Shown piece by piece: positions 1 to 64,000 of a stretch of DNA of 64,000 nucleotides. The stretch comes from Pseudomonadota bacterium. Lineage in GTDB: Bacteria; Pseudomonadota; Gammaproteobacteria; Steroidobacterales; Steroidobacteraceae. Each line of letters opens with the position of its first letter. The first letter of the stretch is position 1. The stretch covers positions 62,001 to 126,000 of the forward strand of contig JAKAXA010000007.1 of assembly GCA_021816775.1 (NCBI GenBank), given 5' to 3'. Both the position numbers and the translations under genes were made by a program. Under the pieces are notes generated by a model. It worked only from the letters and a program-made list of their open reading frames with translations. It did not search any database and was not told the origin of the DNA.

Positions 1-930
1 ACAGAGGAAGCGGCGCGTCTCGGCCCAACAGCTCGGTTTCCAGTAGCACTCGAAGAACTTCCCGTGCCGATCGGCGCGGTGCCACAGGTGGCGCTTCTCG
101 ATCTTCCTGCGCAGCTGGGTGAGGCGCTCGAAGGGTACCCGGATGGTGTACTGGATGCCGAGCGCATCGAGCGCGCGGACGATCTCCTCGGAGAAGATCG
201 CGCAGTCGATGCGGGCCTCGAGGGTCACGCGGGGCGGGATCTGGCGGATTTCATTGAGGCAGGCCAGGATAAAGGCCCGGGCGCCGTTCGAGTCATGCCC
301 ATTGCCGGGACGGTGCCAGACATCGAGGACTTGCCCGGTCTGCGCCACGGTGCAAAACAGCGGGTAATAGCTCCTCTGGCCTTTCTTGTAACTTTGGTAC
401 CCGACCGCCGTACCCTCCGCCATGCGGGTCGTGCCCGGAACCGAACCGTCGAACTCCACCGTCAGGCGTGCCGGAGCGAGCACCTTCTGCGGATCGAGCA
501 CCAGCGAACGCGAGAGACTGCGCAGCTCTCCCACCGCCGTCTTGTGCATGCCATCGAGCGTTCGACTGACGGTCGCCACCTCCGGCAGACGCTTCAGCCC
601 CGGCGTCCGCCGGACCATCGGGTCATGGTGGTAGTCGCGCAGGTCCGAGAGTCGCCGGTAGCCGATCAGCAGATGCACGATCAAGCGCATCACGATCGAG
701 GCGTGCCCGAAGATGGGGCTGGCCTTCAGGTGCTCGAAGCACCCGCGCAGCCTGCTCGTCAGCGCCAGGCGCTCGACGAGGGGCTGGAACACCACGAGCC
801 CGGCGAAGGAGGTCGGCTGCGGGTCCTCGAATCGAATCTCCGCCAGCGCGGGCTGTCCAATGGACTTCAGCCTTGCTATGCTGCATCCAGACGGCTCCGT
901 CTTTGGGTCGATTGTTGTGTTGTGACTCAA
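1..930 (-). CDS. IS1380-family transposase, 3' part outside window
   Basis: The minus strand reads open from about 930 to the left edge (310 codons, no stop). The protein carries the IS1380-type DDE core: the stretch VEFDGSVPGT with the first Asp, then GTAVGYQSYKKGQRSYYPLF, WHRPGNGHDSNGA, and a later LEARIDCAIFSEEIV segment. This family cuts and pastes its own insertion sequence. A TGA at 931-933 bounds the frame, and the first usable start is a TTG at 930; the true start may be further in, as no ATG is well placed. The C-terminus is beyond the window, so completeness cannot be judged. It lies just outside the tRNA-Glu integrated element and may mark an older insertion hot spot. Confidence 0.85.
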   Translation of the reverse strand, partial: MSHNTTIDPKTEPSGCSIARLKSIGQPALAEIRFEDPQPTSFAGLVVFQPLVERLALTSRLRGCFEHLKASPIFGHASIVMRLIVHLLIGYRRLSDLRDYHHDPMVRRTPGLKRLPEVATVSRTLDGMHKTAVGELRSLSRSLVLDPQKVLAPARLTVEFDGSVPGTTRMAEGTAVGYQSYKKGQRSYYPLFCTVAQTGQVLDVWHRPGNGHDSNGARAFILACLNEIRQIPPRVTLEARIDCAIFSEEIVRALDALGIQYTIRVPFERLTQLRRKIEKRHLWHRADRHGKFFECYWKPSCWAETRRFLC

Positions 931-968
931 TCATAACAGCGTTGCAAACCAACAATTTGCCCATCCCG

Positions 969-993
969 CACCTCTCACCCAAGGTGAGAGGTG
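969..993. repeat. Perfect 11-bp inverted repeat
   Basis: CACCTCTCACC and GGTGAGAGGTG flank a 3-base centre. It sits about 40 bp upstream of the transposase frame, so it may be part of the insertion sequence end or a transcription stop. No T-tract follows on either strand. Confidence 0.5.
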
Positions 994-1444
994 CAGAACC
1001 GCCGCACGGTGCTGCTCAGGCTGGAATGACACGCTCTGTCGCATCGGCCGCCGGAATTTTATGCAGCGGGCGGGTTAAGGCTCCTACCGTCGAGAGGGCG
1101 GGACGTGAAGCGCGTGGAGCGACTGTAAGACCGGCGACGCATGGGCCGGAAAAGCCATCATGCGTCACATGGCGGCTGCGATGACGCGCGAACTGACCCG
1201 CAGGTCCATGCAGGAGCGGATCGTGCACACCGTCACGAAGGCGGTGTGAAGCAGGATCATGGTTGGACTCTAACGGTTTCCGATTGGTCCGATGTCGATT
1301 GAGGGCTCGCGAACAGGCGGCCGGGGGGTCCGGGTGAGCGCCAGGTCGAGCGCGTTAGCCATGTCGGTCTGGCGGCGACCCGGCGCCTCGACGGCCAGCT
1401 TTTTCGTGCGGAGCGGGCGATGCGCTCGTAAGTCTTTGATATTA
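994..1444. other. Gene-free stretch between the IS and the element
   Basis: No convincing gene. A 29-codon frame at 1160-1249 (MRHMAAAMTR...) has no ribosome binding site and looks like a remnant. The stretch may be scar DNA between the transposase and the left attachment repeat. Confidence 0.4.
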
Positions 1445-1490
1445 TGGCGCTCCCTACGGGATTCGAACCCGTGTTACAGCCTTGAGAGGG
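1445..1490 (-). repeat. attL: duplicated tRNA-Glu 3' end
   Basis: 46 bp identical to the 3' end of the intact tRNA-Glu at 15234-15309. Identity stops within the anticodon arm, where the sequence continues unlike a tRNA, so this copy is not a functional gene. It marks the left border of the element. Confidence 0.92.
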
Positions 1491-1599
1491 TTGTAACTGG
1501 CATCTCATACCAACTCAACACGTCGCGCACCATGCGGGAAAGTCCTTGATTTCCAGTATATCAGCTCGCATACTGTCTCACAACGTCTCTTCCGGTCTT

Positions 1600-1617
1600 T
1601 TCCCCATACGTTCCCCA
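1600..1617 (+). promoter_or_regulatory. Paired TTCCCCA motif, possible left integrase arm site
   Basis: TTCCCCA occurs at 1600-1606 and again at 1611-1617, 11 bp apart, about 110 bp inside the left attachment repeat. The same pair with the same spacing occurs near the right end (15170-15187). Tyrosine integrases of phages bind arm-type repeats of this kind; the assignment is inference. Confidence 0.45.
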
Positions 1618-1668
1618 TGACCGGTTCACCGCCCTGCAAGGCGGTCACAGACGCACCAGGAGGCCCGT

Positions 1669-2973
1669 ATGGCGAGAATCCGAAAGAGCGCGACTCTGGA
1701 TAGCCGCGAGGCGCGAACGGTGCTACGGGCGCGTCAGGAGCCTTACTGGCACCGAATCGAGCAGGGGTTGTTCCTCGGCTACCGTAAGTCCAAGGCGGGC
1801 GGCCGGTGGATTGTCAGGCGCTACCGCCATGCCGGGTCCCCCGGCGCAGCCCGGTACAGCGAGCGGGCACTCGCCCTCGCTGACGATCACCGCGCAGCCG
1901 ATGGCCGCGAGGTGCTCGACTTCGGCCAAGCGCAGCGCAAGATCCTCAGCGAGGCCGAGCAGCTTGCGCGGGATGCCAGCGGGCAGCACTACACAGTGCG
2001 GGATGCTGTGGTGGACTATGTGGCGTGGCTTCACCGACACCGCAAATCAGCCGATATCATGGAAGTGTCGCTCAACGCCTACGTAGTCTCCTCATCACTT
2101 GCCGACAAGCGGCTCTCGGATCTCACCGCGGCGGACTTCGATGCGTGGCTCGCCTGGGCGCTGAACCGCAGTCACAGGACGCGCAAGGCTGGCGTAGAGC
2201 GTCGCGAAAAAGCGGCAGGGACGGAGACGAAGGCCGAAACCGCAGAGCGCTCACGGCGGCGCAGAGCGACAGTCAATCGCGTCATCAACAGCGTCAAGGC
2301 GTGTCTCTCCCATGCCGTGAACAACGGCAAGCCTGGCAATTCGGACGCCTGGGCACGGCTGAAGAAATTCCGCTCCGCAGACTCTGCCCGCCTGCGCTGG
2401 CTCACGGTGGACGAGGCGCAGCGGCTACAGAATGCCGCCCCGGCCGATCTGCGGGCGCTTGTCGCCGCTGGGCTCAACACCGGCTGCCGTGCGGGCGAGC
2501 TGCTGGCGCTGCGCGCGGGGGACTACGACCCGCGCTCGCGCACCCTCCTGATCGCCGACTCCAAGAGCGGCAAACCGCGCAGAGTCCCGCTGACCGATGA
2601 CGGTCTGGCGCTATTCGAGCGACTGACAGCCGGCAAGCCCGAGGATGAATCACTGTTCCTGCGGGCCGATGGCTCACCGTGGTATCGCGTGGCGCTCGCT
2701 CGTGCGATGCGTGCGGCGTGCGATGTGGCCAAGGTTCGACCCACCGCGACGTTCCACGTGCTGAGGCATACCTACGCCAGTCACCTCGCGCAGGGGGGCG
2801 TCCCGCTGATGTTCATCGCTGAGGTGCTCGGGCACGCGGACACCAGGATGGTTGCGCGGCATTACGGGCATTTGGCACCGTCCCACGTGGCCGATGCGAT
2901 CCGAGCGGCCCTCCCGAAGTTCGGCGGCATGGCCGCGCATAACGTGACGGATCTGCGCACGCGCAAGGCTTGA
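1669..2973 (+). CDS. int: Tyrosine recombinase/integrase
   Basis: A 434-aa site-specific recombinase that would insert and excise the element at tRNA-Glu. The catalytic set is complete: R274 in TGCRAGELLALR, H363 and R366 in HVLRHTYAS, H389 in LGHADTRM, and the nucleophile Y399 in ARHYGHL. The N-terminal half (about 1-240) holds the arm-binding and core-binding regions, with a basic stretch around residues 190-210. The ATG at 1669 has AGGAGG just upstream. The gene is transcribed away from attL, about 180 bp inside the border. The catalytic residues suggest it could be active. Confidence 0.95.
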   Translation: MARIRKSATLDSREARTVLRARQEPYWHRIEQGLFLGYRKSKAGGRWIVRRYRHAGSPGAARYSERALALADDHRAADGREVLDFGQAQRKILSEAEQLARDASGQHYTVRDAVVDYVAWLHRHRKSADIMEVSLNAYVVSSSLADKRLSDLTAADFDAWLAWALNRSHRTRKAGVERREKAAGTETKAETAERSRRRRATVNRVINSVKACLSHAVNNGKPGNSDAWARLKKFRSADSARLRWLTVDEAQRLQNAAPADLRALVAAGLNTGCRAGELLALRAGDYDPRSRTLLIADSKSGKPRRVPLTDDGLALFERLTAGKPEDESLFLRADGSPWYRVALARAMRAACDVAKVRPTATFHVLRHTYASHLAQGGVPLMFIAEVLGHADTRMVARHYGHLAPSHVADAIRAALPKFGGMAAHNVTDLRTRKA

Positions 2974-3074
2974 AGCATTCGCGACGGGATAGGCCGGCCA
3001 GCCGACACGCGGGACACCTTCGCCCGCTTCCCGCCGCGATTCTCGCGGAGGTATGCACTGGAAGGAGTGCACAC

Positions 3075-3677
3075 ATGATTGAGCTGACTTTCGGCGATCT
3101 GCGCAAGCTGCGGACAAATCTCGAGGAGGCGCTGCGCCAATCCGAGCCGGAATATCAACGGCTGATGCGTGCTCTCGCAGAGAAGGACTCGACCATCAGC
3201 CCCGAGAGTATCCAGGCGATGCTGCGGCGCTGGATCAAGGAGAACATCGAGCCGGGCCGAACGCTCCTAGAGACCGCTGCTACAGCCAGCGGAAACTACC
3301 AACATGAGCATGCCGCCGCCGAGCGCTGCCTCGAGGAGCTCGGCTCCGACCGGCCTAATAAGCAAGCGGTACTCGATGCCGGCGCCGTCGTCGCTCGCTT
3401 GTGGCAAGCGATCGCAGGGCTTGCCATTGTGCTCAATGGTTCCCCCCTCCATCTGAGCTATCGCAAAGACTTCCGCGGCGAGGACGCACGAGCAGCCGTC
3501 AATGCGCGCCACGAGCAGCCCGGAGGCTATCGGGAGAAGGAAGCGCAAGCCCTCGCAGCGTGGGCCTCTGGCAAGTACAAATCGCGCAATCAGTGCGCGG
3601 CGAAGATCCACGAGTCACTCGGACTCACGCAGGAAGTGGTGCGGCGATATCTAAAGGGCTCGCCAGCCCCGAGCTGA
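3075..3677 (+). CDS. Hypothetical protein of the element
   Basis: A 200-aa soluble protein starting MIELTFGDLRKLR. The ATG at 3075 is chosen because AAGGAG lies 9 bases upstream; an in-frame start at 2970 lacks this. It is rich in charged helices and has no signal peptide or membrane segment. The last 50 residues (ALAAWASGKYKSRNQCAAKI, then LTQEVVRRYLKG) look like a small helix-turn-helix, so DNA binding is possible. It lies between the integrase and the AlpA-like gene, where regulators of excision are often found. No known family is recognised. Confidence 0.7.
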   Translation: MIELTFGDLRKLRTNLEEALRQSEPEYQRLMRALAEKDSTISPESIQAMLRRWIKENIEPGRTLLETAATASGNYQHEHAAAERCLEELGSDRPNKQAVLDAGAVVARLWQAIAGLAIVLNGSPLHLSYRKDFRGEDARAAVNARHEQPGGYREKEAQALAAWASGKYKSRNQCAAKIHESLGLTQEVVRRYLKGSPAPS

Positions 3678-3773
3678 TCGCGCTGTGTGGGGTGGTGTCT
3701 ACACGTACGCACCCTAGTCACAAGTCGTCTCGCGCGGTGCAATGTGCTCCAGGAATTAACTGGAGTCGCCCCC

Positions 3774-4049
3774 GTGCCATCTGTCCCCCCGAACCTTCCT
3801 GGCGGTCGCGCTGTTGCCTGGCCGTCCATCGCCGTCATCGCCTGGCTGCGGGACCGCGTAGTCGCCTCGGGCGGCGACCCGTCCGTGATCCCTGACGAGC
3901 CAGCAGCGATGTGGCGCATCCCCGAGGTCGAGCGCCGCACCGGGCTCTCCCGAGCAACCGTGTACCGCATGGCCGGTGCCGGCGATTTCCCGCGGCCGAT
4001 CCGGCTCTCGGTGCGCCCCTCGGAGCGCGGAGCGCCTGAAGCGGCTTAA
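3774..4049 (+). CDS. AlpA-like DNA-binding protein with swapped halves
   Basis: A 91-aa protein read from a GTG at 3774, with GGAG upstream. Residues about 45-85 (MWRIPEVERRTGLSRATVYR, then GDFPRPIRL) are the helix-turn-helix half of AlpA-type excisionase/activators. AlpA proteins normally continue with an RAVGW...AWL tail. Here that tail-like segment (GRAVAWPSIAVIAWLRDRVV) lies before the HTH half, and the HTH half ends in an unrelated SVRPSERGAPEAA. The order is therefore permuted relative to the family. It may regulate integrase expression or excision, or be a non-functional recombinant of two alpA copies. Confidence 0.65.
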   Translation: MPSVPPNLPGGRAVAWPSIAVIAWLRDRVVASGGDPSVIPDEPAAMWRIPEVERRTGLSRATVYRMAGAGDFPRPIRLSVRPSERGAPEAA

Positions 4050-4114
4050 CCCAACCCTACAGACGCGAAAGGCGCGCCCCTCTCACAGAACGCGCCTTCG
4101 CCGAGGACTTCGAC

Positions 4115-4315
4115 GTGACGAGTCTACCACCGATCGATCTCTTTCGTGCTCCTGCTGGCTCGCGCGGAGCGCTACTTCTCCCCTTCAACAAACCGCGGCG
4201 CCCATCGGTTCCGTGTTCAGTCTGCGGGTCCCGTTTTTTGTGCGACTGCGCCGCGTGGGCGCGCGCCATCGACCACCTGCGCGCAGCCGCCGCCATGTTG
4301 GAGGGGACACGATGA
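4115..4315 (+). CDS. Small cysteine-rich protein
   Basis: A 66-aa frame from a GTG at 4115. It contains CSVCGSRFLCDC, a compact four-cysteine cluster that could bind zinc, followed by a helix (AWARAIDHLRAAAAMLEG). Its stop overlaps the primase ATG (ATGA at 4312-4315), the same coupling used by most genes downstream, which supports its being real. The function is unknown. The GTG start lacks a strong ribosome binding site, so the N-terminus is uncertain. Confidence 0.5.
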   Translation: MTSLPPIDLFRAPAGSRGALLLPFNKPRRPSVPCSVCGSRFLCDCAAWARAIDHLRAAAAMLEGTR

Positions 4316-6876
4316 ACGCCGCAGCCGCCCCGCGCCCCGACCCGGCAGAGATTGCCCGGGCCCTCGCCGTGCTTCACCCTGGGGGCGTCGTCGAGCTGCG
4401 CGCTCTCTTTCAGCGCGGCCGAAAGCGTACCGCCGCCGGCTATTTCGACGACGACCACCGCCACGACCTGGTGGCTGCGGCAGCGAGTCTCAACGAGTCA
4501 GGCGCGGCCGTGTACGTCACCATGAACCCCGTGGACCCGCAGTTGCTCGGGCGGTACTCCAATCGCGTCGAGGATTTCGCGCAGGCTACCGCGACAGACG
4601 CGAACGTCTTGCGGCGCGTGTGGCTGCTCGTCGACGTCGACCCGGTCCGGCCGAAGGACACGAGCGCGACGGCTGAACAGCTCGAGGCCGCCAAGGCAGT
4701 TGGGCGCCAGGTTTATGTTTGTCTGCAAGAGCGCGGCTGGCCCAAGCCGGTGGTCGCGGAGAGCGGCAACGGACTGCATCTGCTCTATCGAATCGACTTG
4801 CCGAACGACGAGCCGAGCCGCGACCTCATAAAGCATTGCCTCGAGGCGCTGGCCGTGCGGTTCGACGACGCGGCCGTGAAGATCGACAAGTCTGTGTACA
4901 ACGCCGGCAGGATTTTGAAGCTCCACGGCACGGTCGCGACGAAAGGCGACAACACCCCCGCGGCACCGTGGCGCCTCTCTGCGCTGCGTCTGGTGCCGGA
5001 CGAGCTGCGCGCCGTGCCGATCGAGCTGTTGCGCCAGCTCGCCGCGGAGGCGGAGCCGGTCGAGCGCCCCCATGCGAACGGCAGCGCGCCGGTAGGGGCC
5101 CGAGCATGGACCGAGGCAGACGTCGCCGGGTTTCTCTCTCGCGCCCAGCTTCAGGCGACAGGCCCAGAGCAGCACGACGGAGCGCTGCGGTGGAAGTTGA
5201 AGGCGTGTCCGTTCAACCCGGAGCATGTCGACGGAGAGGCTGCGGTATTCATGAAGCCGGACGGACGGCTCGGGTTCAAATGTTTCCACAATTCGTGCGC
5301 TGGCAAAGGGTGGCAGGAATTGCGGGTGCTGGTCGACGGACCCCGGGAGCAGCGACAGCACGCGGAACGCGCGCATGCCGGGGCTTCTGGCACTTTTGGC
5401 ACTGCCCCACATGGGGATTCTGAAAGTTTTCAGCCGCTGCCCGAGCCGCTGCCCGCCGTGCCAATCTTCGACCTCGGGCTGCTCCCGAACTCTATTCGGC
5501 CGTGGGTGGAGGATCACGCCGATGCGCTGCAGTGCCCGCCTGAATACGTGGCCGTGGGCGCAATGGTGGCGATCGCGGGAACGATCGGGCGGCAGGTCGC
5601 CATCCAGGTCAAGCAGCGCGAGCGGTGGATCGAGCGGTCCGTGCTCTGGGGGTGCATCGTTGGGCGTCCGAGCGCAGGGAAGTCCCCGGCACTGCGCCCG
5701 GCATACGGCATGCTCTCGCGCCTCGAATCAGCCGGCTGGGCGGCCTACCAGGAGGCGCTCAAGGAGTTCGAGGCACAGACCGTCGTCGCGGCGGCGGCCA
5801 AGCAGAATGCGCAGAAGATCGCCCGAGACAAGTTGAAGAAGGGCGACAAACTCGGTGCGCTCGAGGCCGCCGAGGACGCGCTGCGGGATCCAGAGGAGCC
5901 GGCGCAGGCGCGCCTCGTCATCAATGACGCGACGGTGGAGAAGGTCGGCGAGATTCTCAAGGCCAATCCGCGCGGGCTTGTCCAGTTCCGCGATGAGCTT
6001 TCGGGTTGGCTGGCGTCGCTCGATCGCGAAGGCCGGGAGGGGGACCGGGCTTTTTGGCTTGAATGTTGGTCCGGCACGGGGCCCTATACGGTGGACCGTA
6101 TCGGGCGCGGCACCATCCACCTCGAGGCGTGCGCTGTCTCAATTCTCGGGGGAACACAACCCGGCAAGCTTGCTGAGTACGTTCGAGCAGCCTGCGAGGG
6201 TGGTGCTGGCGATGACGGCCTCCTCCCGCGATTCCAATTGGCGATCTATCCGGACCAGCCGAGAGATTGGCAATACACCGACCGGGAACCGAATAAAGCG
6301 GCCTGGACGGACTGCTCTCGCGTCTTCGATCGCCTCAACGCGATCGACGTGACGGCGGTCAACGCAGAACGCAGCGAGTACGTCGACGTGCCATTTCTGC
6401 GCTTCGATCCCGAGGCGCAAGAGCTGTTCGCGGAGTGGCAGACGGCGCTGATGGTGCGACTGCGCGGGGGCGGCGAGCCGGCTTTCATCGAGTCGCACTT
6501 GGCGAAGTACCCGGCCCTTGCCGCCCGACTTGCGTTGGTCATTCACCTGGCCGACACGGGCGTCGGCCCTGTTTCTGCCGCTGCACTCGCGCGCGCGCTC
6601 GATTGGACGGAGTTCCTCGAGGCGCACGCCCGCCGGATCTACGCGCCCGTCACGGATGGCGGTCTCAGTGCGGCGCACCTCCTGCTGGCGAAACGCCCCG
6701 AACTGCCGGGCCCGTTCACGGCGCGCGACATTCACCGCAAGCACTGGAGCGGCCTCGGGCGCCAGGCAGCCGATGGCGCACTCGACTACCTCACCGAGTA
6801 CGGCTATCTGAGCGCCGTCACGGAAGACACCGGCGGCAGGCCCAGCGTCCGCTACCAGTGGAGGGTCAAACCATGA
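4312..6876 (+). CDS. Primase/helicase (AEP-like N-domain plus DUF3987 ATPase)
   Basis: An 854-aa replication protein. Residues about 60-230 resemble an archaeo-eukaryotic-type primase: a DVD acidic pair in VWLLVDVDPVRP, then AESGNGLHLLYRID and AGRILKLHGT. Near residues 300-345 a CPFNPEH...CFHNSC pattern suggests a zinc finger. Residues about 390-760 match DUF3987, with a P-loop GRPSAGKSPA and an acidic FRDELSGW. Such proteins prime and unwind DNA at phage or plasmid origins, so the element probably replicates by itself after excision. The start overlaps the upstream small gene and the stop overlaps the next ATG. A 49-bp repeat shared with the next gene sits between the zinc and ATPase parts. 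Confidence 0.85.
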   Translation: MNAAAAPRPDPAEIARALAVLHPGGVVELRALFQRGRKRTAAGYFDDDHRHDLVAAAASLNESGAAVYVTMNPVDPQLLGRYSNRVEDFAQATATDANVLRRVWLLVDVDPVRPKDTSATAEQLEAAKAVGRQVYVCLQERGWPKPVVAESGNGLHLLYRIDLPNDEPSRDLIKHCLEALAVRFDDAAVKIDKSVYNAGRILKLHGTVATKGDNTPAAPWRLSALRLVPDELRAVPIELLRQLAAEAEPVERPHANGSAPVGARAWTEADVAGFLSRAQLQATGPEQHDGALRWKLKACPFNPEHVDGEAAVFMKPDGRLGFKCFHNSCAGKGWQELRVLVDGPREQRQHAERAHAGASGTFGTAPHGDSESFQPLPEPLPAVPIFDLGLLPNSIRPWVEDHADALQCPPEYVAVGAMVAIAGTIGRQVAIQVKQRERWIERSVLWGCIVGRPSAGKSPALRPAYGMLSRLESAGWAAYQEALKEFEAQTVVAAAAKQNAQKIARDKLKKGDKLGALEAAEDALRDPEEPAQARLVINDATVEKVGEILKANPRGLVQFRDELSGWLASLDREGREGDRAFWLECWSGTGPYTVDRIGRGTIHLEACAVSILGGTQPGKLAEYVRAACEGGAGDDGLLPRFQLAIYPDQPRDWQYTDREPNKAAWTDCSRVFDRLNAIDVTAVNAERSEYVDVPFLRFDPEAQELFAEWQTALMVRLRGGGEPAFIESHLAKYPALAARLALVIHLADTGVGPVSAAALARALDWTEFLEAHARRIYAPVTDGGLSAAHLLLAKRPELPGPFTARDIHRKHWSGLGRQAADGALDYLTEYGYLSAVTEDTGGRPSVRYQWRVKP
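5384..5432 (+). repeat. 49-bp intragenic repeat, copy 1
   Basis: The first 15 bp (CTTCTGGCACTTTTG) and last 15 bp (TTCTGAAAGTTTTCA) are identical to copy 2 at 6946-6994; the central 19 bp differ. It lies in frame in the primase linker and encodes GTFGTAPHGDSESF. Confidence 0.9.
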
Positions 6877-7439
6877 GCTGGCGAGAGAAGGCCGCGAAAA
6901 TATCAAAAGGGCCACATGACCCAGTGCCAAAAGTGACTAAACCACCTTCTGGCACTTTTGACACCGACCCGGGGCGGCATTCTGAAAGTTTTCATGGGGC
7001 AGCAGCCAGCAGCCCGTTGACGCCAGAGGAGCGCGCCTGGTTCGACGGCTACGCGGTGGCCTGCGTGAACTGCCGGCACTTCACCTCCAAAGATGGCCCG
7101 GTAGGCCAGTGCCGCCGGTACGGCACCGAGGCGTTCGCCACGCCGGTATTCGACTGCCGCGGCTACTGGCCGGCGGATCCGGCTCTCGTCGACCTGGCGC
7201 GGCGCCGGCACAAAGTGGCCGACCAGCTCCGCGAGGACCCCGGTTTGCGGTATGCCTTCGACGTGGCGAACGCGAGCCTGACCGCCCCGGCGAGCGCCCC
7301 CGTCAGCGTCATGCTCGGCGTGCGCGACTCCTCGGGGGCGATCGTCACCGCCGAGCTGCGCGTGCCTGCCGACCGCTGGCCCGGGCTGGCCGCGTTCGCT
7401 GAGCACTGGCGCAAGGCCGCCGAGGGGATGCCGTCGTGA
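6873..7439 (+). CDS. Cysteine-cluster protein of the element
   Basis: A 188-aa protein whose ATG overlaps the primase stop (ATGA). Residues about 60-95 contain CVNCRHFTSKDGPVGQC followed by a fourth Cys in FDCRGYWP, a likely metal-binding cluster. The rest is charged and without membrane segments. Residues about 25-40 (GTFDTDPGRHSESF) are encoded by the second copy of the 49-bp repeat found in the primase gene. A hairpin (CAAAAGTG pairing with CACTTTTG, about 6926-6960) lies in the early coding part. Phage and plasmid replication modules often carry small Cys-cluster proteins next to the primase; the function is unknown. Confidence 0.7.
   Translation: MSWREKAAKISKGPHDPVPKVTKPPSGTFDTDPGRHSESFHGAAASSPLTPEERAWFDGYAVACVNCRHFTSKDGPVGQCRRYGTEAFATPVFDCRGYWPADPALVDLARRRHKVADQLREDPGLRYAFDVANASLTAPASAPVSVMLGVRDSSGAIVTAELRVPADRWPGLAAFAEHWRKAAEGMPS
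6946..6994 (+). repeat. 49-bp intragenic repeat, copy 2
   Basis: Matches copy 1 (5384-5432) in its outer 15-bp blocks and differs in the central 19 bp. It is in frame in the gene after the primase. An inverted partial copy (GTGCCAAAAGTG) lies about 20 bp upstream. Confidence 0.9.
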
Positions 7440-7498
7440 GCGAATGCCTCACACGCGCCGAGACATCCGGTTCCAACTGACTCACCCAAAAGGAGCGC

Positions 7499-7711
7499 AT
7501 GCTCATGATCCCCACAATCTCGATCTTCGTCGCCGGGTGGCTGCTGGGCTTTTGCTTCCCTTGGCGGTGGACCGCGCCCGCCGTGCGCGTCCTGCTCGAG
7601 CGAGCGCGCTTCGACCTCGAGCGCGGCTGGCCTGAAGCGGCATACGACTGTCTCGGGCGCGCACTGGTGCTGCTGGCCCCCGCAGCCAAGGAGACCCACC
7701 ATGTCGATTGA
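7499..7711 (+). CDS. Small single-pass membrane protein
   Basis: A 70-aa protein starting MLMIPTISIFVAGWLLGFCF, one hydrophobic membrane segment, followed by an amphipathic region (VLLERARFDLERGWPEAAYD). An AAGGAG lies just upstream of the ATG. The 3' end overlaps the ssb start by 11 bases. No family is recognised. Confidence 0.6.
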   Translation: MLMIPTISIFVAGWLLGFCFPWRWTAPAVRVLLERARFDLERGWPEAAYDCLGRALVLLAPAAKETHHVD

Positions 7712-8108
7712 TGCGTTGCTCAATGGCAAGATCTACGGGCAGCCGGAAGAACGTACCTCGAGGAACGGTAACCCGTTCGTCGTCGCGCGCCTGCGCGTCC
7801 CGATGGCGAACGGCGAGAGCGTGTTCGCGGGCCTGGTTGCGTTTCGTGACAGCGCCCGCGCGGCGTTGCTGGCGCTCGGAGACTCTGATGCCGCAACGGT
7901 GGCAGGCGAGTTGAAGCTCGGCTCATACCTCGATAAAGCCGGCCTGCCGAAAGCGTCGCTCGACGTGACGGTGCACCAGGTCCTCAGCCCCTACGCTGTC
8001 CGGCATAAGCGGGCAGCCAGCGCGCCGGCGGAATCCAAGCCGACTCGCGACGATGGTCCTGCACCTGCGGCTGCTGAGCCGGAGCTCGATGATGCGTTGC
8101 CCTTCTGA
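7701..8108 (+). CDS. Single-stranded DNA-binding protein (phage type)
   Basis: A 135-aa OB-fold protein beginning MSIDALLNGKIYGQPEERTS, a start pattern seen in phage SSBs. The last residues, ELDDALPF, form the acidic SSB tip that recruits replication and repair partners. The middle (about 105-127) is a Pro/Ala/Glu-rich linker. An AAGGAG lies 7 bases before the ATG. It would coat single-stranded DNA during replication of the element alongside the primase/helicase. It is shorter than typical chromosomal SSBs (about 165-180 aa). Confidence 0.85.
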   Translation: MSIDALLNGKIYGQPEERTSRNGNPFVVARLRVPMANGESVFAGLVAFRDSARAALLALGDSDAATVAGELKLGSYLDKAGLPKASLDVTVHQVLSPYAVRHKRAASAPAESKPTRDDGPAPAAAEPELDDALPF

Positions 8109-8310
8109 CGCCCATCCCTGGCGCGAGCCGTGGAGCGGCTCACCACAAGCGGCTGGCCCGCGGCCGCAGCGGTTCTTGACCAAGGGCCGAGAGGCGATGG
8201 AGCAGGCCGCGCGCCGCATGGCCGCAGTCGGGCACAGCCCCGAAACGATCGCCGCGGCGACCAGGCTCAGCGTCGCGCAGGTCCGTTGCATCCTCGAGGC
8301 CGTCCCATGA
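8092..8310 (+). CDS. Small helix-turn-helix-like protein
   Basis: A 72-aa frame overlapping the end of ssb. Its last 35 residues (AARRMAAVGHSPETIAAATR, then LSVAQVRCIL) have the spacing of a helix-turn-helix. The start at 8092 is the most economical choice but lacks a clear ribosome binding site. Its stop overlaps the next ATG (ATGA at 8307-8310). A regulator role is possible but unproven. Confidence 0.5.
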   Translation: MRCPSDAHPWREPWSGSPQAAGPRPQRFLTKGREAMEQAARRMAAVGHSPETIAAATRLSVAQVRCILEAVP

Positions 8311-8705
8311 GCCGGCGCCTCGCGATCATCGAGGGGCAGCGGTACGCGTTGGCTTACGCGCCGCCCAGCGCCGACCTGCAGCAGCAGGTGCTCGAACTTC
8401 AGGCCGAGACCCGTGCGCTACGCCGCCAGCTCGCCGCCCTCGAGGCGCGGCAGCCGGACGCGCTCGTCCTGCACAACGTCCGGCGCCAGGCTGACGGTGA
8501 GCGGCTGCGCGAGGCGATCCGGACAGTCCTGACCTCCCACCACGGCGCACGCCCCATGACACGCAAGGAAGTCCTGCGCGAGCTGTTGCGCTCGGGATGG
8601 TCGACCGAGGAAGTGCGCGAGCCGACCACCATCGGCTGGCACATGCGCGAAATCCGGCGCGAGCATGCCGCAGGCGTCAATGCCGCCGCGTTGACAGCGG
8701 AATGA
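8307..8705 (+). CDS. Hypothetical coiled-coil protein
   Basis: A 132-aa protein with a predicted coiled coil at about residues 25-50 (LQQQVLELQAETRALRRQLA). A C-terminal part (ARPMTRKEVLRELLRSGWST) resembles a small winged-helix or homeodomain-like fold. It is ATGA-coupled to the gene before. No family is recognised; DNA binding is plausible. Confidence 0.6.
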   Translation: MSRRLAIIEGQRYALAYAPPSADLQQQVLELQAETRALRRQLAALEARQPDALVLHNVRRQADGERLREAIRTVLTSHHGARPMTRKEVLRELLRSGWSTEEVREPTTIGWHMREIRREHAAGVNAAALTAE

Positions 8706-8732
8706 TTGAACAAGGCCCCGAGGCGTCTCAGC

Positions 8733-8939
8733 ATGACACGCATGGCCACACCACAACAGCACCCGCGCCGTATGGCGCACCCGATCAACGAAGCGGCCGA
8801 GCTGCTGGCCGTGGATCGGCGCACCGTGTACCGAATGCTCGCCCGCGGCGAACTTCGCGCGGTTCGCGTCGGGGCACGGCAGCGCATCCCGGCCGACGAA
8901 CTGATGCGCATCACCCGACCCGCCGAGGTAGCCGCATGA
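8733..8939 (+). CDS. Excisionase-family helix-turn-helix protein
   Basis: A 68-aa protein (ATG at 8733) of the HTH_17/excisionase type: PINEAAELLAVDRRTVYRML followed by GELRAVRVGARQRIPADELM, the usual order for this family. Such proteins bend att DNA for excision or act as small regulators. Unlike the AlpA-like protein at 3774 it has the normal domain order, so it is the better candidate for excision control. Its stop overlaps the next ATG. Confidence 0.75.
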   Translation: MTRMATPQQHPRRMAHPINEAAELLAVDRRTVYRMLARGELRAVRVGARQRIPADELMRITRPAEVAA

Positions 8940-9178
8940 GCATCGAGAATTTGCCCCCCGAGTGCGAGGCCCCTGTGCCCGGCTCCGAGCCGCTCATCAG
9001 GCTCGACCTGACACCCAGCGATTGCGACTTAATCCTCAGCGCCCTCGGCATGGGCGCTTACGATCTGGTCGAGCCGCTCATCACCAAGATTCGCGCCCAG
9101 GGCCTGCAGCAGGCGGAGCGCCTCGGCGTGTCAACCTGGCTCGCTACAGCACCCGTCGACGGGCTCGTGCCGAATTGA
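8936..9178 (+). CDS. Hypothetical protein of the element
   Basis: An 80-aa acidic protein (MSIENLPPECEAPVPGSEPL...) ATGA-coupled to the excisionase-like gene. The centre (LTPSDCDLILSALGMGAYDL) looks helical. No family is recognised. Confidence 0.55.
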   Translation: MSIENLPPECEAPVPGSEPLIRLDLTPSDCDLILSALGMGAYDLVEPLITKIRAQGLQQAERLGVSTWLATAPVDGLVPN

Positions 9179-9185
9179 GCCCGGT

Positions 9186-9455
9186 ATGGCAGAAAGCACT
9201 CTCGAGGGCGAAGTTTTGCCGCCAGCTCAGTCGCCTGCGCGCCTACCCCCCTCCCGCCAGCGGATCTGCCTGCGCGACGTCGACGCGGTGCGGCGGGAGA
9301 TGGGGCGCGTCTACCGAGACGCGCGCCGCGGGCAGATGGAGAGCACCGAGGCGGCGAAGCTCACCTACATCCTGGCGGAAATCCGCAGGACATTTGAAGT
9401 CACTGTATTGGAGCGGCGTCTAGCCGCCCTGGAGAACAATCATGGGCACGCTTGA
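9186..9455 (+). CDS. Small phage-type helical protein
   Basis: An 89-aa protein whose C-terminal half (VRREMGRVYRDARRGQMEST, then LTYILAEIRRTFEV) resembles short phage proteins usually found just upstream of terminase genes (family memory, not searched). Here the next genes are not a terminase, which suggests packaging genes were lost or never present. It overlaps the next gene by 14 bases. Confidence 0.6.
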   Translation: MAESTLEGEVLPPAQSPARLPPSRQRICLRDVDAVRREMGRVYRDARRGQMESTEAAKLTYILAEIRRTFEVTVLERRLAALENNHGHA

Positions 9456-9630
9456 GCGGCGCATCGAGGCTTTGGAGGAGCGGGAGCGCGCCCGCAATCC
9501 TCGCATCGTAGTCATCCAGCAGAACGAGGACGGAACTTGGCCGCCGGATCCGCCCGGCGCGGCAATGGTGATCGCACTCAAGCGGCAGGGGCTCCCCGAG
9601 GCCGCGGACTCGCCGATGGAGGTCTACTGA
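9442..9630 (+). CDS. Hypothetical 62-aa protein
   Basis: Begins MGTLERRIEALEERERARNP, a short coiled coil, followed by a small beta-rich part (RIVVIQQNEDGTWPPDPPGA). It overlaps the gene before and ends one base before the next ATG, so it is probably translated with its neighbours. The function is unknown. Confidence 0.55.
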   Translation: MGTLERRIEALEERERARNPRIVVIQQNEDGTWPPDPPGAAMVIALKRQGLPEAADSPMEVY

Positions 9631-9631
9631 C

Positions 9632-11428
9632 ATGGCCGCACCCGTACCCCGCGCTCCCGTACCCGCCGCGCACCAGAGCGTCATCACGAAGCTGCTCAGC
9701 GGCATCGGGCGCGCCTTGAACAACCCCAACGACGCCGGTCTGCTCGGGCTCGCGTCTGGGCTCGGGGCGGCCTCGGCGCCCCACATGCTGACGCCCGTCT
9801 CGATGGGCCAAGCCCTCAGCATGGGCATGCAAGGTGCACAGCAGTACCGCCAAGCCTCCCTCGCGAACGCGATCCAGCAGCAGGCCATGCTGCCCTATCA
9901 AGTGGCGAGGACCCACGAAGCGCAACAGGCCGTCAGCGGCCAAAACAATCCGAGCCTCTCGCCCCTGGCGCGGGCCGGCGATCAGGCGCTTGCCGCCAAC
10001 ATCATCAGTCCGGGCATGGGCGCGACCCTCTACGCCAACAACCCCGCCGTCGTCGCGCAGAGAACGTTGGCCACGACGTTGAACCAACTGCAGAAGATCC
10101 CCGCCAACGAGCGCGCCGTGCTGCTCGCCAAGGCCTTCAACCTTCCGGCGCAGGGTGCGCTCCCCGAGGCCACGCAGCAGACACCTGGGGGCGGTGTGGC
10201 CCAGATGCCGGGAGCACCCGGCGCGATCGCGAGCAATGCTTACAATCAAGCGGGAGGCGCCGCTGCCGGCTCCTATCCAGTCCGGGCCGCGCTCAGCTAT
10301 CACACGAAGACCCCCGGGCACGCAGGCGGGACGCTCGGTCCTCCCCCCGGACCCTTCGCGCCTGCGCCGGCCGCCCCGGGCGCCTCGAGTGCTGCGCGCG
10401 AGGCGGCAATCCGTGAGCAGGTCGGACTCATGACCGCCATGAACAACACGGCCGGCGCCGCGGGCCGTCCCATGCCCTTCGCGCCGCCGCCGCAGGCGCT
10501 GCCTTCTGGTGGATTGCCGCAGCCAACGCCCGGGGGCATGGCGGCGCCCGGCACGGTTGCTGCGGAGCGCTCGGCTGGGCAGCGTCAACTGCCTGCCGTG
10601 GTGGCTCAGTTGAAAGCCGCGCAGGGAGCTGGCGTGCCAGTGTCCGGCACCGCGCGTCCGGTGCTGGCGCTGCCGGCGGCTCGAGGTGCGCAGCCGCAGG
10701 CGCAGGCCGGTGGGATCTTCTCGCCGGGCTCGACGGTCGCCGGTTATGAGCTGCAGAAGGCCGCCGCGCAGCAGACACTCGGGGAGGAAGGTGAAGCCGC
10801 GAAGGAAACCGAGGCCGCGCAGGCGCAGCTCGCTCGGCTCACGGAGATGCAGCAGGCGCTCGACAGGATCCCGGTGGGCGGGAACTTCTCGAAGGTGTAC
10901 GAGGGAATCGGCAACGCGCTCAACTATGCCGGCATCAAAGTGCCGGGTCTCGCGGCCATTCAGGAATACTCCAAGTACCGGACCAATTTCGTAGCCGACG
11001 CTGCCCGCAAGATGGGCGCGAAGGTCTCCTATCAGGAGGTCGGCTATATCGCCAAGGGCGTGCCGGACTTCACGCTCGCCGGGAACGCTCCGCGGGCGCT
11101 GCTCGCGCAGCTCTCCGGCGCCGCGCAGTACGACATTGCGCGCAATCAGGCCATGACCTACTACGCCAACCACGTGCCCAACCTCTACGGGAAGGCGTAC
11201 CAAGGCACCGCGCGCGGGTTTGAAACGTGGTGGCAAAAGTCAGGCGTGACGCCTGGCTCGTTCATGTTCATGTCGACGGCCTGGGCGCTGCCACCGGCTC
11301 AGCGGGCCGAGTACCTGCGCAACTTTCAACGCAACCAAACGGGCAAGGCGTACATCAAGCAGTATCAGAAGGCGCAGGCGTTCCTACGCCAGCATCCGCA
11401 GCTCGTGCCCTTCTGGCAGCAGCAGTAA
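9632..11428 (+). CDS. Putative phage internal/ejection-type protein, 598 aa
   Basis: The N-terminal 100 residues (LSGIGRALNNPNDAGLLGLA, then GMQGAQQYRQASLANAIQQQ) are Ala/Gln-rich helices typical of podovirus internal virion proteins. The middle (about 180-380) is a low-complexity Pro/Ala/Gly linker. The last 200 residues are well-structured: a coiled coil (EAAQAQLARLTEMQQALDRI) and aromatic-rich repeats ending FWQQQ. It has no signal peptide or enzyme motif. It lies directly before another large protein of similar style. I infer a virion-internal or DNA-injection role; a scaffold or polyvalent protein is the alternative. Confidence 0.55.
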   Translation: MAAPVPRAPVPAAHQSVITKLLSGIGRALNNPNDAGLLGLASGLGAASAPHMLTPVSMGQALSMGMQGAQQYRQASLANAIQQQAMLPYQVARTHEAQQAVSGQNNPSLSPLARAGDQALAANIISPGMGATLYANNPAVVAQRTLATTLNQLQKIPANERAVLLAKAFNLPAQGALPEATQQTPGGGVAQMPGAPGAIASNAYNQAGGAAAGSYPVRAALSYHTKTPGHAGGTLGPPPGPFAPAPAAPGASSAAREAAIREQVGLMTAMNNTAGAAGRPMPFAPPPQALPSGGLPQPTPGGMAAPGTVAAERSAGQRQLPAVVAQLKAAQGAGVPVSGTARPVLALPAARGAQPQAQAGGIFSPGSTVAGYELQKAAAQQTLGEEGEAAKETEAAQAQLARLTEMQQALDRIPVGGNFSKVYEGIGNALNYAGIKVPGLAAIQEYSKYRTNFVADAARKMGAKVSYQEVGYIAKGVPDFTLAGNAPRALLAQLSGAAQYDIARNQAMTYYANHVPNLYGKAYQGTARGFETWWQKSGVTPGSFMFMSTAWALPPAQRAEYLRNFQRNQTGKAYIKQYQKAQAFLRQHPQLVPFWQQQ

Positions 11429-11437
11429 GGAGGCGCC

Positions 11438-14188
11438 ATGCCGTCGCCGCTCGATCTGGAACTGACAGGCGCTGCGCTGAAGGGCGCGCCTCCCGCCGCA
11501 GCGGCTGCTCCCGCGGCTACTCCTCCCCTCGCATCGCCCCTCGGCATGGAACTCTCGGGGGCAGGCAGCGCGTTCCCGGCGCCCACGACCGGTCAACTCG
11601 CCCGCGCCGCATGGAATCAGGGCGGACAGACTCTGCAGGTCGGCCCGCTCAATACGCACATCCCCCTGCCGCAGTGGCTCGAGCATCGCCTGATCTTCCA
11701 GGGCCGTGCCCTCTCCGATGTGGGGCAAGGGCTCGGGAACGCCGCGCGCTGGGTGGGGGATAAGCTCACAGGGCAACCGTACGCCGCCCCAGCGCAGACC
11801 AACGCCGACAAGATCATGGCCGCGACTGAGCGGCAGCATCCCCTCTATAACTACCTCGTCAAGTGGCCGACCGAACTTGCAGCCTCGTTGCCCCTCGGCG
11901 AGGGGGGAGGCGAGCTCGGTGGCGCAATCGGCGAGGCGATCTCACCTGCCTCTGGCTTGCTGAGCCGCGCGCTGCCAGCCGTCGCTCGGGCGGCCGGCAT
12001 GGGCGCTGCGTACGGCATCCAGCAGCGGCAAGGCAATCCTGCGATCAACGCGCTTATCGGCGGGGTCACCGGCCCTCTGTTCGAGGGCGGCGCGAATCTT
12101 GCCGGCAAAGGGCTCGGTCTGGCTGGCGAGGGAATCGACGCGCTGCGTACCAAGCTGTGGCCGAAAGCGCTGGAGCAGCCCGACATTGACAGCATTCTGG
12201 CGCGGCGCTTCGCGGATCAGGGCTTACCGAGGTCCGTAGCGCTGCGCGACACGGTGCCGGACGTTCACCTCACGCCCGCGGTGCATAGCGGCGACCCGGC
12301 CCTGTTGGGCATCCAGAGCGCCGAGCGCATCGGGGACGTGCGGCAGGACTTCAACGAACTGCACGCGGCCAATAACGGCGCCATCGTCAACGGGGTGCGC
12401 CAGAGTCTCGCCCCGAACGCCGACAGCAGCACCGTCTCGAGCAGCGCGCACGATCTGCTCCTCGGCGCCCAGCAGCGCGCCAAGGCCGCGGTGCGCGCCG
12501 CCTACCAGCCTTTCGATGCAGCCAAGGGAGGCGTCTACCTCGAACGTGCGCCGGTTCAGAACGCGCTCCGGGAAGCCTACGACAGGTTACTGCCGGCGCA
12601 TCAGGAGGGACTGCCGGAGAAGTTGCGCGAGGTCATGGAGGCGGATCATCCGCTGCACCTCACGAGTGACATTGAGGACCTGACTGCGCGACTGAACGAC
12701 GCCTACCGCAACGCGAAGCCTGGAACGACCGCCAGCCGCGCGGCAGCGATCATGCGCGAGGCGCTCAACAAAGGCCTCGACGCATCCTCGGTCGCAACCG
12801 ATGCCGAGCGGCCGGGGTTGATTTATGACCCGGCGCGCGCACCGCTCCCCAAGCGCAACATGGTCGAGAGCGATCCGACGCAGGACTCGATCCTGCAGTG
12901 GCTCGCCAAGCACCCGAAGGGCATCAGCTCGGCGGAGGCCGAGGCGCAGGGGCTTGATCCCGCCGACATGCGCGGGGGCGCTGCCCGCGTCGGTATCCGA
13001 CGCGCATTCCGCCAGGGCGGCATGTCGTTCGACCAGGCGGCCGAGGTGCTGCACCAAGCCGGCTATCCCGTGGCGGATGCGCACGGCAATTACGATCCCA
13101 ACGCGCTGTTGAATGCGCTCGACAACGAGCTGCGCGGCCATCCGGTCTACAGCGCAACGAACAGCAGGCGCGTCGCTGAGTTCGCGCAGGACGCGGCGAG
13201 TGCGCCCTCGAGGGGTGCGGCGCCTCCGGAGCCTCTGGCCCTGGCCGAGCGCGCCATGCAGGCATCGCCGGAGCGGGCGCAGGCTGCGCTCGACTCATGG
13301 ACCGATGACGAGCCCGCCACAATCGCTCGGGTGCAGCGGCAGCTACAGGCGGCGATTGACTCCCCGCGGCAGGCCGCAGCGGACGAGGCCGAGCGGGCGT
13401 GGAAAGAGGCCAAGGCTGCCAACGCAGCCTTCCGGGAGCGTTTCCCGCAAGGCGGCGCACGCGACTCCGAGGCCCGGCAGTGGCTCTCCCGGCGCCTGCT
13501 CGGACTGAAAGCGCCCACCAAGTTCCTGAGCGAAGCCCTCACGAGCCCCGATCGGGCGCAGGCCGTGCTCGATGCGCTGCGGGATGATCCGGCCGAGCGC
13601 GAACAGATGCGCGGGCTGATGAGAAATCAGTACGTCAACAAGCTGCTGGCCGCCACGCGGGAAGGCGTACCCGGGGCACAGACGCTCAACGCCGCCGCTC
13701 TGACGCGCGCGCGGGCGAACAATGCGGCGCTCGAGCGCGTGCTGCTGAATCCTGCCGAGCGGGACCTGCTCGACAGCTACGTGCAGGCCGCTGGCGATAA
13801 CGCGAAGCTCCTGCAGCGCGTGCACACCGGCTCGAGCGAGACGGCGGCGCTGCGGAGTTACCAGCAGAGCAAGAAAGCCTCCCTCGGCGAGGAGGCCGTT
13901 AAGCACGTCGCGTCCGTCGTGCATCCGGCGATCGGCGCGCTGCTGCACGTGCTGCCGGGGCTCGTCGACAACTCGGCGAACAACGCCGCGCTCGAGAACA
14001 CCCTGCGGGCGGCGCTGATTGACCCTGCTGTCTACAACCGGGTGGCAGGTGCCGCGCCTGCGGACCTGCGCGGGCCGATCGCGAAGCTGCTGGCGACCTA
14101 TGCCGCTCCGGCGCAGATCGCCGCGACCCGGCCGGCCATGTTTGCCGTGCCGCGGGCGCTCGGGCCGGCGCTGTCGGGAGTGCGGTGA
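11438..14188 (+). CDS. Large polyvalent/ejection-type phage protein, 916 aa
   Basis: A long Ala-rich protein starting 9 bases after the gene before, with AAGGAGG at 11428. Residues about 130-220 contain glycine-rich hydrophobic helices (LASLPLGEGGGELGGAIGEA, RALPAVARAAGMGAAYGIQQ) that may cross membranes. At about 480-570 a conserved-looking block (MSFDQAAEVLHQAGYPVADA, then LLNALDNELRGHPVYS) resembles a segment found in large phage internal proteins. The rest is helical, with a C-terminal block around HVASVVHPAIGALLHVLPGL. No protease, transglycosylase or nuclease motif was seen. The likely role is a virion component injected with DNA. Confidence 0.55.
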   Translation: MPSPLDLELTGAALKGAPPAAAAAPAATPPLASPLGMELSGAGSAFPAPTTGQLARAAWNQGGQTLQVGPLNTHIPLPQWLEHRLIFQGRALSDVGQGLGNAARWVGDKLTGQPYAAPAQTNADKIMAATERQHPLYNYLVKWPTELAASLPLGEGGGELGGAIGEAISPASGLLSRALPAVARAAGMGAAYGIQQRQGNPAINALIGGVTGPLFEGGANLAGKGLGLAGEGIDALRTKLWPKALEQPDIDSILARRFADQGLPRSVALRDTVPDVHLTPAVHSGDPALLGIQSAERIGDVRQDFNELHAANNGAIVNGVRQSLAPNADSSTVSSSAHDLLLGAQQRAKAAVRAAYQPFDAAKGGVYLERAPVQNALREAYDRLLPAHQEGLPEKLREVMEADHPLHLTSDIEDLTARLNDAYRNAKPGTTASRAAAIMREALNKGLDASSVATDAERPGLIYDPARAPLPKRNMVESDPTQDSILQWLAKHPKGISSAEAEAQGLDPADMRGGAARVGIRRAFRQGGMSFDQAAEVLHQAGYPVADAHGNYDPNALLNALDNELRGHPVYSATNSRRVAEFAQDAASAPSRGAAPPEPLALAERAMQASPERAQAALDSWTDDEPATIARVQRQLQAAIDSPRQAAADEAERAWKEAKAANAAFRERFPQGGARDSEARQWLSRRLLGLKAPTKFLSEALTSPDRAQAVLDALRDDPAEREQMRGLMRNQYVNKLLAATREGVPGAQTLNAAALTRARANNAALERVLLNPAERDLLDSYVQAAGDNAKLLQRVHTGSSETAALRSYQQSKKASLGEEAVKHVASVVHPAIGALLHVLPGLVDNSANNAALENTLRAALIDPAVYNRVAGAAPADLRGPIAKLLATYAAPAQIAATRPAMFAVPRALGPALSGVR

Positions 14189-14195
14189 GCTGAGA

Positions 14196-14220
14196 CGAAA
14201 ACGCCGCCCGAAGGCGGCGC
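14196..14220 (-). terminator. Rho-independent terminator for the minus-strand operon
   Basis: Stem CGCCGCC/GGCGGCG (14202-14208 with 14213-14219) around a CGAA loop. On the minus strand the stem is followed by TTTT, so it ends the 15038-14243 transcript. It could also stop the long plus-strand operon. Confidence 0.8.
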
Positions 14221-14242
14221 TCTCGTGGCGTGATGCCGGCGC

Positions 14243-14428
14243 TTACCTCCTCGGCGCGAACAGCCACGCCAGCGCGACCATGATGGCCGGAGGGCCGAGC
14301 AGGACCGCTGGCAGGGCGAAGCCCGCGCCCTTCTCGAACGTGCCACCGAGCGCCAGCCCGAGCACGATCAGGCAGCACCAGCCGAAGAACCACACGGTGG
14401 CGAGGCGAACGAGCACGCGGGCGATCAT
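14243..14428 (-). CDS. Small two-helix membrane protein
   Basis: 61 aa: two hydrophobic segments (VWFFGWCCLIVLGLALGG and AVLLGPPAIMVALAWLF) joined by a short charged loop, ending RR. Its ATG overlaps the stop of the upstream gene (ATGA at 14425-14428). The size and topology would suit a holin or a small immunity/exclusion membrane protein, but nothing specific is recognised. Confidence 0.6.
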   Translation of the reverse strand: MIARVLVRLATVWFFGWCCLIVLGLALGGTFEKGAGFALPAVLLGPPAIMVALAWLFAPRR

Positions 14429-14676
14429 GGCGTCCTCCGGGCCCTGCGCTGGGCTGCGGCCGACCACGGGAACAGCCGGGCGCCGAGGCGCGGGAACAGG
14501 CGCACGAAGATCCCGACGACCACCAGCACGCCGACCAGGCCAAGCATGATGGCGCCGACCCCTTCGACAACTGCGCGCACCTCTGGGGGTGCCATTCGGA
14601 AATAGTTTGTGGCGAGTCGAACGCCAACGAACATCGTGGCCGCCGCGATCAGGCGTCCAACAGTGCGTGAGTTCAT
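14425..14676 (-). CDS. Small membrane protein
   Basis: 83 aa. A weakly hydrophobic N-terminal helix (LIAAATMFVGVRLATNYF) is followed by a strong membrane segment (GAIMLGLVGVLVVVGIFVRL) and a basic tail. It is ATGA-coupled on both sides. The three-gene operon opposes all other genes of the element, a position phages often use for lysogenic or host-modifying genes; the function is unknown. Confidence 0.6.
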   Translation of the reverse strand: MNSRTVGRLIAAATMFVGVRLATNYFRMAPPEVRAVVEGVGAIMLGLVGVLVVVGIFVRLFPRLGARLFPWSAAAQRRARRTP

Positions 14677-15038
14677 GGCGCTACACCTCCCGCTTGGAAC
14701 GCGCGCCAAGCATCCGCCGGCCTGGCGCTGCCGGCAACGTCGAGCCAGTACCGGCGCCGCGTGGGTGTCAGGCCGTTCCACCACGACATACCGACGAGCG
14801 CCTCGGCGGGGCTTCGCTCGGCCTCCAGCGCCTCGAGCGCCTCGCGCAGCTGGCGGCGGGCGAGATTGACGGCAACGGGCCAGTGCAGCGGCCCGGGAAC
14901 GGCGTCCGTGCCGTTCTTCCAGTCCGCGCTCGCCCGCCCGAGCAGCTCGAGGGCCTCGGCGATCGTGCGCTGAACATCCAGGGGGGCGTTGACGGACTGC
15001 GCCACGGCGGGCGCGGGGATACGATTGGACTTGGGCAT
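14673..15038 (-). CDS. Hypothetical soluble protein, first gene of the minus operon
   Basis: A 121-aa protein starting MPKSNRIPAPAVAQSVNAPL. The start at 15038 is preferred over 15050 because GGAGG lies 6 bases before it. The middle is helical (LARRQLREALEALEAERSPA) and the C-terminal part has WWNGLTPTRRRYWLDVAG, a Trp-rich stretch. No family is recognised. Confidence 0.6.
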   Translation of the reverse strand: MPKSNRIPAPAVAQSVNAPLDVQRTIAEALELLGRASADWKNGTDAVPGPLHWPVAVNLARRQLREALEALEAERSPAEALVGMSWWNGLTPTRRRYWLDVAGSARPADAWRAFQAGGVAP

Positions 15039-15169
15039 GGCTGCCTCCAAAGTAGGCGGTTGTGCTCATGCCGTCCGGCTCGGGGTGAGCCGGGCCGGGC
15101 GGCGCTTTTCGGGACCGCGCAGGGAGGCAAGCAGATTGAGGGGTCGAGAGCCGGTTCAGGCACGGGTTT

Positions 15170-15187
15170 TTCCCCATGCATTCCCCA
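15170..15187 (+). promoter_or_regulatory. Paired TTCCCCA motif, possible right integrase arm site
   Basis: TTCCCCA at 15170-15176 and 15181-15187, the same pair and 11-bp spacing as at 1600-1617, about 50 bp inside the right repeat. It is probably an integrase arm-binding site. Confidence 0.45.
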
Positions 15188-15233
15188 CGACTGGGGCGGA
15201 AACGCCGGAATGCAGCTAAGTTGCTGATTCTAT

Positions 15234-15309
15234 TGGCGCTCCCTACGGGATTCGAACCCGTGTTACAGCCTTGAGAGGGCTATGTCCTGGGCCTCTAGAC
15301 GAAGGGAGC
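15234..15309 (-). tRNA. tRNA-Glu (anticodon CTC), element insertion site
   Basis: The 76-nt cloverleaf includes the encoded CCA. The acceptor stem GCTCCCT/AGGGAGC pairs fully. The D arm GTCTAGAGGCCCAGGAC matches bacterial tRNA-Glu, the anticodon loop is CTCTCAA (anticodon CTC, codon GAG), and the T loop is TTCGAATC. The element is joined at its 3' half and restores a full gene on this side. Confidence 0.97.
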
Positions 15310-15380
15310 GGGGCGGGGCGGGCATCAGGAGCGCGGTATTATAGGTATCCTGATCTATTGCTCAAGCAGAAAGCGCAGAA

Positions 15381-16886
15381 TTGAATTCTTCCGACCCGCG
15401 CACTGATGCGCCCCATAATCCGCCCCGGGTCATCCCGCGGGCCGAGCACACTGTTTCCCGCTCGCACATCTCCCCGAACGCCCTGCGCGTGCTGTACCGG
15501 CTGCGCGACGGGGGGTTCCAGGCCTTTCTCGTCGGCGGCTGCGTCCGCGACCTGCTGGTCGGGCTCGAGCCGAAGGACTTCGACGTCGCCACCGATGCGC
15601 TGCCGGAGCAGGTCAAGCGGCTGTTCCGCAACTGCCGGCTGATCGGACGGCGCTTCCGTCTGGCGCACGTGTTCTTCGGCCAGGAGATCATCGAGGTGGC
15701 CACCTTCCGCGCCGCGAGCGCCCCGGCCGAGGGCGAGGAGCCGGCCGAGGAGGAGTTCGCCGACGAGGAGGCAGGCGGCGAGGAGGAGGAGGCCGAGCTG
15801 ATCGATCAGGGCGGGCCGCGCACCGAGGTGCACGCGGCCGATTTCGAAGCCGAGCACATCGATCGCGTGGCGCCGCAGTCCGATGCAGACCTCGAGCGCA
15901 TGTTCGATGCGACGGGCCGCATTCTGCGCGACAACGTGTACGGCACCGTCGATGATGACGTGTGGCGCCGGGATTTCACCGCCAACGCCCTCTACTACAA
16001 CATCGCGGACTTCTCGATCTGGGATTACGTCGGCGGTGCCGAGGACATCGCGGCGCGGCGGCTGCGTCTGATCGGCGATCCCGAGACGCGCTACCGCGAG
16101 GACCCGGTGCGCATGCTGCGCGCGGCGCGCTTTGAGGCGAAGCTCGGGTTCCAGATCGAGCCGGGGAGCGCCGAGCCGATCGAGCGGCTGCGCCCGCTGC
16201 TCGGGGCGGTGCCGCCGGCCCGCCTGTTCGATGAGATCCTGAAGCTCTTTCTCACCGGCCACGGCGTGCGCAGCCTCCCGGTGCTGCGCCGGCGCGGACT
16301 GCTCGCCGCGCTGCTGCCGAGCGTGGAGGCTTATCTCGCCGCGCACCCGGACAGCCTCGTCGAGCGGCTGTTGATGAAGGGACTGGCCAACACCGACGCG
16401 CGCGTCGTTGCCGGCCGCTCGGTGACCCCGACGTTCCTGTTCGCGCTGCTGCTCTACGGACCGATTGCGGCGATCATCGAGTCGATGCCGCCCTCGCGCT
16501 GGCATGAGCTGTCGGCCATTCTCGATGCCTGCGATCAGGCGGTGCGCGAGACCCAGCGGCACATCGCCATCCCCAAGCGCTTCTCGCTCGGCCTGCGCGA
16601 GATGTTCGCCCTGCAGCCGCGCCTGGAGCACCCGCGCGGCCGTCGCGCCCTGCGGCTGCTCGGGCATCCGCGCTTTCGCGCCGGCTACGATCTGCTGTTG
16701 CTGCGCGCCGAGTTCGGCCTGGCATCGCCGCAGCGGGCCCAATGGTGGACCGACGTGCAGGCCGCCACCGAGGAGGAGCAGGGGCGCATGGCCGATGCCC
16801 TGGGGGGCGCCACGGAGCGGCCCGCCGGGCAGAAAACTCGCCGCCGCCGCGGCGGCCGGCGCCGCCGCGTCCCGGGCGGCTCCTGA
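15381..16886 (+). CDS. pcnB: Poly(A) polymerase I
   Basis: A 501-aa enzyme that adds poly(A) tails to RNA 3' ends and so promotes decay. The nucleotidyltransferase signature is clear: VGGCVRDLLVG (about 51-61) and KDFDVATDA with the catalytic Asp pair, then RRDFTANALYY and REDPVRMLRAARF. The tail is arginine-rich (KTRRRRGGRRRR), as in E. coli PcnB. The start is taken as TTG at 15381 because no in-frame ATG or GTG covers the conserved N-terminus as well. Unusually, residues about 112-145 are a Glu-rich insertion in the palm region (EEPAEEEFADEEAGGEEEEA). It heads a pcnB-folK-kinase-panBC run. Confidence 0.95.
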   Translation: MNSSDPRTDAPHNPPRVIPRAEHTVSRSHISPNALRVLYRLRDGGFQAFLVGGCVRDLLVGLEPKDFDVATDALPEQVKRLFRNCRLIGRRFRLAHVFFGQEIIEVATFRAASAPAEGEEPAEEEFADEEAGGEEEEAELIDQGGPRTEVHAADFEAEHIDRVAPQSDADLERMFDATGRILRDNVYGTVDDDVWRRDFTANALYYNIADFSIWDYVGGAEDIAARRLRLIGDPETRYREDPVRMLRAARFEAKLGFQIEPGSAEPIERLRPLLGAVPPARLFDEILKLFLTGHGVRSLPVLRRRGLLAALLPSVEAYLAAHPDSLVERLLMKGLANTDARVVAGRSVTPTFLFALLLYGPIAAIIESMPPSRWHELSAILDACDQAVRETQRHIAIPKRFSLGLREMFALQPRLEHPRGRRALRLLGHPRFRAGYDLLLLRAEFGLASPQRAQWWTDVQAATEEEQGRMADALGGATERPAGQKTRRRRGGRRRRVPGGS

Positions 16887-16897
16887 GCACCGCTCCC

Positions 16898-17398
16898 ATG
16901 CAGCGCTGGCAGCCGGCCTATGTCGGCCTCGGCAGCAATCTGCACGATCCGCGCCGGCAGGTGCTTACCGCCTGGGAGCGCCTCGCCGCTCTGCCCGAGA
17001 CCCGCGCGGTGCTGCGCTCGCCGCTGTACGGCTCGCGCCCCTTCGGGCCGGTGGCCCAGCCGGATTTCGTCAATGCCGTGGCGGGGCTGCTCACCCGCCT
17101 CGGGCCGCTCGAGCTCTTCGGGGAGCTCCGGGCGCTCGAGCGGGCCCTCGGCCGCCAGCGCGATGGGGCGCGCTGGGGGCCCCGGCAGATCGACCTGGAC
17201 CTGCTGGTCTTCGGCCGGGAGCGGCACGGCGGGCCTGATCTGGTGCTGCCGCACGCCGGGATAGTGGAGCGCAACTTCGTTCTGTATCCTCTCTCGGATA
17301 TCGCCCCGGACCTCGATGTGCCCGGGCTCGGCCGGGTGTCCGAGCTCAAGGCCCGGCTCGCGCCCGAGGGCCTGTGGCGAATCGAACCCGAACAATGA
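16898..17398 (+). CDS. folK: Hydroxymethyl-dihydropterin pyrophosphokinase
   Basis: The 166-aa folate enzyme transfers pyrophosphate from ATP to 6-hydroxymethyl-7,8-dihydropterin. AYVGLGSNLHDPRRQV at the start and the signature WGPRQIDLDLLVFG with the metal-binding Asp residues are intact, as is LPHAGIVERNFVLYPL. It follows pcnB by 11 bases, the order usual in gammaproteobacteria. The ATG at 16898 fits the family length. Confidence 0.95.
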   Translation: MQRWQPAYVGLGSNLHDPRRQVLTAWERLAALPETRAVLRSPLYGSRPFGPVAQPDFVNAVAGLLTRLGPLELFGELRALERALGRQRDGARWGPRQIDLDLLVFGRERHGGPDLVLPHAGIVERNFVLYPLSDIAPDLDVPGLGRVSELKARLAPEGLWRIEPEQ

Positions 17399-17404
17399 TG
17401 CCGG

Positions 17405-18079
17405 ATGTCCGCCGCACGTGAACCCATGACAGGCGCAGCGCACCAGTACATCGTGGTCGAGGGGCCCATCGGGGTCGGCAAGAGCAGCCTCGCGCGCATG
17501 CTCGCCAAGAGCCTCGCGGCCGAGCCCGTGCTCGAGGATGCGCTCGCGAACCCCTTCCTCGAGCGCTTCTACAAGAATCCGCGCGCCGGGGCGCTGCCGA
17601 CGCAGCTGCACTTCCTGTTCCAGCGCTGGCAGCAGCTCGCCGCGCTCAACCAGCAGGATCTGTTCGCGGCGGTGCGCGTGTCCGATTACCTGTGGGAGAA
17701 GGATCGGCTCTTCGCCCGCGTGACGCTCGATGATGCGGAATTCGCGCTCTACGAGCAGGTGAGCAGCCGCCTCGGCCTCGTGCCGCGAAAGCCCGATCTG
17801 GTGGTGTATCTGCAGGCCCCGGTGGACGTGCTGCTCGAGCGCATCGGGCGACGCTCGATCGGCTACGAGCAGTACATCGATCGGGAGTATCTGGTCCGCC
17901 TGAACGAGGCCTATGCGCGCTTCTTCCACGAATACGAGGCCGCGCCGCTGCTGATCGTCAACGCCGCGGCCATCGATCCGGTCAACAACCCGGCCGACTA
18001 CGAGGAGCTGTTCGCGGCGATTCGCCGCATGAAGCGCGGCCGGCTCTACTACAACCCGATGGGGGCGCGCTCGATCTGA
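17405..18079 (+). CDS. Deoxynucleoside kinase
   Basis: A 224-aa member of the dCK/dGK family (DNK). P-loop VVEGPIGVGKSSLARML (about 16-32), a KDRLF-type segment (LWEKDRLFARVTL), and the lid arginines in LERIGRRSIGYEQYI. It phosphorylates deoxynucleosides with ATP for salvage. A gene of this kind between folK and panB is common in gammaproteobacteria. The start may be the second Met (MTGAAHQYIVVEG). Confidence 0.88.
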   Translation: MSAAREPMTGAAHQYIVVEGPIGVGKSSLARMLAKSLAAEPVLEDALANPFLERFYKNPRAGALPTQLHFLFQRWQQLAALNQQDLFAAVRVSDYLWEKDRLFARVTLDDAEFALYEQVSSRLGLVPRKPDLVVYLQAPVDVLLERIGRRSIGYEQYIDREYLVRLNEAYARFFHEYEAAPLLIVNAAAIDPVNNPADYEELFAAIRRMKRGRLYYNPMGARSI

Positions 18080-18099
18080 TCGAGTAGACTAGCCCCATC

Positions 18100-18927
18100 A
18101 TGTACACGCAGCTGCAGTTTCGCGATTCGGACCGCCCGCCCGTCACGCTTGGCACGCTCTCGCGCATGAAGGCCCAGGGCGAGAAGATCGCGTGCCTGAC
18201 CTGCTATGACGCCAGCTTCGCGGTCCTCACCGATGCGGCAGACGTCGACGTCGTGTTGGTCGGGGACTCCCTCGGCATGGTGATCCAGGGGCGCGACACC
18301 ACCGTGCCGGTGACCATGGACCACATGGTGTATCACTGCGCCGCGGTGGCCCGCGGAGTGCACCGGCCCCTGCTGATGGCGGATCTGCCCTTTATGAGCT
18401 ATCCGACCCGCGAGCGCGCGCTTGAGAACGCCGTGCGGCTGATGCAGGACGGCGGTGCGCAGATGATCAAGCTGGAAAGCGGCGGCGGTCAGGTCGAGAT
18501 CGTCGAGTTTCTCGCCAATCACGACATCGCCGTGTGCGCCCATCTGGGGCTGAAGCCCCAGTCGGTGCACAAGACCGGCGGCTTTCGCGTGCAGGGGCGC
18601 CAGGAGGAGGCGGCGCAGCGCATGGTCGGGGACGCCAAGCGCCTGGAATCGGCGGGCGCCGACGTGGTGCTGCTCGAGTGCATCCCGGCCGCCCTCGGCA
18701 GGACCATCACCGAGGCGCTTGCGGTGCCGGTGATCGGCATCGGCGCCGGACCCGACACCGACGGGCAGATCCTCGTCCTCTACGACATTCTCGACATCAC
18801 CACCGGGCGCAAGCCGCGCTTCGTGCGCAATTTCATCGCCGGCGCCGGTGACAACCTCGAGGCCATCAAGCGCTACGTCGCGGCCGTGCGCGAGCGCGAC
18901 TATCCGGCCCCCGAACACTGCTTCTGA
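18100..18927 (+). CDS. panB: 3-methyl-2-oxobutanoate hydroxymethyltransferase
   Basis: A 275-aa enzyme making ketopantoate from alpha-ketoisovalerate and methylene-THF, the first pantothenate step. Motifs TCYDASFAVLTDAADVDVVL, VGDSLGMVIQG, ADLPFMSY, CAHLGLKPQSV and VIGIGAGPDTDGQILV are all present. It is followed 4 bases later by panC. Full length for the family. Confidence 0.97.
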   Translation: MYTQLQFRDSDRPPVTLGTLSRMKAQGEKIACLTCYDASFAVLTDAADVDVVLVGDSLGMVIQGRDTTVPVTMDHMVYHCAAVARGVHRPLLMADLPFMSYPTRERALENAVRLMQDGGAQMIKLESGGGQVEIVEFLANHDIAVCAHLGLKPQSVHKTGGFRVQGRQEEAAQRMVGDAKRLESAGADVVLLECIPAALGRTITEALAVPVIGIGAGPDTDGQILVLYDILDITTGRKPRFVRNFIAGAGDNLEAIKRYVAAVRERDYPAPEHCF

Positions 18928-18931
18928 GCCC

Positions 18932-19780
18932 ATGCGCCGCGTCACGAGCATCGCCGAAGTGCGCGCCGCCGTGCGCGCGTGGCGGCGCGCCGGTCAGCGC
19001 ATCGTGTTCGTGCCGACCATGGGCAATCTGCACGAGGGGCACCTCAGTCTGATCGAGGCGGCGCGCGCGCACGGGCAGCGCTTCATCGCCAGTCTGTTCG
19101 TCAACCCCATGCAGTTCGGGCCGAACGAGGACTTCGCGCACTATCCGCGCACGCCCGAGCGCGACGAGCGCATGCTGCGCGATGCCGGCTGCGATCTGAT
19201 GTTCATGCCGGATGTCGCCGAGATGTACCCGCACGGCCACGAGGGGGCCACGCGGGTCGAGGTGCCGGGCCTGTCCGACATCCTGTGCGGGGAGTTCCGC
19301 CCCGGGCATTTCCAGGGCGTGAGCACCGTCGTGTGCAAGCTGCTGCACATCGTCGAGCCAGATGCCGCCGTGTTCGGCGAGAAGGACTTTCAGCAGCTGA
19401 CGGTCATCCGCCGGATGGTGAGCGAGCTGTGCATGCCGGTGAGCATCATGGCTGCCCCGACGGTGCGCGACACCGACGGACTCGCCATGAGCTCGCGCAA
19501 TCAGTACCTGACTCCGGCCGAGCGCCAGCGCGCACCGGCGCTGTACCAGGCGCTCATGGTGGCTGCGCGCCGCCTGGCGGCCGGCGAGCGCGACTATGCC
19601 GACATCGAGCGCGAGGGACTGCGCGCGCTCGAGCGCGAGGGCTTCCGGCCCGATTATTTCGCGGTCAAGCGCGCCGAGGATCTCGGGCCGCCGGCCGCGG
19701 ACAGCGCTCATCTGGTGGTGCTGACGGCGGCGCATCTCGGCAGAGCGCGCCTGATCGACAACGTGCAGGTGAGACTCTAG
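18932..19780 (+). CDS. panC: Pantothenate synthetase
   Basis: A 282-aa enzyme joining pantoate and beta-alanine with ATP. The nucleotidyl-transfer motifs are intact: VPTMGNLHEGHLSLI with the HIGH-like residues, FVNPMQFGPNEDFAHYPR, FGEKDFQQL and the KMSKS-like AMSSRNQYLTP. The ATG at 18932 gives the usual length. The stop overlaps the stop of queG on the other strand, so the two genes converge with no spacer. Confidence 0.97.
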   Translation: MRRVTSIAEVRAAVRAWRRAGQRIVFVPTMGNLHEGHLSLIEAARAHGQRFIASLFVNPMQFGPNEDFAHYPRTPERDERMLRDAGCDLMFMPDVAEMYPHGHEGATRVEVPGLSDILCGEFRPGHFQGVSTVVCKLLHIVEPDAAVFGEKDFQQLTVIRRMVSELCMPVSIMAAPTVRDTDGLAMSSRNQYLTPAERQRAPALYQALMVAARRLAAGERDYADIEREGLRALEREGFRPDYFAVKRAEDLGPPAADSAHLVVLTAAHLGRARLIDNVQVRL

Positions 19781-20844
19781 CTCGAGGCCGCCAGGCGGGC
19801 GAGCGCCCAGTCGATGTGCTCGCGCACGAGCGGCGAGGCATGCGTGCGGCGGCGCATGAGAGCCTCGCTGGCGGCCGGCTCGGGCGGGGCGTTGCCGAGC
19901 GCCACGGCGATGTTGCGCGACCAGCGCTCGTAGCCGATGCGGTAGATCGCAGAGCCGCGCATGCGGGCATCGAACTGCGCCTCGCTCCAGGCCATGAGCG
20001 AGGTGAGACGGGGCGCATCGAGCCCGTGGCGCACCTTGAAGTCCGGGTGCGTCGCGGCACGCGCGAACTTGTTCCAAGGGCACACCAGCTGGCAGTCATC
20101 GCACCCGTAGATGCGGTTGCCGATCGCCGGACGCAGCTCGAGGGGAATCGGGCCGTCGAGCTCGATCGTCAGGTAGGAGATGCAGCGGCGCGCATCCAGC
20201 CGGTAGGGAGCGATGATCGCTGCCGTCGGGCACGCGCTGATGCACGCTGAGCACGAGCCGCAGTGGGCGCTCGCGCGCCGGTCGGGCGGCAGCGGCAGGT
20301 CGGTGAGGATTTCCCCGAGAAAGAACCAGGAACCGGCCTCGCGCGCGATGAGGTTGGTGTGTTTGCCGATCCAGCCGAGGCCGGCATTGCGGGCGAGCGC
20401 CTTCTCCAGGACCGGCGCGCTGTCGACACACACCCGGTAGCCGAGCGCGCCGATGCGCTCGGCGAGCTCGCGGGCGAGGCGCGCGAGCGCCCCGCGCATC
20501 ACCTTGTGGTAGTCACGCCCGAGGGCATAGCGGGAGAGATAGCCGGCGGCCGGATCGGCGAGCACCGCTTCGGCCGAGCGGGCCCCGGGCGGCCAGTAAT
20601 CCATGCGCGCGCTGATGACGCGCACGGCGCCGGGCAGCAGCTCGGCCGGACGGCTGCGCAGCGTGCCGTGCCGCTGCATGTAGTGCATCCGGCCGTGCAG
20701 GCCGGCCTCGAGCCAGCGCAGCAGGCGCTGCTCGTCCTCGGGCAGCTCGACCCCCGTGACCCCGAGCCGCGTGAAGCCCATCCCGCGCGCGCGCTCGGCG
20801 AGCCACGCCTTCAGCGCCTCGAGCTCGAGCGTCGGTTGGTTCAT
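19777..20844 (-). CDS. queG: Epoxyqueuosine reductase
   Basis: A 355-aa cobalamin- and Fe-S-dependent enzyme for the last step of queuosine in tRNA. Two [4Fe-4S] clusters are visible: CGSCSACISACPT (about 193-205) and CDDCQLVCPWN (about 247-257). The B12 region includes MDYWPPG and LGWIGKHTNL, and the tail has HEAT-like helices. It is divergent from nnrD by only 32 bp, the arrangement of yjeS/yjeF in E. coli. Confidence 0.95.
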   Translation of the reverse strand: MNQPTLELEALKAWLAERARGMGFTRLGVTGVELPEDEQRLLRWLEAGLHGRMHYMQRHGTLRSRPAELLPGAVRVISARMDYWPPGARSAEAVLADPAAGYLSRYALGRDYHKVMRGALARLARELAERIGALGYRVCVDSAPVLEKALARNAGLGWIGKHTNLIAREAGSWFFLGEILTDLPLPPDRRASAHCGSCSACISACPTAAIIAPYRLDARRCISYLTIELDGPIPLELRPAIGNRIYGCDDCQLVCPWNKFARAATHPDFKVRHGLDAPRLTSLMAWSEAQFDARMRGSAIYRIGYERWSRNIAVALGNAPPEPAASEALMRRRTHASPLVREHIDWALARLAASS

Positions 20845-20876
20845 GGCCGCCTCATCCGGCCAGTATAATCAACCGT

Positions 20877-22355
20877 ATGTCCTTGCCGGCCTCGCTCCAT
20901 ACCTCGGCCCAGGTGCGCGCCATGGATCGCGCCGCGATCGAGACGCTCGGGCTCGCCGGCTACACGCTGATGCAGCGGGCGGGCGAGGCGGCGCTGCGCT
21001 GCCTGCGCGAGCGCTGGCCGGCGGCGCGACGCATCGCGGTGGTCTGCGGCCCCGGCAACAATGCCGGGGACGGTTACGTGTTGGCGCGCCTGGCGCGCGG
21101 CGCGGGGTGCGAGGTCGCCGTCCTCGCCGCCAGCGCGCCCGAGCGCCTGCGCGGCGATGCGCTGCAGGCGTGCAACGACTGGCGCGCCGCCGGCGGTGCG
21201 ATCGATCCGTTCACGGCCGAGGCGCTCGCAGCGGCCGAGGTGGTGGTCGATGGGCTGCTCGGCACGGGTCTGAGCGGGGCGGTCCGCGAGGATCTGCTGC
21301 GCGTCATCGCTGCCATCAACACCAGCCGCAGACCGGTGCTCGCGCTCGATGTGCCGTCGGGACTCGACGCCGACCGCGGCCTGCCGCTCGGAGAAGCCGT
21401 GCGCGCCGAGTGCACCATCACCTTCGTGGCCCTGAAGACGGGACTGTATCTGGGCGAGGGGCCGGCGTATCGCGGCGCGCTGTGTTTCGATGATCTGGGC
21501 GTCATGGGCCGCCTGAGGGATCCGCCCGCGGCGCGGCTCGAGCGACTGGTGCGGGCTGAGCTCGAGCAGGCGCTGCCGCGGCGCGCGCGCTCGGCCAACA
21601 AGGGCGACTTCGGGCAGGTGCTGATCGTCGGCGGCGGTCCGGGCATGCCGGGCGCGGCGCGGCTGGCGGGCGAGGCGTGCCTGCGCGTCGGCGCCGGGCG
21701 GGTCACTGTCGCGGTCGCGGCGCAGAATGTCGCCGCGGTGATCGGCGCGCGGCCGGAGTTGATGAGTGCGCCGCTCACCGATCCGCAGACGGTGCGCCGG
21801 CTTGGCGCGCGCTGCGACGTGATTGCCATCGGGCCGGGCCTGGGGCAGGACACCTGGGCGCGCGGCGCACTCGATGCCGCGCTCGGATGCGGCAAGCCGC
21901 TGGTCGTGGATGCCGATGCGCTCAACCTCATCGCGGCGGCCGCGCCGGCCACCCGGGGCGAGTGGATCCTGACGCCTCACCCGGGCGAGGCGGCGCGGTT
22001 GCTCGGCGTCTCGAGTGCGCAGGTGCAGGGTGACCGCCTTGCGGCGCTCGATGCGCTCCTCGGGCGCTATGGCGGCACCATCGTCCTGAAGGGCGCCGGC
22101 ACGCTGGTGGGGCGCGCGGGCGCGGTGCCGGCGGTGTGCGAGCACGGCAATCCCGGAATGGCCAGCCCGGGCATGGGCGATGTGCTCACGGGGGTCGTCG
22201 CGGGCTTGCTCGCCCAATGCCGCGATCCGTGGCGCGCGGCGCGCGTCGGTGTGCTCGTGCACGCGCTGGCCGGTGACGCGGCCGCGCGCGGCGGCGAGCG
22301 CGGACTGCTGGCCGGCGATGTCATCGGGGAGCTGCGCCGCTGCGTGAACTTCTGA
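20877..22355 (+). CDS. nnrD: Bifunctional NAD(P)H-hydrate epimerase/dehydratase
   Basis: A 492-aa metabolite-repair enzyme. The N-terminal YjeF_N epimerase domain (about 1-215) has CGPGNNAGDGYVLARL and VVDGLLGTGLSG. The C-terminal ribokinase-like dehydratase (about 230-490) has ANKGDFGQVLIVGGG, LTPHPGEAARLLG and the ADP-binding NPGMASPGMGDVLTGVVAGL. It repairs hydrated NADH and NADPH. The ATG at 20877 fits. The end overlaps the probable tsaE start. Confidence 0.95.
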   Translation: MSLPASLHTSAQVRAMDRAAIETLGLAGYTLMQRAGEAALRCLRERWPAARRIAVVCGPGNNAGDGYVLARLARGAGCEVAVLAASAPERLRGDALQACNDWRAAGGAIDPFTAEALAAAEVVVDGLLGTGLSGAVREDLLRVIAAINTSRRPVLALDVPSGLDADRGLPLGEAVRAECTITFVALKTGLYLGEGPAYRGALCFDDLGVMGRLRDPPAARLERLVRAELEQALPRRARSANKGDFGQVLIVGGGPGMPGAARLAGEACLRVGAGRVTVAVAAQNVAAVIGARPELMSAPLTDPQTVRRLGARCDVIAIGPGLGQDTWARGALDAALGCGKPLVVDADALNLIAAAAPATRGEWILTPHPGEAARLLGVSSAQVQGDRLAALDALLGRYGGTIVLKGAGTLVGRAGAVPAVCEHGNPGMASPGMGDVLTGVVAGLLAQCRDPWRAARVGVLVHALAGDAAARGGERGLLAGDVIGELRRCVNF

Positions 22356-22825
22356 ACAGCCCGCTCGAGACCGAGGCGCTCGGCGCACGGCTCGCGCAGA
22401 CGCGCCCCGAGGGGCCGTCGCACTTCGCGGTGGTGTATCTGCGCGGTGACCTCGGTGCCGGAAAAACCACGCTGGCGCAGGGATTTCTGCGCGCCTGCGG
22501 CGTCGGCGGCCCGGTGCGCAGCCCGACTTACGCGCTCGTGCAGGTCTATGCGCTCGAGCGCCAGACGGTGGTGCATCTGGATCTGTACCGGTTGCGCGCA
22601 CGCGAGGAGCTCGAGCATCTGGGCCTCGCGGAATGGGCGCTGCCGGGATCTTTGTGGCTGATCGAGTGGCCGGAGCGCGGCTTCGGCGGCCTGCCGCCGG
22701 CGGATCTGACGGTGCAGCTGAGCGTCGGTGCGGCCGGGCACGAAGCGCTTGCGACAGCTGGCACGGACGTGGGCGCGGCCTGGCTCACCCGGCTCAAAAG
22801 GCCCTCGCCCGCACGCGGCAGTTGA
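22340..22825 (+). CDS. tsaE: tRNA threonylcarbamoyladenosine ATPase
   Basis: P-loop protein of the TsaBDE complex that makes t6A on tRNA. Motifs: YLRGDLGAGKTTLAQGFLRA, SPTYALVQVY, HLDLYRL, GLAEW and LIEWPERG. The first standard start in frame is a GTG at 22430, only about four codons before the conserved beta strand, and would drop the usual 25-30 N-terminal residues. Those residues (RELLNSPLETEALGARLAQ) are encoded upstream, where the only start-like codons are CTG at 22340 and 22352. GGGGAG lies about 9 bases before CTG 22340, so I take that start. It overlaps nnrD by 16 bases. Confidence 0.85.
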   Translation: MRELLNSPLETEALGARLAQTRPEGPSHFAVVYLRGDLGAGKTTLAQGFLRACGVGGPVRSPTYALVQVYALERQTVVHLDLYRLRAREELEHLGLAEWALPGSLWLIEWPERGFGGLPPADLTVQLSVGAAGHEALATAGTDVGAAWLTRLKRPSPARGS

Positions 22826-22876
22826 AATCGTGGCGCGCGACTCGTAGATTACACATCAACGAGTTTCGCGAACCTG

Positions 22877-24094
22877 ATGATCAAAAAGGTCTTTTACCTC
22901 TGTATCGCCCTGTGGGGCGTGGCCGCGGCGTATCCCGCGTTCGCCGCCGTCGATCATCTCGATCACGTTTGGTTATGGAGTGCGGCCAACGAGGCGACCG
23001 CGCACCTGGAATTATCGGGCTTCACGCAGGCACGCTATTTCCGCCTGCGCCATCCCGATCGCGAGGTGGTGGATCTGCATGGGACCCGCGCCGGGCCGCT
23101 GCTCAGCCTGCCGCGCACGGTCGGCTGGGTGCGCGATGTGCGCATCGGCCTGCAGCCCAACGGCGCGCTGCGCCTCGTGTTCACCACGAACTCGGCGGCC
23201 CACATGCGCCTGGTGTGGCTGCGGCCCGCCACCGGCGGCCGGCAGCTGCTGTTTGAGCTGCGCGGCTTCGGACCCGCGGGCGCGGCCCACGCCGGCGTGC
23301 CGCGCCCGATCGCCACCCGCCTCTCGCCAGCCGATGACGGCCGGGACATCATCGTCACCGTCGACCCCGGTCACGGCGGCATCGATCCCGGCACCATCGG
23401 CCGCTACGGCACCGAGGAAAAGAACATCACGCTCGCCATCGGCCGGCTGCTCGCGCAACGCATCGACGAGCAGCAGGGGATGCGCGCCACCCTGACGCGC
23501 GACAGCGATATCTACCTGACGCTGCGTCAGCGGATGCGCATCGCCCGGGCCGATCATGCCGACCTGTTCGTCTCCATCCACGTCAATGATGTCGGCGACC
23601 CCTACATCAAGGGCGCGCAGGTCTACATCCTCTCGCTGCACGGCGCCTCGAGCGAGGCGGCGCGCATTCTGGCCGCGCGGGAGAACGCCTCCGACCGGCT
23701 CGCCGGGGTGCGGCTTAAGGGCAAATCGCACACCCTGGCGAGGGTGCTGCTCAGCCTCTCGCAGACCACGACCATCGCCCACAGCATGGTCGCCGCGCGC
23801 GACGTGCTGCGCGCGCTCGGCCAGTCGGTGCCGGTGAACCGCACGAGCGTGCAGCAGGCCGCCTTCGTGGTGCTGAAGTCCCCCGCCATCCCCTCGATGC
23901 TGGTCGAAACCGATTACATGTCCGATCCCGCCGAGGAGCTGAAGCTGCGCCAGCCCTGGTACCAGAGGCGCATCGCGGATGCGATCTTCCGCGGCGTTCT
24001 CGCCTACTTCCGCAATCATCCGCCGGCCGGCACGCTGTTCGCCGAGCAGCGCGCCGCACGGCTGCGCACCCTGGTGGCGCGCGACGGCCGTTAG
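22877..24094 (+). CDS. amiC: Secreted N-acetylmuramoyl-L-alanine amidase (AmiC-like)
   Basis: A 405-aa peptidoglycan amidase with a signal peptide (FYLCIALWGVAAAYPAFAA), an N-terminal AMIN domain (about 25-145) that guides it to the division site, and a zinc Amidase_3 domain (about 155-380). Zinc and catalytic motifs: TVDPGHGGIDPGTIG with the first His, TEEKNI with the Glu, SIHVN with the second His, and VETDYMSDPAEE. A regulatory helix insertion precedes the last motif. It lacks a LysM domain, unlike AmiB of E. coli, which occupies this locus there. It would split daughter cells. Confidence 0.93.
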   Translation: MIKKVFYLCIALWGVAAAYPAFAAVDHLDHVWLWSAANEATAHLELSGFTQARYFRLRHPDREVVDLHGTRAGPLLSLPRTVGWVRDVRIGLQPNGALRLVFTTNSAAHMRLVWLRPATGGRQLLFELRGFGPAGAAHAGVPRPIATRLSPADDGRDIIVTVDPGHGGIDPGTIGRYGTEEKNITLAIGRLLAQRIDEQQGMRATLTRDSDIYLTLRQRMRIARADHADLFVSIHVNDVGDPYIKGAQVYILSLHGASSEAARILAARENASDRLAGVRLKGKSHTLARVLLSLSQTTTIAHSMVAARDVLRALGQSVPVNRTSVQQAAFVVLKSPAIPSMLVETDYMSDPAEELKLRQPWYQRRIADAIFRGVLAYFRNHPPAGTLFAEQRAARLRTLVARDGR

Positions 24095-24175
24095 CGGCGA
24101 GCTCGCCTGTCCGGCGCGCCCGGATCCCTGCTAGGCTGTGCCGGCCGTCCGCCGGCCGCAACCCACAGCCTCGCC

Positions 24176-25951
24176 ATGCCGATCCGCATATTGCCCAGCG
24201 AACTCATCGATCAGATCGCCGCCGGCGAGGTCATCGAGCGGCCGGCCTCGGTCGTCAAGGAGCTCATCGAGAACAGCCTCGACGCCGGTGCGCGCCGCAT
24301 CGAGGTGGACGTGGAGCAGGGCGGGGTCGGGCTGGTGCGGGTGCGGGACGACGGCTCGGGCATCGATGCCGAGGCGCTGCCGCTGGCGCTCACGCGGCAC
24401 GCCACGAGCAAGATCGCCACGCTCGCGGACCTCGAGGCGATCGGCACGCTCGGCTTTCGCGGCGAGGCGCTGCCCTCGATCGGCTCGGTGGCGCGGTTGC
24501 GCATCGTCTCGCGCACCGCCGCGGCGCCGCACGGCGCCGAGATCGCGGTCGAGGGCGGCACGGTGGGACCCGTGCGCCCCGCGGCGCACCCGCCGGGCAC
24601 CACGATCGAGATGCGCGAGCTGTTCTTCAACGTGCCGGCGCGGCGCAAATTTCTGCGCACGGCGCCGACCGAGCTCGGCCACATCGCGCGGCTCATCGAG
24701 CGCCTGGCGCTGGCGCGACCCGACGTGACGCTGCGGCTGCGCAGCGGCGAGCGTGTCGCGCTCGATGCGCCGGCCGCCGAGCCGCGGGCGCGCCTCGCGC
24801 AGCTGCTCGGGGAGGACTTCCTCGCGCACACGCTGGAGGTGAGCCACGCCTCGGGCCCGGTGCAGCTCGCCGGCTGGATCGCATTGCCGACGGCCTCGCG
24901 CGCGCAAGCCGACCAGCAGTACTGGTTCGTCAACGGCCGACCCGTGCGCGACAAGCTGTTGATGAGCGCCGCTCGCCTCGGCTACCGCGACGTGTTGTAT
25001 CACGGGCGTCATCCGGCCTACGTGCTGCACCTGACGATCGATCCGCGCCTGGTCGATGTCAACGCGCATCCGGCCAAGCTGGAGGTGCGCTTTCGCGACA
25101 GCCGTCAGATCCACGAATTCGTGCTGCGCACGATCGAGCGCGCGCTCGCGGCCACCCGGCCGCAGCACGCGGCCGCGCCGGCGGCGCGCATCGAGCCATT
25201 GCTCGGGCAGGCCGCAGCGGCTGCGGGCAATGGCCGCTCACCGGTGGCCGGCCGCCTCGAGTTCGGCGCGCCGCGCGCCGCGCGCGACTGGCAGGAGCAG
25301 GGGGACTGGGCGCTCGCCGCGGCCGTGCGCGAGAGCGAGCCGCCGGCCGCGCCGGGGCCGCCCGCCGATCAGCCGCTGGGTGCCGCGCTGGCGCAGCTGC
25401 ACGGCATCTACATCCTTGCGCAGAGCGCCGACGGGCTGATTCTCGTCGACATGCACGCCGCGCACGAGCGAGTCCTCTACGAGCAGCTCAAGAGCGCCCG
25501 CGGCGAGGGTCCGCCGGCCGCTCAGCAGCTGCTCGAGCCGCTGGTGGTGGAACTGAAGCCCTATGATCTGGAGCGCCTGCTCGAGCAGCGCTCGCTCTGG
25601 GAGCGCGCCGGCTTCGAGTTCGATGCGCTGGGTCCGAGGCGGCTCGCGCTGCGGCGGGTGCCGGCGCTGCTCGCCGGCGAGCAGCTGGTGCGCATCGTGC
25701 AGTCCGTGGCCGAGGACCTCGGCCGGGAGGGTCCGGCGCACCACCTCGATGAGGTGGCCGACCGCTTCCTCGGCACACTGGCCTGCCGCACCGCCATTCA
25801 CGCGCGTCGCCGGCTCACGCTGGCCGAGATGGACGCGCTGCTGCGCCAGATGGAGCGTACCGATCGGGCCAATCAGTGCAATCACGGCCGGCCCACGTGG
25901 ACACGGCTGACGCTGCGGGAGCTCGATCAGCTGTTCCTGCGGGGGCGCTGA
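24176..25951 (+). CDS. mutL: DNA mismatch repair protein MutL
   Basis: A 591-aa mismatch-repair ATPase. GHKL motifs: IAAGEVIERPASVVKELIEN, DDGSGI, SKIATLADLEAIGTLGFRGE and the transducer region VDVNAHPAKLEVRF. The C-terminal dimerisation domain (about 400-590) has LVDMHAAHERVLYEQL, close to the metal-binding DQHAX2EX4E pattern, and NQCNHGRPTW, so endonuclease activity is possible. A Pro/Ala linker separates the two. It overlaps miaA by one base, as in the E. coli order. Confidence 0.96.
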   Translation: MPIRILPSELIDQIAAGEVIERPASVVKELIENSLDAGARRIEVDVEQGGVGLVRVRDDGSGIDAEALPLALTRHATSKIATLADLEAIGTLGFRGEALPSIGSVARLRIVSRTAAAPHGAEIAVEGGTVGPVRPAAHPPGTTIEMRELFFNVPARRKFLRTAPTELGHIARLIERLALARPDVTLRLRSGERVALDAPAAEPRARLAQLLGEDFLAHTLEVSHASGPVQLAGWIALPTASRAQADQQYWFVNGRPVRDKLLMSAARLGYRDVLYHGRHPAYVLHLTIDPRLVDVNAHPAKLEVRFRDSRQIHEFVLRTIERALAATRPQHAAAPAARIEPLLGQAAAAAGNGRSPVAGRLEFGAPRAARDWQEQGDWALAAAVRESEPPAAPGPPADQPLGAALAQLHGIYILAQSADGLILVDMHAAHERVLYEQLKSARGEGPPAAQQLLEPLVVELKPYDLERLLEQRSLWERAGFEFDALGPRRLALRRVPALLAGEQLVRIVQSVAEDLGREGPAHHLDEVADRFLGTLACRTAIHARRRLTLAEMDALLRQMERTDRANQCNHGRPTWTRLTLRELDQLFLRGR

Positions 25952-26916
25952 TGCGCGCGCCGCCCGCCGAGCCGGCCCTCTCGGGGCCGCCGGTGCTCAT
26001 CCTCACGGGACCGACCGGCAGCGGCAAGAGCGAGTGGGCCGAGCGCCTCGCCGAGGAGGCGCCGGTCGAGATCGTGAGCGTCGATTCGGCGCAGGTATAC
26101 CGGGGCATGGATATCGGGACGGCCAAGCCCTCGCGGGCGCTGCGGGCGCGCATTGCGCACCACCTGATCGACATGTGCGATCCCGCCGAGCCGTATTCGG
26201 CCGGGCGGTTCGTGCAGGATGCGCGCGGCGCGATCGCCGCCATCCGCGCCCGCAACAGAGCCCCGCTGCTGGTCGGGGGCACCATGCTGTATCTGCGTGC
26301 CCTGATCCAGGGTCTCGCCCCGTTGCCGCCGGCCTCGCCGGAGCTGCGCCGCGAGCTCGACCGCCAGGCCGCCCGAGAGGGCTGGCCCGCGCTGCATGCC
26401 GAGCTTGCCCGGCTGGACGCGCCGGCTGCGGCGCGCATCCGCCCGAATGACCGGCAGCGCATCCAGCGGGCGCTCGAGGTCTGCCGGCTCACCGGGGAGC
26501 GGCTCTCGGACCTGCAGCGCCGCGCCGAGCGACCGCTCGAGGGGCTCACGCTGTGGGCCTGGGCGCTCGCGCCGCCCGAGCGCGCCGTGCTGCACCGGCG
26601 CATCGCGGAGCGGTTCCAGGCCATGATGGCTGCGGGCTTCCTGGAGGAAGTGCGCGCGCTCTACGCCCGTGGCGACCTGTCGGCCGGTCATGCCTCGATG
26701 CGCTCGGTTGGCTACCGCCAGCTCTGGGGTCATCTGGCCGGCGAGTACCGCCTGGAGGAGGCGGTCGCGCGGGGCATTGCCGCCACGCGTCAGCTCGCCA
26801 AGCGCCAGTTCACCTGGATGCGCTCGGAGGGCTTTGCCGAGTGGCTCGACCCCGAGACCCACGCGCTGTCGTGGAATCGCGACGTACGGCGCCGTCTCGA
26901 CGCCGCCGCGCTGTGA
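25951..26916 (+). CDS. miaA: tRNA dimethylallyltransferase
   Basis: A 321-aa enzyme adding dimethylallyl to A37 of tRNAs that read UNN codons. Motifs: TGPTGSGKSEWAERLAEE (P-loop), DSAQVYRGMDIGTAKP, HHLIDMCDP, LVGGTMLYLRAL and NDRQRIQRALEV. The start at 25951 shares a base with the mutL stop (TGATG). It is followed by hfq. Confidence 0.96.
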   Translation: MRAPPAEPALSGPPVLILTGPTGSGKSEWAERLAEEAPVEIVSVDSAQVYRGMDIGTAKPSRALRARIAHHLIDMCDPAEPYSAGRFVQDARGAIAAIRARNRAPLLVGGTMLYLRALIQGLAPLPPASPELRRELDRQAAREGWPALHAELARLDAPAAARIRPNDRQRIQRALEVCRLTGERLSDLQRRAERPLEGLTLWAWALAPPERAVLHRRIAERFQAMMAAGFLEEVRALYARGDLSAGHASMRSVGYRQLWGHLAGEYRLEEAVARGIAATRQLAKRQFTWMRSEGFAEWLDPETHALSWNRDVRRRLDAAAL

Positions 26917-27058
26917 ATCGCTCCGCTTGGTGTTAATATCGAACATCCGTATCGCTTAGCTTGCCGCGGAGGCAGGCGCTTGCATCACCCCCGCAGAGGC
27001 GTCTTGGCGGCGCCCAACGTGCCCAAGAATTACAAGCTGTGAAAACAAGGAGAACCCG

Positions 27059-27310
27059 ATGGCCAAAGGCCAGTCGCTCCAAGATCCCTTCCTGAACGCA
27101 TTGCGCAAAGAACGAGTGCCGGTGTCGATCTACTTGGTCAACGGCATCAAGCTGCAGGGTCAGATCGACTCGTTCGACCAGTTCGTCGTGCTGCTGCGCA
27201 ACAGCGTGAGCCAGATGGTGTACAAACACGCCATCTCCACGGTCGTGCCGGCGCGCAACGTGCGGCTCTCTGCCGAGGAGGAAGGCGGCGCGGAGCCCGC
27301 CGCCGAGTGA
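27059..27310 (+). CDS. hfq: RNA chaperone Hfq
   Basis: An 83-aa hexameric RNA-binding protein that pairs small RNAs with mRNAs. Sm1 ([20 protein letters not shown]) and Sm2 ([10 protein letters not shown]) are complete, as is the proximal-face Gln in GQSLQDPFL. The tail is short ([11 protein letters not shown]). AAGGAG lies 8 bases before the ATG. The 142-bp gap after miaA probably has its own promoter. Confidence 0.98.
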
Positions 27311-27346
27311 GCCGCGCCCGTACGCGCCGAGGCAGGGATCCGATCC

Positions 27347-28636
27347 GTGTTCGAACGCCCGCGTTCCGGTGAACGCGCGCTGCTGGTGCGCGTCGGGTTC
27401 GGTGAGCCGGTCGACCCGGAGGATCTGGCGGAATTCCGTCAGCTCGCCCGCTCAGCCGGAGCCGAGCCCGTCGCCACGGTGACCGGACGGCGCGAGCGGC
27501 CGGACCCGCGCTTTTTCGTCGGCAGCGGCAAGGCCGATGAGCTGCGCGTGGCGGCTGAGGGCGCCGACGCCGAGGTGATCTTGATCGATCACGCGCTCTC
27601 ACCGAGCCAGGAGCGCAACCTCGAGAAGCTCACCGGCCGGCGGGTGCTCGATCGCAACGGGCTGATCCTCGACATCTTCGCGCAGCGTGCGCGCAGCTTC
27701 GAGGGCAAGCTCGAGGTGGAGCTCGCGCAGCTGCGCCACATCGCCACCCGATTGGTGCGGGGCTGGACGCACTTGGAGCGCCAGAAGGGCGGCATCGGCA
27801 TGCGCGGGCCGGGCGAGACGCAGCTCGAGACCGACCGGCGCCTGATCGCCCAGCGGGTGCGGTTGCTGACGCGGCGCCTCGCCAAGCTGCGCCAGCAGCG
27901 CGAGACCGGCCGGCAGGTGCGTGCCGAGATCCCCGTTCCCTCGCTCGCGCTGGTCGGCTACACCAACGCCGGCAAGTCGACGCTGTTTCGCGCGCTGACG
28001 GGTGCGGATGCGTATATCGCCGATCAGCTGTTTGCGACGCTCGATCCGACCGTACGGCGCATCACGCTGCCGGGCGGGACGCAGGTGGTGGCGGCAGACA
28101 CCGTTGGATTCATCCGCGAGCTGCCGCACGAGCTGGTCGCCGCGTTCCAGTCGACTCTCACCGAGGCGCGCGAGGCCACGCTGCTGCTGCACGTTGTCGA
28201 TGCTAGCGACCCGCGCCGCGACGAGCACATCGGGCAGGTCAACGAGGTGCTCGCGCAGATCGGCGCGCAGTCGATCCCGCAGGTGCTCGTCTACAACAAG
28301 ATCGACCGGCTGGGGCGCGATGCGGGCATCGAACGCGCCGCCGACGGCGAGGTGACGGCAGTGTGGATCTCGGCCGCCGGGCGCCAGGGCCTGGACCTGC
28401 TCGCCACGGCGCTCGCCGAGCGTCTCTCGCGCAGCACCTGCGATGCGCGCGTGCGCCTGCCGCCGGGCGCGGGCGCGCTGCGCTCGCGCCTGTACGCGGC
28501 GAAAGTGGTGCGCGCCGAGCGCACCGGCGAGGACGGATCGATCGAGCTTGCCGTGCAAATGCCCGACGCCGAGGTGCTCGCGCTGGCGCGCACGCCCGGG
28601 GTGGAGATTCTCGAGACACGGCATCCGCATACCTGA
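27347..28636 (+). CDS. hflX: Ribosome-associated GTPase HflX
   Basis: A 429-aa GTPase that splits stalled 70S ribosomes. The N-terminal HflX domain (about 20-190) includes FFVGSGKADEL and GGIGMRGPGETQLETDRR. The G domain follows with G1 GYTNAGKSTLFRAL (about 204-217), G3 DTVGFI and G4 NKID. GTG start. In E. coli hflKC come next; here purA follows directly. Confidence 0.95.
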   Translation: MFERPRSGERALLVRVGFGEPVDPEDLAEFRQLARSAGAEPVATVTGRRERPDPRFFVGSGKADELRVAAEGADAEVILIDHALSPSQERNLEKLTGRRVLDRNGLILDIFAQRARSFEGKLEVELAQLRHIATRLVRGWTHLERQKGGIGMRGPGETQLETDRRLIAQRVRLLTRRLAKLRQQRETGRQVRAEIPVPSLALVGYTNAGKSTLFRALTGADAYIADQLFATLDPTVRRITLPGGTQVVAADTVGFIRELPHELVAAFQSTLTEAREATLLLHVVDASDPRRDEHIGQVNEVLAQIGAQSIPQVLVYNKIDRLGRDAGIERAADGEVTAVWISAAGRQGLDLLATALAERLSRSTCDARVRLPPGAGALRSRLYAAKVVRAERTGEDGSIELAVQMPDAEVLALARTPGVEILETRHPHT

Positions 28637-29947
<1,311 letters not shown>

Positions 29948-30254
29948 CGGATCCGCCGCCCCGCCCCAGGGCGGGGCGGCGTCGCGGGCTGCTCTCGCGC
30001 GGCCGCGCCCGCCGGGCCGGCACGGGCGCGGCCGAATGCACGGCGCCCGTCTGCTGCGCGCAGACCCGCGCGGGGCTTGCCTACGCTGCGCCAACGCCGT
30101 GCGGTTGCGCACGAGCTCGAGAATTGCCCGCGGCCGGTGCAATGTCAGGGAGTCCGTCAGCATGGCGCCGAGCTGCGCCAGAGGCCGATGCGGCTGCCTG
30201 ATGCGGGTGCCGCTCGCGCCTCTCGCGGCGCAGGGGGGCTCCCCGGCGCGCTCG
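29948..30254. terminator. Two strong hairpins after purA; no gene
   Basis: 29955-29966 pairs with 29969-29980 (GCCGCCCCGCCC), and 30001-30011 pairs with 30023-30033 (GGCCGCGCCCG). Both are perfect stems without a clear T-tract. They lie between the convergent purA and DUF4097 genes and probably end both transcripts. No gene is seen in the 307 bases. Confidence 0.6.
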
Positions 30255-31166
30255 TCAGTGGTCGCAGAGCGAGATGCCGCCGCTCAGACTCTTGATCCGC
30301 ACGCGACCGTCTCCCGCACCGCGCGTGCCGTCGAGCCGGCTCCCGGGTCCGTACTCCTGGTGTGCCGCCTGCAGGCCGAAGCAGTCCCCGATGTGGCCGC
30401 TGAAGCTCTTGACCGCGTACGAATAGCCCGCAGCCGCGGCGACTCTGATGGTCTGATGACCGCTGATCGTTTCCGTGTCGACCCTGCCGCCGCGGGCGAG
30501 GCGGGCATCCAAACTGATTGGGCCTGAGGTCGTGTGCAGCCGCGCGATGCGAGCGGATGAGAGCTGCGCGCTCAACCGTCCGTTGACCGTTCGCGCGTCG
30601 AGCTCGCCTGCGACGTTCGTCGCGCTCAAATCGCCGCTGATGGTCGCAACGCGCAGCGCGCCGTCCTGGCCGCTTCCGTGCAGGCTGATCGTGCCGCTGA
30701 CGGACTTCACGACATCGTCCCCGGAGCCGAGCTGCGCATTGATCGGGCCGCTCACGGTGTGCAGATGCTGCACACCGGCGATGCCGCGAGAACTGATGCC
30801 GGCACTGACTCCGGATGCCTCGACCTCGCTGTCCCGCGGCACATCAATCTCGAGCCGTGCCGGATGCGCGCGGCCCGAGGAGCTCCACCAGCTGCAGCTC
30901 TCGGCGTTGTTCGTGACGCAGACGCGCGTACGGCCATTGCTGCCTCTCACCAGCAGCCGCTGCCTGCTGCTCGTCAGCTCGGCGGTGACCGACACGGTGG
31001 GCTTGTCCCACCCGCGGATCACGATGCTGCCCGAGACGTTGGTGATGTGCACTTCGCCGTGCACACTGGCCGCGATCTGCCGCCGCACCGTTGCGGCGTG
31101 GGCGGAGCCGGCCGCAAGGGCGAGCGAAAGGGTGAGGGTGGCGATACGTGCAGCGGTTGTGCTCAT
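30255..31166 (-). CDS. Exported DUF4097-type beta-repeat protein
   Basis: A 303-aa protein with a signal peptide (IATLTLSLALAAGSAHA) and repeated short beta strands of the DUF4097/adhesin type: VSGSIVIRGW, VSGPINAQLGSG, VSGTISLHGSG, ISGDLSATNV, TSGPISLDAR, FSGHIGD, LSGGISLCD. These form a right-handed beta solenoid, probably in the periplasm or on the outer surface. It overlaps the anti-sigma gene by 4 bases (ATGA), so it is the output or a partner of that sigma system. Its precise role is unknown; such genes often belong to envelope-stress operons. Confidence 0.85.
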   Translation of the reverse strand: MSTTAARIATLTLSLALAAGSAHAATVRRQIAASVHGEVHITNVSGSIVIRGWDKPTVSVTAELTSSRQRLLVRGSNGRTRVCVTNNAESCSWWSSSGRAHPARLEIDVPRDSEVEASGVSAGISSRGIAGVQHLHTVSGPINAQLGSGDDVVKSVSGTISLHGSGQDGALRVATISGDLSATNVAGELDARTVNGRLSAQLSSARIARLHTTSGPISLDARLARGGRVDTETISGHQTIRVAAAAGYSYAVKSFSGHIGDCFGLQAAHQEYGPGSRLDGTRGAGDGRVRIKSLSGGISLCDH

Positions 31167-31762
31167 GTTGTGGTCTCTCTGCCGCCGCCGCTCAGGGCCT
31201 GAGCGCTCGACAGCACTTGCATCTGGTTCTGATAGGTATCGATCAGCAGCTCCTGCAGCAGCGCGTTGCCGGGCTCGCGGCCGAGCGCCTGCTGGATCTG
31301 GCGGATCGACTGATCAATGACGGCGAGGCTCGCGAGCACCCTGCGCCGGGTGGGCGGCGGGAGCGTCGCGAGCCGCGCATCCACCGAGCGCAGCAGGGCC
31401 GCTCGCTCGCGCAGATAGCGGGGATCGGTGAGGTAGGCGACCGGCACTCCCGCTCGCGCCGCTGCGGCGCCCGCAGTGGCGGCCGGCTGGGCACTCGGAC
31501 GGGCGGGTGCCAGGACCCACCGGCCGACGGACAGTCCGAGAACGAGCGTGGCGAGAACCGCGGCGACTGCCGCAATGCGCATCAGCGGCGGGCTCAGGCG
31601 CCGCGCCGGCGGGCTCGCGCCGCTCTGCGCCGCGGGACGGCCCGGTTGCGGCGTCGCGCTCGCGCGCAGCCTCGCCTCGAGCGCCGGCCAGCCGTCACGC
31701 GGCGGCGCAATCTCCTGCGGCAGCTCCCCGAGGCGCCTGACTTTGGGGGCAGGATCATTCAT
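31163..31762 (-). CDS. Membrane anti-sigma factor-like protein
   Basis: A 199-aa single-pass membrane protein. About 65 cytoplasmic residues come first (VRRLGELPQEIAPPRDGWPA), then a membrane helix (IAAVAAVLATLVLGLSVGRW), then a periplasmic helical domain (DPRYLRERAALLRSVDARLA). The order sigma-anti-sigma with ATGA overlap on both sides supports an anti-sigma role. It lacks the HxxxCxxC zinc motif of ZAS proteins. Confidence 0.75.
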   Translation of the reverse strand: MNDPAPKVRRLGELPQEIAPPRDGWPALEARLRASATPQPGRPAAQSGASPPARRLSPPLMRIAAVAAVLATLVLGLSVGRWVLAPARPSAQPAATAGAAAARAGVPVAYLTDPRYLRERAALLRSVDARLATLPPPTRRRVLASLAVIDQSIRQIQQALGREPGNALLQELLIDTYQNQMQVLSSAQALSGGGRETTT

Positions 31763-32343
31763 GGCTGACTCTCCGGCTCGAGCCGCGCCCGCAGCAGCGC
31801 GCGGGCCCGATGCAGCTGGGCCTTGCACGTGCCTTCGGCGACGCCGAGCATTCCGGCGGCCTCGCTGTGCGAGTAGCCGTAAATCGCGCACAGCACGAGC
31901 ACGTCTCGGGCGCCCTCGGGCAGCGCGGCCACCGCGGCTTCGATTTCACTGACTTCGACCGGCGTATCAAGGGTCCACTCCCCCGGCGGGTCGGTGAGGT
32001 CCCCGTCCTCCTCGGGCGGCCGGGGCGGCAACTCGCAGAGCGCCGATGGCTTGCGGCGCCGGGCGAGGACGACGTTCACCGCGATGCGGTGCAGCCAGGT
32101 GCCGAAGCGGCTGCGCGTCTGGAAGCGCTGCAGCGAGCGCCACGCGTTGAAGAACGCCTCCTGCGCACAGTCTTGCGCAATCGGCGGATCGCGCGTCAGC
32201 CGCAGGCACAGTCCGTACACGGTGCCGATGTGCTCGCGGTACAGCCGCTCGAATGCCCGCACGTCACCGCCGCGGGCGCGCTGCACGAGGCCCGCCTCCC
32301 ACTCGATCGCGTCGCTTTGTGCAGCCAAGACCATGCGCTTCAT
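31759..32343 (-). CDS. ECF-family RNA polymerase sigma factor
   Basis: A 194-aa sigma factor. Region 2 (about 20-95): FERLYREHIGTVYGLCLRLT, DCAQEAFFNAWRSLQRF, FGTWLHRIAVNVVLARRR. Region 4 (about 130-185): LPEGARDVLVLCAIYGYSHS and AEGTCKAQLHRARALLR. The first Met or MVLAAQSD at 32334 could be the start. It leads the operon with the anti-sigma and DUF4097 genes and would be released by an envelope signal. Confidence 0.92.
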   Translation of the reverse strand: MKRMVLAAQSDAIEWEAGLVQRARGGDVRAFERLYREHIGTVYGLCLRLTRDPPIAQDCAQEAFFNAWRSLQRFQTRSRFGTWLHRIAVNVVLARRRKPSALCELPPRPPEEDGDLTDPPGEWTLDTPVEVSEIEAAVAALPEGARDVLVLCAIYGYSHSEAAGMLGVAEGTCKAQLHRARALLRARLEPESQP

Positions 32344-32529
32344 TAGATGCGCCGGCCCACGGCGGCGTTTAAAGGAGTGCGCACGGCCGGGGCGGACACG
32401 GCCCTGCGGGCCGAATGCAGATCATGGCACTGTTTCGCAAGCAGATCCGTCGCCACAGGGCCGCCGGCGGTGCCCGGCGCGGCCGATCGCTTGCGCAACA
32501 CGGCGGTGTCGCACGGGGCGGCGCGCCGC

Positions 32530-33768
32530 TCAGCCGTGCAGGAGCCGCTCGATGCGCTCCACGGCCGGCGGGTGCGAGTAGTGAAAAGCCGTGTAGAGCC
32601 GGTCGGGGGTGAGGGTACTGGCGTTGCTGCGGTACAGCTTGACCAGCGCGGAGACGAGCTCGCGCGCATCGGCCTGGCCGGCCGCGAAGCGGTCGGCGGC
32701 AAACTCGTGCCGGCGCGACCAGAAGGCGCTCACCGGCGTGGCGAAGTACAGCACCGCGGGCGCGGCGAACGCGAACAGCAGCAGCGCCGCGTGCGGCGCG
32801 GGGTGAGGGACACCGAGCGCCGCGTAGAAGGCGCTCTGGCGCGCGAGCCAGCCAAGCAGCGCGAAGGCGACGAGCATCACCCCGATCGACACGGCGAGCC
32901 CGTTGCGCACGTGATGCAGGCGGAAATGCCCGAGCTCGTGCGCCAGCACCGCTTCGATTTCCGGCGGCTCGAGCTGCTCGAGCAGCGTGTCGAAGAACAC
33001 GATGCGCTTGTTGCGCCCGACGCCCGTGAAGTAAGCATTTCCGTGCGCCGAGCGGCGCGAGCCGTCGACCACGAACACGCCGCTCGATCGGAACCCGCAG
33101 CGCGCGAGCAGCGCCTCGATGCGCGCCTTGAGGCTCGCGTCCGCCAGCGGCGAGAAGCGGTTGAACAGCGGCGCGATGAGCACCGGCCACGCCCAGCTCA
33201 CCGCGAGCGTGAGCACCACCCAGCCGCCGAATGCCCACAGCCACCAGGTCCGGCCGGCCCGCATCATGAGCCACAGCGCGCCCAGCACCACGGGTGCGCC
33301 GAGCAGCGCGGCGAGCGCGATTCCCTTGAGCAGATCGATCACATACACGCGCGCCGTGGTGCGGTTGAATCCGAAGCGCGCCTCCAGCACGAACGTGTGC
33401 CACAGCGACAGCGGCAGGTTCACCAGCAGCACCACGGCGGCCACCGAGCCGATCACGGCCAGGCCCAGCCACAGCTCGGCCCACCCGGTGTGCCGCCAGA
33501 GCGCATCCAGCGCCGCGATGCCGCCGCCGACGGTGAGCGCGAGCGTCACGAGCGCATCGAGCACCGTGCCGATGCGGCCGAAGCGGGCCTTCGCCTCGGT
33601 GTACTCGGCTGCCTTGCGATGCTCCTCGAGGGAAACCCGTGCGGCGAAGCTTTCCGGCACGTGCTCACGGTGCCTGCGCACCGCGGCAATCTGCCGGCCG
33701 GCGAGCCACAGTTCGAGGCAGGCGCCGGCGGCCACGATGAGGACGAAGAGCACAGTCAGCCAGACCAT
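32530..33768 (-). CDS. M48 (Ste24-like) membrane metallopeptidase
   Basis: A 412-aa integral-membrane zinc protease. Zinc motif HELGHFRLHH (about 274-283), with the third ligand Glu in RRHEFAADRFA. There are about seven hydrophobic segments. The N-terminal domain (FAARVSLEEHRKAAEYTEAK) and LWHTFVLEARFGFNRTT match the CAAX prenyl protease 1 (Ste24) family. Bacterial homologues handle envelope quality control; the substrate is unknown. The 186 bases between this gene and the sigma gene hold no gene. Confidence 0.9.
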   Translation of the reverse strand: MVWLTVLFVLIVAAGACLELWLAGRQIAAVRRHREHVPESFAARVSLEEHRKAAEYTEAKARFGRIGTVLDALVTLALTVGGGIAALDALWRHTGWAELWLGLAVIGSVAAVVLLVNLPLSLWHTFVLEARFGFNRTTARVYVIDLLKGIALAALLGAPVVLGALWLMMRAGRTWWLWAFGGWVVLTLAVSWAWPVLIAPLFNRFSPLADASLKARIEALLARCGFRSSGVFVVDGSRRSAHGNAYFTGVGRNKRIVFFDTLLEQLEPPEIEAVLAHELGHFRLHHVRNGLAVSIGVMLVAFALLGWLARQSAFYAALGVPHPAPHAALLLFAFAAPAVLYFATPVSAFWSRRHEFAADRFAAGQADARELVSALVKLYRSNASTLTPDRLYTAFHYSHPPAVERIERLLHG

Positions 33769-33810
33769 TGAGCTCAGTATGGCAGATCGGCCGCTGCGGC
33801 GAGGATCGCC

Positions 33811-34191
33811 TCATCCGGCTGGCCCGCGCCGCGCCGGCGCCAGCCCCGCTTCCTCCTGCGGCGTGTACAGGCGCGAGCGGGTGATGAAGCGCACCCCGAG
33901 CGGCCCTTCGAGCGAGAACATGCCGCCGCGTCCGGGCACGACATCGATGGTGAGGTGCGTGTGCTGCCAGTATTCGAACTGCGCGGCGCCCATATAGAAA
34001 GGCTGCCCGCCGATCTCACCGAGGTACACGTCCTGATCCCCGATCAGCAGATCGCCGCGCGGCAGACACATCGGCGCGCTGCCGTCGCAGCAGCCGCCGG
34101 ACTGGTGAAAGAGGAGCGGGCCGTGCCGCGCCACAAGGCGGGCAATCAACTCCAGCGCCGCCTCGGTGGCAGTGACACGGTCCACGCTCAT
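33811..34191 (-). CDS. DUF779 protein, aldehyde dehydrogenase partner
   Basis: A 126-aa protein of the DUF779 family, recognised by HQSGGCCDGSAPMC (about 29-42) and GAAQFEYWQHTHLTIDVVPG. This family is commonly encoded next to ExaC/AldB-type aldehyde dehydrogenases; its function is not settled, though the conserved cysteines suggest a metal or redox role. It starts 8 bases after the dehydrogenase stop, in the same operon. Confidence 0.88.
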   Translation of the reverse strand: MSVDRVTATEAALELIARLVARHGPLLFHQSGGCCDGSAPMCLPRGDLLIGDQDVYLGEIGGQPFYMGAAQFEYWQHTHLTIDVVPGRGGMFSLEGPLGVRFITRSRLYTPQEEAGLAPARRGPAG

Positions 34192-34199
34192 CAGGCGCC

Positions 34200-35720
<1,521 letters not shown>

Positions 35721-35759
35721 GGAGGTGCCTCACGGTGGATTCGGTCTGTCTGGATGCTG

Positions 35760-35775
35760 TGCAAGCAGTATGCCA
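35760..35775 (-). promoter_or_regulatory. Sigma54 promoter of the aldehyde dehydrogenase operon
   Basis: On the minus strand TGGCATACTGCTTGCA: a -24 GG and a -12 GC exactly 10 bases apart, with the TGGCA and TTGCA blocks intact. Transcription would start about 12 bases downstream, leaving about a 30-base leader before the ATG at 35720. Confidence 0.85.
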
Positions 35776-35826
35776 TCCCGCTTGGGGCATGAAAGCGCCC
35801 GCTGACGGGCACGCGCTCACCCGCCT

Positions 35827-35871
35827 GTTGCGGTACGCAACGTTGCGATGTGCCGAAACGGAACAGTTGCG
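35827..35871. promoter_or_regulatory. GTTGCG palindrome and repeats, likely enhancer
   Basis: GTTGCG-GTA-CGCAAC (35827-35841), followed by GTTGCG at 35842-35847 and 35866-35871. It sits 50-100 bp upstream of the sigma54 promoter, between it and the divergent activator gene, the usual place for activator binding sites. The rest of 35721-36107 holds no gene. Confidence 0.6.
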
Positions 35872-36107
35872 CCGGCACACCCGGCGCGGCACAGGAGCAA
35901 AGCGCGCCCCTCGAGGGATGCTTGCGGTGAGCGGAATCGTGTGGCTGCAGCCGGCCGCGGGGCTTGCCCGGCTCGGCGAGGGTCCGCCGGGGCGGCCGAG
36001 GGGCCTTCGGTAAGCCCCTACTGTACTTCTGAGAACTTGGGGTGCTAGGGTAACCTACGCGGCGAAGTCCGACACAGCACCGATCGAGTGCCGCGGAAGG
36101 GGCCTTC

Positions 36108-38051
36108 ATGAGAGACGACGCCGCTGCCTTGCCATCGGCAATCCGAGTGGGCGAGGCGGCGCCCGCAGCCGACCGCGCCACGGTGGTCTCGCTGTGGCAC
36201 GAGCGGGCGCGCCGGCTGGGATTGAGCGAGCGGCTGCGCCCCGATTTCAGCGCGCTCAGCCGCCGCGCGCTCGGCGAGCTCGCCGAGCGGCACCGGGCGC
36301 TGTACACGCATGCGCTGCCGGTGATGGAGCTGCTGCACCAGCAGATTCTCAATACCCACAGCATGGTGCTGCTGACGGATGAGCGCGGTCTGGTCATGCA
36401 CACCGTGGGCGACGGGGACTTCCTGCGCAAGGCGGAGCAGGTCGCCCTCAAGCCGGGGGTGCTGTGGTCCGAAGACAGCAAGGGCACCAACGCCATCGGC
36501 ACGGCTTTGACCGATCGGCGCGCGACGCTGGTGCACGGCGGGGAGCACTTCCTCACCGTCAACCGCTTCCTCACCTGCTCATGCTGTCCGATTCGCGGGC
36601 CGCGCGGGGAGCTCCTCGGCGCGCTCGATGTGTCCGGGCCGGAGGAAGGCTATCACCCGCACACCATGGGGCTGGTGCGCTTCTCGACGCACATGATCGA
36701 GAATCAGCTGTTCATCGGCGAGTTCAGCCAGGCCCTTCGCATTCACTTCCACGTGCGCGCGGAGCTGCTCGGCACGCTGCTCGAGGGCATCGTGGCATTC
36801 GACGAGAGCGGCCGGGTGCTGGGCGCCAATCCCAGCGCGCAGTCACTGTTCGGTCTCGAGGCGCAGGGCGTCACGGGACACTCGCTCACCTCGCTGTTCG
36901 ACATCGACGTGCCGGCCCTGCTCGAGCAGCGCGGCGCAGCGGGCACGGTGGCGCAACTGACGCTGCGCAGCGGGCAGGCGGTGCTGGCGCGCATCGAGCC
37001 CTATGCGCCGCTCCGCCGCGGCACGGGACCGGCCGCCGCGCGCTGCGCGCCGGAGGAATCCGCCCGCCGCGCCCCCGAGCCGGCGGGCGCGCGCCAGCGC
37101 GCCCCGACGCTTGCCGACCTCGACACCGGCGACCCGGCGGTCGCCGCGGTGATCGGCAAGGTCCGCGTGGTGCAGGGCCACGCCATCCCGATCCTCATTC
37201 TCGGTGAGACCGGCACCGGCAAGGAGCTCCTGGCGCACGCGGTCCACAACGAGTCCGAGCGGCGCACCGGTCCGTTCGTGGCCGTCGATTGCGCCTCGCT
37301 GCCCGAATCGCTGATCGAGGCGGAGCTGTTCGGCTACGAGGAAGGCGCGTTCACCGGGGCGCGCCGCCGCGGCGCCCCGGGCAAGATCCTCCTCGCCGAC
37401 GGCGGCACGCTCTTTCTCGATGAGATCGGGGATATGCCGCTCGCGCTGCAGACCCGATTGCTGCGCGCGCTGCAGGAGCGCTCGGTGCTGCCGCTCGGGG
37501 CGAGCAAGGAGCGCCCCGTCGATTTCGCGGTGATCTGCGCCACGCACCGCGATCTGAAGGACATGATGCGGCGCGGGACATTCCGCGAAGACCTCTATTA
37601 CCGGCTGAATGGTCTGATGGTGCGGCTGCCGGCGCTGCGCGAGCGGCAGGACCTCGAGGCGCTCATGGAGCGGATCCTGCGCGCGCAGGGGGTGCCGGTG
37701 CCGCGCTTCGCGCCCGAGGTGCTGGCCGCATTCCACCGCTACCACTGGCCGGGCAACATCCGCCAGCTCACCAATGTCCTGCGCACCGCGGGCGTGCTGG
37801 CCGGGCCTGCCGGACAGATCGGGCCGCAGCAGCTGCCCGAGGACTTCCTCGATGACCTGCCGGCCGCGCCTGATGGGTCCGCGACGCCCGCCTGTGCGCG
37901 CGGCGGGAAGGAGGACCTCAAGGCGCTGCGCACGGGCGCAGTGGCGGCAGCGCTGCAGCGCACCGCGGGGAACATTTCGGCGGCGGCGCGCGCGCTCGGC
38001 GTCTCGCGCAACACCGTCTACCGCGCGCTCAGATCCACCCGCTCACCGTAG
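36108..38051 (+). CDS. AcoR-like sigma54-dependent activator
   Basis: A 647-aa activator: N-terminal GAF-like sensor (about 75-190, with DSKGTNAIGTAL and LTCSCCPIRGPRGELLG), a PAS-like segment (about 215-310), an AAA+ domain (about 335-570) and a Fis helix-turn-helix (NISAAARALGVSRNTVYRAL). The AAA+ part is complete: LGETGTGKE (Walker A), EGAFTGARRR (sigma54-contact loop), GGTLFLDEIGDM (Walker B) and FREDLYYRLNG. The family senses acetoin, alcohols or aldehydes. It is divergent from the aldehyde dehydrogenase, which carries a sigma54 promoter and is its probable target. Its stop overlaps the convergent pqqU-like gene by 9 bases. Confidence 0.92.
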   Translation: MRDDAAALPSAIRVGEAAPAADRATVVSLWHERARRLGLSERLRPDFSALSRRALGELAERHRALYTHALPVMELLHQQILNTHSMVLLTDERGLVMHTVGDGDFLRKAEQVALKPGVLWSEDSKGTNAIGTALTDRRATLVHGGEHFLTVNRFLTCSCCPIRGPRGELLGALDVSGPEEGYHPHTMGLVRFSTHMIENQLFIGEFSQALRIHFHVRAELLGTLLEGIVAFDESGRVLGANPSAQSLFGLEAQGVTGHSLTSLFDIDVPALLEQRGAAGTVAQLTLRSGQAVLARIEPYAPLRRGTGPAAARCAPEESARRAPEPAGARQRAPTLADLDTGDPAVAAVIGKVRVVQGHAIPILILGETGTGKELLAHAVHNESERRTGPFVAVDCASLPESLIEAELFGYEEGAFTGARRRGAPGKILLADGGTLFLDEIGDMPLALQTRLLRALQERSVLPLGASKERPVDFAVICATHRDLKDMMRRGTFREDLYYRLNGLMVRLPALRERQDLEALMERILRAQGVPVPRFAPEVLAAFHRYHWPGNIRQLTNVLRTAGVLAGPAGQIGPQQLPEDFLDDLPAAPDGSATPACARGGKEDLKALRTGAVAAALQRTAGNISAAARALGVSRNTVYRALRSTRSP

Positions 38052-40205
38052 AGTGAGCGTGACGCCTGCGAGCGCGTTCAGGCCGGGCGCCGGCTCGAAG
38101 TACGCGCCGCTCGATTGATTGACGATGACCGCCGCCACGTAGTGGCGGTTCAGCAGATTGTTGATTCGCAGGAAGACCTCGAGGCGTTGCGAGCCGACAT
38201 CGGTGCGATAGCCGCCGCTCACGTTGAGCTGCGAGTAGGCGCTGGCGTAGGCGGTGTTCGCCTGATTCGCCGGGATCGCGCCCAGGTACTGTCCGCTCAG
38301 GCTGGCGTGCCAGCCGAGCCTGCCGCCCCAGGTGAGCTTGGCATAGGCGTCATTGCGCGCAACGCCCGGCAGACGGTTGCCCTCGGGAATGACTTGCGTC
38401 GGGGTCACACAGGGCACGACGCTGCAGGTGCGGAACGCGTCGATATAGATCGCCTCGACGTAGGTGTAGGCGAGCTGCAGCCGCCAGCGCGGCATGAAGT
38501 GGTATTCGAGCGAGGCCTGGGCGCCGCTGCGCCGTGTGCGCCCGGCGTTCTGGTAGGTCGAGCGCCCGCCGTGGTTTGACACCACGACGATCTCGTCATT
38601 GGTGTGGGTGAGGAAGGCGGCCACCGTCGCGTACAGCGTGCGGCCCACCCGGACCTTCGCGCCGATCTCGCCGTTGTCGCTGCGTGCCGGGCGCAGAGCG
38701 AGGTTGATGCCGGGCTGCCCGTCGGGGCGGTAGGCGAGCTCCGAGGCGAGCGGGGTGCGAAAGCCCTGGCCGAAGGCCGCGTACAGGTGCAGCCAGTGCC
38801 GGGGCGCATAAAGGATGCCGGCCACCGGCGTGGTGGCCGTGTAAGTCACCCCGCCGCTGTCGCTGCCGTTGCCCGGCGTGATGAAGTGGTCCTGCGTGAT
38901 GAATTTCACCTCGCTGTGGCGCACGCCCACCATCAGGCTCCAGCGCCTCGAGAGCGCCAGGCTCGCCTGCGTATACTGATCGAAGTTGCGCGCGATGTCG
39001 TTCTCGTCGCGCCGCAGCGCGCCTTGCACGCCGAGCGTGGTGCCGATGAAATTGTTGTACCCGCGGCGCAGCTCATTCTGCGTGTCGTAACTCGCACCGG
39101 CGACCCACGAGAGCGCGTGACCGGCGAGGTGGGTCTGCAGCGTCCAGCGGGCATCGCCCCCGCCGAAATCACGGTGCAGATCGACCACGCCGCCGGAGCT
39201 GGCCGGCGGGAACTGCGCGCCGAGCGGAATCGAGAGAAACTGCAGCACCGTGCGGTGGCCGTAGTAGCCCATCAGGCGCAGCGACTGCTCGGCGCTGATC
39301 TCGTGCTTGAAGATGAGGCCGCCTTCCTGCTGCTCGAGGGTCTTGCGCGTGTTGAAGGCGAGCGCCGAGGCGGCGGTCTGGTTCGGGTCGGCGGCAAACT
39401 CGGCGGCGGTGAGCCCCTGCGCGTCCTGCGAGTGCGGCCGGGAGAGCACATTGGCGAGCAACGTGAGTGAATCGCGCCGATCGAGGGAGTAGTTCACCTT
39501 GCCGTTGAAGGATTCGCTGCGTGCCCGCTGGTGGGGCCGGAAGCCGCGCCAGGCGAAGTGGGTGAAGTTGAGGTTGTAGCGCAGCTTGCCGACGGCATCG
39601 CTCGCATCGACGCCGGCGCGCACTGCGCCGAAGCTGCCGAAGCCGAGGTCGAAGCGCAGCGACCCGGGTGCGGCGCCGTCGGCGGTGAAGATCTGGATCA
39701 CGCCGCCGGAGGAGTTGCCGTACAGCGCCGAAAACGGGCCCTCCAGAACCTCGACGCGCTCGGCCGAGCCGAGATTGAACTCGGATACCTGGCCCTGGCC
39801 GTCCGGGCCGCTTTGCGGTATGCCGTCCTGATAGATGCGCACGCCGCGCACGCCGAACGCCGAGCCTGCGCCGATGCCGCGGATGGAGACCTGCTGGTCC
39901 TGCGCGTAGTCGTATTGATTGCGCACCAGAAGACCGGCCACCGAGCGCACGCCCTCGGCGAGGTTGATGCCGAGATTGTCACCAGTGAGGTCGGCGCGCG
40001 GCACGCTCGCGATCGAGGCCGGAACGTCGAATGCCGGAGTCGCGATGCGCGTGGCCGTGACGACCACGTCCCGGAGCCGCCGGCGGCCGGCGGCTCGCGC
40101 CGCCGCTGCAGTGTGCGCTGCGAGCATGGCGAGCAATGCGCATGCGGCACGTGCGAACACGGCGCGACGGGGCGATTGCGGAGTCGATCGACGCGTCAGC
40201 AGCAT
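38043..40205 (-). CDS. TonB-dependent receptor resembling the PQQ importer PqqU (YncD)
   Basis: A 720-aa outer-membrane receptor with a signal peptide (AVFARAACALLAMLAAHTAAA), plug domain and 22-strand barrel. It shares stretches with E. coli YncD/PqqU as I remember that sequence: NYAQD-type YDYAQDQQVSIRGIG, VRIYQDGIP, PDGQGQ, VEVLEGPFSALYGNSSGGV, ITPGNGSDSGG, GFRTPLASELAYRPDGQPG and DEIVVVSNHGGRSTYQNAGR. E. coli YncD imports pyrroloquinoline quinone. Its placement beside PQQ-dependent oxidation genes supports the same role. The start at 40205 gives a proper signal peptide; longer frames upstream do not. Other substrates cannot be excluded. Confidence 0.85.
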   Translation of the reverse strand: MLLTRRSTPQSPRRAVFARAACALLAMLAAHTAAAARAAGRRRLRDVVVTATRIATPAFDVPASIASVPRADLTGDNLGINLAEGVRSVAGLLVRNQYDYAQDQQVSIRGIGAGSAFGVRGVRIYQDGIPQSGPDGQGQVSEFNLGSAERVEVLEGPFSALYGNSSGGVIQIFTADGAAPGSLRFDLGFGSFGAVRAGVDASDAVGKLRYNLNFTHFAWRGFRPHQRARSESFNGKVNYSLDRRDSLTLLANVLSRPHSQDAQGLTAAEFAADPNQTAASALAFNTRKTLEQQEGGLIFKHEISAEQSLRLMGYYGHRTVLQFLSIPLGAQFPPASSGGVVDLHRDFGGGDARWTLQTHLAGHALSWVAGASYDTQNELRRGYNNFIGTTLGVQGALRRDENDIARNFDQYTQASLALSRRWSLMVGVRHSEVKFITQDHFITPGNGSDSGGVTYTATTPVAGILYAPRHWLHLYAAFGQGFRTPLASELAYRPDGQPGINLALRPARSDNGEIGAKVRVGRTLYATVAAFLTHTNDEIVVVSNHGGRSTYQNAGRTRRSGAQASLEYHFMPRWRLQLAYTYVEAIYIDAFRTCSVVPCVTPTQVIPEGNRLPGVARNDAYAKLTWGGRLGWHASLSGQYLGAIPANQANTAYASAYSQLNVSGGYRTDVGSQRLEVFLRINNLLNRHYVAAVIVNQSSGAYFEPAPGLNALAGVTLTLR

Positions 40206-40417
40206 GATTGTCCTTGTTGTCCTGTTGCAGCAAGCGCCCGCGGGCGCGATCGAGCGCTGCGCTTGGCGGTGTCCGATTGTACTCACGCCGGCCCGAAGCC
40301 TCCGGCGCGTGCGCGACGCCTCGTGCCGGCGGCTGCGGGGCGCGCGGGCTCGGCTCACCGACGGCGCTCCCCCTGCTGCATCCTCGGCTGGCGTGGTGTG
40401 CTTGCGGAAGCAGCGCC

Positions 40418-40446
40418 TCATGATTCCGCGCTCATGATTTTCATGA
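40418..40446. promoter_or_regulatory. Three TCATGA repeats between pqqU-like and kinase genes
   Basis: TCATGATT at 40418-40425 and 40432-40439, then TCATGA at 40441-40446; the last two form an imperfect palindrome. They lie 74 bp before the kinase gene and could be operators for its NarL-type regulator. The rest of 40206-40519 shows no gene. Confidence 0.4.
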
Positions 40447-40519
40447 GTTTCGCCGGGCGCTGCTGCTAGGATGGGCTTGGGGGGCGTCTCATTCCGGGGC
40501 GTCGCGCTGGGGCGGATTT

Positions 40520-41875
40520 ATGAAGCTGCGGACACGTCTGCATCTGGTGGTGACGGGCCTCACGGCCGTATTCGTGGTCCTGCTGATCACGGCGCAGATG
40601 ATCGCCACGCGTGCGCGGGTGCGCGAGGACATCGAGGCCTCGCACCAGGTCGCCATGCAGTTTCTGGGGCGTCTTGCGAACATCTACTGGAATATCGGCG
40701 GGCCGCAGGTGGTGCTGCGCTTCCTCGAGCAGCTCGGTCACGTGCGATCGAACGGCATCACCCTGCACTACCTGCACGGCCCGGTGCTCTACCACTCCCC
40801 GCCCGCGACGTACAAGGCGGGCCAGTACGCGCCGCAGTGGTTCTCGCATCTGCTCGCACCGCATCTTCCCCGTTACACCTTCGTGATGCCGGACAATCTC
40901 GAACTCGTGGTCCGCGCGCAGGTGTCGCGGGCGATTCTCGACGGCTGGGACGAAATCACCCGGCTGCTCGCCCTGACCGCCGTGCTGCTGATCGTGGCCA
41001 ACGGCGTGGCCTTCTGGATCATTGAGCGCGCGCTCTCGCCCTTCCCGATCATTGTGGAGGGCCTGGAGCGGCTCAAGCGAGGCGAGCTCGATTACCGGCT
41101 GCCGGCGCTCGGCGGACTCGAGGCGCAGGCGATGGGCGCGGCCTTCAACCGCATGGCGCAGGCGATCGGGGACAATGTGGCGGCCGAGCGCAAGGCGCGC
41201 GAAGCCGAAGCGCGCCTGGAAGAGCGTCGCGAGATGGCCCGGCTGGTCGAGCAGCGCCTGGAGGAGGAGCGGCGCCTGATCGCCCATGAGCTGCACGATG
41301 AGTTCGGTCAGTCGGTCACCGCCATCCGCAGCCTGGCGCAGGCGATCAGCGCGCGCACCGGGGAGCCGGCGATGCAGGAGGCCGCACGGCTGATCTCTCA
41401 CGAGGCCGCCGCGCTCTACGACGCCATGCACGGGCTCATCCCGCGTCTCTCGCCCCTGACACTCGACACGCTGGGCCTCGCCGAAACTCTCGAGAGCCTC
41501 GCGCGGGATCTGCAGAAGCGGCACGGGTCGGTCACGGTATCGCTGCGGCATGACCTGCGGGTCGATCTCGGGCCCACCGTGACGCTGGTGGCCTACCGCT
41601 TCGTGCAGGAAGGGCTCATCAATGCGCTGCGCCACGCCCACGCCTCGCGCATCGAGGCCGAGCTGCGCGCCGATGCGCGCAGCCTGTCGGTACGTGTGAG
41701 CGACGACGGCAAGGGGCTGCCGCAGGAGTGGACGCGACCCGGTCATTTCGGGCTGCGCGGTCTGAAGGAGCGGATTGAGCAGCTCGGGGGCCGTTTCCAG
41801 GTCGGCAACAGCGGACACGGCGGCGTACTGCTCGCGGCAGTGATTCCCCTCGACGGGGAGCCGCAGCCGGCATGA
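40520..41875 (+). CDS. NarL-type sensor histidine kinase
   Basis: A 451-aa membrane kinase: TM1 (LVVTGLTAVFVVLLITAQMI), a periplasmic sensor of about 120 residues, TM2 (LLALTAVLLIVANGVAFWII), HAMP (about 180-230), a HisKA_3 box (RRLIAHELHDEFGQSVTAIR with the phospho-His) and an HATPase (VQEGLINALRHAHA, VSDDGKGLP, HFGLRGLKERI). It overlaps its regulator by 4 bases. The gene pair resembles FlhSR/MoxYX-type systems that control C1 and alcohol oxidation in methylotrophs; the ligand is unknown. Confidence 0.9.
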   Translation: MKLRTRLHLVVTGLTAVFVVLLITAQMIATRARVREDIEASHQVAMQFLGRLANIYWNIGGPQVVLRFLEQLGHVRSNGITLHYLHGPVLYHSPPATYKAGQYAPQWFSHLLAPHLPRYTFVMPDNLELVVRAQVSRAILDGWDEITRLLALTAVLLIVANGVAFWIIERALSPFPIIVEGLERLKRGELDYRLPALGGLEAQAMGAAFNRMAQAIGDNVAAERKAREAEARLEERREMARLVEQRLEEERRLIAHELHDEFGQSVTAIRSLAQAISARTGEPAMQEAARLISHEAAALYDAMHGLIPRLSPLTLDTLGLAETLESLARDLQKRHGSVTVSLRHDLRVDLGPTVTLVAYRFVQEGLINALRHAHASRIEAELRADARSLSVRVSDDGKGLPQEWTRPGHFGLRGLKERIEQLGGRFQVGNSGHGGVLLAAVIPLDGEPQPA

Positions 41876-42504
41876 TCCGCGTGCTGCTCGTCGACGATCA
41901 CGCCGTGGTGCGCACGGGCTTTCGGCTGCTGCTGCACGCGAGCGCCCAGGTCGAGGTGGTGGGCGAGGCCGATTGTGGCGAGGCCGCCTGCCAGCGCTAT
42001 CTCGAGTTGCGCCCGGACGTGACCGTGATGGACATTGCCATGCCCGGCATGGGCGGCATCGAGGCCCTGCGGCGGATCCGCGCCCACCATCCCCAGGCGC
42101 GCGTGCTCGCCCTGTCCGCGCGTGACGACGTGGTGCACGCGCGGCGGGCGCTGCGCGAGGGGGCGTACGGGTTTCTCTCCAAGCGCAGCGCCCCGGAGGC
42201 GCTGCTCGAGGCGATCACGAGCATTGCCGCGGGACGGCATTACATCGATCCGGGCGTGGCGCAGCGGCTGGCGCTCACTGACCTGGAAGGCGGGCATTCG
42301 CCGGCCGAGCGGCTCTCGGAGCGCGAGTTCGAGGTGTTCATGCGACTCGCCCGCGGCGAGACCGTGCAGCGCATCGCCGAGGATCTGCGGCTTGCGGCCT
42401 CGACCGTCGGCACGCATCTGTACAACATCAAGCACAAGCTCGGTGTCTCCAACCAATCCGAACTCACGCTGCTGGCGATCCGTCACGGCCTCATCGAGCC
42501 GTAG
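41872..42504 (+). CDS. NarL/FixJ-family response regulator
   Basis: A 210-aa regulator: receiver domain (about 1-120) with the acidic pair in VLLVDDHAVV, phospho-acceptor D54 in VMDIAMPGMGG and Lys in GFLSKRS; LuxR-type HTH (about 145-205) with LSEREFEVFMRLARGETVQR and VGTHLYNIKHKLGVSNQSEL. It is the partner of the kinase just upstream. Targets probably include nearby alcohol-oxidation genes. Confidence 0.93.
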   Translation: MIRVLLVDDHAVVRTGFRLLLHASAQVEVVGEADCGEAACQRYLELRPDVTVMDIAMPGMGGIEALRRIRAHHPQARVLALSARDDVVHARRALREGAYGFLSKRSAPEALLEAITSIAAGRHYIDPGVAQRLALTDLEGGHSPAERLSEREFEVFMRLARGETVQRIAEDLRLAASTVGTHLYNIKHKLGVSNQSELTLLAIRHGLIEP

Positions 42505-42519
42505 CGGCCACAAAAGCTG

Positions 42520-42550
42520 GCCGGTGACCCGCTTTGCGCGGGCCACCGGC
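42520..42550. terminator. Bidirectional hairpin terminator
   Basis: Left arm 42520-42532 (GCCGGTGACCCGC) pairs with 42538-42550 with one mismatch around TTTGC. It sits between the convergent response regulator and porin genes, with AAAA before the stem giving a T-run on the minus strand. Confidence 0.7.
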
Positions 42551-42570
42551 ACGAAAGCGCCGCGCCGTGT

Positions 42571-43821
42571 TTAGAAGCTCAAAAACAGGCCGGCGTTGAT
42601 GTTCCAGCTCGAATTCTTCTGATCCGCGTCATTGGTCGACTGAATCCGGCTGACTTCGCCGACGAGCAGCAGATCCTTGGTGAGGTGGTGGTAGACGCCT
42701 GCGGTCCATTTGTTGTTCATCTCCACGAGCAGACCGTTGGCGCGATCCAGTGCGGTCGGATCGAGCTTGCTCTCGCCATAGTTGATGCCGTACTTCGTCT
42801 GCCCGTACGTGTAGGTCACCTGCGCGATGAAGCCCTCGGAGCCGCGCGGATGGCCGAACGAGTCGTTCGACAGCACGAAAAGGCCGGTTGTGCCCACGCC
42901 GCTGCCGCGGTAGTACCAGCCCATGAACTGGAAGGGGCCCGCGGTGTACTTGCCCCCGAGATCTAACGCGGCGCTGCTGTACTGCAGGTAGCTCGCGCCG
43001 ATGGAGCAGGCGGCGACGTTCAGCGACGGATCGGCGCAGTCGAGGCGCTGGCGCTGGTACAGGCCGCTCGCCGACAGATACAGGTTGCCGATGGTATAGG
43101 TGGCCTTGGCCTGAAATCCGGGAGTGGAGTGGTTGGCCGGCACCTGCCCGAGGGTGTTCAGGGGGTCGAAGATACCCACGGTCAGGTTGGCGCCGCTCAC
43201 GGTCGGCGTCGTGTAGTCGATCTGCGCGAGCCAGTCGGTGTAGATGTAGCCAAGCCCGATCGAGCCGAGCGAGGTATTGGCCGGCGCGGCGTAGTTGCCG
43301 TTGCCGGCGCCCACCCCGAGGAGGGTCATGTCGTTCAGGATCGCATCGGAGGCGAACAGGCCGATGTTGCGCCCGGCCATGATGGTGCCGAACTCCTTGT
43401 TGCCCACCGTGAGGAACGCCTGGCGGACATCGAGGCCGGCGGTGCCGAGCGCGGTGTGGCCGTAGTTTCCGCTGCCCACCTGCAGATTCGGGCTGCCGCC
43501 GTCGTTGGTGCTGATGCCCGGGTACAGGCCGAATGTGAACGCGATGTCGTAGCCGTTCTGGACGGTGGATCCGCCGATGGTCAGGGCTGCCGGCAGCAGG
43601 CCGTTCGAGACCGAGGAGGAGCTATCGCTCGCCACACAGGCCAGACCGCCGTCAACCACCGACGGATGCTTCTCGCACTGCGAATAGATGTAATGCGCGT
43701 TGACGTTGCCGTCGAACGACAGTTTCCATTTTCCGGCCTTGACGCTGATGGCATGGGCCGCTGGCGCGCACAGCGCGGCACCCATGACGGCGGCAAGGAC
43801 AGTGGCTTTGCGGAATATCAT
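42571..43821 (-). CDS. Outer-membrane porin
   Basis: A 416-aa beta-barrel protein with a signal peptide (ATVLAAVMGAALCAPAAHA) and a C-terminal WNINAGLFLSF with the terminal Phe needed for barrel assembly. Repeated amphipathic strands (GNYGHTALGTAGLDVRQAFL; NLYLSASGLYQRQ; YTYGQTKYGINYGE) match general porins. Start at 43821. A strong sigma54 promoter precedes it, so it is likely induced with alcohol catabolism and admits the substrate. Exact selectivity is unknown. Confidence 0.88.
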   Translation of the reverse strand: MIFRKATVLAAVMGAALCAPAAHAISVKAGKWKLSFDGNVNAHYIYSQCEKHPSVVDGGLACVASDSSSSVSNGLLPAALTIGGSTVQNGYDIAFTFGLYPGISTNDGGSPNLQVGSGNYGHTALGTAGLDVRQAFLTVGNKEFGTIMAGRNIGLFASDAILNDMTLLGVGAGNGNYAAPANTSLGSIGLGYIYTDWLAQIDYTTPTVSGANLTVGIFDPLNTLGQVPANHSTPGFQAKATYTIGNLYLSASGLYQRQRLDCADPSLNVAACSIGASYLQYSSAALDLGGKYTAGPFQFMGWYYRGSGVGTTGLFVLSNDSFGHPRGSEGFIAQVTYTYGQTKYGINYGESKLDPTALDRANGLLVEMNNKWTAGVYHHLTKDLLLVGEVSRIQSTNDADQKNSSWNINAGLFLSF

Positions 43822-43862
43822 GTACGGCCCCCCGGGTGTGCGTTTTGGGTACCAGGGCAGGT

Positions 43863-43878
43863 AGCAATTGCCGTGCCA
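43863..43878 (-). promoter_or_regulatory. Sigma54 promoter of the porin gene
   Basis: On the minus strand TGGCACGGCAATTGCT, a near-perfect -24/-12 element (GG-N10-GC). It would give a leader of about 30 bases before the ATG at 43821. Confidence 0.9.
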
Positions 43879-43971
43879 TCGCTTCGGGCTGCGGCGGCCG
43901 TTGCGCATTGGACACATCGGAATGCGTCAATTCGACGGGTGCTGTTCGAGGCGTCGGTGTACGGCACACTG

Positions 43972-44155
43972 TGTCACGCTTCCGGAACATCAGGCGCCGT
44001 CGAATGCGGCCCCGGCGCGTTTGCCCCGCCCACGGGAGGGTCTCCCCGGGCACACTAGGCCGTCGATCAGCGGACAATGGGCGCGCGGCGGTGTTTCAAT
44101 GCGTGACACTGTCACGCCGAGAGATGACACACCTGGCGCAGCGCCGAGGTGACAC
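43972..44155. promoter_or_regulatory. TGTCACGC palindrome and TGACAC half-sites
   Basis: A perfect 17-bp palindrome GCGTGACA-C-TGTCACGC lies at 44101-44117. Further half-sites: TGTCACGC at 43972-43979 and TGACAC at 44125-44130 and 44150-44155. It lies between the porin promoter and the short activator gene, so it may be the activator's own binding region, serving both genes. Confidence 0.6.
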
Positions 44156-44169
44156 AGGGGGGGGGACGT

Positions 44170-45255
44170 ATGATGAACGCAACAGACAATACGCCTGATC
44201 CGATCGCTCTCGAGGCGCCCGACGTTTACGCCGGGTGCGAGTCCGTGCTGGGCGGATCGTGCCTGACGCTGGAGGATCTGGCGGGAGAGGACCCGCAGAT
44301 GCTGCGCAACGTGCGTTGCGCCTACCGCATAGCCGACACCGACATCCCCGTTCTGATCCAGGGTCCGACGGGCTCGGGCAAGGAGGCCTTCGCGCGCGCG
44401 ATGCATCTGATCAGCCGGCGCGCGGCGCGCCCGTTCGTCGCGGTCAATTGCGCGGCCATCCCCGAGACGCTCATCGAGAGCGAGCTGTTCGGCTACCGCC
44501 CCGGGGCATTTACCGGCGCGCGCCGCGAAGGCCTGCGCGGCCGAATCGCCCAATCCTCGGGGGGCACGCTGTTTCTCGATGAGATCGGCGACATGCCGCT
44601 TGCGCTGCAGAGCCGCCTGCTGCGCGTGCTCGAGGAGCACCAGATCGTGCCGCTCGGCAGCGACAGCGCATGCGCGGTGGAGCTGCACGTGCTCGCCGCA
44701 TCGCACCGCGATCTGCGCGAGATGATCTCGCGCGGGGCGTTCCGCGAGGATCTGTATTACCGGCTGAACGGGCTGACGCTCGAGCTGCCGGCGCTCGCCG
44801 AGCGGGCCGACAAGGAGCGTGTGATCCAGCTGACGCTCGCCGCGGAAACGCGCCTGCACGGGGCGACACGCATCGAACGCGAGGCGCTCGAATGTCTGCT
44901 CGATTACTCCTGGCCGGGCAACGTCCGTGAGCTGCGCAATGTGATCCGCACCGCGCTTGCCATCTGCGATGGCGGGGTGATTCGCCTGAGCGATCTGCCC
45001 GGGCAGATCGGCGCCGCCAGGCGCGGCGGCGCGGTCGTATCGGTCGTCCCGGGAGCCGGCCGGCTCGCGCCGGAGAGCCGCAAGGAGCTGCTGCTGACCG
45101 CCGAACGGGCAACGCTGCTGCGCGTCATCGACGTCAACGGCGGCAATATGAGCCGGGCCGCCGCTGACCTCGGGGTCAGCCGCAACACGCTGTACCGCAA
45201 GATAAAGCGTCACGGCATCGCGCTGGAGACCTGCCGCGCGGCAGGTCTGCGTTAG
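44170..45255 (+). CDS. Sigma54 activator lacking a sensor domain
   Basis: A 361-aa protein with an AAA+ domain starting near residue 35 and a Fis HTH at the end (NMSRAAADLGVSRNTLYRKI). All activator parts are present: GPTGSGKE (Walker A), PGAFTGARRE (sigma54-contact loop), GGTLFLDEIGDM (Walker B), FREDLYYRLNG. Only about 30 residues precede the AAA+ domain, so it has no GAF, PAS or receiver sensor, as in PspF or HrpS. Either a partner protein or its expression level must control it. It is convergent with a regulator that has a sensor but no sigma54-contact loop. It probably drives the porin promoter. Confidence 0.9.
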   Translation: MMNATDNTPDPIALEAPDVYAGCESVLGGSCLTLEDLAGEDPQMLRNVRCAYRIADTDIPVLIQGPTGSGKEAFARAMHLISRRAARPFVAVNCAAIPETLIESELFGYRPGAFTGARREGLRGRIAQSSGGTLFLDEIGDMPLALQSRLLRVLEEHQIVPLGSDSACAVELHVLAASHRDLREMISRGAFREDLYYRLNGLTLELPALAERADKERVIQLTLAAETRLHGATRIEREALECLLDYSWPGNVRELRNVIRTALAICDGGVIRLSDLPGQIGAARRGGAVVSVVPGAGRLAPESRKELLLTAERATLLRVIDVNGGNMSRAAADLGVSRNTLYRKIKRHGIALETCRAAGLR

Positions 45256-45282
45256 ATCGGCGCGCGGCGCGCCGCGGGCGCC

Positions 45283-47226
45283 TCAGCGCCTGACCGGCAG
45301 CGTGATGCGCAGCCGCCGCAGATTGCGGTACAGCGTGTTGCGCCCGATGCCGAGGGAGTGCGCGACGCGGCTGAGATTGCCCTGATACAGCTCGATCTCG
45401 TGCAGCAGCGCGCTGCGCTCGGCCCGCTCGAGGGGATTCAAGCTCTTGGCTTCCTCCGGGAGCGCATCGTCCGCGTGCACTTCGCCGGCCCCGTATTCGG
45501 CCGGCAGGCAGCCCGCATCGAGCTGGTTGCTCGAGCGCATGGCGATCATGCCGCGCAGCACGTTGCGCAACTGGCGGATGTTGCCCGGCCAGCTGTACGC
45601 CTTGAGCGCATCGACCATGTCCTCACCCATGGTGACGGCGGGCGTGGCGGCGCACTCCTGCGCAAAGATGTGGCGGATCACGGCCGCCTTGTCCTTGCGC
45701 TCGCGCAGCGGCGGCAACGTGAGCACCAGGCCCTGCAGCCGGTAGAAGAGGTCTTCGCGCAACTCGCCACGCTGCACCTTGTCGTGCAGATCGCGCCGGG
45801 TGGCGCTGACCAGCTGCACATCGATGCGCGCGGCCTCCTTGGCCGCGGTTGCCGGCAGCGTGCGCTCCTCGATCACGTGCAGCAGCTGCGTCTGCAGAGA
45901 CGGCGGCAGCTCGCCGACATCGTCGAGGAACAGCGTGCCGCCATTGGCCTGAAGGATGCGGCCGTGGATCTGCTCGGCCGTCGCGCCCGCAGGTGCGGCG
46001 CCGGCGGCGGGCGGCTCGCAAGCCGGCTGCGTCTCGCTCACGGAGCCGCAATGCACCGTGACGAAGGGCTTCTCGGCCCGCTCGCTCGAGGCGTGCAACG
46101 CCCGCGCGAAGCACTCCTTGCCGGTTCCAGACTCCCCGATCAGCAGGATGGGAATGTCGCGCGAGAGCGTGCGGCGGGTGGCCTGAATGTTGCGGGCCAT
46201 CACCGGGTCGCCGAAGTCCAGCTCCTCGAGCGGCCCGCGGTTGGGGTCAAGATGCGCCGGTGCCGAGCTCTGCGCGCCGCGCGGCTTGCCGCCGCGTTTG
46301 GTCTGCGGGGCCTGCGCGATGGCGAATACCCGCCCGCCGTGGCGGGCGTCGTAGAGGGTGAGGGGGTGGAAGGACTTGCGCTGGCTGCGTGCCAGCAGCG
46401 CGCAGAGCGAGACGGTGAATACCCGCTCGAGCGGGGCGCCGAGCAGCTCGGCGGAGTGCTGCAGCCCGAGCTGGAACAGCGCGTTGCGGTCGAGCGCGGT
46501 GATGCTGCCGGCGCCATCGAGGGCGATGATGCCCTCGCCCCAGGTGCCGAGCAGCTCCGGGCGGCTGTGGAAGCGCACCACGAACGCGTCGCGGAAGTGA
46601 TGCAGGAACAGCCGGTTCTCGATCATCTGCGCGGCCATGTTGACCAGCACCAGCGTGTGCTGCTGGGCACGGTCGGACTCCCCTGAGGCATCGAGCACCG
46701 CGATCAGCTCGCCGCGATGATCGAAGATCGGCGCGGCGCAGCAGGTCAGGCCGCTGTTGCGCGCAAAGAAGTGCTGCTCGCGGTGCACGATCAGCGGCGT
46801 GCGCTCCACGAGGCAGGTGCCCATGCCGTTGGTGCCGCCGTGCTGCTCGTCCCACATCGCCCCGAGCACCAGCCCGGTGCGGAAGGCGGCGTTGCGGAAG
46901 CTGAAATCCCCATAATAATCGAGCAGGACGCCGTCGCGGTCGGTGAGAATGATCGAGTAGCCCGAGCCGGCGAGCTGGTGGTACAGGTGCGCCATCTCGG
47001 CATCCGCGAGCGCCAGCAGATCATGGTTGCTCTCCTTGCGCTCAAGACGCTCCTGGCGGGGCAGAACGTACGGCTCGCGCTCGGACTGGGGGTCGAGGTG
47101 GTACTCGTTCAGGCAGCGCAGCCACGAGCGCCGGATGTACTCCGGGGCGTCCGAATCGTCGTGCCGCAGCGAGTTGCGCGGCGCTGCCAGCGAGTGACGG
47201 TGACGGTTATCGGTTGCGCGCAGCAT
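45283..47226 (-). CDS. AcoR-like regulator without the GAFTGA loop
   Basis: A 647-aa protein built like the AcoR family: GAF sensor (about 70-190, with TNGMGTCLVER and LTCCAAPIFDHRGEL), PAS-like segment, AAA+ domain and Fis HTH (NLSRVAHSLGIGRNTLYRNL). The P-loop GESGTGKE is kept, Walker B is GGTLFLDDVGEL (Asp in place of the usual Glu), and LREDLFYRLQG is kept. The segment that should hold ELFGYxxGAFTGA is replaced by a Pro/Ala-rich linker (ACEPPAAGAAPAGATAEQ). It therefore should not remodel sigma54 polymerase alone. The start at 47226 follows a purine-rich ribosome binding site. Confidence 0.88.
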   Translation of the reverse strand: MLRATDNRHRHSLAAPRNSLRHDDSDAPEYIRRSWLRCLNEYHLDPQSEREPYVLPRQERLERKESNHDLLALADAEMAHLYHQLAGSGYSIILTDRDGVLLDYYGDFSFRNAAFRTGLVLGAMWDEQHGGTNGMGTCLVERTPLIVHREQHFFARNSGLTCCAAPIFDHRGELIAVLDASGESDRAQQHTLVLVNMAAQMIENRLFLHHFRDAFVVRFHSRPELLGTWGEGIIALDGAGSITALDRNALFQLGLQHSAELLGAPLERVFTVSLCALLARSQRKSFHPLTLYDARHGGRVFAIAQAPQTKRGGKPRGAQSSAPAHLDPNRGPLEELDFGDPVMARNIQATRRTLSRDIPILLIGESGTGKECFARALHASSERAEKPFVTVHCGSVSETQPACEPPAAGAAPAGATAEQIHGRILQANGGTLFLDDVGELPPSLQTQLLHVIEERTLPATAAKEAARIDVQLVSATRRDLHDKVQRGELREDLFYRLQGLVLTLPPLRERKDKAAVIRHIFAQECAATPAVTMGEDMVDALKAYSWPGNIRQLRNVLRGMIAMRSSNQLDAGCLPAEYGAGEVHADDALPEEAKSLNPLERAERSALLHEIELYQGNLSRVAHSLGIGRNTLYRNLRRLRITLPVRR

Positions 47227-47323
47227 GACTTGCCCCCCCTTCAGCCGTCGCGGGGGAATTATGCGCCGGCCGCGGTGCCCCGCAAGGCGCAAGGGTCAAC
47301 TTTGGCACAGCTTACCCCAATAG

Positions 47324-47340
47324 TGTTCCGAATCGGGACA
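47324..47340. promoter_or_regulatory. Imperfect palindrome upstream of frmA
   Basis: TGTTCCGA-A-TCGGGACA, 7 of 8 positions paired, about 110 bp before frmA and 98 bp before the divergent GAFTGA-less regulator. It may be an operator shared by the two. Confidence 0.45.
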
Positions 47341-47449
47341 ATGGCGCCGCAGGGGTGCATCTGGCGCACCTCGGATGGGAATTTGTCTTTCCCGCCCGCG
47401 TAGACTCCGGCCCCTGGCCCATCGGGCCCCGACACACGCGAGCATCGTC

Positions 47450-48559
47450 ATGAAATCAAAAGCCGCCATTGCCTATCAGGCAGGCAAACCGCTTGAAGTG
47501 GTGACCGTGGACCTCGAGGGCCCGAAGGCCGGGGAGGTGCTGGTAGAGATCAAGGCGAGCGGGGTGTGCCATACGGATGAGTTCACCCGCTCCGGGGCCG
47601 ATCCGGAGGGACTGTTCCCGGTGATCCTGGGGCACGAGGGAGCCGGGGTGGTGGTGGACGTCGGCCCCGGCGTCACCTCGGTAAAAAAAGGTGACCATGT
47701 GATTCCGCTGTACACGCCGGAGTGCCGCCAGTGCAAGTCGTGCCTCTCGCGCAAGACCAACCTCTGCACGGCCATCCGCGCCACGCAGGGCAAGGGGCTG
47801 ATGCCCGACGGGACCAGCCGCTTCTCGCTCGAGGGGCGCATGGTGCACCACTACATGGGCTGCTCGACGTTCTCGAACTACACGGTGCTGCCGGAGATCG
47901 CGGTGGCGAAGATCCGCGAGGACGCCCCGTTTGAGAAGGTGTGCTACATCGGCTGCGGGGTGACGACGGGGGTGGGAGCGGTGATCAACACCGCGAAGGT
48001 GGAGCCCGGGGCGAACGTGGTGGTCTTCGGGCTCGGAGGGATTGGGCTGAATGTGATTCAAGGGGCGCACCTGGTGGGTGCGAACAAGATCATTGGCGTG
48101 GATGTGAACCCCAAGCGCAAGGCGCTGGCGGAGCGCTTCGGGATGACGCACTTTGTCAACCCGCGCGAGATCAAGGAGGACCTGGTGGCGCATCTTGTGG
48201 CTCTGACCGATGGGGGAGCGGATTACAGCTTTGAGTGCGTGGGCAACGTCGATCTGATGCGCCAGGCGCTGGAGTGCTGCCATCGCGGCTGGGGCGTGTC
48301 GGTGGTCATCGGGGTGGCGGGGGCGGGACAGGAGATCAAGACCCGGCCCTTCCAGCTGGTGACCGGGCGGGTGTGGAAGGGCACGGCCTTCGGCGGGGCG
48401 CGCGGTCGCACCGATGTGCCGAAGATCGTCGACTGGTACATGGACCACAAGATCCGCATCGATGAGCTGATTACGCACGTCATGCCCGTCGAGCGCATCA
48501 ACGATGCGTTCGACCTGATGCACCGCGGCGAGTCGATCCGCTCGGTCGTGACCTTCTGA
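47450..48559 (+). CDS. frmA: S-(hydroxymethyl)glutathione dehydrogenase (class III alcohol dehydrogenase)
   Basis: A 369-aa zinc enzyme oxidising the glutathione-formaldehyde adduct to S-formylglutathione with NAD. Catalytic zinc: [10 protein letters not shown] and LGHEGAG. Structural zinc: [15 protein letters not shown]. Rossmann fold: [16 protein letters not shown]. Start at 47450 is the family start. gfa follows 35 bases later, giving a formaldehyde-handling operon. frmB/fghA, the next enzyme, is not in the window. It protects the cell from formaldehyde made during methanol oxidation. Confidence 0.95.
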
Positions 48560-48594
48560 AGGCCTGTACACAAACAACTCGAGAGGAATACAAC

Positions 48595-49167
48595 ATGGCT
48601 ATCTCGATTCATCCGGCGGTCGACCATGGCGTCAAGCCGGGCAGAGCGGATTTCGCGGGCGGCACGCTGGTGTGCCGCTGCGCCACGGATCCTGTGAAGG
48701 TGCGCATCGGCGCCAACGTTGCCTTCGATCACGTCTGCGGCTGCACGAAATGCTGGAAGCCGAAGGGCGCGCTGTTCTCCCTGGTGGCGGTGGTGCCGCG
48801 CGAGAAGCTGAGCGTCATCGCCAACGCGCAGAAGCTGAAAATCGTCGATGCGAGCGCCGTCATCCAGCGCCACGCGTGCACCGGCTGCGGCGTGCACATG
48901 TACGGGCGCATCGAGAACAAGGATCACGCGTTCTACGGGTTCGATTTCGTGCATCCGGAGCTGCTGCAGGAGAGCGGCTGGGCGGCCCCGGAATTCGCCG
49001 CGTTCGTCTCCTCCATCATCGAGTCGGGATTCCCGCCGGCACGTATGGGCGAGGTGCGCGCGCGCCTGAAGGAGCTCGGACTCGAGCCCTATGACAGTCT
49101 CTCGCCGGCGCTGATGGACGCGATCGCGACCCACACGGCCAAGCAGAAGGGAACGCTGGCGGCGTGA
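48595..49167 (+). CDS. gfa: Glutathione-dependent formaldehyde-activating enzyme
   Basis: A 190-aa zinc protein of the Gfa family, reported to speed formation of S-hydroxymethylglutathione, the substrate of FrmA. Zinc Cys clusters: [15 protein letters not shown] and [20 protein letters not shown] lies upstream of the ATG. It lies in an operon with frmA. Some work attributes binding rather than catalysis to this family. Confidence 0.93.
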
Positions 49168-50087
49168 GCGACAACGCAGCCGGTGTGCGGCGGGCTCTGG
49201 TCGATTCGCTCGCGCGCCGCCCGCCGTTGGGTCGGCCGCCGGCATAGGCCGAGGGGTCCGCTCTCGCGTCGTCGCCGAGGGCTCCCTGGCTCGGCGACGA
49301 CGGTCATCGGCCGTGGCGTTGAAGCCGGGCTTGATCGCTGGCTTTGACGCAGCGAGACGCCGGGAGGGCACCGCGAGGTCGCCCTGCCGGCGTGTGGGGT
49401 ATCTGCGCGCCGGGCATCGTGCGCCGTTGCGCCGGATCGGCGGCGCGGGGTGCCGCTCGCGCATGCGCCAGGCCGGCGGCCGCCCCGGGGTGGCGCGCCC
49501 GGCCGCAGGATCTACGGCCCCTGCTGTTGGTTCTGCCTGACGCTTGGCTCAGGCACGAGCACGGTGCCGACGGCGCGCTCCGAAGGCGGGTGACTGCCGG
49601 ATGTCATGATCGTCGGCGGCCGTGTCTTGACCGGGCCGCCCGAGCCGCTGCGCGACGCTGCGCACCCGAGCGCTCGGGCACAGCCGCAGGCGCGCCGGCC
49701 TCGGCAGCGGCTCTAGGCTCAAGTTGCAGAGCACAGCGGCCCCTGATGGCCCGCGAACCCGCCGCAGTGCTCACCCGCAGGTGCGCGCAGTTCAAGGGAA
49801 TATCGGCTCCGAACGGCCCGCCGGCCGGCTGCTGCCGCGGGGCTCGCGTCCCCCGAAGAGACAAATCGTTCCATTGTCGACACACTCTTGGGACGCTCCT
49901 GGCACCTGTCAAAAAGCCGGTGCGTTGTCCCCCGGTTTGCATTGCAGGGCGCTGGCCGCGGGTGTATTGATAGCGTCGGGCAGCGCAACCGTGCCCGAGA
50001 TGCGCTGCAAATGCTTTCCGCTCCGGACGCGGTGGAGGAGCGCGGAATCGATCGTATTTCCGAAAGACCAATAATTTGGAGGGGAGT
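49168..50087. other. 920-bp gene-free stretch with a strong hairpin
   Basis: No supportable gene. A perfect 13-bp stem (CGTCGTCGCCGAG, 49267-49279 with 49290-49302) probably ends the frmA-gfa transcript. The last 200 bases should hold the PQQ operon promoter, but no good sigma54 site was found there. The remaining frames on both strands have no family likeness. Confidence 0.6.
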
Positions 50088-50177
50088 ATGAGTTATCAGT
50101 TCCGATGCTTGGCCGCCGAGGCGAGTGCGCTCGCCAAGCCGGCAGCGATCTCGTTCTCACAAAAGGGGGACATATGA
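50088..50177 (+). CDS. 29-aa leader peptide before the PQQ dehydrogenase
   Basis: An ATG at 50088 preceded by TTGGAGGGG opens a 29-codon frame (MSYQFRCLAAEASALAKPAA...) whose TGA overlaps the dehydrogenase ATG (ATGA at 50174-50177). The excellent ribosome binding site and exact overlap suggest translational coupling or a regulatory leader. It has no likeness to PqqA (no Glu...Tyr pair). It could instead be a chance frame in the mRNA leader. Confidence 0.55.
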   Translation: MSYQFRCLAAEASALAKPAAISFSQKGDI

Positions 50178-52087
50178 AATTCCCAAATTGGCGCTGGCTA
50201 GTGGCGCCGGCATCGATCCTCTTGGCAGCGGGCATCGTGGCCTGCGGAGCGGCTTCGGTTGCCCAAGCCGGATCAGGATCGGATGCGCAGATCATGAAAA
50301 TGAGCGCAAACCCGGATCTCTGGCCGGCGATGGGCCAGAACTTCGCGCTCGATCGGCACAGTGATCTGTCGCAGATCAATACCCACAACGTGCAGCACCT
50401 GCAGATGGCCTGGGCGCAATCGCTCGGCACGTTGCGCGGCCAGGAAGGCCAGCCGATCGTCGTCGACGTCGGCGGCACGCCGATGATGTACTTCGTCAGC
50501 GGCTGGCCGAACATCGTTCAGGCTTTGAACCTGACGCATCCGGATCATCCCGTCGAGGTCTGGAACTACGTGAAGAAGACCGGTCGGGATCTCTCGGCCG
50601 TGGCGCGCGCCTGCTGCGATACTGTCAATCGCGGCCTGAACTATGCCGACGGCAAGGTTCTCTTCAACACCCTCGATGGATACCTGATCGCCCTCGACGC
50701 CAAGACCGGCAAGGTGGATTGGGAGGTCAAGCATGCCTGGCCCGCCAAAGGCCAGACCGTGACCAACGCCCCGCTGATCGCCGATGGCAAGGTGATCGTC
50801 GGCTTCGGTGGCGATGAGTTTGCGGCGCGGGGCGAGATCAAGGCCTATGATCTGCAGACCGGCAAGCTGCTGTGGAAGTACTGGGACAACGGCACCGACG
50901 CGCAGGTCGGCTTCACGCCCGCGACGAACAAATGGAATCCCCAGTACGGCACCTACGGGCATAAGCTCGGCCTGACCTATCCCGGTGACGAGTGGAAGCG
51001 CGGCGGCGGAGCGGCATGGGCGTGGTACAGCTATGACCCGCAGCTGAAGCTTTTCTACTACGGATCGGGCAATCCCGGCCTCTGGAGCCCCTCGTATCGT
51101 TGCGGCGCCAATCCGCCCACGCAACAGTCCTGCAACGACGGCAAATGGGACAACAAGTGGTCGATGACCATGTTTGCCCGCAGCGTCGTCACGGGCAAGG
51201 TGGTCTGGGCGATGCAGATGACCCCGTTCGATCAGTGGGACTATGACGGCGTCAACGAGCCGATCCTGGTCAACATGAAGATCGGCGGCAGGATGCAGAG
51301 GACGCTCGTGCAGTTCGATCGCAACGGCTTTGCCTATGTCTGGAATCGGCGGACCGGCACGCTTCTGGCGGCGCATAAGTTCGTCTACGTGAACTGGGCG
51401 GAGAAGGTGAACCTGCATACGGGCCGCCCCGTGAAGGTTTACGCACACTCACCGCTGCTGGTCAACCAGATGGCCCAGGCCTGCCCCTCGGCGATGGGCG
51501 GCAAGGACCAGCAGCCGGCGTCCGTCAATCCGGCGGACCCGGAGGTGTTCTTTGTCCCGACCAACAACTGGTGCATGCAGGATACGCCGCAGCCGCGTAC
51601 CGACATTCAGCAGGGTCTGGTCTACGTCTTCGCCAACGTCTACATGTATGAGCACAAGCCGGGCATTGCGGGCCGGCTGAAGGCATACAACGTGGTGACG
51701 GGGCAGACGCTGTGGAATATCCCGGACAAGTACCCGAACTGGAGCGGCACACTGAACACCAACGGTGGTCTGGTGTTCTACGGCGACCTGGGCGGATATT
51801 TCCGGGCGGTCGATGCCAAGACCGGCAAGATCCTCTGGGAGCGTAAGCTCGGGTCGGGCATCATCGGCAATCCGATCAGCTGGGCGGTCAACGGACGGCA
51901 GTTCGTGTCGATCTTTGCCGGCATCGGCGGCTGGATCGGGTTGCCTGTGACGGCGGGCCTCGATCTGAACGACAAGTACGGTGCGATCGGAGCCACGGCA
52001 ATGGCCAAGGCTACGCACCTGAACCTGATTCCTCAGGGTGGCACGCTGTACACCTTCAGCCTGCCGAAGGGCTCTGCAGGAATGTGA
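50174..52087 (+). CDS. PQQ-dependent methanol/ethanol dehydrogenase, lanthanide-type
   Basis: A 637-aa periplasmic quinoprotein with a signal peptide (SILLAAGIVACGAASVAQA) and an eight-bladed propeller. The PQQ-site vicinal disulfide is C147-C148 (RACCDTVNRG). Metal ligands probably are E215 (GGDEFAARG), N300 (GSGNPGLW) and catalytic D356. Two residues on is D358 (QWDYDGVN): XoxF, ExaF and PedH have Asp here and use lanthanides, while MxaF has Ala. It oxidises primary alcohols and passes electrons to a cytochrome c. AGGGGG lies 7 bases before the ATG. The chain is longer than MxaF or XoxF by about 35 residues, with extra sequence around 310-330. Confidence 0.92.
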   Translation: MKFPNWRWLVAPASILLAAGIVACGAASVAQAGSGSDAQIMKMSANPDLWPAMGQNFALDRHSDLSQINTHNVQHLQMAWAQSLGTLRGQEGQPIVVDVGGTPMMYFVSGWPNIVQALNLTHPDHPVEVWNYVKKTGRDLSAVARACCDTVNRGLNYADGKVLFNTLDGYLIALDAKTGKVDWEVKHAWPAKGQTVTNAPLIADGKVIVGFGGDEFAARGEIKAYDLQTGKLLWKYWDNGTDAQVGFTPATNKWNPQYGTYGHKLGLTYPGDEWKRGGGAAWAWYSYDPQLKLFYYGSGNPGLWSPSYRCGANPPTQQSCNDGKWDNKWSMTMFARSVVTGKVVWAMQMTPFDQWDYDGVNEPILVNMKIGGRMQRTLVQFDRNGFAYVWNRRTGTLLAAHKFVYVNWAEKVNLHTGRPVKVYAHSPLLVNQMAQACPSAMGGKDQQPASVNPADPEVFFVPTNNWCMQDTPQPRTDIQQGLVYVFANVYMYEHKPGIAGRLKAYNVVTGQTLWNIPDKYPNWSGTLNTNGGLVFYGDLGGYFRAVDAKTGKILWERKLGSGIIGNPISWAVNGRQFVSIFAGIGGWIGLPVTAGLDLNDKYGAIGATAMAKATHLNLIPQGGTLYTFSLPKGSAGM

Positions 52088-52100
52088 TAGTCTGAAGCTG

Positions 52101-52136
52101 GGCACCCCGCGGCGGCGGGCGCTTCCGCGGGGTGCC
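52101..52136 (+). terminator. 12-bp perfect hairpin after the dehydrogenase
   Basis: GGCACCCCGCGG (52101-52112) pairs fully with 52125-52136 and is followed by a pyrimidine-rich run (ACTTCCTTCCCC). It may be a partial terminator or an RNA-stabilising 3' end that makes the dehydrogenase message more abundant than the downstream genes. Confidence 0.65.
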
Positions 52137-52209
52137 ATACTTCCTTCCCCTACCGGCGCGGGACGGAGGGGGGCGGGGGGCCGGCTGATCCTCTTCGACG
52201 GGATACGCG

Positions 52210-54003
52210 ATGTCTGCAATGCCAAGATTTGGCCGCTGCGCATTGTCGGCGGTCGTGCTTCTGATCACCACCGTTGTCGTTTCGCCCGCATTCACTGCAA
52301 GCGCCGCAGCCCAGTCGGCGGACAGCTCGTCCGGTCTGGTGGGCCCCTGGGCCGGCAAGGATTTCAACCAGCTCGATCAGGCGGAGAAGGATGCGGCCAA
52401 ACAGGCCGCCCTCACCGCGCATTTCCGCGTCCTGCGCGTCTGCGCGGACCCCGGCAACATGCCGCTCTCCGATCGCAAAAGGCAGGGATACGAGAACAAG
52501 ATTCTCCAGGTGCTCGCCACGGCGATGCACGCCCGGCTGAGCTACTACTGGCGCGCCTACACGGGAGACATCGTCGGCCAGGCTTTCGGCACCAGTGACG
52601 AATGCGACCTGCTGATCGACATGCCGGTGCACGCGGCGGGGATTCTGCCGACGATGCCGCTGTACCGCACGACCTACGTGCTCGTGTGGCGCAACGATGA
52701 GCACCTCGCGATCAAGAGCCTGAGCGACCCGGCGCTGAAGAGACTGCGGCTCGGGGTGTTCCAGATTTCGGCATTGCGCCAGGCGCTGCAGAACCATGGC
52801 GTCTATCAGAACGTGAAGGTCTGGGTCGTGCACAACGACACGGCATGGAATCCGGCGCACCAGCCCTGGCGTCAGGTGCAGGAGGTGGCGCAGGGCAAGC
52901 TCGATGTGGTGGGCGCATGGGGACCCATGGCCGGGTGGCTGAAGACCATGAAGGACGAGCCGATCACCATCCAGCCGACCAATCTGATGGACAATTCGGT
53001 GCCGATGGAATTCAGCCTCGCGATCGCGGTGCCGCCGAGAGACGTGGTGCTCAGGTATGCGCTGAACGATGCGCTGAAGGCGAATCGCGCCGCGATTGGC
53101 AAGATCCTGCGCGAGTACGGCGTGCCGCTGGTGCAGTGTCCCAACTGTCTGATTGCCGGCAATCTGCCGGCGCACGGCAGCTACATGCTGGCGCACTCGG
53201 TGGATGACCGCGGCGCAAAGCCCACCCACTGGACCGTCTCGCGTGCGCAGGTCAAGCGCTGGCTCGCCGAAGGGTCGAGCGTCAACAAGGAGCTCTATGA
53301 CGCGGTACTTGCCAATGACGTGTCGCGCGCGGCCTACCTGATCAGCAAGGGCGCCGACGTCAATAAATTGACCCATCTCGGCAACTCGCCGCTCATGACC
53401 GCAGCCCGCGCCGGGTGCGTGCCGATGATGCGGCTGCTGGTCGCGCATGGGGCGAACGTCAATCTGCCCGACGCCGGGGGTTCGAGGCCGCTCTACGGGG
53501 CGGTGCTGCGCAACCGGGCGCCGGCGATCCAATTCCTGCTGGCGCACGGCGCGAGCGTCGCGAAGGCGGCGCCGCGCGGCTACTCGCTCCTGACGCTCGC
53601 CATAGAGGAGCAGCAGTTTGATGCCGCCTATGCGCTGATCAAGGCGGGGGTGAACGTGAACGCCCCCGGAAGCAAGTACCGGCTGACGCCGCTCATGATC
53701 GTCGCGAGCGACCGGCCGCGGCCGATGGGCAGCCGGCTGCGGTTTGTGCAGGTTCACGGGCCGATGAGCATTGCGCGCGCACTGATCGCCCATAAGGCGA
53801 ACGTCAACGCCACCGACTCCCAGGGGGTCACCGCGCTCATGATCGCGGCCGCGCACGATAATTCCCCCATGATCGGCCTGCTCATCCAGGCGGGTGCGAA
53901 TGCCCGGATGAAATCGGCGGCGGGCCAGACCGCCCACGATATTGCGGTCAGCGACGACAATCTCGGCGCGACGCGCATCCTCGACATGCTTGCCCGGCCG
54001 TGA
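52210..54003 (+). CDS. XoxJ/MoxJ-like binding protein fused to ankyrin repeats
   Basis: A 597-aa exported protein. Signal peptide: ALSAVVLLITTVVVSPAFTA. Residues about 72-330 match the quinoprotein-dehydrogenase-associated periplasmic binding family (LRVCADPGNMPLSDRKRQGY at about 75-94; LLIDMPV; TYVLVW), as in MoxJ/XoxJ, which help form active dehydrogenase. From about 350 to 595 come five or six ankyrin repeats (DVSRAAYLISKGADVN; LMTAARAGCVPMMRLLVAHG; LMIAAAHDNSPMIGLLIQAG). The usual family member ends before this point. CPNC at 310-313 may form a disulfide. The ankyrin part could hold the dehydrogenase or cytochrome in a complex. Confidence 0.88.
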   Translation: MSAMPRFGRCALSAVVLLITTVVVSPAFTASAAAQSADSSSGLVGPWAGKDFNQLDQAEKDAAKQAALTAHFRVLRVCADPGNMPLSDRKRQGYENKILQVLATAMHARLSYYWRAYTGDIVGQAFGTSDECDLLIDMPVHAAGILPTMPLYRTTYVLVWRNDEHLAIKSLSDPALKRLRLGVFQISALRQALQNHGVYQNVKVWVVHNDTAWNPAHQPWRQVQEVAQGKLDVVGAWGPMAGWLKTMKDEPITIQPTNLMDNSVPMEFSLAIAVPPRDVVLRYALNDALKANRAAIGKILREYGVPLVQCPNCLIAGNLPAHGSYMLAHSVDDRGAKPTHWTVSRAQVKRWLAEGSSVNKELYDAVLANDVSRAAYLISKGADVNKLTHLGNSPLMTAARAGCVPMMRLLVAHGANVNLPDAGGSRPLYGAVLRNRAPAIQFLLAHGASVAKAAPRGYSLLTLAIEEQQFDAAYALIKAGVNVNAPGSKYRLTPLMIVASDRPRPMGSRLRFVQVHGPMSIARALIAHKANVNATDSQGVTALMIAAAHDNSPMIGLLIQAGANARMKSAAGQTAHDIAVSDDNLGATRILDMLARP

Positions 54004-54053
54004 ACCAACGGTGGCAGGCACAGTCCAATTCAGTTAAGCAACCGGAGAAGACG

Positions 54054-54569
54054 ATGACGACACGCCTGGCGGGTTTGGCCGCTCTGACTTTGACGCTGGT
54101 TGGAGCGGCATGCGGGCTCGTCGGGCCCTCGCTCGCTGCGACCGCGACGATATCCTTCGCCAAAGGGTCCCCTCTGCTGAAGGAGCCGCCGCTGAAGATC
54201 GTCGCGATGGCTCCCAAGGGCTCGCTGCACAATCCCTACAACGGCAACGCGCAGATGGCCAAAGCAGGCCACAAGCTGTTCATGAGCTACGGCTGCAGCG
54301 GCTGTCACGGCGGCGGTGGGGGCGGGGGCATGTGTCCGCCGCTGATCAACGGTGTGTGGATTTACGGCGGCAGTGACGACACGCTCTTCCGCCTCATCTC
54401 GCTCGGGTCCAACAGGCTGCATAAGGCCGGCTATCACCGGCAGGCCATCGAAAACGTCGTGGCCCCCATGCCCGAGATGGGAGTCGTGATCAAGCACGCG
54501 AGCGATGTGTGGAAGATCATCACCTGGATCCGCTCGGCCTACCAGGGGCCGCCGGCGCACAAGTACTAA
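54054..54569 (+). CDS. Periplasmic c-type cytochrome, electron acceptor
   Basis: A 171-aa protein with a signal peptide (LAALTLTLVGAACGLVGPSLA) and one haem site C81-S-G-C-H85, followed by a glycine run (GGGGGGG). A likely sixth ligand is Met in APMPEMG. It occupies the xoxG/cytochrome cL place after a quinoprotein dehydrogenase, so it probably takes electrons from it. Start at 54054, with GGAG upstream. Confidence 0.88.
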   Translation: MTTRLAGLAALTLTLVGAACGLVGPSLAATATISFAKGSPLLKEPPLKIVAMAPKGSLHNPYNGNAQMAKAGHKLFMSYGCSGCHGGGGGGGMCPPLINGVWIYGGSDDTLFRLISLGSNRLHKAGYHRQAIENVVAPMPEMGVVIKHASDVWKIITWIRSAYQGPPAHKY

Positions 54570-54579
54570 GGGGGCGATC

Positions 54580-55812
54580 GTGCGGCGCGCGGCCCGGACA
54601 TTGGCGCTGCTGACGCTGGTCTTGCTGGCCAGCGTCAGCGCGTCTGCCGCCTACGCGGCGCCGGTCGCGGCAGGCGGCACAGGACTGAAGACCTTCCACA
54701 TCATCGTCTTGCGCAAGCGATATCATTTCAACCCCGAGACCCTGCCGTCGCTGCTGGAGAGCCACCCGGCCAACCTCGGGGTGGCCGGCGCCGAGGAGGC
54801 GACCTACGAGCTCAATACCGCCGGGAAGTTCATCGGCTGGGATTTCAAGCTGGATGTCATCACCGTGCCGGACGGCGGCAATCTCCTCGCTGCGGCGCAG
54901 AAGCTGCTCGCGCATGGACCGAGGATCATCATCGCCGACCTCAAGGCGAACGATCTGCTGACGCTCTCCGATCTGCCGGCGGCGAAGAATGCCGTGATCC
55001 TCGACATGAGGACGATCGACGACAGCCTGCGTCAGCAGGACTGCCGCGCAAACACCTTTCACCTGCTGCCGAGCCAGGCCATGCGCACCGACGCGCTGGC
55101 CCAATACCTGGTGCTGAAGCGCTGGACGCACTGGTTCATCATTCAGGGGCCGACGCCGCAGGATGCGGTGTACGCGGCGGACATCCGCCGCTCGGCGCAG
55201 CGCTATGGTGCCCACATCGCCGCCGAGAAGGTCTACAACTACAATCCCGGCTCGCGCCGCAGCGACACGGGCTATCAGCAGATTCAAACGCAGATGCCTC
55301 TGGCAACCGAGGTCGACGCCGATTACGACGTGATCTTCGTGGCGGACGAGACGGACCTGTTCGGCGATTATCTTCCCTACAATACCTTCGCGGCACGCCC
55401 GGTCGTGGGGACGCAGGGACTCGTGGCGACGGCCTGGTCCCCGGCCTACCAGGAATATGCGGCCCTGCAGATGCAGCAGAGATTCGATCTGTTCGCCCAT
55501 CGCCGCATGACCGAGCTCGACTACGGCGGATGGCTCGCCGTCAGAATCGTCGGCAACGCCGTCATGCGCGCGGACATCACGACGCCGGTCCCGATGCGCA
55601 AGTACTTGCGCTCGAAGGATTTCCTCGTCCAGGGCTACAAAGGGCAGGGGCTGAACTTCCGCCGCTGGGACCAGCAGCTGCGTCAACCGGTGCTGCTGAT
55701 GACGCCGCTGATGACGGTCTCGATTTCCCCGCAGCATGGATTCCTGCACCCGGGGTACACGACCGACACCCTGGGTTTTGACAAGCCGGAGACAAAATGT
55801 CATCTGCACTGA
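54580..55812 (+). CDS. PQQ-alcohol-system periplasmic substrate-binding protein
   Basis: A 410-aa exported protein (signal LALLTLVLLASVSASAAYAA) of the binding-protein family tied to PQQ alcohol dehydrogenase loci (TIGR03863 as I recall). It has the type I periplasmic fold, with segments FHIIVLRKRYHFNPETL, HWFIIQGPTPQDAVYAADIR and ARPVVGTQGLVATAWSPAYQ. GTG at 54580 follows AGGGGG. It would work with the ABC exporter at 59.9-61.5 kb or as a sensor. The ligand is not known. Confidence 0.85.
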   Translation: MRRAARTLALLTLVLLASVSASAAYAAPVAAGGTGLKTFHIIVLRKRYHFNPETLPSLLESHPANLGVAGAEEATYELNTAGKFIGWDFKLDVITVPDGGNLLAAAQKLLAHGPRIIIADLKANDLLTLSDLPAAKNAVILDMRTIDDSLRQQDCRANTFHLLPSQAMRTDALAQYLVLKRWTHWFIIQGPTPQDAVYAADIRRSAQRYGAHIAAEKVYNYNPGSRRSDTGYQQIQTQMPLATEVDADYDVIFVADETDLFGDYLPYNTFAARPVVGTQGLVATAWSPAYQEYAALQMQQRFDLFAHRRMTELDYGGWLAVRIVGNAVMRADITTPVPMRKYLRSKDFLVQGYKGQGLNFRRWDQQLRQPVLLMTPLMTVSISPQHGFLHPGYTTDTLGFDKPETKCHLH

Positions 55813-56786
55813 CCCGGCGAGGCGCCGCGGTACTGCTCGCTGCGGCCGGCTGCCTCGGCCTGTTCGCGGCACAGGCCCGTGCCACGGAGCTGTTCGTCAC
55901 GAACGAGATCGACGACACGGTGACCGTGCTCAACGGTCAGAACTACAAGGTCATCGCGACGATTCCGACAGACCAGCGGCCGAGAGGGATCGTCGCGACG
56001 CCGGACCACAAATATGTCCTGGTCTGCGACGGCGACTCGAGCAATATCGATGTCATCGACGTGAAGACGCTGAAGGTGGTGCGCAGGATCGACACCGGCC
56101 CGGACCCCGAGACCCTGGCGATGTCCCCGTCGGGCGATAAGGTCTACGTCTCGAATGAGAACAATGCGCTGGTCACGGTCATCAATTTCGCCACCGGCAA
56201 GTGGATCACGCAGGTTCCGGTCGGCATCGAGCCCGAGGGCCTTGCCGTCACCCGGCACGGGCATACCGTGGTGGTCGTGTCCGAGACCACCAGCATGGCG
56301 CATTTCATCGACACGAAGACCTGGAAGGTCGTGGCCAACGTGCTGGTCGATACGCGCCCCAGGATCGCGGAATTCACGCCGGATCAGCACTGGCTGTGGG
56401 TCTCCTCGGAGGTCGGCGGGACGGTGTCGGTGATCAACCCGCGCACCCACAAGATCGTGCACATCATCTACTTCCACATCCCGGGAGTCGACCGGGAGTA
56501 CATCGGACCGGTCGGCGTACGCTTCACGACCGACGGCCGTCTGGCGTTCGTGGCGCTGGGCCGGGCCAATCGAGTGGCCGTGATCAACGCCAAGACCTAC
56601 AGGGTCGAGAAGTACATCCTGGTCGGCCAGCGGCCCTGGCAGATGATGTTCAGCCCGCACCGGCGCCGGCTTTTCGTGGTCAACGGCCTCACGAACGACG
56701 TGACGATCATCGACGTCTCGTCGCTGCAGCCGGTGAGGTCGGTGCCGGTCGGCCGTCTGCCATGGGGCATCGCAGTGATTCCGTGA
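55797..56786 (+). CDS. YVTN-repeat beta-propeller, PQQ-catabolism associated
   Basis: A 329-aa exported seven-bladed propeller. Signal AVLLAAAGCLGLFAAQARA; repeats such as LFVTNEIDDTVTVLNG, VYVSNENNALVTVINFATG, VSVINPRTHKIV and LFVVNGLTNDVTIIDV. Proteins of this kind accompany PQQ ethanol oxidation gene sets (TIGR03866 as I recall). Its function is unproven. It overlaps the previous gene by 16 bases, so the two are co-translated. Confidence 0.88.
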   Translation: MSSALTRRGAAVLLAAAGCLGLFAAQARATELFVTNEIDDTVTVLNGQNYKVIATIPTDQRPRGIVATPDHKYVLVCDGDSSNIDVIDVKTLKVVRRIDTGPDPETLAMSPSGDKVYVSNENNALVTVINFATGKWITQVPVGIEPEGLAVTRHGHTVVVVSETTSMAHFIDTKTWKVVANVLVDTRPRIAEFTPDQHWLWVSSEVGGTVSVINPRTHKIVHIIYFHIPGVDREYIGPVGVRFTTDGRLAFVALGRANRVAVINAKTYRVEKYILVGQRPWQMMFSPHRRRLFVVNGLTNDVTIIDVSSLQPVRSVPVGRLPWGIAVIP

Positions 56787-56884
56787 GCGGGAGGCGGGCG
56801 CGACGCGTTCGTGCCCGCGATGCTCTACGCGGGGCGCCGTCCCCAATGAGAAGGCGGGACAAATCAGAGGCCAGGGGGAGGGCA

Positions 56885-57874
56885 GTGTCGGTGCAGCGCA
56901 TCCGCCTGTATGTCGTGACGTTCGTGATGGCCATGGCCATGGCTGCCGGGCCGGTGGCCGCACGCGCGGAGCCGACGCTGCGCATCGCGGTGTTGAAATT
57001 CGGCACTGTGAACTGGGTGATGGATGTCATCCGGCATCACCACCTGGACCGCGCGAACGGCATTCACATCGAGGAGGTCGCGCTCGCGACCAATCAGGCC
57101 ACCCTGGTGGCGCTGCAGGCCGGCCGCGTCGATTGCGCGGTATCGGACTGGTTGTGGGTCTCGCGCCAGCGCGCCGCGGGGGCCCACTGGAGCTTCTTTC
57201 CGTTCTCGACGGACCTCGGCGCGCTGGTCGCAGCGCGCGGCTCGCCGATTCATCAGCTCTCCGACCTGCGCCATCGGCGGCTCGGCGTGGCCGGCGGACC
57301 GCTCGACAAGAGCTGGGTGATCCTGCAGGCGCTCGCGAAGGAGCAGCACATCGATCTGGCGCGCGAGACGAGCGTCTCCTTCGGCGCTCCGCCGCTGCTC
57401 AATCAGGAGCTGCTGGCGGGCCGGCTCGATGCCGTGCTGACGTTCTGGAACTTCGCCGCGCGGCTGAAGAGCCGCGGCCTGCCGGTGGTCCTGTCCATGA
57501 GCGATGCGTTGCGCCAGCTCGGCTTCACGACCCCGATCCCGCTCGTGGGTTATGTCGTGTCCAGCCGGTGGGCGCGGGCGCATCCGCAGGCCGTGGCCCG
57601 GTTCGTGCGCGCCACGCGCCAGGCGCAGTCCATCCTGGCGACCTCGAACGCCGAGTGGAACTGGCTCGCACGCCGGACCGGGGCCCGCGACGCCGCCGAA
57701 CTGAAGGCGTTTCGGGACGGCTTCCGCGCCGGCATCCCCGCCCATTGGGGCAACCGGGAGCGGCGCGAGGCGAAGGCCCTGTACGCGCTGTTCGCCAAGG
57801 TCGGCGGCAGGAAGCTGGTCGGCAAGAGTCCGACGCTGCAGCCCGGCACGTTCCTCGCCACGGTGCGTTACTGA
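56885..57874 (+). CDS. NitT/TauT-type ABC substrate-binding protein
   Basis: A 329-aa exported protein (signal VVTFVMAMAMAAGPVAARA). Family motifs: LRIAVLKFGTVNWVMDVI, VALATNQATLVALQAGRVDC, VAGGPLDKSWVILQAL and DAVLTFWNFAARL. GTG at 56885 is chosen for the strong GGGGGAGG before it. The permease begins directly after the stop. The ligand is unknown; neighbours suggest something needed for quinoprotein oxidation. Confidence 0.88.
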   Translation: MSVQRIRLYVVTFVMAMAMAAGPVAARAEPTLRIAVLKFGTVNWVMDVIRHHHLDRANGIHIEEVALATNQATLVALQAGRVDCAVSDWLWVSRQRAAGAHWSFFPFSTDLGALVAARGSPIHQLSDLRHRRLGVAGGPLDKSWVILQALAKEQHIDLARETSVSFGAPPLLNQELLAGRLDAVLTFWNFAARLKSRGLPVVLSMSDALRQLGFTTPIPLVGYVVSSRWARAHPQAVARFVRATRQAQSILATSNAEWNWLARRTGARDAAELKAFRDGFRAGIPAHWGNRERREAKALYALFAKVGGRKLVGKSPTLQPGTFLATVRY

Positions 57875-58660
57875 ATGAGCGTGCCGAGCGACGCACCGCG
57901 TGTCTCGTCCTGGCTGGTGGGCTCCTCGCTGGCGCAGCGCATCGCCTCGGTCGCCCTGTTCATCGTGGTCTGGCAGGTCACGGCCGATGCGCTGCACAGC
58001 CGGCTGCTGCCCTCGGCCACGGCCGTGCTCATCGCGCTGGTGCACATGTGCGCCGACGGCTCGCTGCCGCTGAATCTCGGTATCACCCTCGCGCGGGTCG
58101 TGGCCGCCTTCGTCGTGGCGATGGTCGTCGGCACGGCGATCGGCATCGTGATGGGCCGCTCGCGGACCCTGGACGTGCTGTTCGACAGCTGGCTCGTGCT
58201 GCTGCTCAACCTGCCGGCGCTCGTGATCATCGTGCTCGCCTACGTCTGGTTCGGGCTCACGGAGGCCGCGGCGATCGGCGCAGTGGCGGTGAACAAGATC
58301 CCGGCGGTCGCCGTGACGCTGCGCGAGGGCGCCCGCGCGCTCGAGCGGAACTATGCGGACATGGCGCAGAGCTTCCGGATCGGCCGCTGGCGCACGCTGC
58401 GCCACGTGATCATGCCGCAGCTGTATCCGTACATCTTCGCGGCGGCCCGCTCGGGCCTGGCGCTGGTGTGGAAGATCGTGCTCATCGTGGAGCTGCTCGG
58501 GATGAGCAACGGCGTCGGCTTCGAGATTCAGCTGTACTTCCAGCAGTTCGACGTGACCCGCATCCTCGCCTATACCATTGCCTTCGTGGCGGTGATCCAG
58601 CTGATCGAATGGGCGATCTTTCAGCCGCTGGAGCGGCGCGCCGCGCGATGGCGTCCGTGA
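57875..58660 (+). CDS. NitT/TauT-type ABC permease
   Basis: A 261-aa inner-membrane protein with about six helices. The EAA loop that contacts the ATPase is clear (EGARALERNYADMAQSFRIG). It starts at the base after the binding-protein stop and overlaps the ATPase gene by 13 bases, a full importer set. Confidence 0.92.
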   Translation: MSVPSDAPRVSSWLVGSSLAQRIASVALFIVVWQVTADALHSRLLPSATAVLIALVHMCADGSLPLNLGITLARVVAAFVVAMVVGTAIGIVMGRSRTLDVLFDSWLVLLLNLPALVIIVLAYVWFGLTEAAAIGAVAVNKIPAVAVTLREGARALERNYADMAQSFRIGRWRTLRHVIMPQLYPYIFAAARSGLALVWKIVLIVELLGMSNGVGFEIQLYFQQFDVTRILAYTIAFVAVIQLIEWAIFQPLERRAARWRP

Positions 58661-59463
58661 CCCCGGCCCTGCTCGCCGAGATCCGCGAGAAGCGCTATGC
58701 GCGCGCGCGCGGGGCGAGCCCCCACGTGGCCCTCGCCAGCCTGTCTCTGCGCATCGCGCCCGGGGAGATCGTGGCGCTCGTCGGGCCGTCGGGCTGCGGC
58801 AAGACGACGTTTCTCAACATCGTCGCCGGACTCGACCGCGAGTTCGACGGGCAGGTGCGGCTGGCGGCGCGCGAGGACGGCGATCCGGCGCGCATCGGCT
58901 ACGTCTTTCAGGAGCCCCGGCTGCTCCCGTGGCGAACGGTCTACGAGAACATCGCACTGGTGCTGCCGCCGCAGCGCGCCGATCCGCTCATCGCCGAGCT
59001 GCTGAAGGCGGTCGGTCTGGCCGACGCGCGGGACCTGTATCCGGCGCAGCTGTCGGTGGGCATGAGCCGGCGCGTGGCCATCGCACGCGCCTTCGCGATC
59101 GAGCCCGATCTGCTGTTGATGGATGAGCCGTTCGTCTCCCTGGATCACGACACCGTGGAGCAGCTGCGCGAGCTGTTGCTGAAGCTGTGGCATGCACGGC
59201 CCACGACGGTGCTGTTCGTGACGCACGATCTGCGCGAGGCGCTGGTGCTCGCCGATCGCCTGGTGCTGCTGTCGGCATCGCCGGCGCACGTGGTGGGGCA
59301 CGTCCCGGTGAATCTTGGGCGCAATCACCGCCCGAGCAGCAGCGAGATCGAGCTGCTGCGCGATGAAGTCCTGCGCCAGCACCGTGAGCTGATCGGCGGC
59401 GCGCCGGCGATGGGGCCGCTCGAGCCGCCGGCCATCGCCTCTCCGACGGCCGGCGAGCGATGA
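58648..59463 (+). CDS. NitT/TauT-type ABC ATPase
   Basis: A 271-aa ATPase. Walker A VGPSGCGKTTFLNIVAG, Q-loop YVFQEPRLLPWRTV, Walker B LLLMDEPFVSLDHDT, H-loop VTHD. The signature is LSVGMSRRVAIARAF, with Val-Gly in place of the usual Gly-Gly, a common variant in this subfamily. It powers the importer of the two genes upstream. Confidence 0.92.
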   Translation: MASVTPALLAEIREKRYARARGASPHVALASLSLRIAPGEIVALVGPSGCGKTTFLNIVAGLDREFDGQVRLAAREDGDPARIGYVFQEPRLLPWRTVYENIALVLPPQRADPLIAELLKAVGLADARDLYPAQLSVGMSRRVAIARAFAIEPDLLLMDEPFVSLDHDTVEQLRELLLKLWHARPTTVLFVTHDLREALVLADRLVLLSASPAHVVGHVPVNLGRNHRPSSSEIELLRDEVLRQHRELIGGAPAMGPLEPPAIASPTAGER

Positions 59464-59872
59464 GTTGCTGCGGGGCGCATGCGCTGTTGGATCCGGGGAG
59501 CGATCATCCCGGTCGCGATGCTGCCGCGGGCAACATCGCACGCGCGGTGGGCCACACGCGTGCGCCGCTCGATGAGTCCGCGGCGAACACGACGCGCGCG
59601 GCCCGTATCGAGCGCGCCGCGCGAGGCGGGGCATTGGGGAAAGAGGCTGTACAAGCGTGCGTATTGTGGCATATTGCCTGCCGATACGAACCGTTCCGGC
59701 CCCGGAGGGGACATCGGCGGGGCAGGAACATGGACCGTGTACGCTTGAGGGGAGCGGCCGCAGACACCGGCCGCTGCGCATGACGATCGTGCGAAATCGA
59801 ATCGCGGGAATCTGTCGGGCCCTGCGCCCGATCGAACGGTGCTCGGCGTCGGCCATGAGGCGGTGAAGCGCG
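59464..59872. other. Gene-poor spacer with possible sigma54 promoter and hairpin
   Basis: Contains TGGCATATTGCCTGC (59667-59681), a GG-N10-GC element weaker than the two other sigma54 sites (CTGC rather than TTGC at -12). An 8-bp stem AGCGGCCG/CGGCCGCT lies at 59753-59760 and 59768-59775. A 107-codon frame from 59460 looks like chance. Confidence 0.4.
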
Positions 59873-60664
59873 ATGTTGGCTGTCAAAGCAGAAGCGGCGG
59901 AGCAGGGTGGGGCGGGCGCGCCGGCAGAGGAGGCCCCACCGCTCGTCGTTGAGGGACTCAGCCACTCCTTCGGCGAGCGGCAGGCCCTGCGCAACGTCTC
60001 CTTCAGGCTCAACCGTGGCGACCGCACCATGCTGCTTGGCCTCAATGGCGCGGGCAAGACCACCCTGTTCTCCCTGATCACCCGCCTGTACAACCATCGC
60101 AGCGGCTCGATCCGGATCTTCGGCTGGGAGATCAAGGACAAGCCCTCCGAGGCGCTCGCCCGGCTCGGGGTCGTGTTTCAGCTGGCGACCCTGGACCTGG
60201 AACTGTCGGTCGCGCAGAACCTCTTCTATCACGCCGCCCTGCACGGCCTGCCGCGCCGCGAGGCCGCCGTCCGCCTGAAGCGTGAGATCGAGCGCGTCGG
60301 CCTGACAGACCGGCTGCGCGAGCACGCGCGCACGTTGAGCGGCGGTCAGCGCCGCCGCGTGGAGATCGCGCGCGCGCTGGTGCATCAGCCGAAGCTGCTG
60401 CTGCTCGATGAGCCGACCGTGGGGCTGGACGTCGCGAGCCGTCAGTTCCTCCTCGATCATGTCCGCAGACTGTGCGATGAACGCGGGATCGCCGCGCTGT
60501 GGGCGACCCACCTGATCGATGAGGTCGATCCGGGTGCCCGCGTGATCGTCCTGCACCAGGGCCGGATCCTCGCCGAGGGGCCGGTGCCGGAGGTGATCCG
60601 TCGCGCGAACGCCTCATCGATGCGCGAGGCCTTCGATAAACTCACCGGCGAGCGCGGCGAATGA
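59873..60664 (+). CDS. ABC ATPase, PQQ alcohol-dehydrogenase system
   Basis: A 263-aa ATPase of the ABC-2 exporter type: Walker A LLGLNGAGKTTLFSLIT, signature LSGGQRRRVEIARAL, Walker B LLLLDEPTVGLD, switch WATHLIDEV. The family is tied to PQQ alcohol oxidation loci (TIGR03864 as I recall; PedB-like). It overlaps its permease by 4 bases (ATGA). Confidence 0.92.
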   Translation: MLAVKAEAAEQGGAGAPAEEAPPLVVEGLSHSFGERQALRNVSFRLNRGDRTMLLGLNGAGKTTLFSLITRLYNHRSGSIRIFGWEIKDKPSEALARLGVVFQLATLDLELSVAQNLFYHAALHGLPRREAAVRLKREIERVGLTDRLREHARTLSGGQRRRVEIARALVHQPKLLLLDEPTVGLDVASRQFLLDHVRRLCDERGIAALWATHLIDEVDPGARVIVLHQGRILAEGPVPEVIRRANASSMREAFDKLTGERGE

Positions 60665-61467
60665 CGCCGATCCACTACGTGCGCTGCCTGCGCGGCATCA
60701 TCTGGCGCGAGGCGCTGCGCTTCCTCAACCAGCGCGGGCGGTTCCTCGCGGCCCTGGTGCGGCCGCTGGTGTGGCTGCTGATCTTCGCCACGGGATTCCG
60801 CTTCGTGCTCGGCGTGTCCATCATTCCGCCGTATCAGACCTACATCCCCTACCAGGTGTACATCGCGCCCGGGCTGATCGGCATGATCCTGATGTTTCAA
60901 GGCATGCAGAGCTCGCTGTCGATGGTCTGGGACCGAGAGACGGGCAGCATGCGCACGCTGCTGGTGAGCCCGCTGCCGCGCTGGTACCTGCTCACCTCGA
61001 AGCTGATCGCGGCGGTCATCGTCTCGGTGCTGCAGGCGTACGTCTTTCTGTTCATCGCCTATTTCTGGGGGGTGCATCCGCCGCGGCTCGGCTACCTCAC
61101 CGTGCTGCCGGCGTTGATTCTGGCGGGCATGATGCTGAGCGGGCTTGGCCTGTTCCTGTCCTCGGTGATCCGTCAGCTGGAGAATTTCGCCGGCGTGATG
61201 AATTTCGTGATCTTCCCGATGTTCTTCGCCTCGTCTGCGCTCTATCCGCTCTGGACCGTGAAGCAGGCGAACCTGAAGCTCTACTACCTCTGCATGGCGA
61301 ATCCGTTCACACATGCCGTGGAGCTGATTCGCTTCGCGCTGTACGAGAAGTTCAATCTCGAGGCCTTCGCCGTCGTCGCCGGCTCGCTCGTGGTCTTCAT
61401 GACCCTCGCCATCCTCGGCTACGACCCCGGGCGCGGGCTCATCGCACGCCGGGCCGGCACCGAGTGA
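60661..61467 (+). CDS. ABC-2 type permease (PedC-like)
   Basis: A 268-aa inner-membrane protein with six helices and the ABC-2 signature region (MILMFQGMQSSLSMVWDRET; MRTLLVSPLPRWYLL). PedC-like permeases occur with PQQ ethanol dehydrogenase genes in pseudomonads. The substrate is not established; it may export a toxic intermediate or assist maturation. Confidence 0.9.
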   Translation: MTPIHYVRCLRGIIWREALRFLNQRGRFLAALVRPLVWLLIFATGFRFVLGVSIIPPYQTYIPYQVYIAPGLIGMILMFQGMQSSLSMVWDRETGSMRTLLVSPLPRWYLLTSKLIAAVIVSVLQAYVFLFIAYFWGVHPPRLGYLTVLPALILAGMMLSGLGLFLSSVIRQLENFAGVMNFVIFPMFFASSALYPLWTVKQANLKLYYLCMANPFTHAVELIRFALYEKFNLEAFAVVAGSLVVFMTLAILGYDPGRGLIARRAGTE

Positions 61468-61686
61468 CCGCGCGGCGGGCGGTTTGACGGGCGCTGAACG
61501 GCTCCCGGGCCGCGCCGGTGAGGCTCGGCCCGGAACACGCCGATCGTCATCCCGTGCGCCGGCGGCGGCGCGCAGCGGGCGCTCGCGGCAACGCCAGTGG
61601 CGGGATGCGCCGGTGGGTCAGCCCACCGCAGGCGCTGCACGGGAGCGCGGCCGATATCCGCGGAGCCACCCGCGATCCCTGACCCG

Positions 61687-62553
61687 TCAGAGGCTCTTCG
61701 GCACGACCCGAAGCAGCACCCGCGCGAGGCCCGGGACCCGCTTCGGGCGCAGCAGGCGGGCGTCGTAGCGGGCCATGCGCCGGTCGTTCTCGGCGAGGCA
61801 CATCGCCAGCAGTCCGTGCAGCGTCACGGGCGCACCGATGTCCTGGTGCGCTGTCAGGGTGAAATTCTCGCCTGAGGCCGGCGCGCCGCTGCCGCCGAGA
61901 CTGCGGGCGGTCTTCACCCGCGAGGCGACCTGCTTCAGGATGATCCACGCACAGCGCGCACGGAAGGCCGGCCGCTTCCACCAGGCAAGCTGCATGCGGC
62001 GCGCCTTGACCCAGTTGACGAAGAAGAGGATGTGGCGCACCTCCTCCTCCATCACCGGCTCGAACACCGTCACCAGCGCCGCCGGAAAGTAACCCGACTC
62101 TCGTGCGAGCGCGAACAGGCCGAAGGCGAAAAACGAATCGAAGCATTCCCCGAAGCCGGCGAAGAGAAAATCATCCTCCAGGTGGCGCGGCGCGTAGGGC
62201 GGCGGGAACTCGATCGGAATGCGGTAATGCGCGGTGAGCGCGGCGAGCAGGCGCGCGTGGCGCTGCTCCTCGAGGCCCTGCAGCGCGATCGCGCGGCGCA
62301 ACTGCGGGTCGGCCTCGAGCGCCGCGGCGGCGGTGATGGTGTTGGAGGTGACGTTCTCGGTGGACACTGCCTCCTGCCAGAAGGGCAGGCCGGTCAGGCG
62401 CTTGAGCTGCTCGTCCGAGAGGCGGGGCCAGTCGATGCGCTGCGGATCGTACTCGAGGTGGGTCGCGAAGAAGAACTCGGCGAGCAGTCGCTTGTGCTCG
62501 GGCGATCCGGCGCGCAGCGGGGGCGATTCACAGTCGGCCGGAACCGCGGACAT
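61687..62553 (-). CDS. Ferritin-like di-iron protein in the hopanoid locus
   Basis: A 288-aa all-helical protein. It has two ExxH-type pairs, GLEEQRHARLLAAL (about 103-116) and MEEEVRHILFFVNW (about 170-183), plus a Glu in FGECFDSFF, enough for a di-iron centre of the ferritin/rubrerythrin fold. The start at 62553 overlaps hpnL by 26 bases, so it is in an operon after hpnK-hpnL. I do not know a described hopanoid enzyme of this kind. It may be an oxygenase or an iron store. Confidence 0.75.
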   Translation of the reverse strand: MSAVPADCESPPLRAGSPEHKRLLAEFFFATHLEYDPQRIDWPRLSDEQLKRLTGLPFWQEAVSTENVTSNTITAAAALEADPQLRRAIALQGLEEQRHARLLAALTAHYRIPIEFPPPYAPRHLEDDFLFAGFGECFDSFFAFGLFALARESGYFPAALVTVFEPVMEEEVRHILFFVNWVKARRMQLAWWKRPAFRARCAWIILKQVASRVKTARSLGGSGAPASGENFTLTAHQDIGAPVTLHGLLAMCLAENDRRMARYDARLLRPKRVPGLARVLLRVVPKSL

Positions 62554-63511
62554 GGTGAAACTCCCTCTTTCCTTCAGTCCAGTACCACGATAGCAGCGCC
62601 GGCGCACTGAAGAGAATCTCCCGCATGCGCTTGGTCAGCGACAGCGCCAGGGCGAGGTCGGCGTCGATGCCGAGCAGCCGTCCGACCCCGACCAGGGTGG
62701 CTTCCTGAACGCCGAGTCCCGCCGGCACCACGAAGATGAAATTGCGCGCCGCCTGAGTCAGGCTCTCGAGAACGAGCGCCGCTTCGAAACTCACCGCATG
62801 GCCGAGCCAGCGCAAGGCGAGCCACGTCTCGAGCGTTCCGGCGATCAGGCCCGCGAGCTGCCACAGCATGGTGCGCGCCCAGCGCGTCCAGTCGGCAATC
62901 AGCGAGCGCACTGCGGCATCGAGCGCGCTCCACTTGCCGTTCAGGAAGCGCAGCGTCTCCGGCCCGAGCATCTTCACCGCGATCTTCTCGAGCCGCTCGA
63001 ACACCGAGCCGTAGTGCAGCAGGGCGGCGGCGAGGAGGAACACCGGCAGGCTCGCGGCGAGCCCGATGAGCACATCGCTCGCGTCGTGCACCATGCCGAT
63101 GAGGCTGAGCAGGCAAGTGACCCCGAGCAGCACGAACAGGTACTGACTGAACAGGGTCACCAGGAGCTCGGCCGTGACACTGGCCGCGGCCCACACCCCG
63201 TCGACTCCGCCGGCCGCGAGCAGGCGGATGCCGACGAGGTCGCCGCCGATGTTGGCCACCGGCAACAGCCGGTTGACCGCCTCGCGCACGGTGGCGATCC
63301 AGAACAGGCGCACGGCGCTCACGCGCCGGTTGAGCAGCGCCTGCCAGCCGCGCGAGTCGAGCAGGATCGGCAGCGCGTGCAGAGGCACCAGCCACAGCAG
63401 CACCCAGCCGGCGCGCGCGATCGGCGTGAGGATGGCCGTGCCCTCGCGCGCCAGCAGCACGACCAGCAGGGTCAGCCCCGCGAGCAGCGCGATCCGGACG
63501 GTCAGTCTCAT
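62528..63511 (-). CDS. hpnL: Hopanoid-associated membrane protein HpnL
   Basis: A 327-aa protein of the UPF0104/flippase-like family with about eight membrane segments. Typical regions: REAVNRLLPVANIGGDLVGI and FIFVVPAGLGVQEATLVGVG. In this position after hpnK it matches HpnL, thought to help transport or modify hopanoids. It overlaps hpnK by 4 bases. Confidence 0.88.
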   Translation of the reverse strand: MRLTVRIALLAGLTLLVVLLAREGTAILTPIARAGWVLLWLVPLHALPILLDSRGWQALLNRRVSAVRLFWIATVREAVNRLLPVANIGGDLVGIRLLAAGGVDGVWAAASVTAELLVTLFSQYLFVLLGVTCLLSLIGMVHDASDVLIGLAASLPVFLLAAALLHYGSVFERLEKIAVKMLGPETLRFLNGKWSALDAAVRSLIADWTRWARTMLWQLAGLIAGTLETWLALRWLGHAVSFEAALVLESLTQAARNFIFVVPAGLGVQEATLVGVGRLLGIDADLALALSLTKRMREILFSAPALLSWYWTEGKREFHHVRGSGRL

Positions 63512-64000
63512 GCGGCGCGACGGGGTTCGCCGAGCGGCCCGCGCGCGCCGGTGAGCGCGCGGAACCCTCCGGTTGCAGCTCCGGAGGCGCTCACGGCCGC
63601 GCGCACGCGCGCGCTGAGCAGTGCCTGAAGCTCATCGCGATGGCGGTAGGTGCTCATCGTGGGCGTCAGTCCGTTACGGGTCGCCGGGTGCAGATAGATC
63701 TCCGTCAGCCCTTCGGGCAGATGCGCCAGGATCTCGAGCATGCGCGTCTCGTCCATCGCACCGGTTCCCGAGAGGCCGAAGATCTGATCGTTGCAGGCGA
63801 CGCCGGCGGCGCGCAGCCGGGCGCGCATCAGCGCGAGCCAGGGCGAGAGCAGCGCGCCGGCGAGTGATGCCCGGCGCGGCTCGCGCGGCCAGCGCACCGG
63901 GGGCCGCCCGTACTCGGCGCCGATCGTGAGCAGCATCGACAGCACCGTCGGATGCAGGTGAAAGTGCTTGTGGGCGTTCACGTGATCGAGCGGCAGGCCC
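63508..64000 (-). CDS. hpnK: Hopanoid-associated deacetylase HpnK, 5' part outside window
   Basis: C-terminal part of a YdjC-fold protein. VNAHKHFHLHPTV carries metal-binding His residues, and LPEGLTEIYLHPA is a family motif. The frame continues upstream through GLPLDH to the window edge, so the start lies outside. HpnK is described as deacetylating the N-acetylglucosamine head group of bacteriohopanetetrol. It leads hpnL and the ferritin-like gene. Confidence 0.88.
   Translation of the reverse strand, partial: GLPLDHVNAHKHFHLHPTVLSMLLTIGAEYGRPPVRWPREPRRASLAGALLSPWLALMRARLRAAGVACNDQIFGLSGTGAMDETRMLEILAHLPEGLTEIYLHPATRNGLTPTMSTYRHRDELQALLSARVRAAVSASGAATGGFRALTGARGPLGEPRRAA

Follow-up and report, generated by a model that had tools for sequence, protein, structure and literature searches.

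Several bEBPs have no proper GAFTGA motif. TyrR, DhaR, HupR, VpsR and YplP are described in this way, and for the first three dependence on sigma70 is stated (PMC3162934). The NtrC proteins of Caulobacter and Rhodobacter capsulatus are likewise GAFTGA-less, with a deletion in loop L1, and are described as acting at sigma70 promoters; in R. capsulatus NtrC the binding of ATP is of importance, and in Caulobacter NtrC the Walker A and B residues are (PMC10274813). A second group of described systems consists of paralogous bEBPs that act together as hetero-oligomers, namely HrpR/HrpS, FleQ/FleT and VnfA1/VnfA3 (PMC9542535, PMC11999139). FleT is without regulatory and DNA-binding domains (PMC7175178), and none of the three pairs, as these sources present them, joins a loop-less sensor with a sensor-less motor.

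Within the window, by which we mean the whole 64,000-nucleotide stretch analyzed here, we followed up a regulator (P0001) that by its sequence is a variant of the known GAFTGA-less regulators (TyrR, DhaR, HupR, NtrC). It differs from the GAFTGA-less NtrC proteins, which are receiver-domain response regulators, in having a GAF sensor, and no sensor-less paralogue is reported alongside NtrC in the available text of the source. Escherichia coli DhaR, which controls dhaKLM, is alike in the absence of GAFTGA and in being divergent from the operon, as P0001 is from adhC-gfa. Its NCBIfam profile (NF008485) is the best profile for P0001, at 264.9 bits against a cut-off of 551, and spans P0003 over 56–642. 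DhaR is 22% identical to P0001 and 24%–25% identical to the GAFTGA-bearing relatives compared, and its loop loss was thus likely independent. Moreover, its Walker B reads LFLEK with neither arginine finger at the aligned place, whereas P0001 keeps both fingers. The sub-cut-off score and the direct comparison with the E. coli K-12 protein led us to reject the identification of P0001 as DhaR itself. The preliminary description of this DNA had likened P0001 to TyrR; this is fair as a statement of function, but DhaR is closer in architecture and has the best profile, though below cut-off. With AcoR/BmoR-type sigma54 activators, family names assumed for its relatives in a tree built without an acoR reference sequence, P0001 probably shares domain order, the PAS-like middle domain being placed by position only, and its tree position is beside GAFTGA-bearing regulators; it differs in its absent L1 loop and its Walker B Asp-Asp. 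Among the matches listed, the open-access literature contained neither an AcoR-type GAFTGA-less regulator of formaldehyde genes nor a sensor-less/loop-less bEBP pair.

A regulator without the sigma54-contact loop

The features of the locus are collected in Table 1. The P0001 frame is open throughout (647 aa plus stop), with Pfam matches to GAF (residues 69–206), Sigma54_activat (341–501), AAA lid (508–585) and HTH_8 (599–638). The domain order is GAF, middle domain, AAA+, lid and Fis HTH; the middle domain is PAS-like by position only, with no PAS match in Pfam. As first described, the sensor, the P-loop (Walker A) and the Fis HTH are kept, while a Pro/Ala linker replaces the GAFTGA segment and the Walker B Glu has become Asp; these two changes were read in the translation and in 66 of 66 loci. 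Residues ∼394–424 read ...CGSVSETQPACEPPAAGAAPAGATAEQIHGR... without GAFTGA, and Walker B reads LFLDD. An AlphaFold2 model (mean pLDDT 77.5, pTM 0.50) keeps the AAA+ fold, with residues 398–415 disordered, and the best 50 matches listed in a fold search were generic AAA+ proteins only (NtrX, ZraR, FleQ, PspF, VpsR). P0001 has the AAA+ fold, Walker A, R-fingers and sensor II of a sigma54-dependent bEBP and no GAFTGA-type L1 loop. Having lost the loop and kept the DNA-binding domain, it resembles by sequence the sigma70-acting GAFTGA-less bEBPs, and would be predicted to share their sigma70 activity.

Table 1. Features of the P0001/P0002 locus and of the comparator P0003, in window coordinates
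Feature	Position	Strand	Basis or remark
P0003, full AcoR-type bEBP with GAFTGA, comparator	36108..38051	+	Pfam, alignment
Gene behind the sigma54 promoter	42571..43821	−	Porin-like by eye; likely start 43821, listed start 43917 too far upstream
Sigma54 promoter TGGCACGGCAATTGCT before the porin-like gene	43863..43878	−	Own scorer, 9.9 of 9.9
Composite site TGTCAC-N6-GGAAC	43972..43988	+	93 bp from sigma54 promoter
TGTTTC-N5-GTGACA site before P0002, possibly autoregulatory	44092..44108	+	Pattern reading
P0002, sensor-less bEBP (AAA+ with GAFTGA, lid, Fis HTH), convergent with P0001	44149..45255	+	Pfam, alignment
P0001, loop-less AcoR-type regulator, 647 aa	45283..47226	−	ORF translation, Pfam, AlphaFold2
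Walker B Asp-Asp of P0001	45919..45924	−	Residue table; DE in 65 other rows compared
Ala/Pro linker replacing the L1/GAFTGA segment, codons ∼394–424	45955..46047	−	Alignment; pLDDT < 50 at 398–415; dN/dS ∼0.4
−10-like CATAAT of P0001	47258..47263	−	By inspection
Half-site GGCACA	47304..47309	+	GATACA, GGTACA or GACACA in orthologues
17-bp palindrome TGTTCCGAATCGGGACA, putative P0001 operator	47324..47340	+	Intergenic alignment, genome pattern search
−10-like TAGACT of adhC, no recognisable −35	47401..47406	+	By inspection
adhC/flhA, S-(hydroxymethyl)glutathione dehydrogenase	47450..48559	+	TIGR02818 over cut-off; conserved ATG; listed ORF begins 47375
gfa, S-(hydroxymethyl)glutathione synthase	48595..49167	+	TIGR02820 over cut-off
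PQQ-dependent methanol/ethanol-family dehydrogenase, same cluster	50105..52087	+	TIGR03075 over cut-off

The loop loss is not owing to a missing sigma54, as the genome has one rpoN match. Nor did we conclude from the Glu-to-Asp change that the ATPase is dead: PspF E108D, although its ATPase is reduced, is reported to match the wild type in activation on duplex DNA and, when part of linked dimers, to favour pre-opened DNA (PMC4132715). The GAF domain also contains an adjacent Cys162-Cys163, a candidate site for thiol chemistry with formaldehyde. All 18 loop-less proteins in the alignment have this pair, and three of four sister proteins have Cys-Ser.

GAFTGA was absent and LFLDD present in all 66 orthologous loci (24 distinct segments), which were taken as those matching the region at 60% identity or more. 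Many of these loci overlap or derive from genomes that are close relatives or identical, which makes the counts of loci non-independent. Their linker regions range from 10 residues shorter to 28 longer than that of the window. Orthologues were found at 65%–98% identity across 150 family genomes, 58 genus genomes and a named genome collection. In a sample of 396 genomes of the order, those at 65% identity or above were confined to P0001's own genus, which speaks against a wider distribution of the clade within that sample, and the loop-less loci that could be placed in genomes belong to one genus. The 66 concordant loci and the intact orthologue frames, with no internal stops in the 17 orthologues tested, rule out a sequencing error or assembly artefact. 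We looked for an intact GAFTGA at the same locus in close relatives and found none.

In a tree of 84 AAA+ domains, from which eight redundant or short rows had been dropped and whose bootstrap had not fully settled, the 21 loop-less rows formed one clade (support 100/100, stem 1.06) that joined regulators with GAFTGA from other species in the genus and family (support 99/95). A conserved clade thus shares the deletion, the check that the preliminary description had proposed, and the sequences indicate that the loop was lost once, within the genus as far as sampled. Residues at key positions agree: the motif is missing from 24 of 24 clade rows (the window protein being entered twice), and GAFTGA, GSFTGA or GAFTDA is present in the 65 other rows. 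The residue table omits L012 and the fragments L050 and L055, which lie at contig or locus ends (one shows GAFTGA, one stops short). Orthologues with a long linker that splits the domain match (e.g., L058, L061) are included in the 66-locus reading and not in the tree or residue table. Walker B Asp-Asp, the sensor I Arg, and intact R-fingers and sensor II were each found in 24/24 clade rows, Walker A was kept in every row having the letters, and the switch Asn was replaced by His in 11/11 rows of the near subclade and 5/13 of the far subclade. The missing loop, together with the retained ATP-site and R-finger residues, suggests that sigma54 contact was given up and that the nucleotide-binding and ring-forming parts were retained.

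Two further loop-less cases were noted. On another contig of the same genome (C40), L012 encodes a divergent NtrX-like bEBP without GAFTGA and with an apparent receiver domain in front; Caulobacter NtrX is likewise described as GAFTGA-less (PMC10274813). One metagenome-assembled genome has two loop-less paralogues (L065, L068, L070, L073). Their contigs are interrupted around the part that codes for GAF, and exactly 127 bases are identical at every break; the paralogues share identical DNA there, which suggests that the sensor underwent gene conversion.

The adhC-gfa promoter region and its sister loci

Wherever adhC was on the same contig stretch, the P0001 orthologue was divergent from it, in both the near and far subclades. 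We take adhC-gfa to serve glutathione-dependent formaldehyde oxidation. Three N-terminal pieces of second copies (L069–L071) had no adhC in the adjoining sequence, and each has TGTTCC-N6-GRTACA in its own promoter. In the PQQ dehydrogenase cluster, the product of 52210–54003 (+) has C-terminal ankyrin repeats and an N-terminal half that is periplasmic-binding-protein-like by eye, with no Pfam match for that half.

We aligned 23 intergenic regions, some of them from near-identical genomes, over the palindrome TGTTCCGWATYGGRACA (with variants), the half-site and the two −10-like elements, which were assigned by inspection and are predictions only. The half-site lies 23 bp from the palindrome center on the P0001 side in 23/23 regions. 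The distance from the palindrome center to the −10 element was 65–68 bp for P0001 and 67–69 bp for adhC, each in 21 of the 23; in the remaining two (L060, L063) the adhC −10 is 103 and 71 bp away and the P0001 −10 pattern had no match. No adhC −35 candidate exceeded 4/6 bases. The 23 regions contained no conserved sigma54 (−24/−12) site between P0001 and adhC. A sigma54-like score above 95% of shuffles was reached in three (L060, L061, L063), at non-aligned places, using a sigma54 consensus, our own weights and mononucleotide shuffles.

We then compared the occurrence of the putative operator across genomes, using patterns of our own making. Within the genome of P0001, the window's copy is the only perfect match to the palindrome consensus; allowing up to two mismatches, the consensus was found in three places, as was a backwards control. 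A looser pattern gave 24 sites in 23 of 58 genus genomes, against one of 58 for the backwards control. Twenty of the 24 sites were directly before adhC, with P0001 on the other side in 18; the other two, having no neighboring P0001, imply that the site goes with adhC. The pattern preceded adhC in 17 of 23 loop-less genomes and was found in none of nine genomes with the GAFTGA sister regulator. The six loop-less genomes without it before adhC are G102, G157, G166, G171, G184 and G185, of which at least G102 has a variant there. Operator-like palindromes were also seen away from adhC, at L146, L159, L162 and L164 in genomes G158, G102, G181 and G183.

The sister regulators provide a view of the other side of the loss. 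Both P0003 and P0002 keep GAFTGA and LFLDE; the preliminary description had stated that its two sister proteins keep the loop, without mention of the fact that P0002 has no GAF sensor. Upstream of P0003 are a sigma54-like site (35760–35775, minus strand; score 8.6, with 1.1 such matches expected in the window) and the palindrome TGTGCCGAAACGGAACA (35849–35865); facing the gene to the left, they are possibly P0003's own target. In the sister group the regulator belongs to a gene series, or a version of this series, made up of a porin-like gene, the PQQ dehydrogenase, the binding-protein/ankyrin gene, cytochrome c, the regulator itself, gfa and adhC. Eight of 10 sister loci have sigma54-type promoters (scores 9.1–9.9 of 9.9), located ahead of the porin-like gene or the dehydrogenase or, three times, ahead of adhC; this adhC is 62%–64% identical to that of the window and may be another copy. 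The two loci with no such promoter (L137, L138) both start within or close to the gene run. Loop loss thus goes with a changed gene arrangement and, by sequence, a changed promoter type.

The combination of −10-like elements, a palindrome and no conserved sigma54 site at adhC-gfa, set against the sigma54-type promoters of the sister loci, favors sigma54-independent action. Our main reading, to which we give a probability of roughly 0.6, is that P0001 is an AcoR-type regulator that belongs to a lineage in which the loop was lost once in the genus, and that it now acts independently of sigma54 on the divergent adhC-gfa operon. Like every functional statement made here on the P0001/P0002 locus, it is drawn from sequence. 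The GAF domain would sense a C1 metabolite (formaldehyde, S-hydroxymethylglutathione or an alcohol). In the presence of ATP, P0001 would form an oligomer on the palindrome and the half-site, some 80 bp ahead of the adhC start, and recruit the housekeeping polymerase to the −35-less adhC promoter; the P0001 promoter may be a further place of action. P0002 would be responsible for the sigma54-driven output of the locus, namely the porin-like gene. Several observations count against this reading: the kept Walker A, R-fingers and sensor II, which suggest that the assembly of a ring is still of importance, whereas DhaR apparently needs none; the three regions with sigma54-like scores; the six genomes without the operator pattern; the second copies without adhC; and four genomes in which the loop-less gene is directly upstream of the porin-like gene, with the sigma54 promoter intact. 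Furthermore, the palindrome could serve repression or autoregulation only. The preliminary description had proposed that P0001 may repress, act with sigma70, or act only through a partner; the promoter region favors sigma54-independent action, which may be activation or repression. For the partner, the loss of the P0002 sensor in the same genus speaks indirectly in favor, and four of 23 genomes with the loop-less protein and no P0002 speak against.

P0002 and the sigma54 promoter of the porin-like gene

P0002 had no Pfam match to a GAF sensor. In the AAA+ tree its lineage nests inside the full-length regulators: two members (L037, L096) are full-length, five (L088, L092–L095) have an in-frame N-terminal remnant, and the other in-genus members have none, indicating a stepwise loss of the GAF sensor in the same genus as the P0001 loop loss. 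A stop flagged in two P0002 matches (G172, G139) was not found in the aligned part on re-reading. All 25 loci scanned (20 sensor-eroded, five full-length) have a sigma54-type promoter that is directed away from the regulator; our scorer expects 0.05 matches of 9.2 or more in 64 kb. The porin-like gene had no Pfam or NCBIfam match.

Where P0002 loci contain the composite site, its distance upstream of the sigma54 promoter is 84–97 bp. By script the site was present in 26 of 30 in-group loci, including two without P0002 in which it is farther away and reversed, and in zero of nine outgroup loci; at L065 the script picked another promoter and the site was read by eye. The promoter and the composite site at fixed distance occurred together in 17 of 58 genomes, all with P0002, and in none for the control.

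Across the 58 genus genomes, P0001 was found in 23 (at least 65% identity) and P0002 in 22 (at least 66%), with both in 19, P0001 alone in four, P0002 alone in three and neither in 32 (Fisher 1e-8, shared descent ignored). Fragments in G183 and G182 would add to the loop-less count of 23. The genomes with P0002 alone may be read in light of their assemblies: G183 shows the end of P0001 at a contig edge, the contig of G167 ends inside P0002, and G153 is 77% complete. In the four with P0001 alone (G038, G119, G162, G171) the loop-less gene is directly upstream of the porin-like gene and the sigma54 promoter is intact; these look like real exceptions to the pairing. Judged by gene content, the pair is associated, not obligatory.

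These observations raise a second reading, a mixed ring by which the porin-like gene's sigma54 promoter would be driven, with P0001 as its loop-less, sensing subunit and P0002 as its motor without a sensor. P0001 would give arginine fingers, DNA binding and signal control, and P0002 the sigma54 contact. We consider this possible but less likely than not. It would account for reciprocal losses within one genus and for the co-occurrence in 19 of 58 genomes, and R-fingers, which act between subunits, are kept in P0001. The composite site appears to join TGTCAC, also found before P0002, with the GGAACA/TGTTCC of the P0001 operator; its distribution (in-group against outgroup, and with the promoter only in genomes with P0002) fits, and the TGTTCC-N6-GRTACA of the three loop-less second copies has the spacing of the composite site. 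The known paralogous hetero-oligomers offer a precedent. On the other hand, the half-sites were assigned by eye and one protein might read both, and the composite pattern alone occurs three times in its own genome against once for the control. The TGTTCC half-site is seen in two of nine outgroup promoters, and only five of those nine belong to the P0002 lineage. The P0001 and P0002 genes are non-adjacent in the more distant subclade, and the four genomes without P0002 retain the sigma54 promoter, three of them with the composite site.

Sigma54-independent control of adhC-gfa, the best supported of the readings, is compatible with such a mixed ring at the sigma54 promoter. That a bEBP was split by reciprocal loss, and that P0001 both regulates adhC-gfa independently of sigma54 and is the signal subunit of a mixed ring at the porin-like gene's sigma54 promoter, seems to us doubtful.

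Repression, decay and constraint

A third reading, which we consider unlikely, is that P0001 is a DNA-bound repressor or anti-activator that occupies the divergent region, and perhaps the porin-like site, until a ligand releases it. The half-site on the P0001 side of the palindrome is in keeping with this, and there are parallels: the TyrR paralogue PhhR is reported to stand in for TyrR as a repressor (PMC3162934), and Caulobacter NtrC to repress some sigma70 promoters (PMC10274813). At ∼67 bp from each −10 element, however, the palindrome falls beyond the footprint that is usual for a core promoter, and adhC lacks a −35 by which it could be active with no activator.

Selection differed along the protein, as estimated with our own script. 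Mean dN/dS was 0.03 for GAF and 0.43 for the linker between near-clade pairs, 0.02 and 0.40 between far-clade pairs, and at most 0.23 in every domain except the linker. GAF identity is 98% within both subclades and 88% between near and far; in the latter comparison the remaining domains reach 55%–74% and the linker 28%. That P0001 is a degenerating paralogue heading for a pseudogene, as the relaxed linker, the long AAA+ stem and the replaced switch Asn might suggest, is very improbable: purifying selection on the domains outside the linker already contradicts it, and so do intact frames (17 of 17) and an operator and synteny conserved across the clade.

The GAF sensor of P0001, probably linked to C1 metabolism, is under unusually strong constraint. 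The published GAFTGA losses that we met in the literature, as their sources present them, concern single proteins; here the loss can be placed on a tree in which the sister group is intact, the neighboring promoters can be compared on both sides of it, and P0002 appears as a mirror-image loss with intermediates in living lineages. Two questions thereby become testable: in what way an AAA+ activator switches sigma factor, and whether a division of bEBP rings into sensor and motor subunits is possible.
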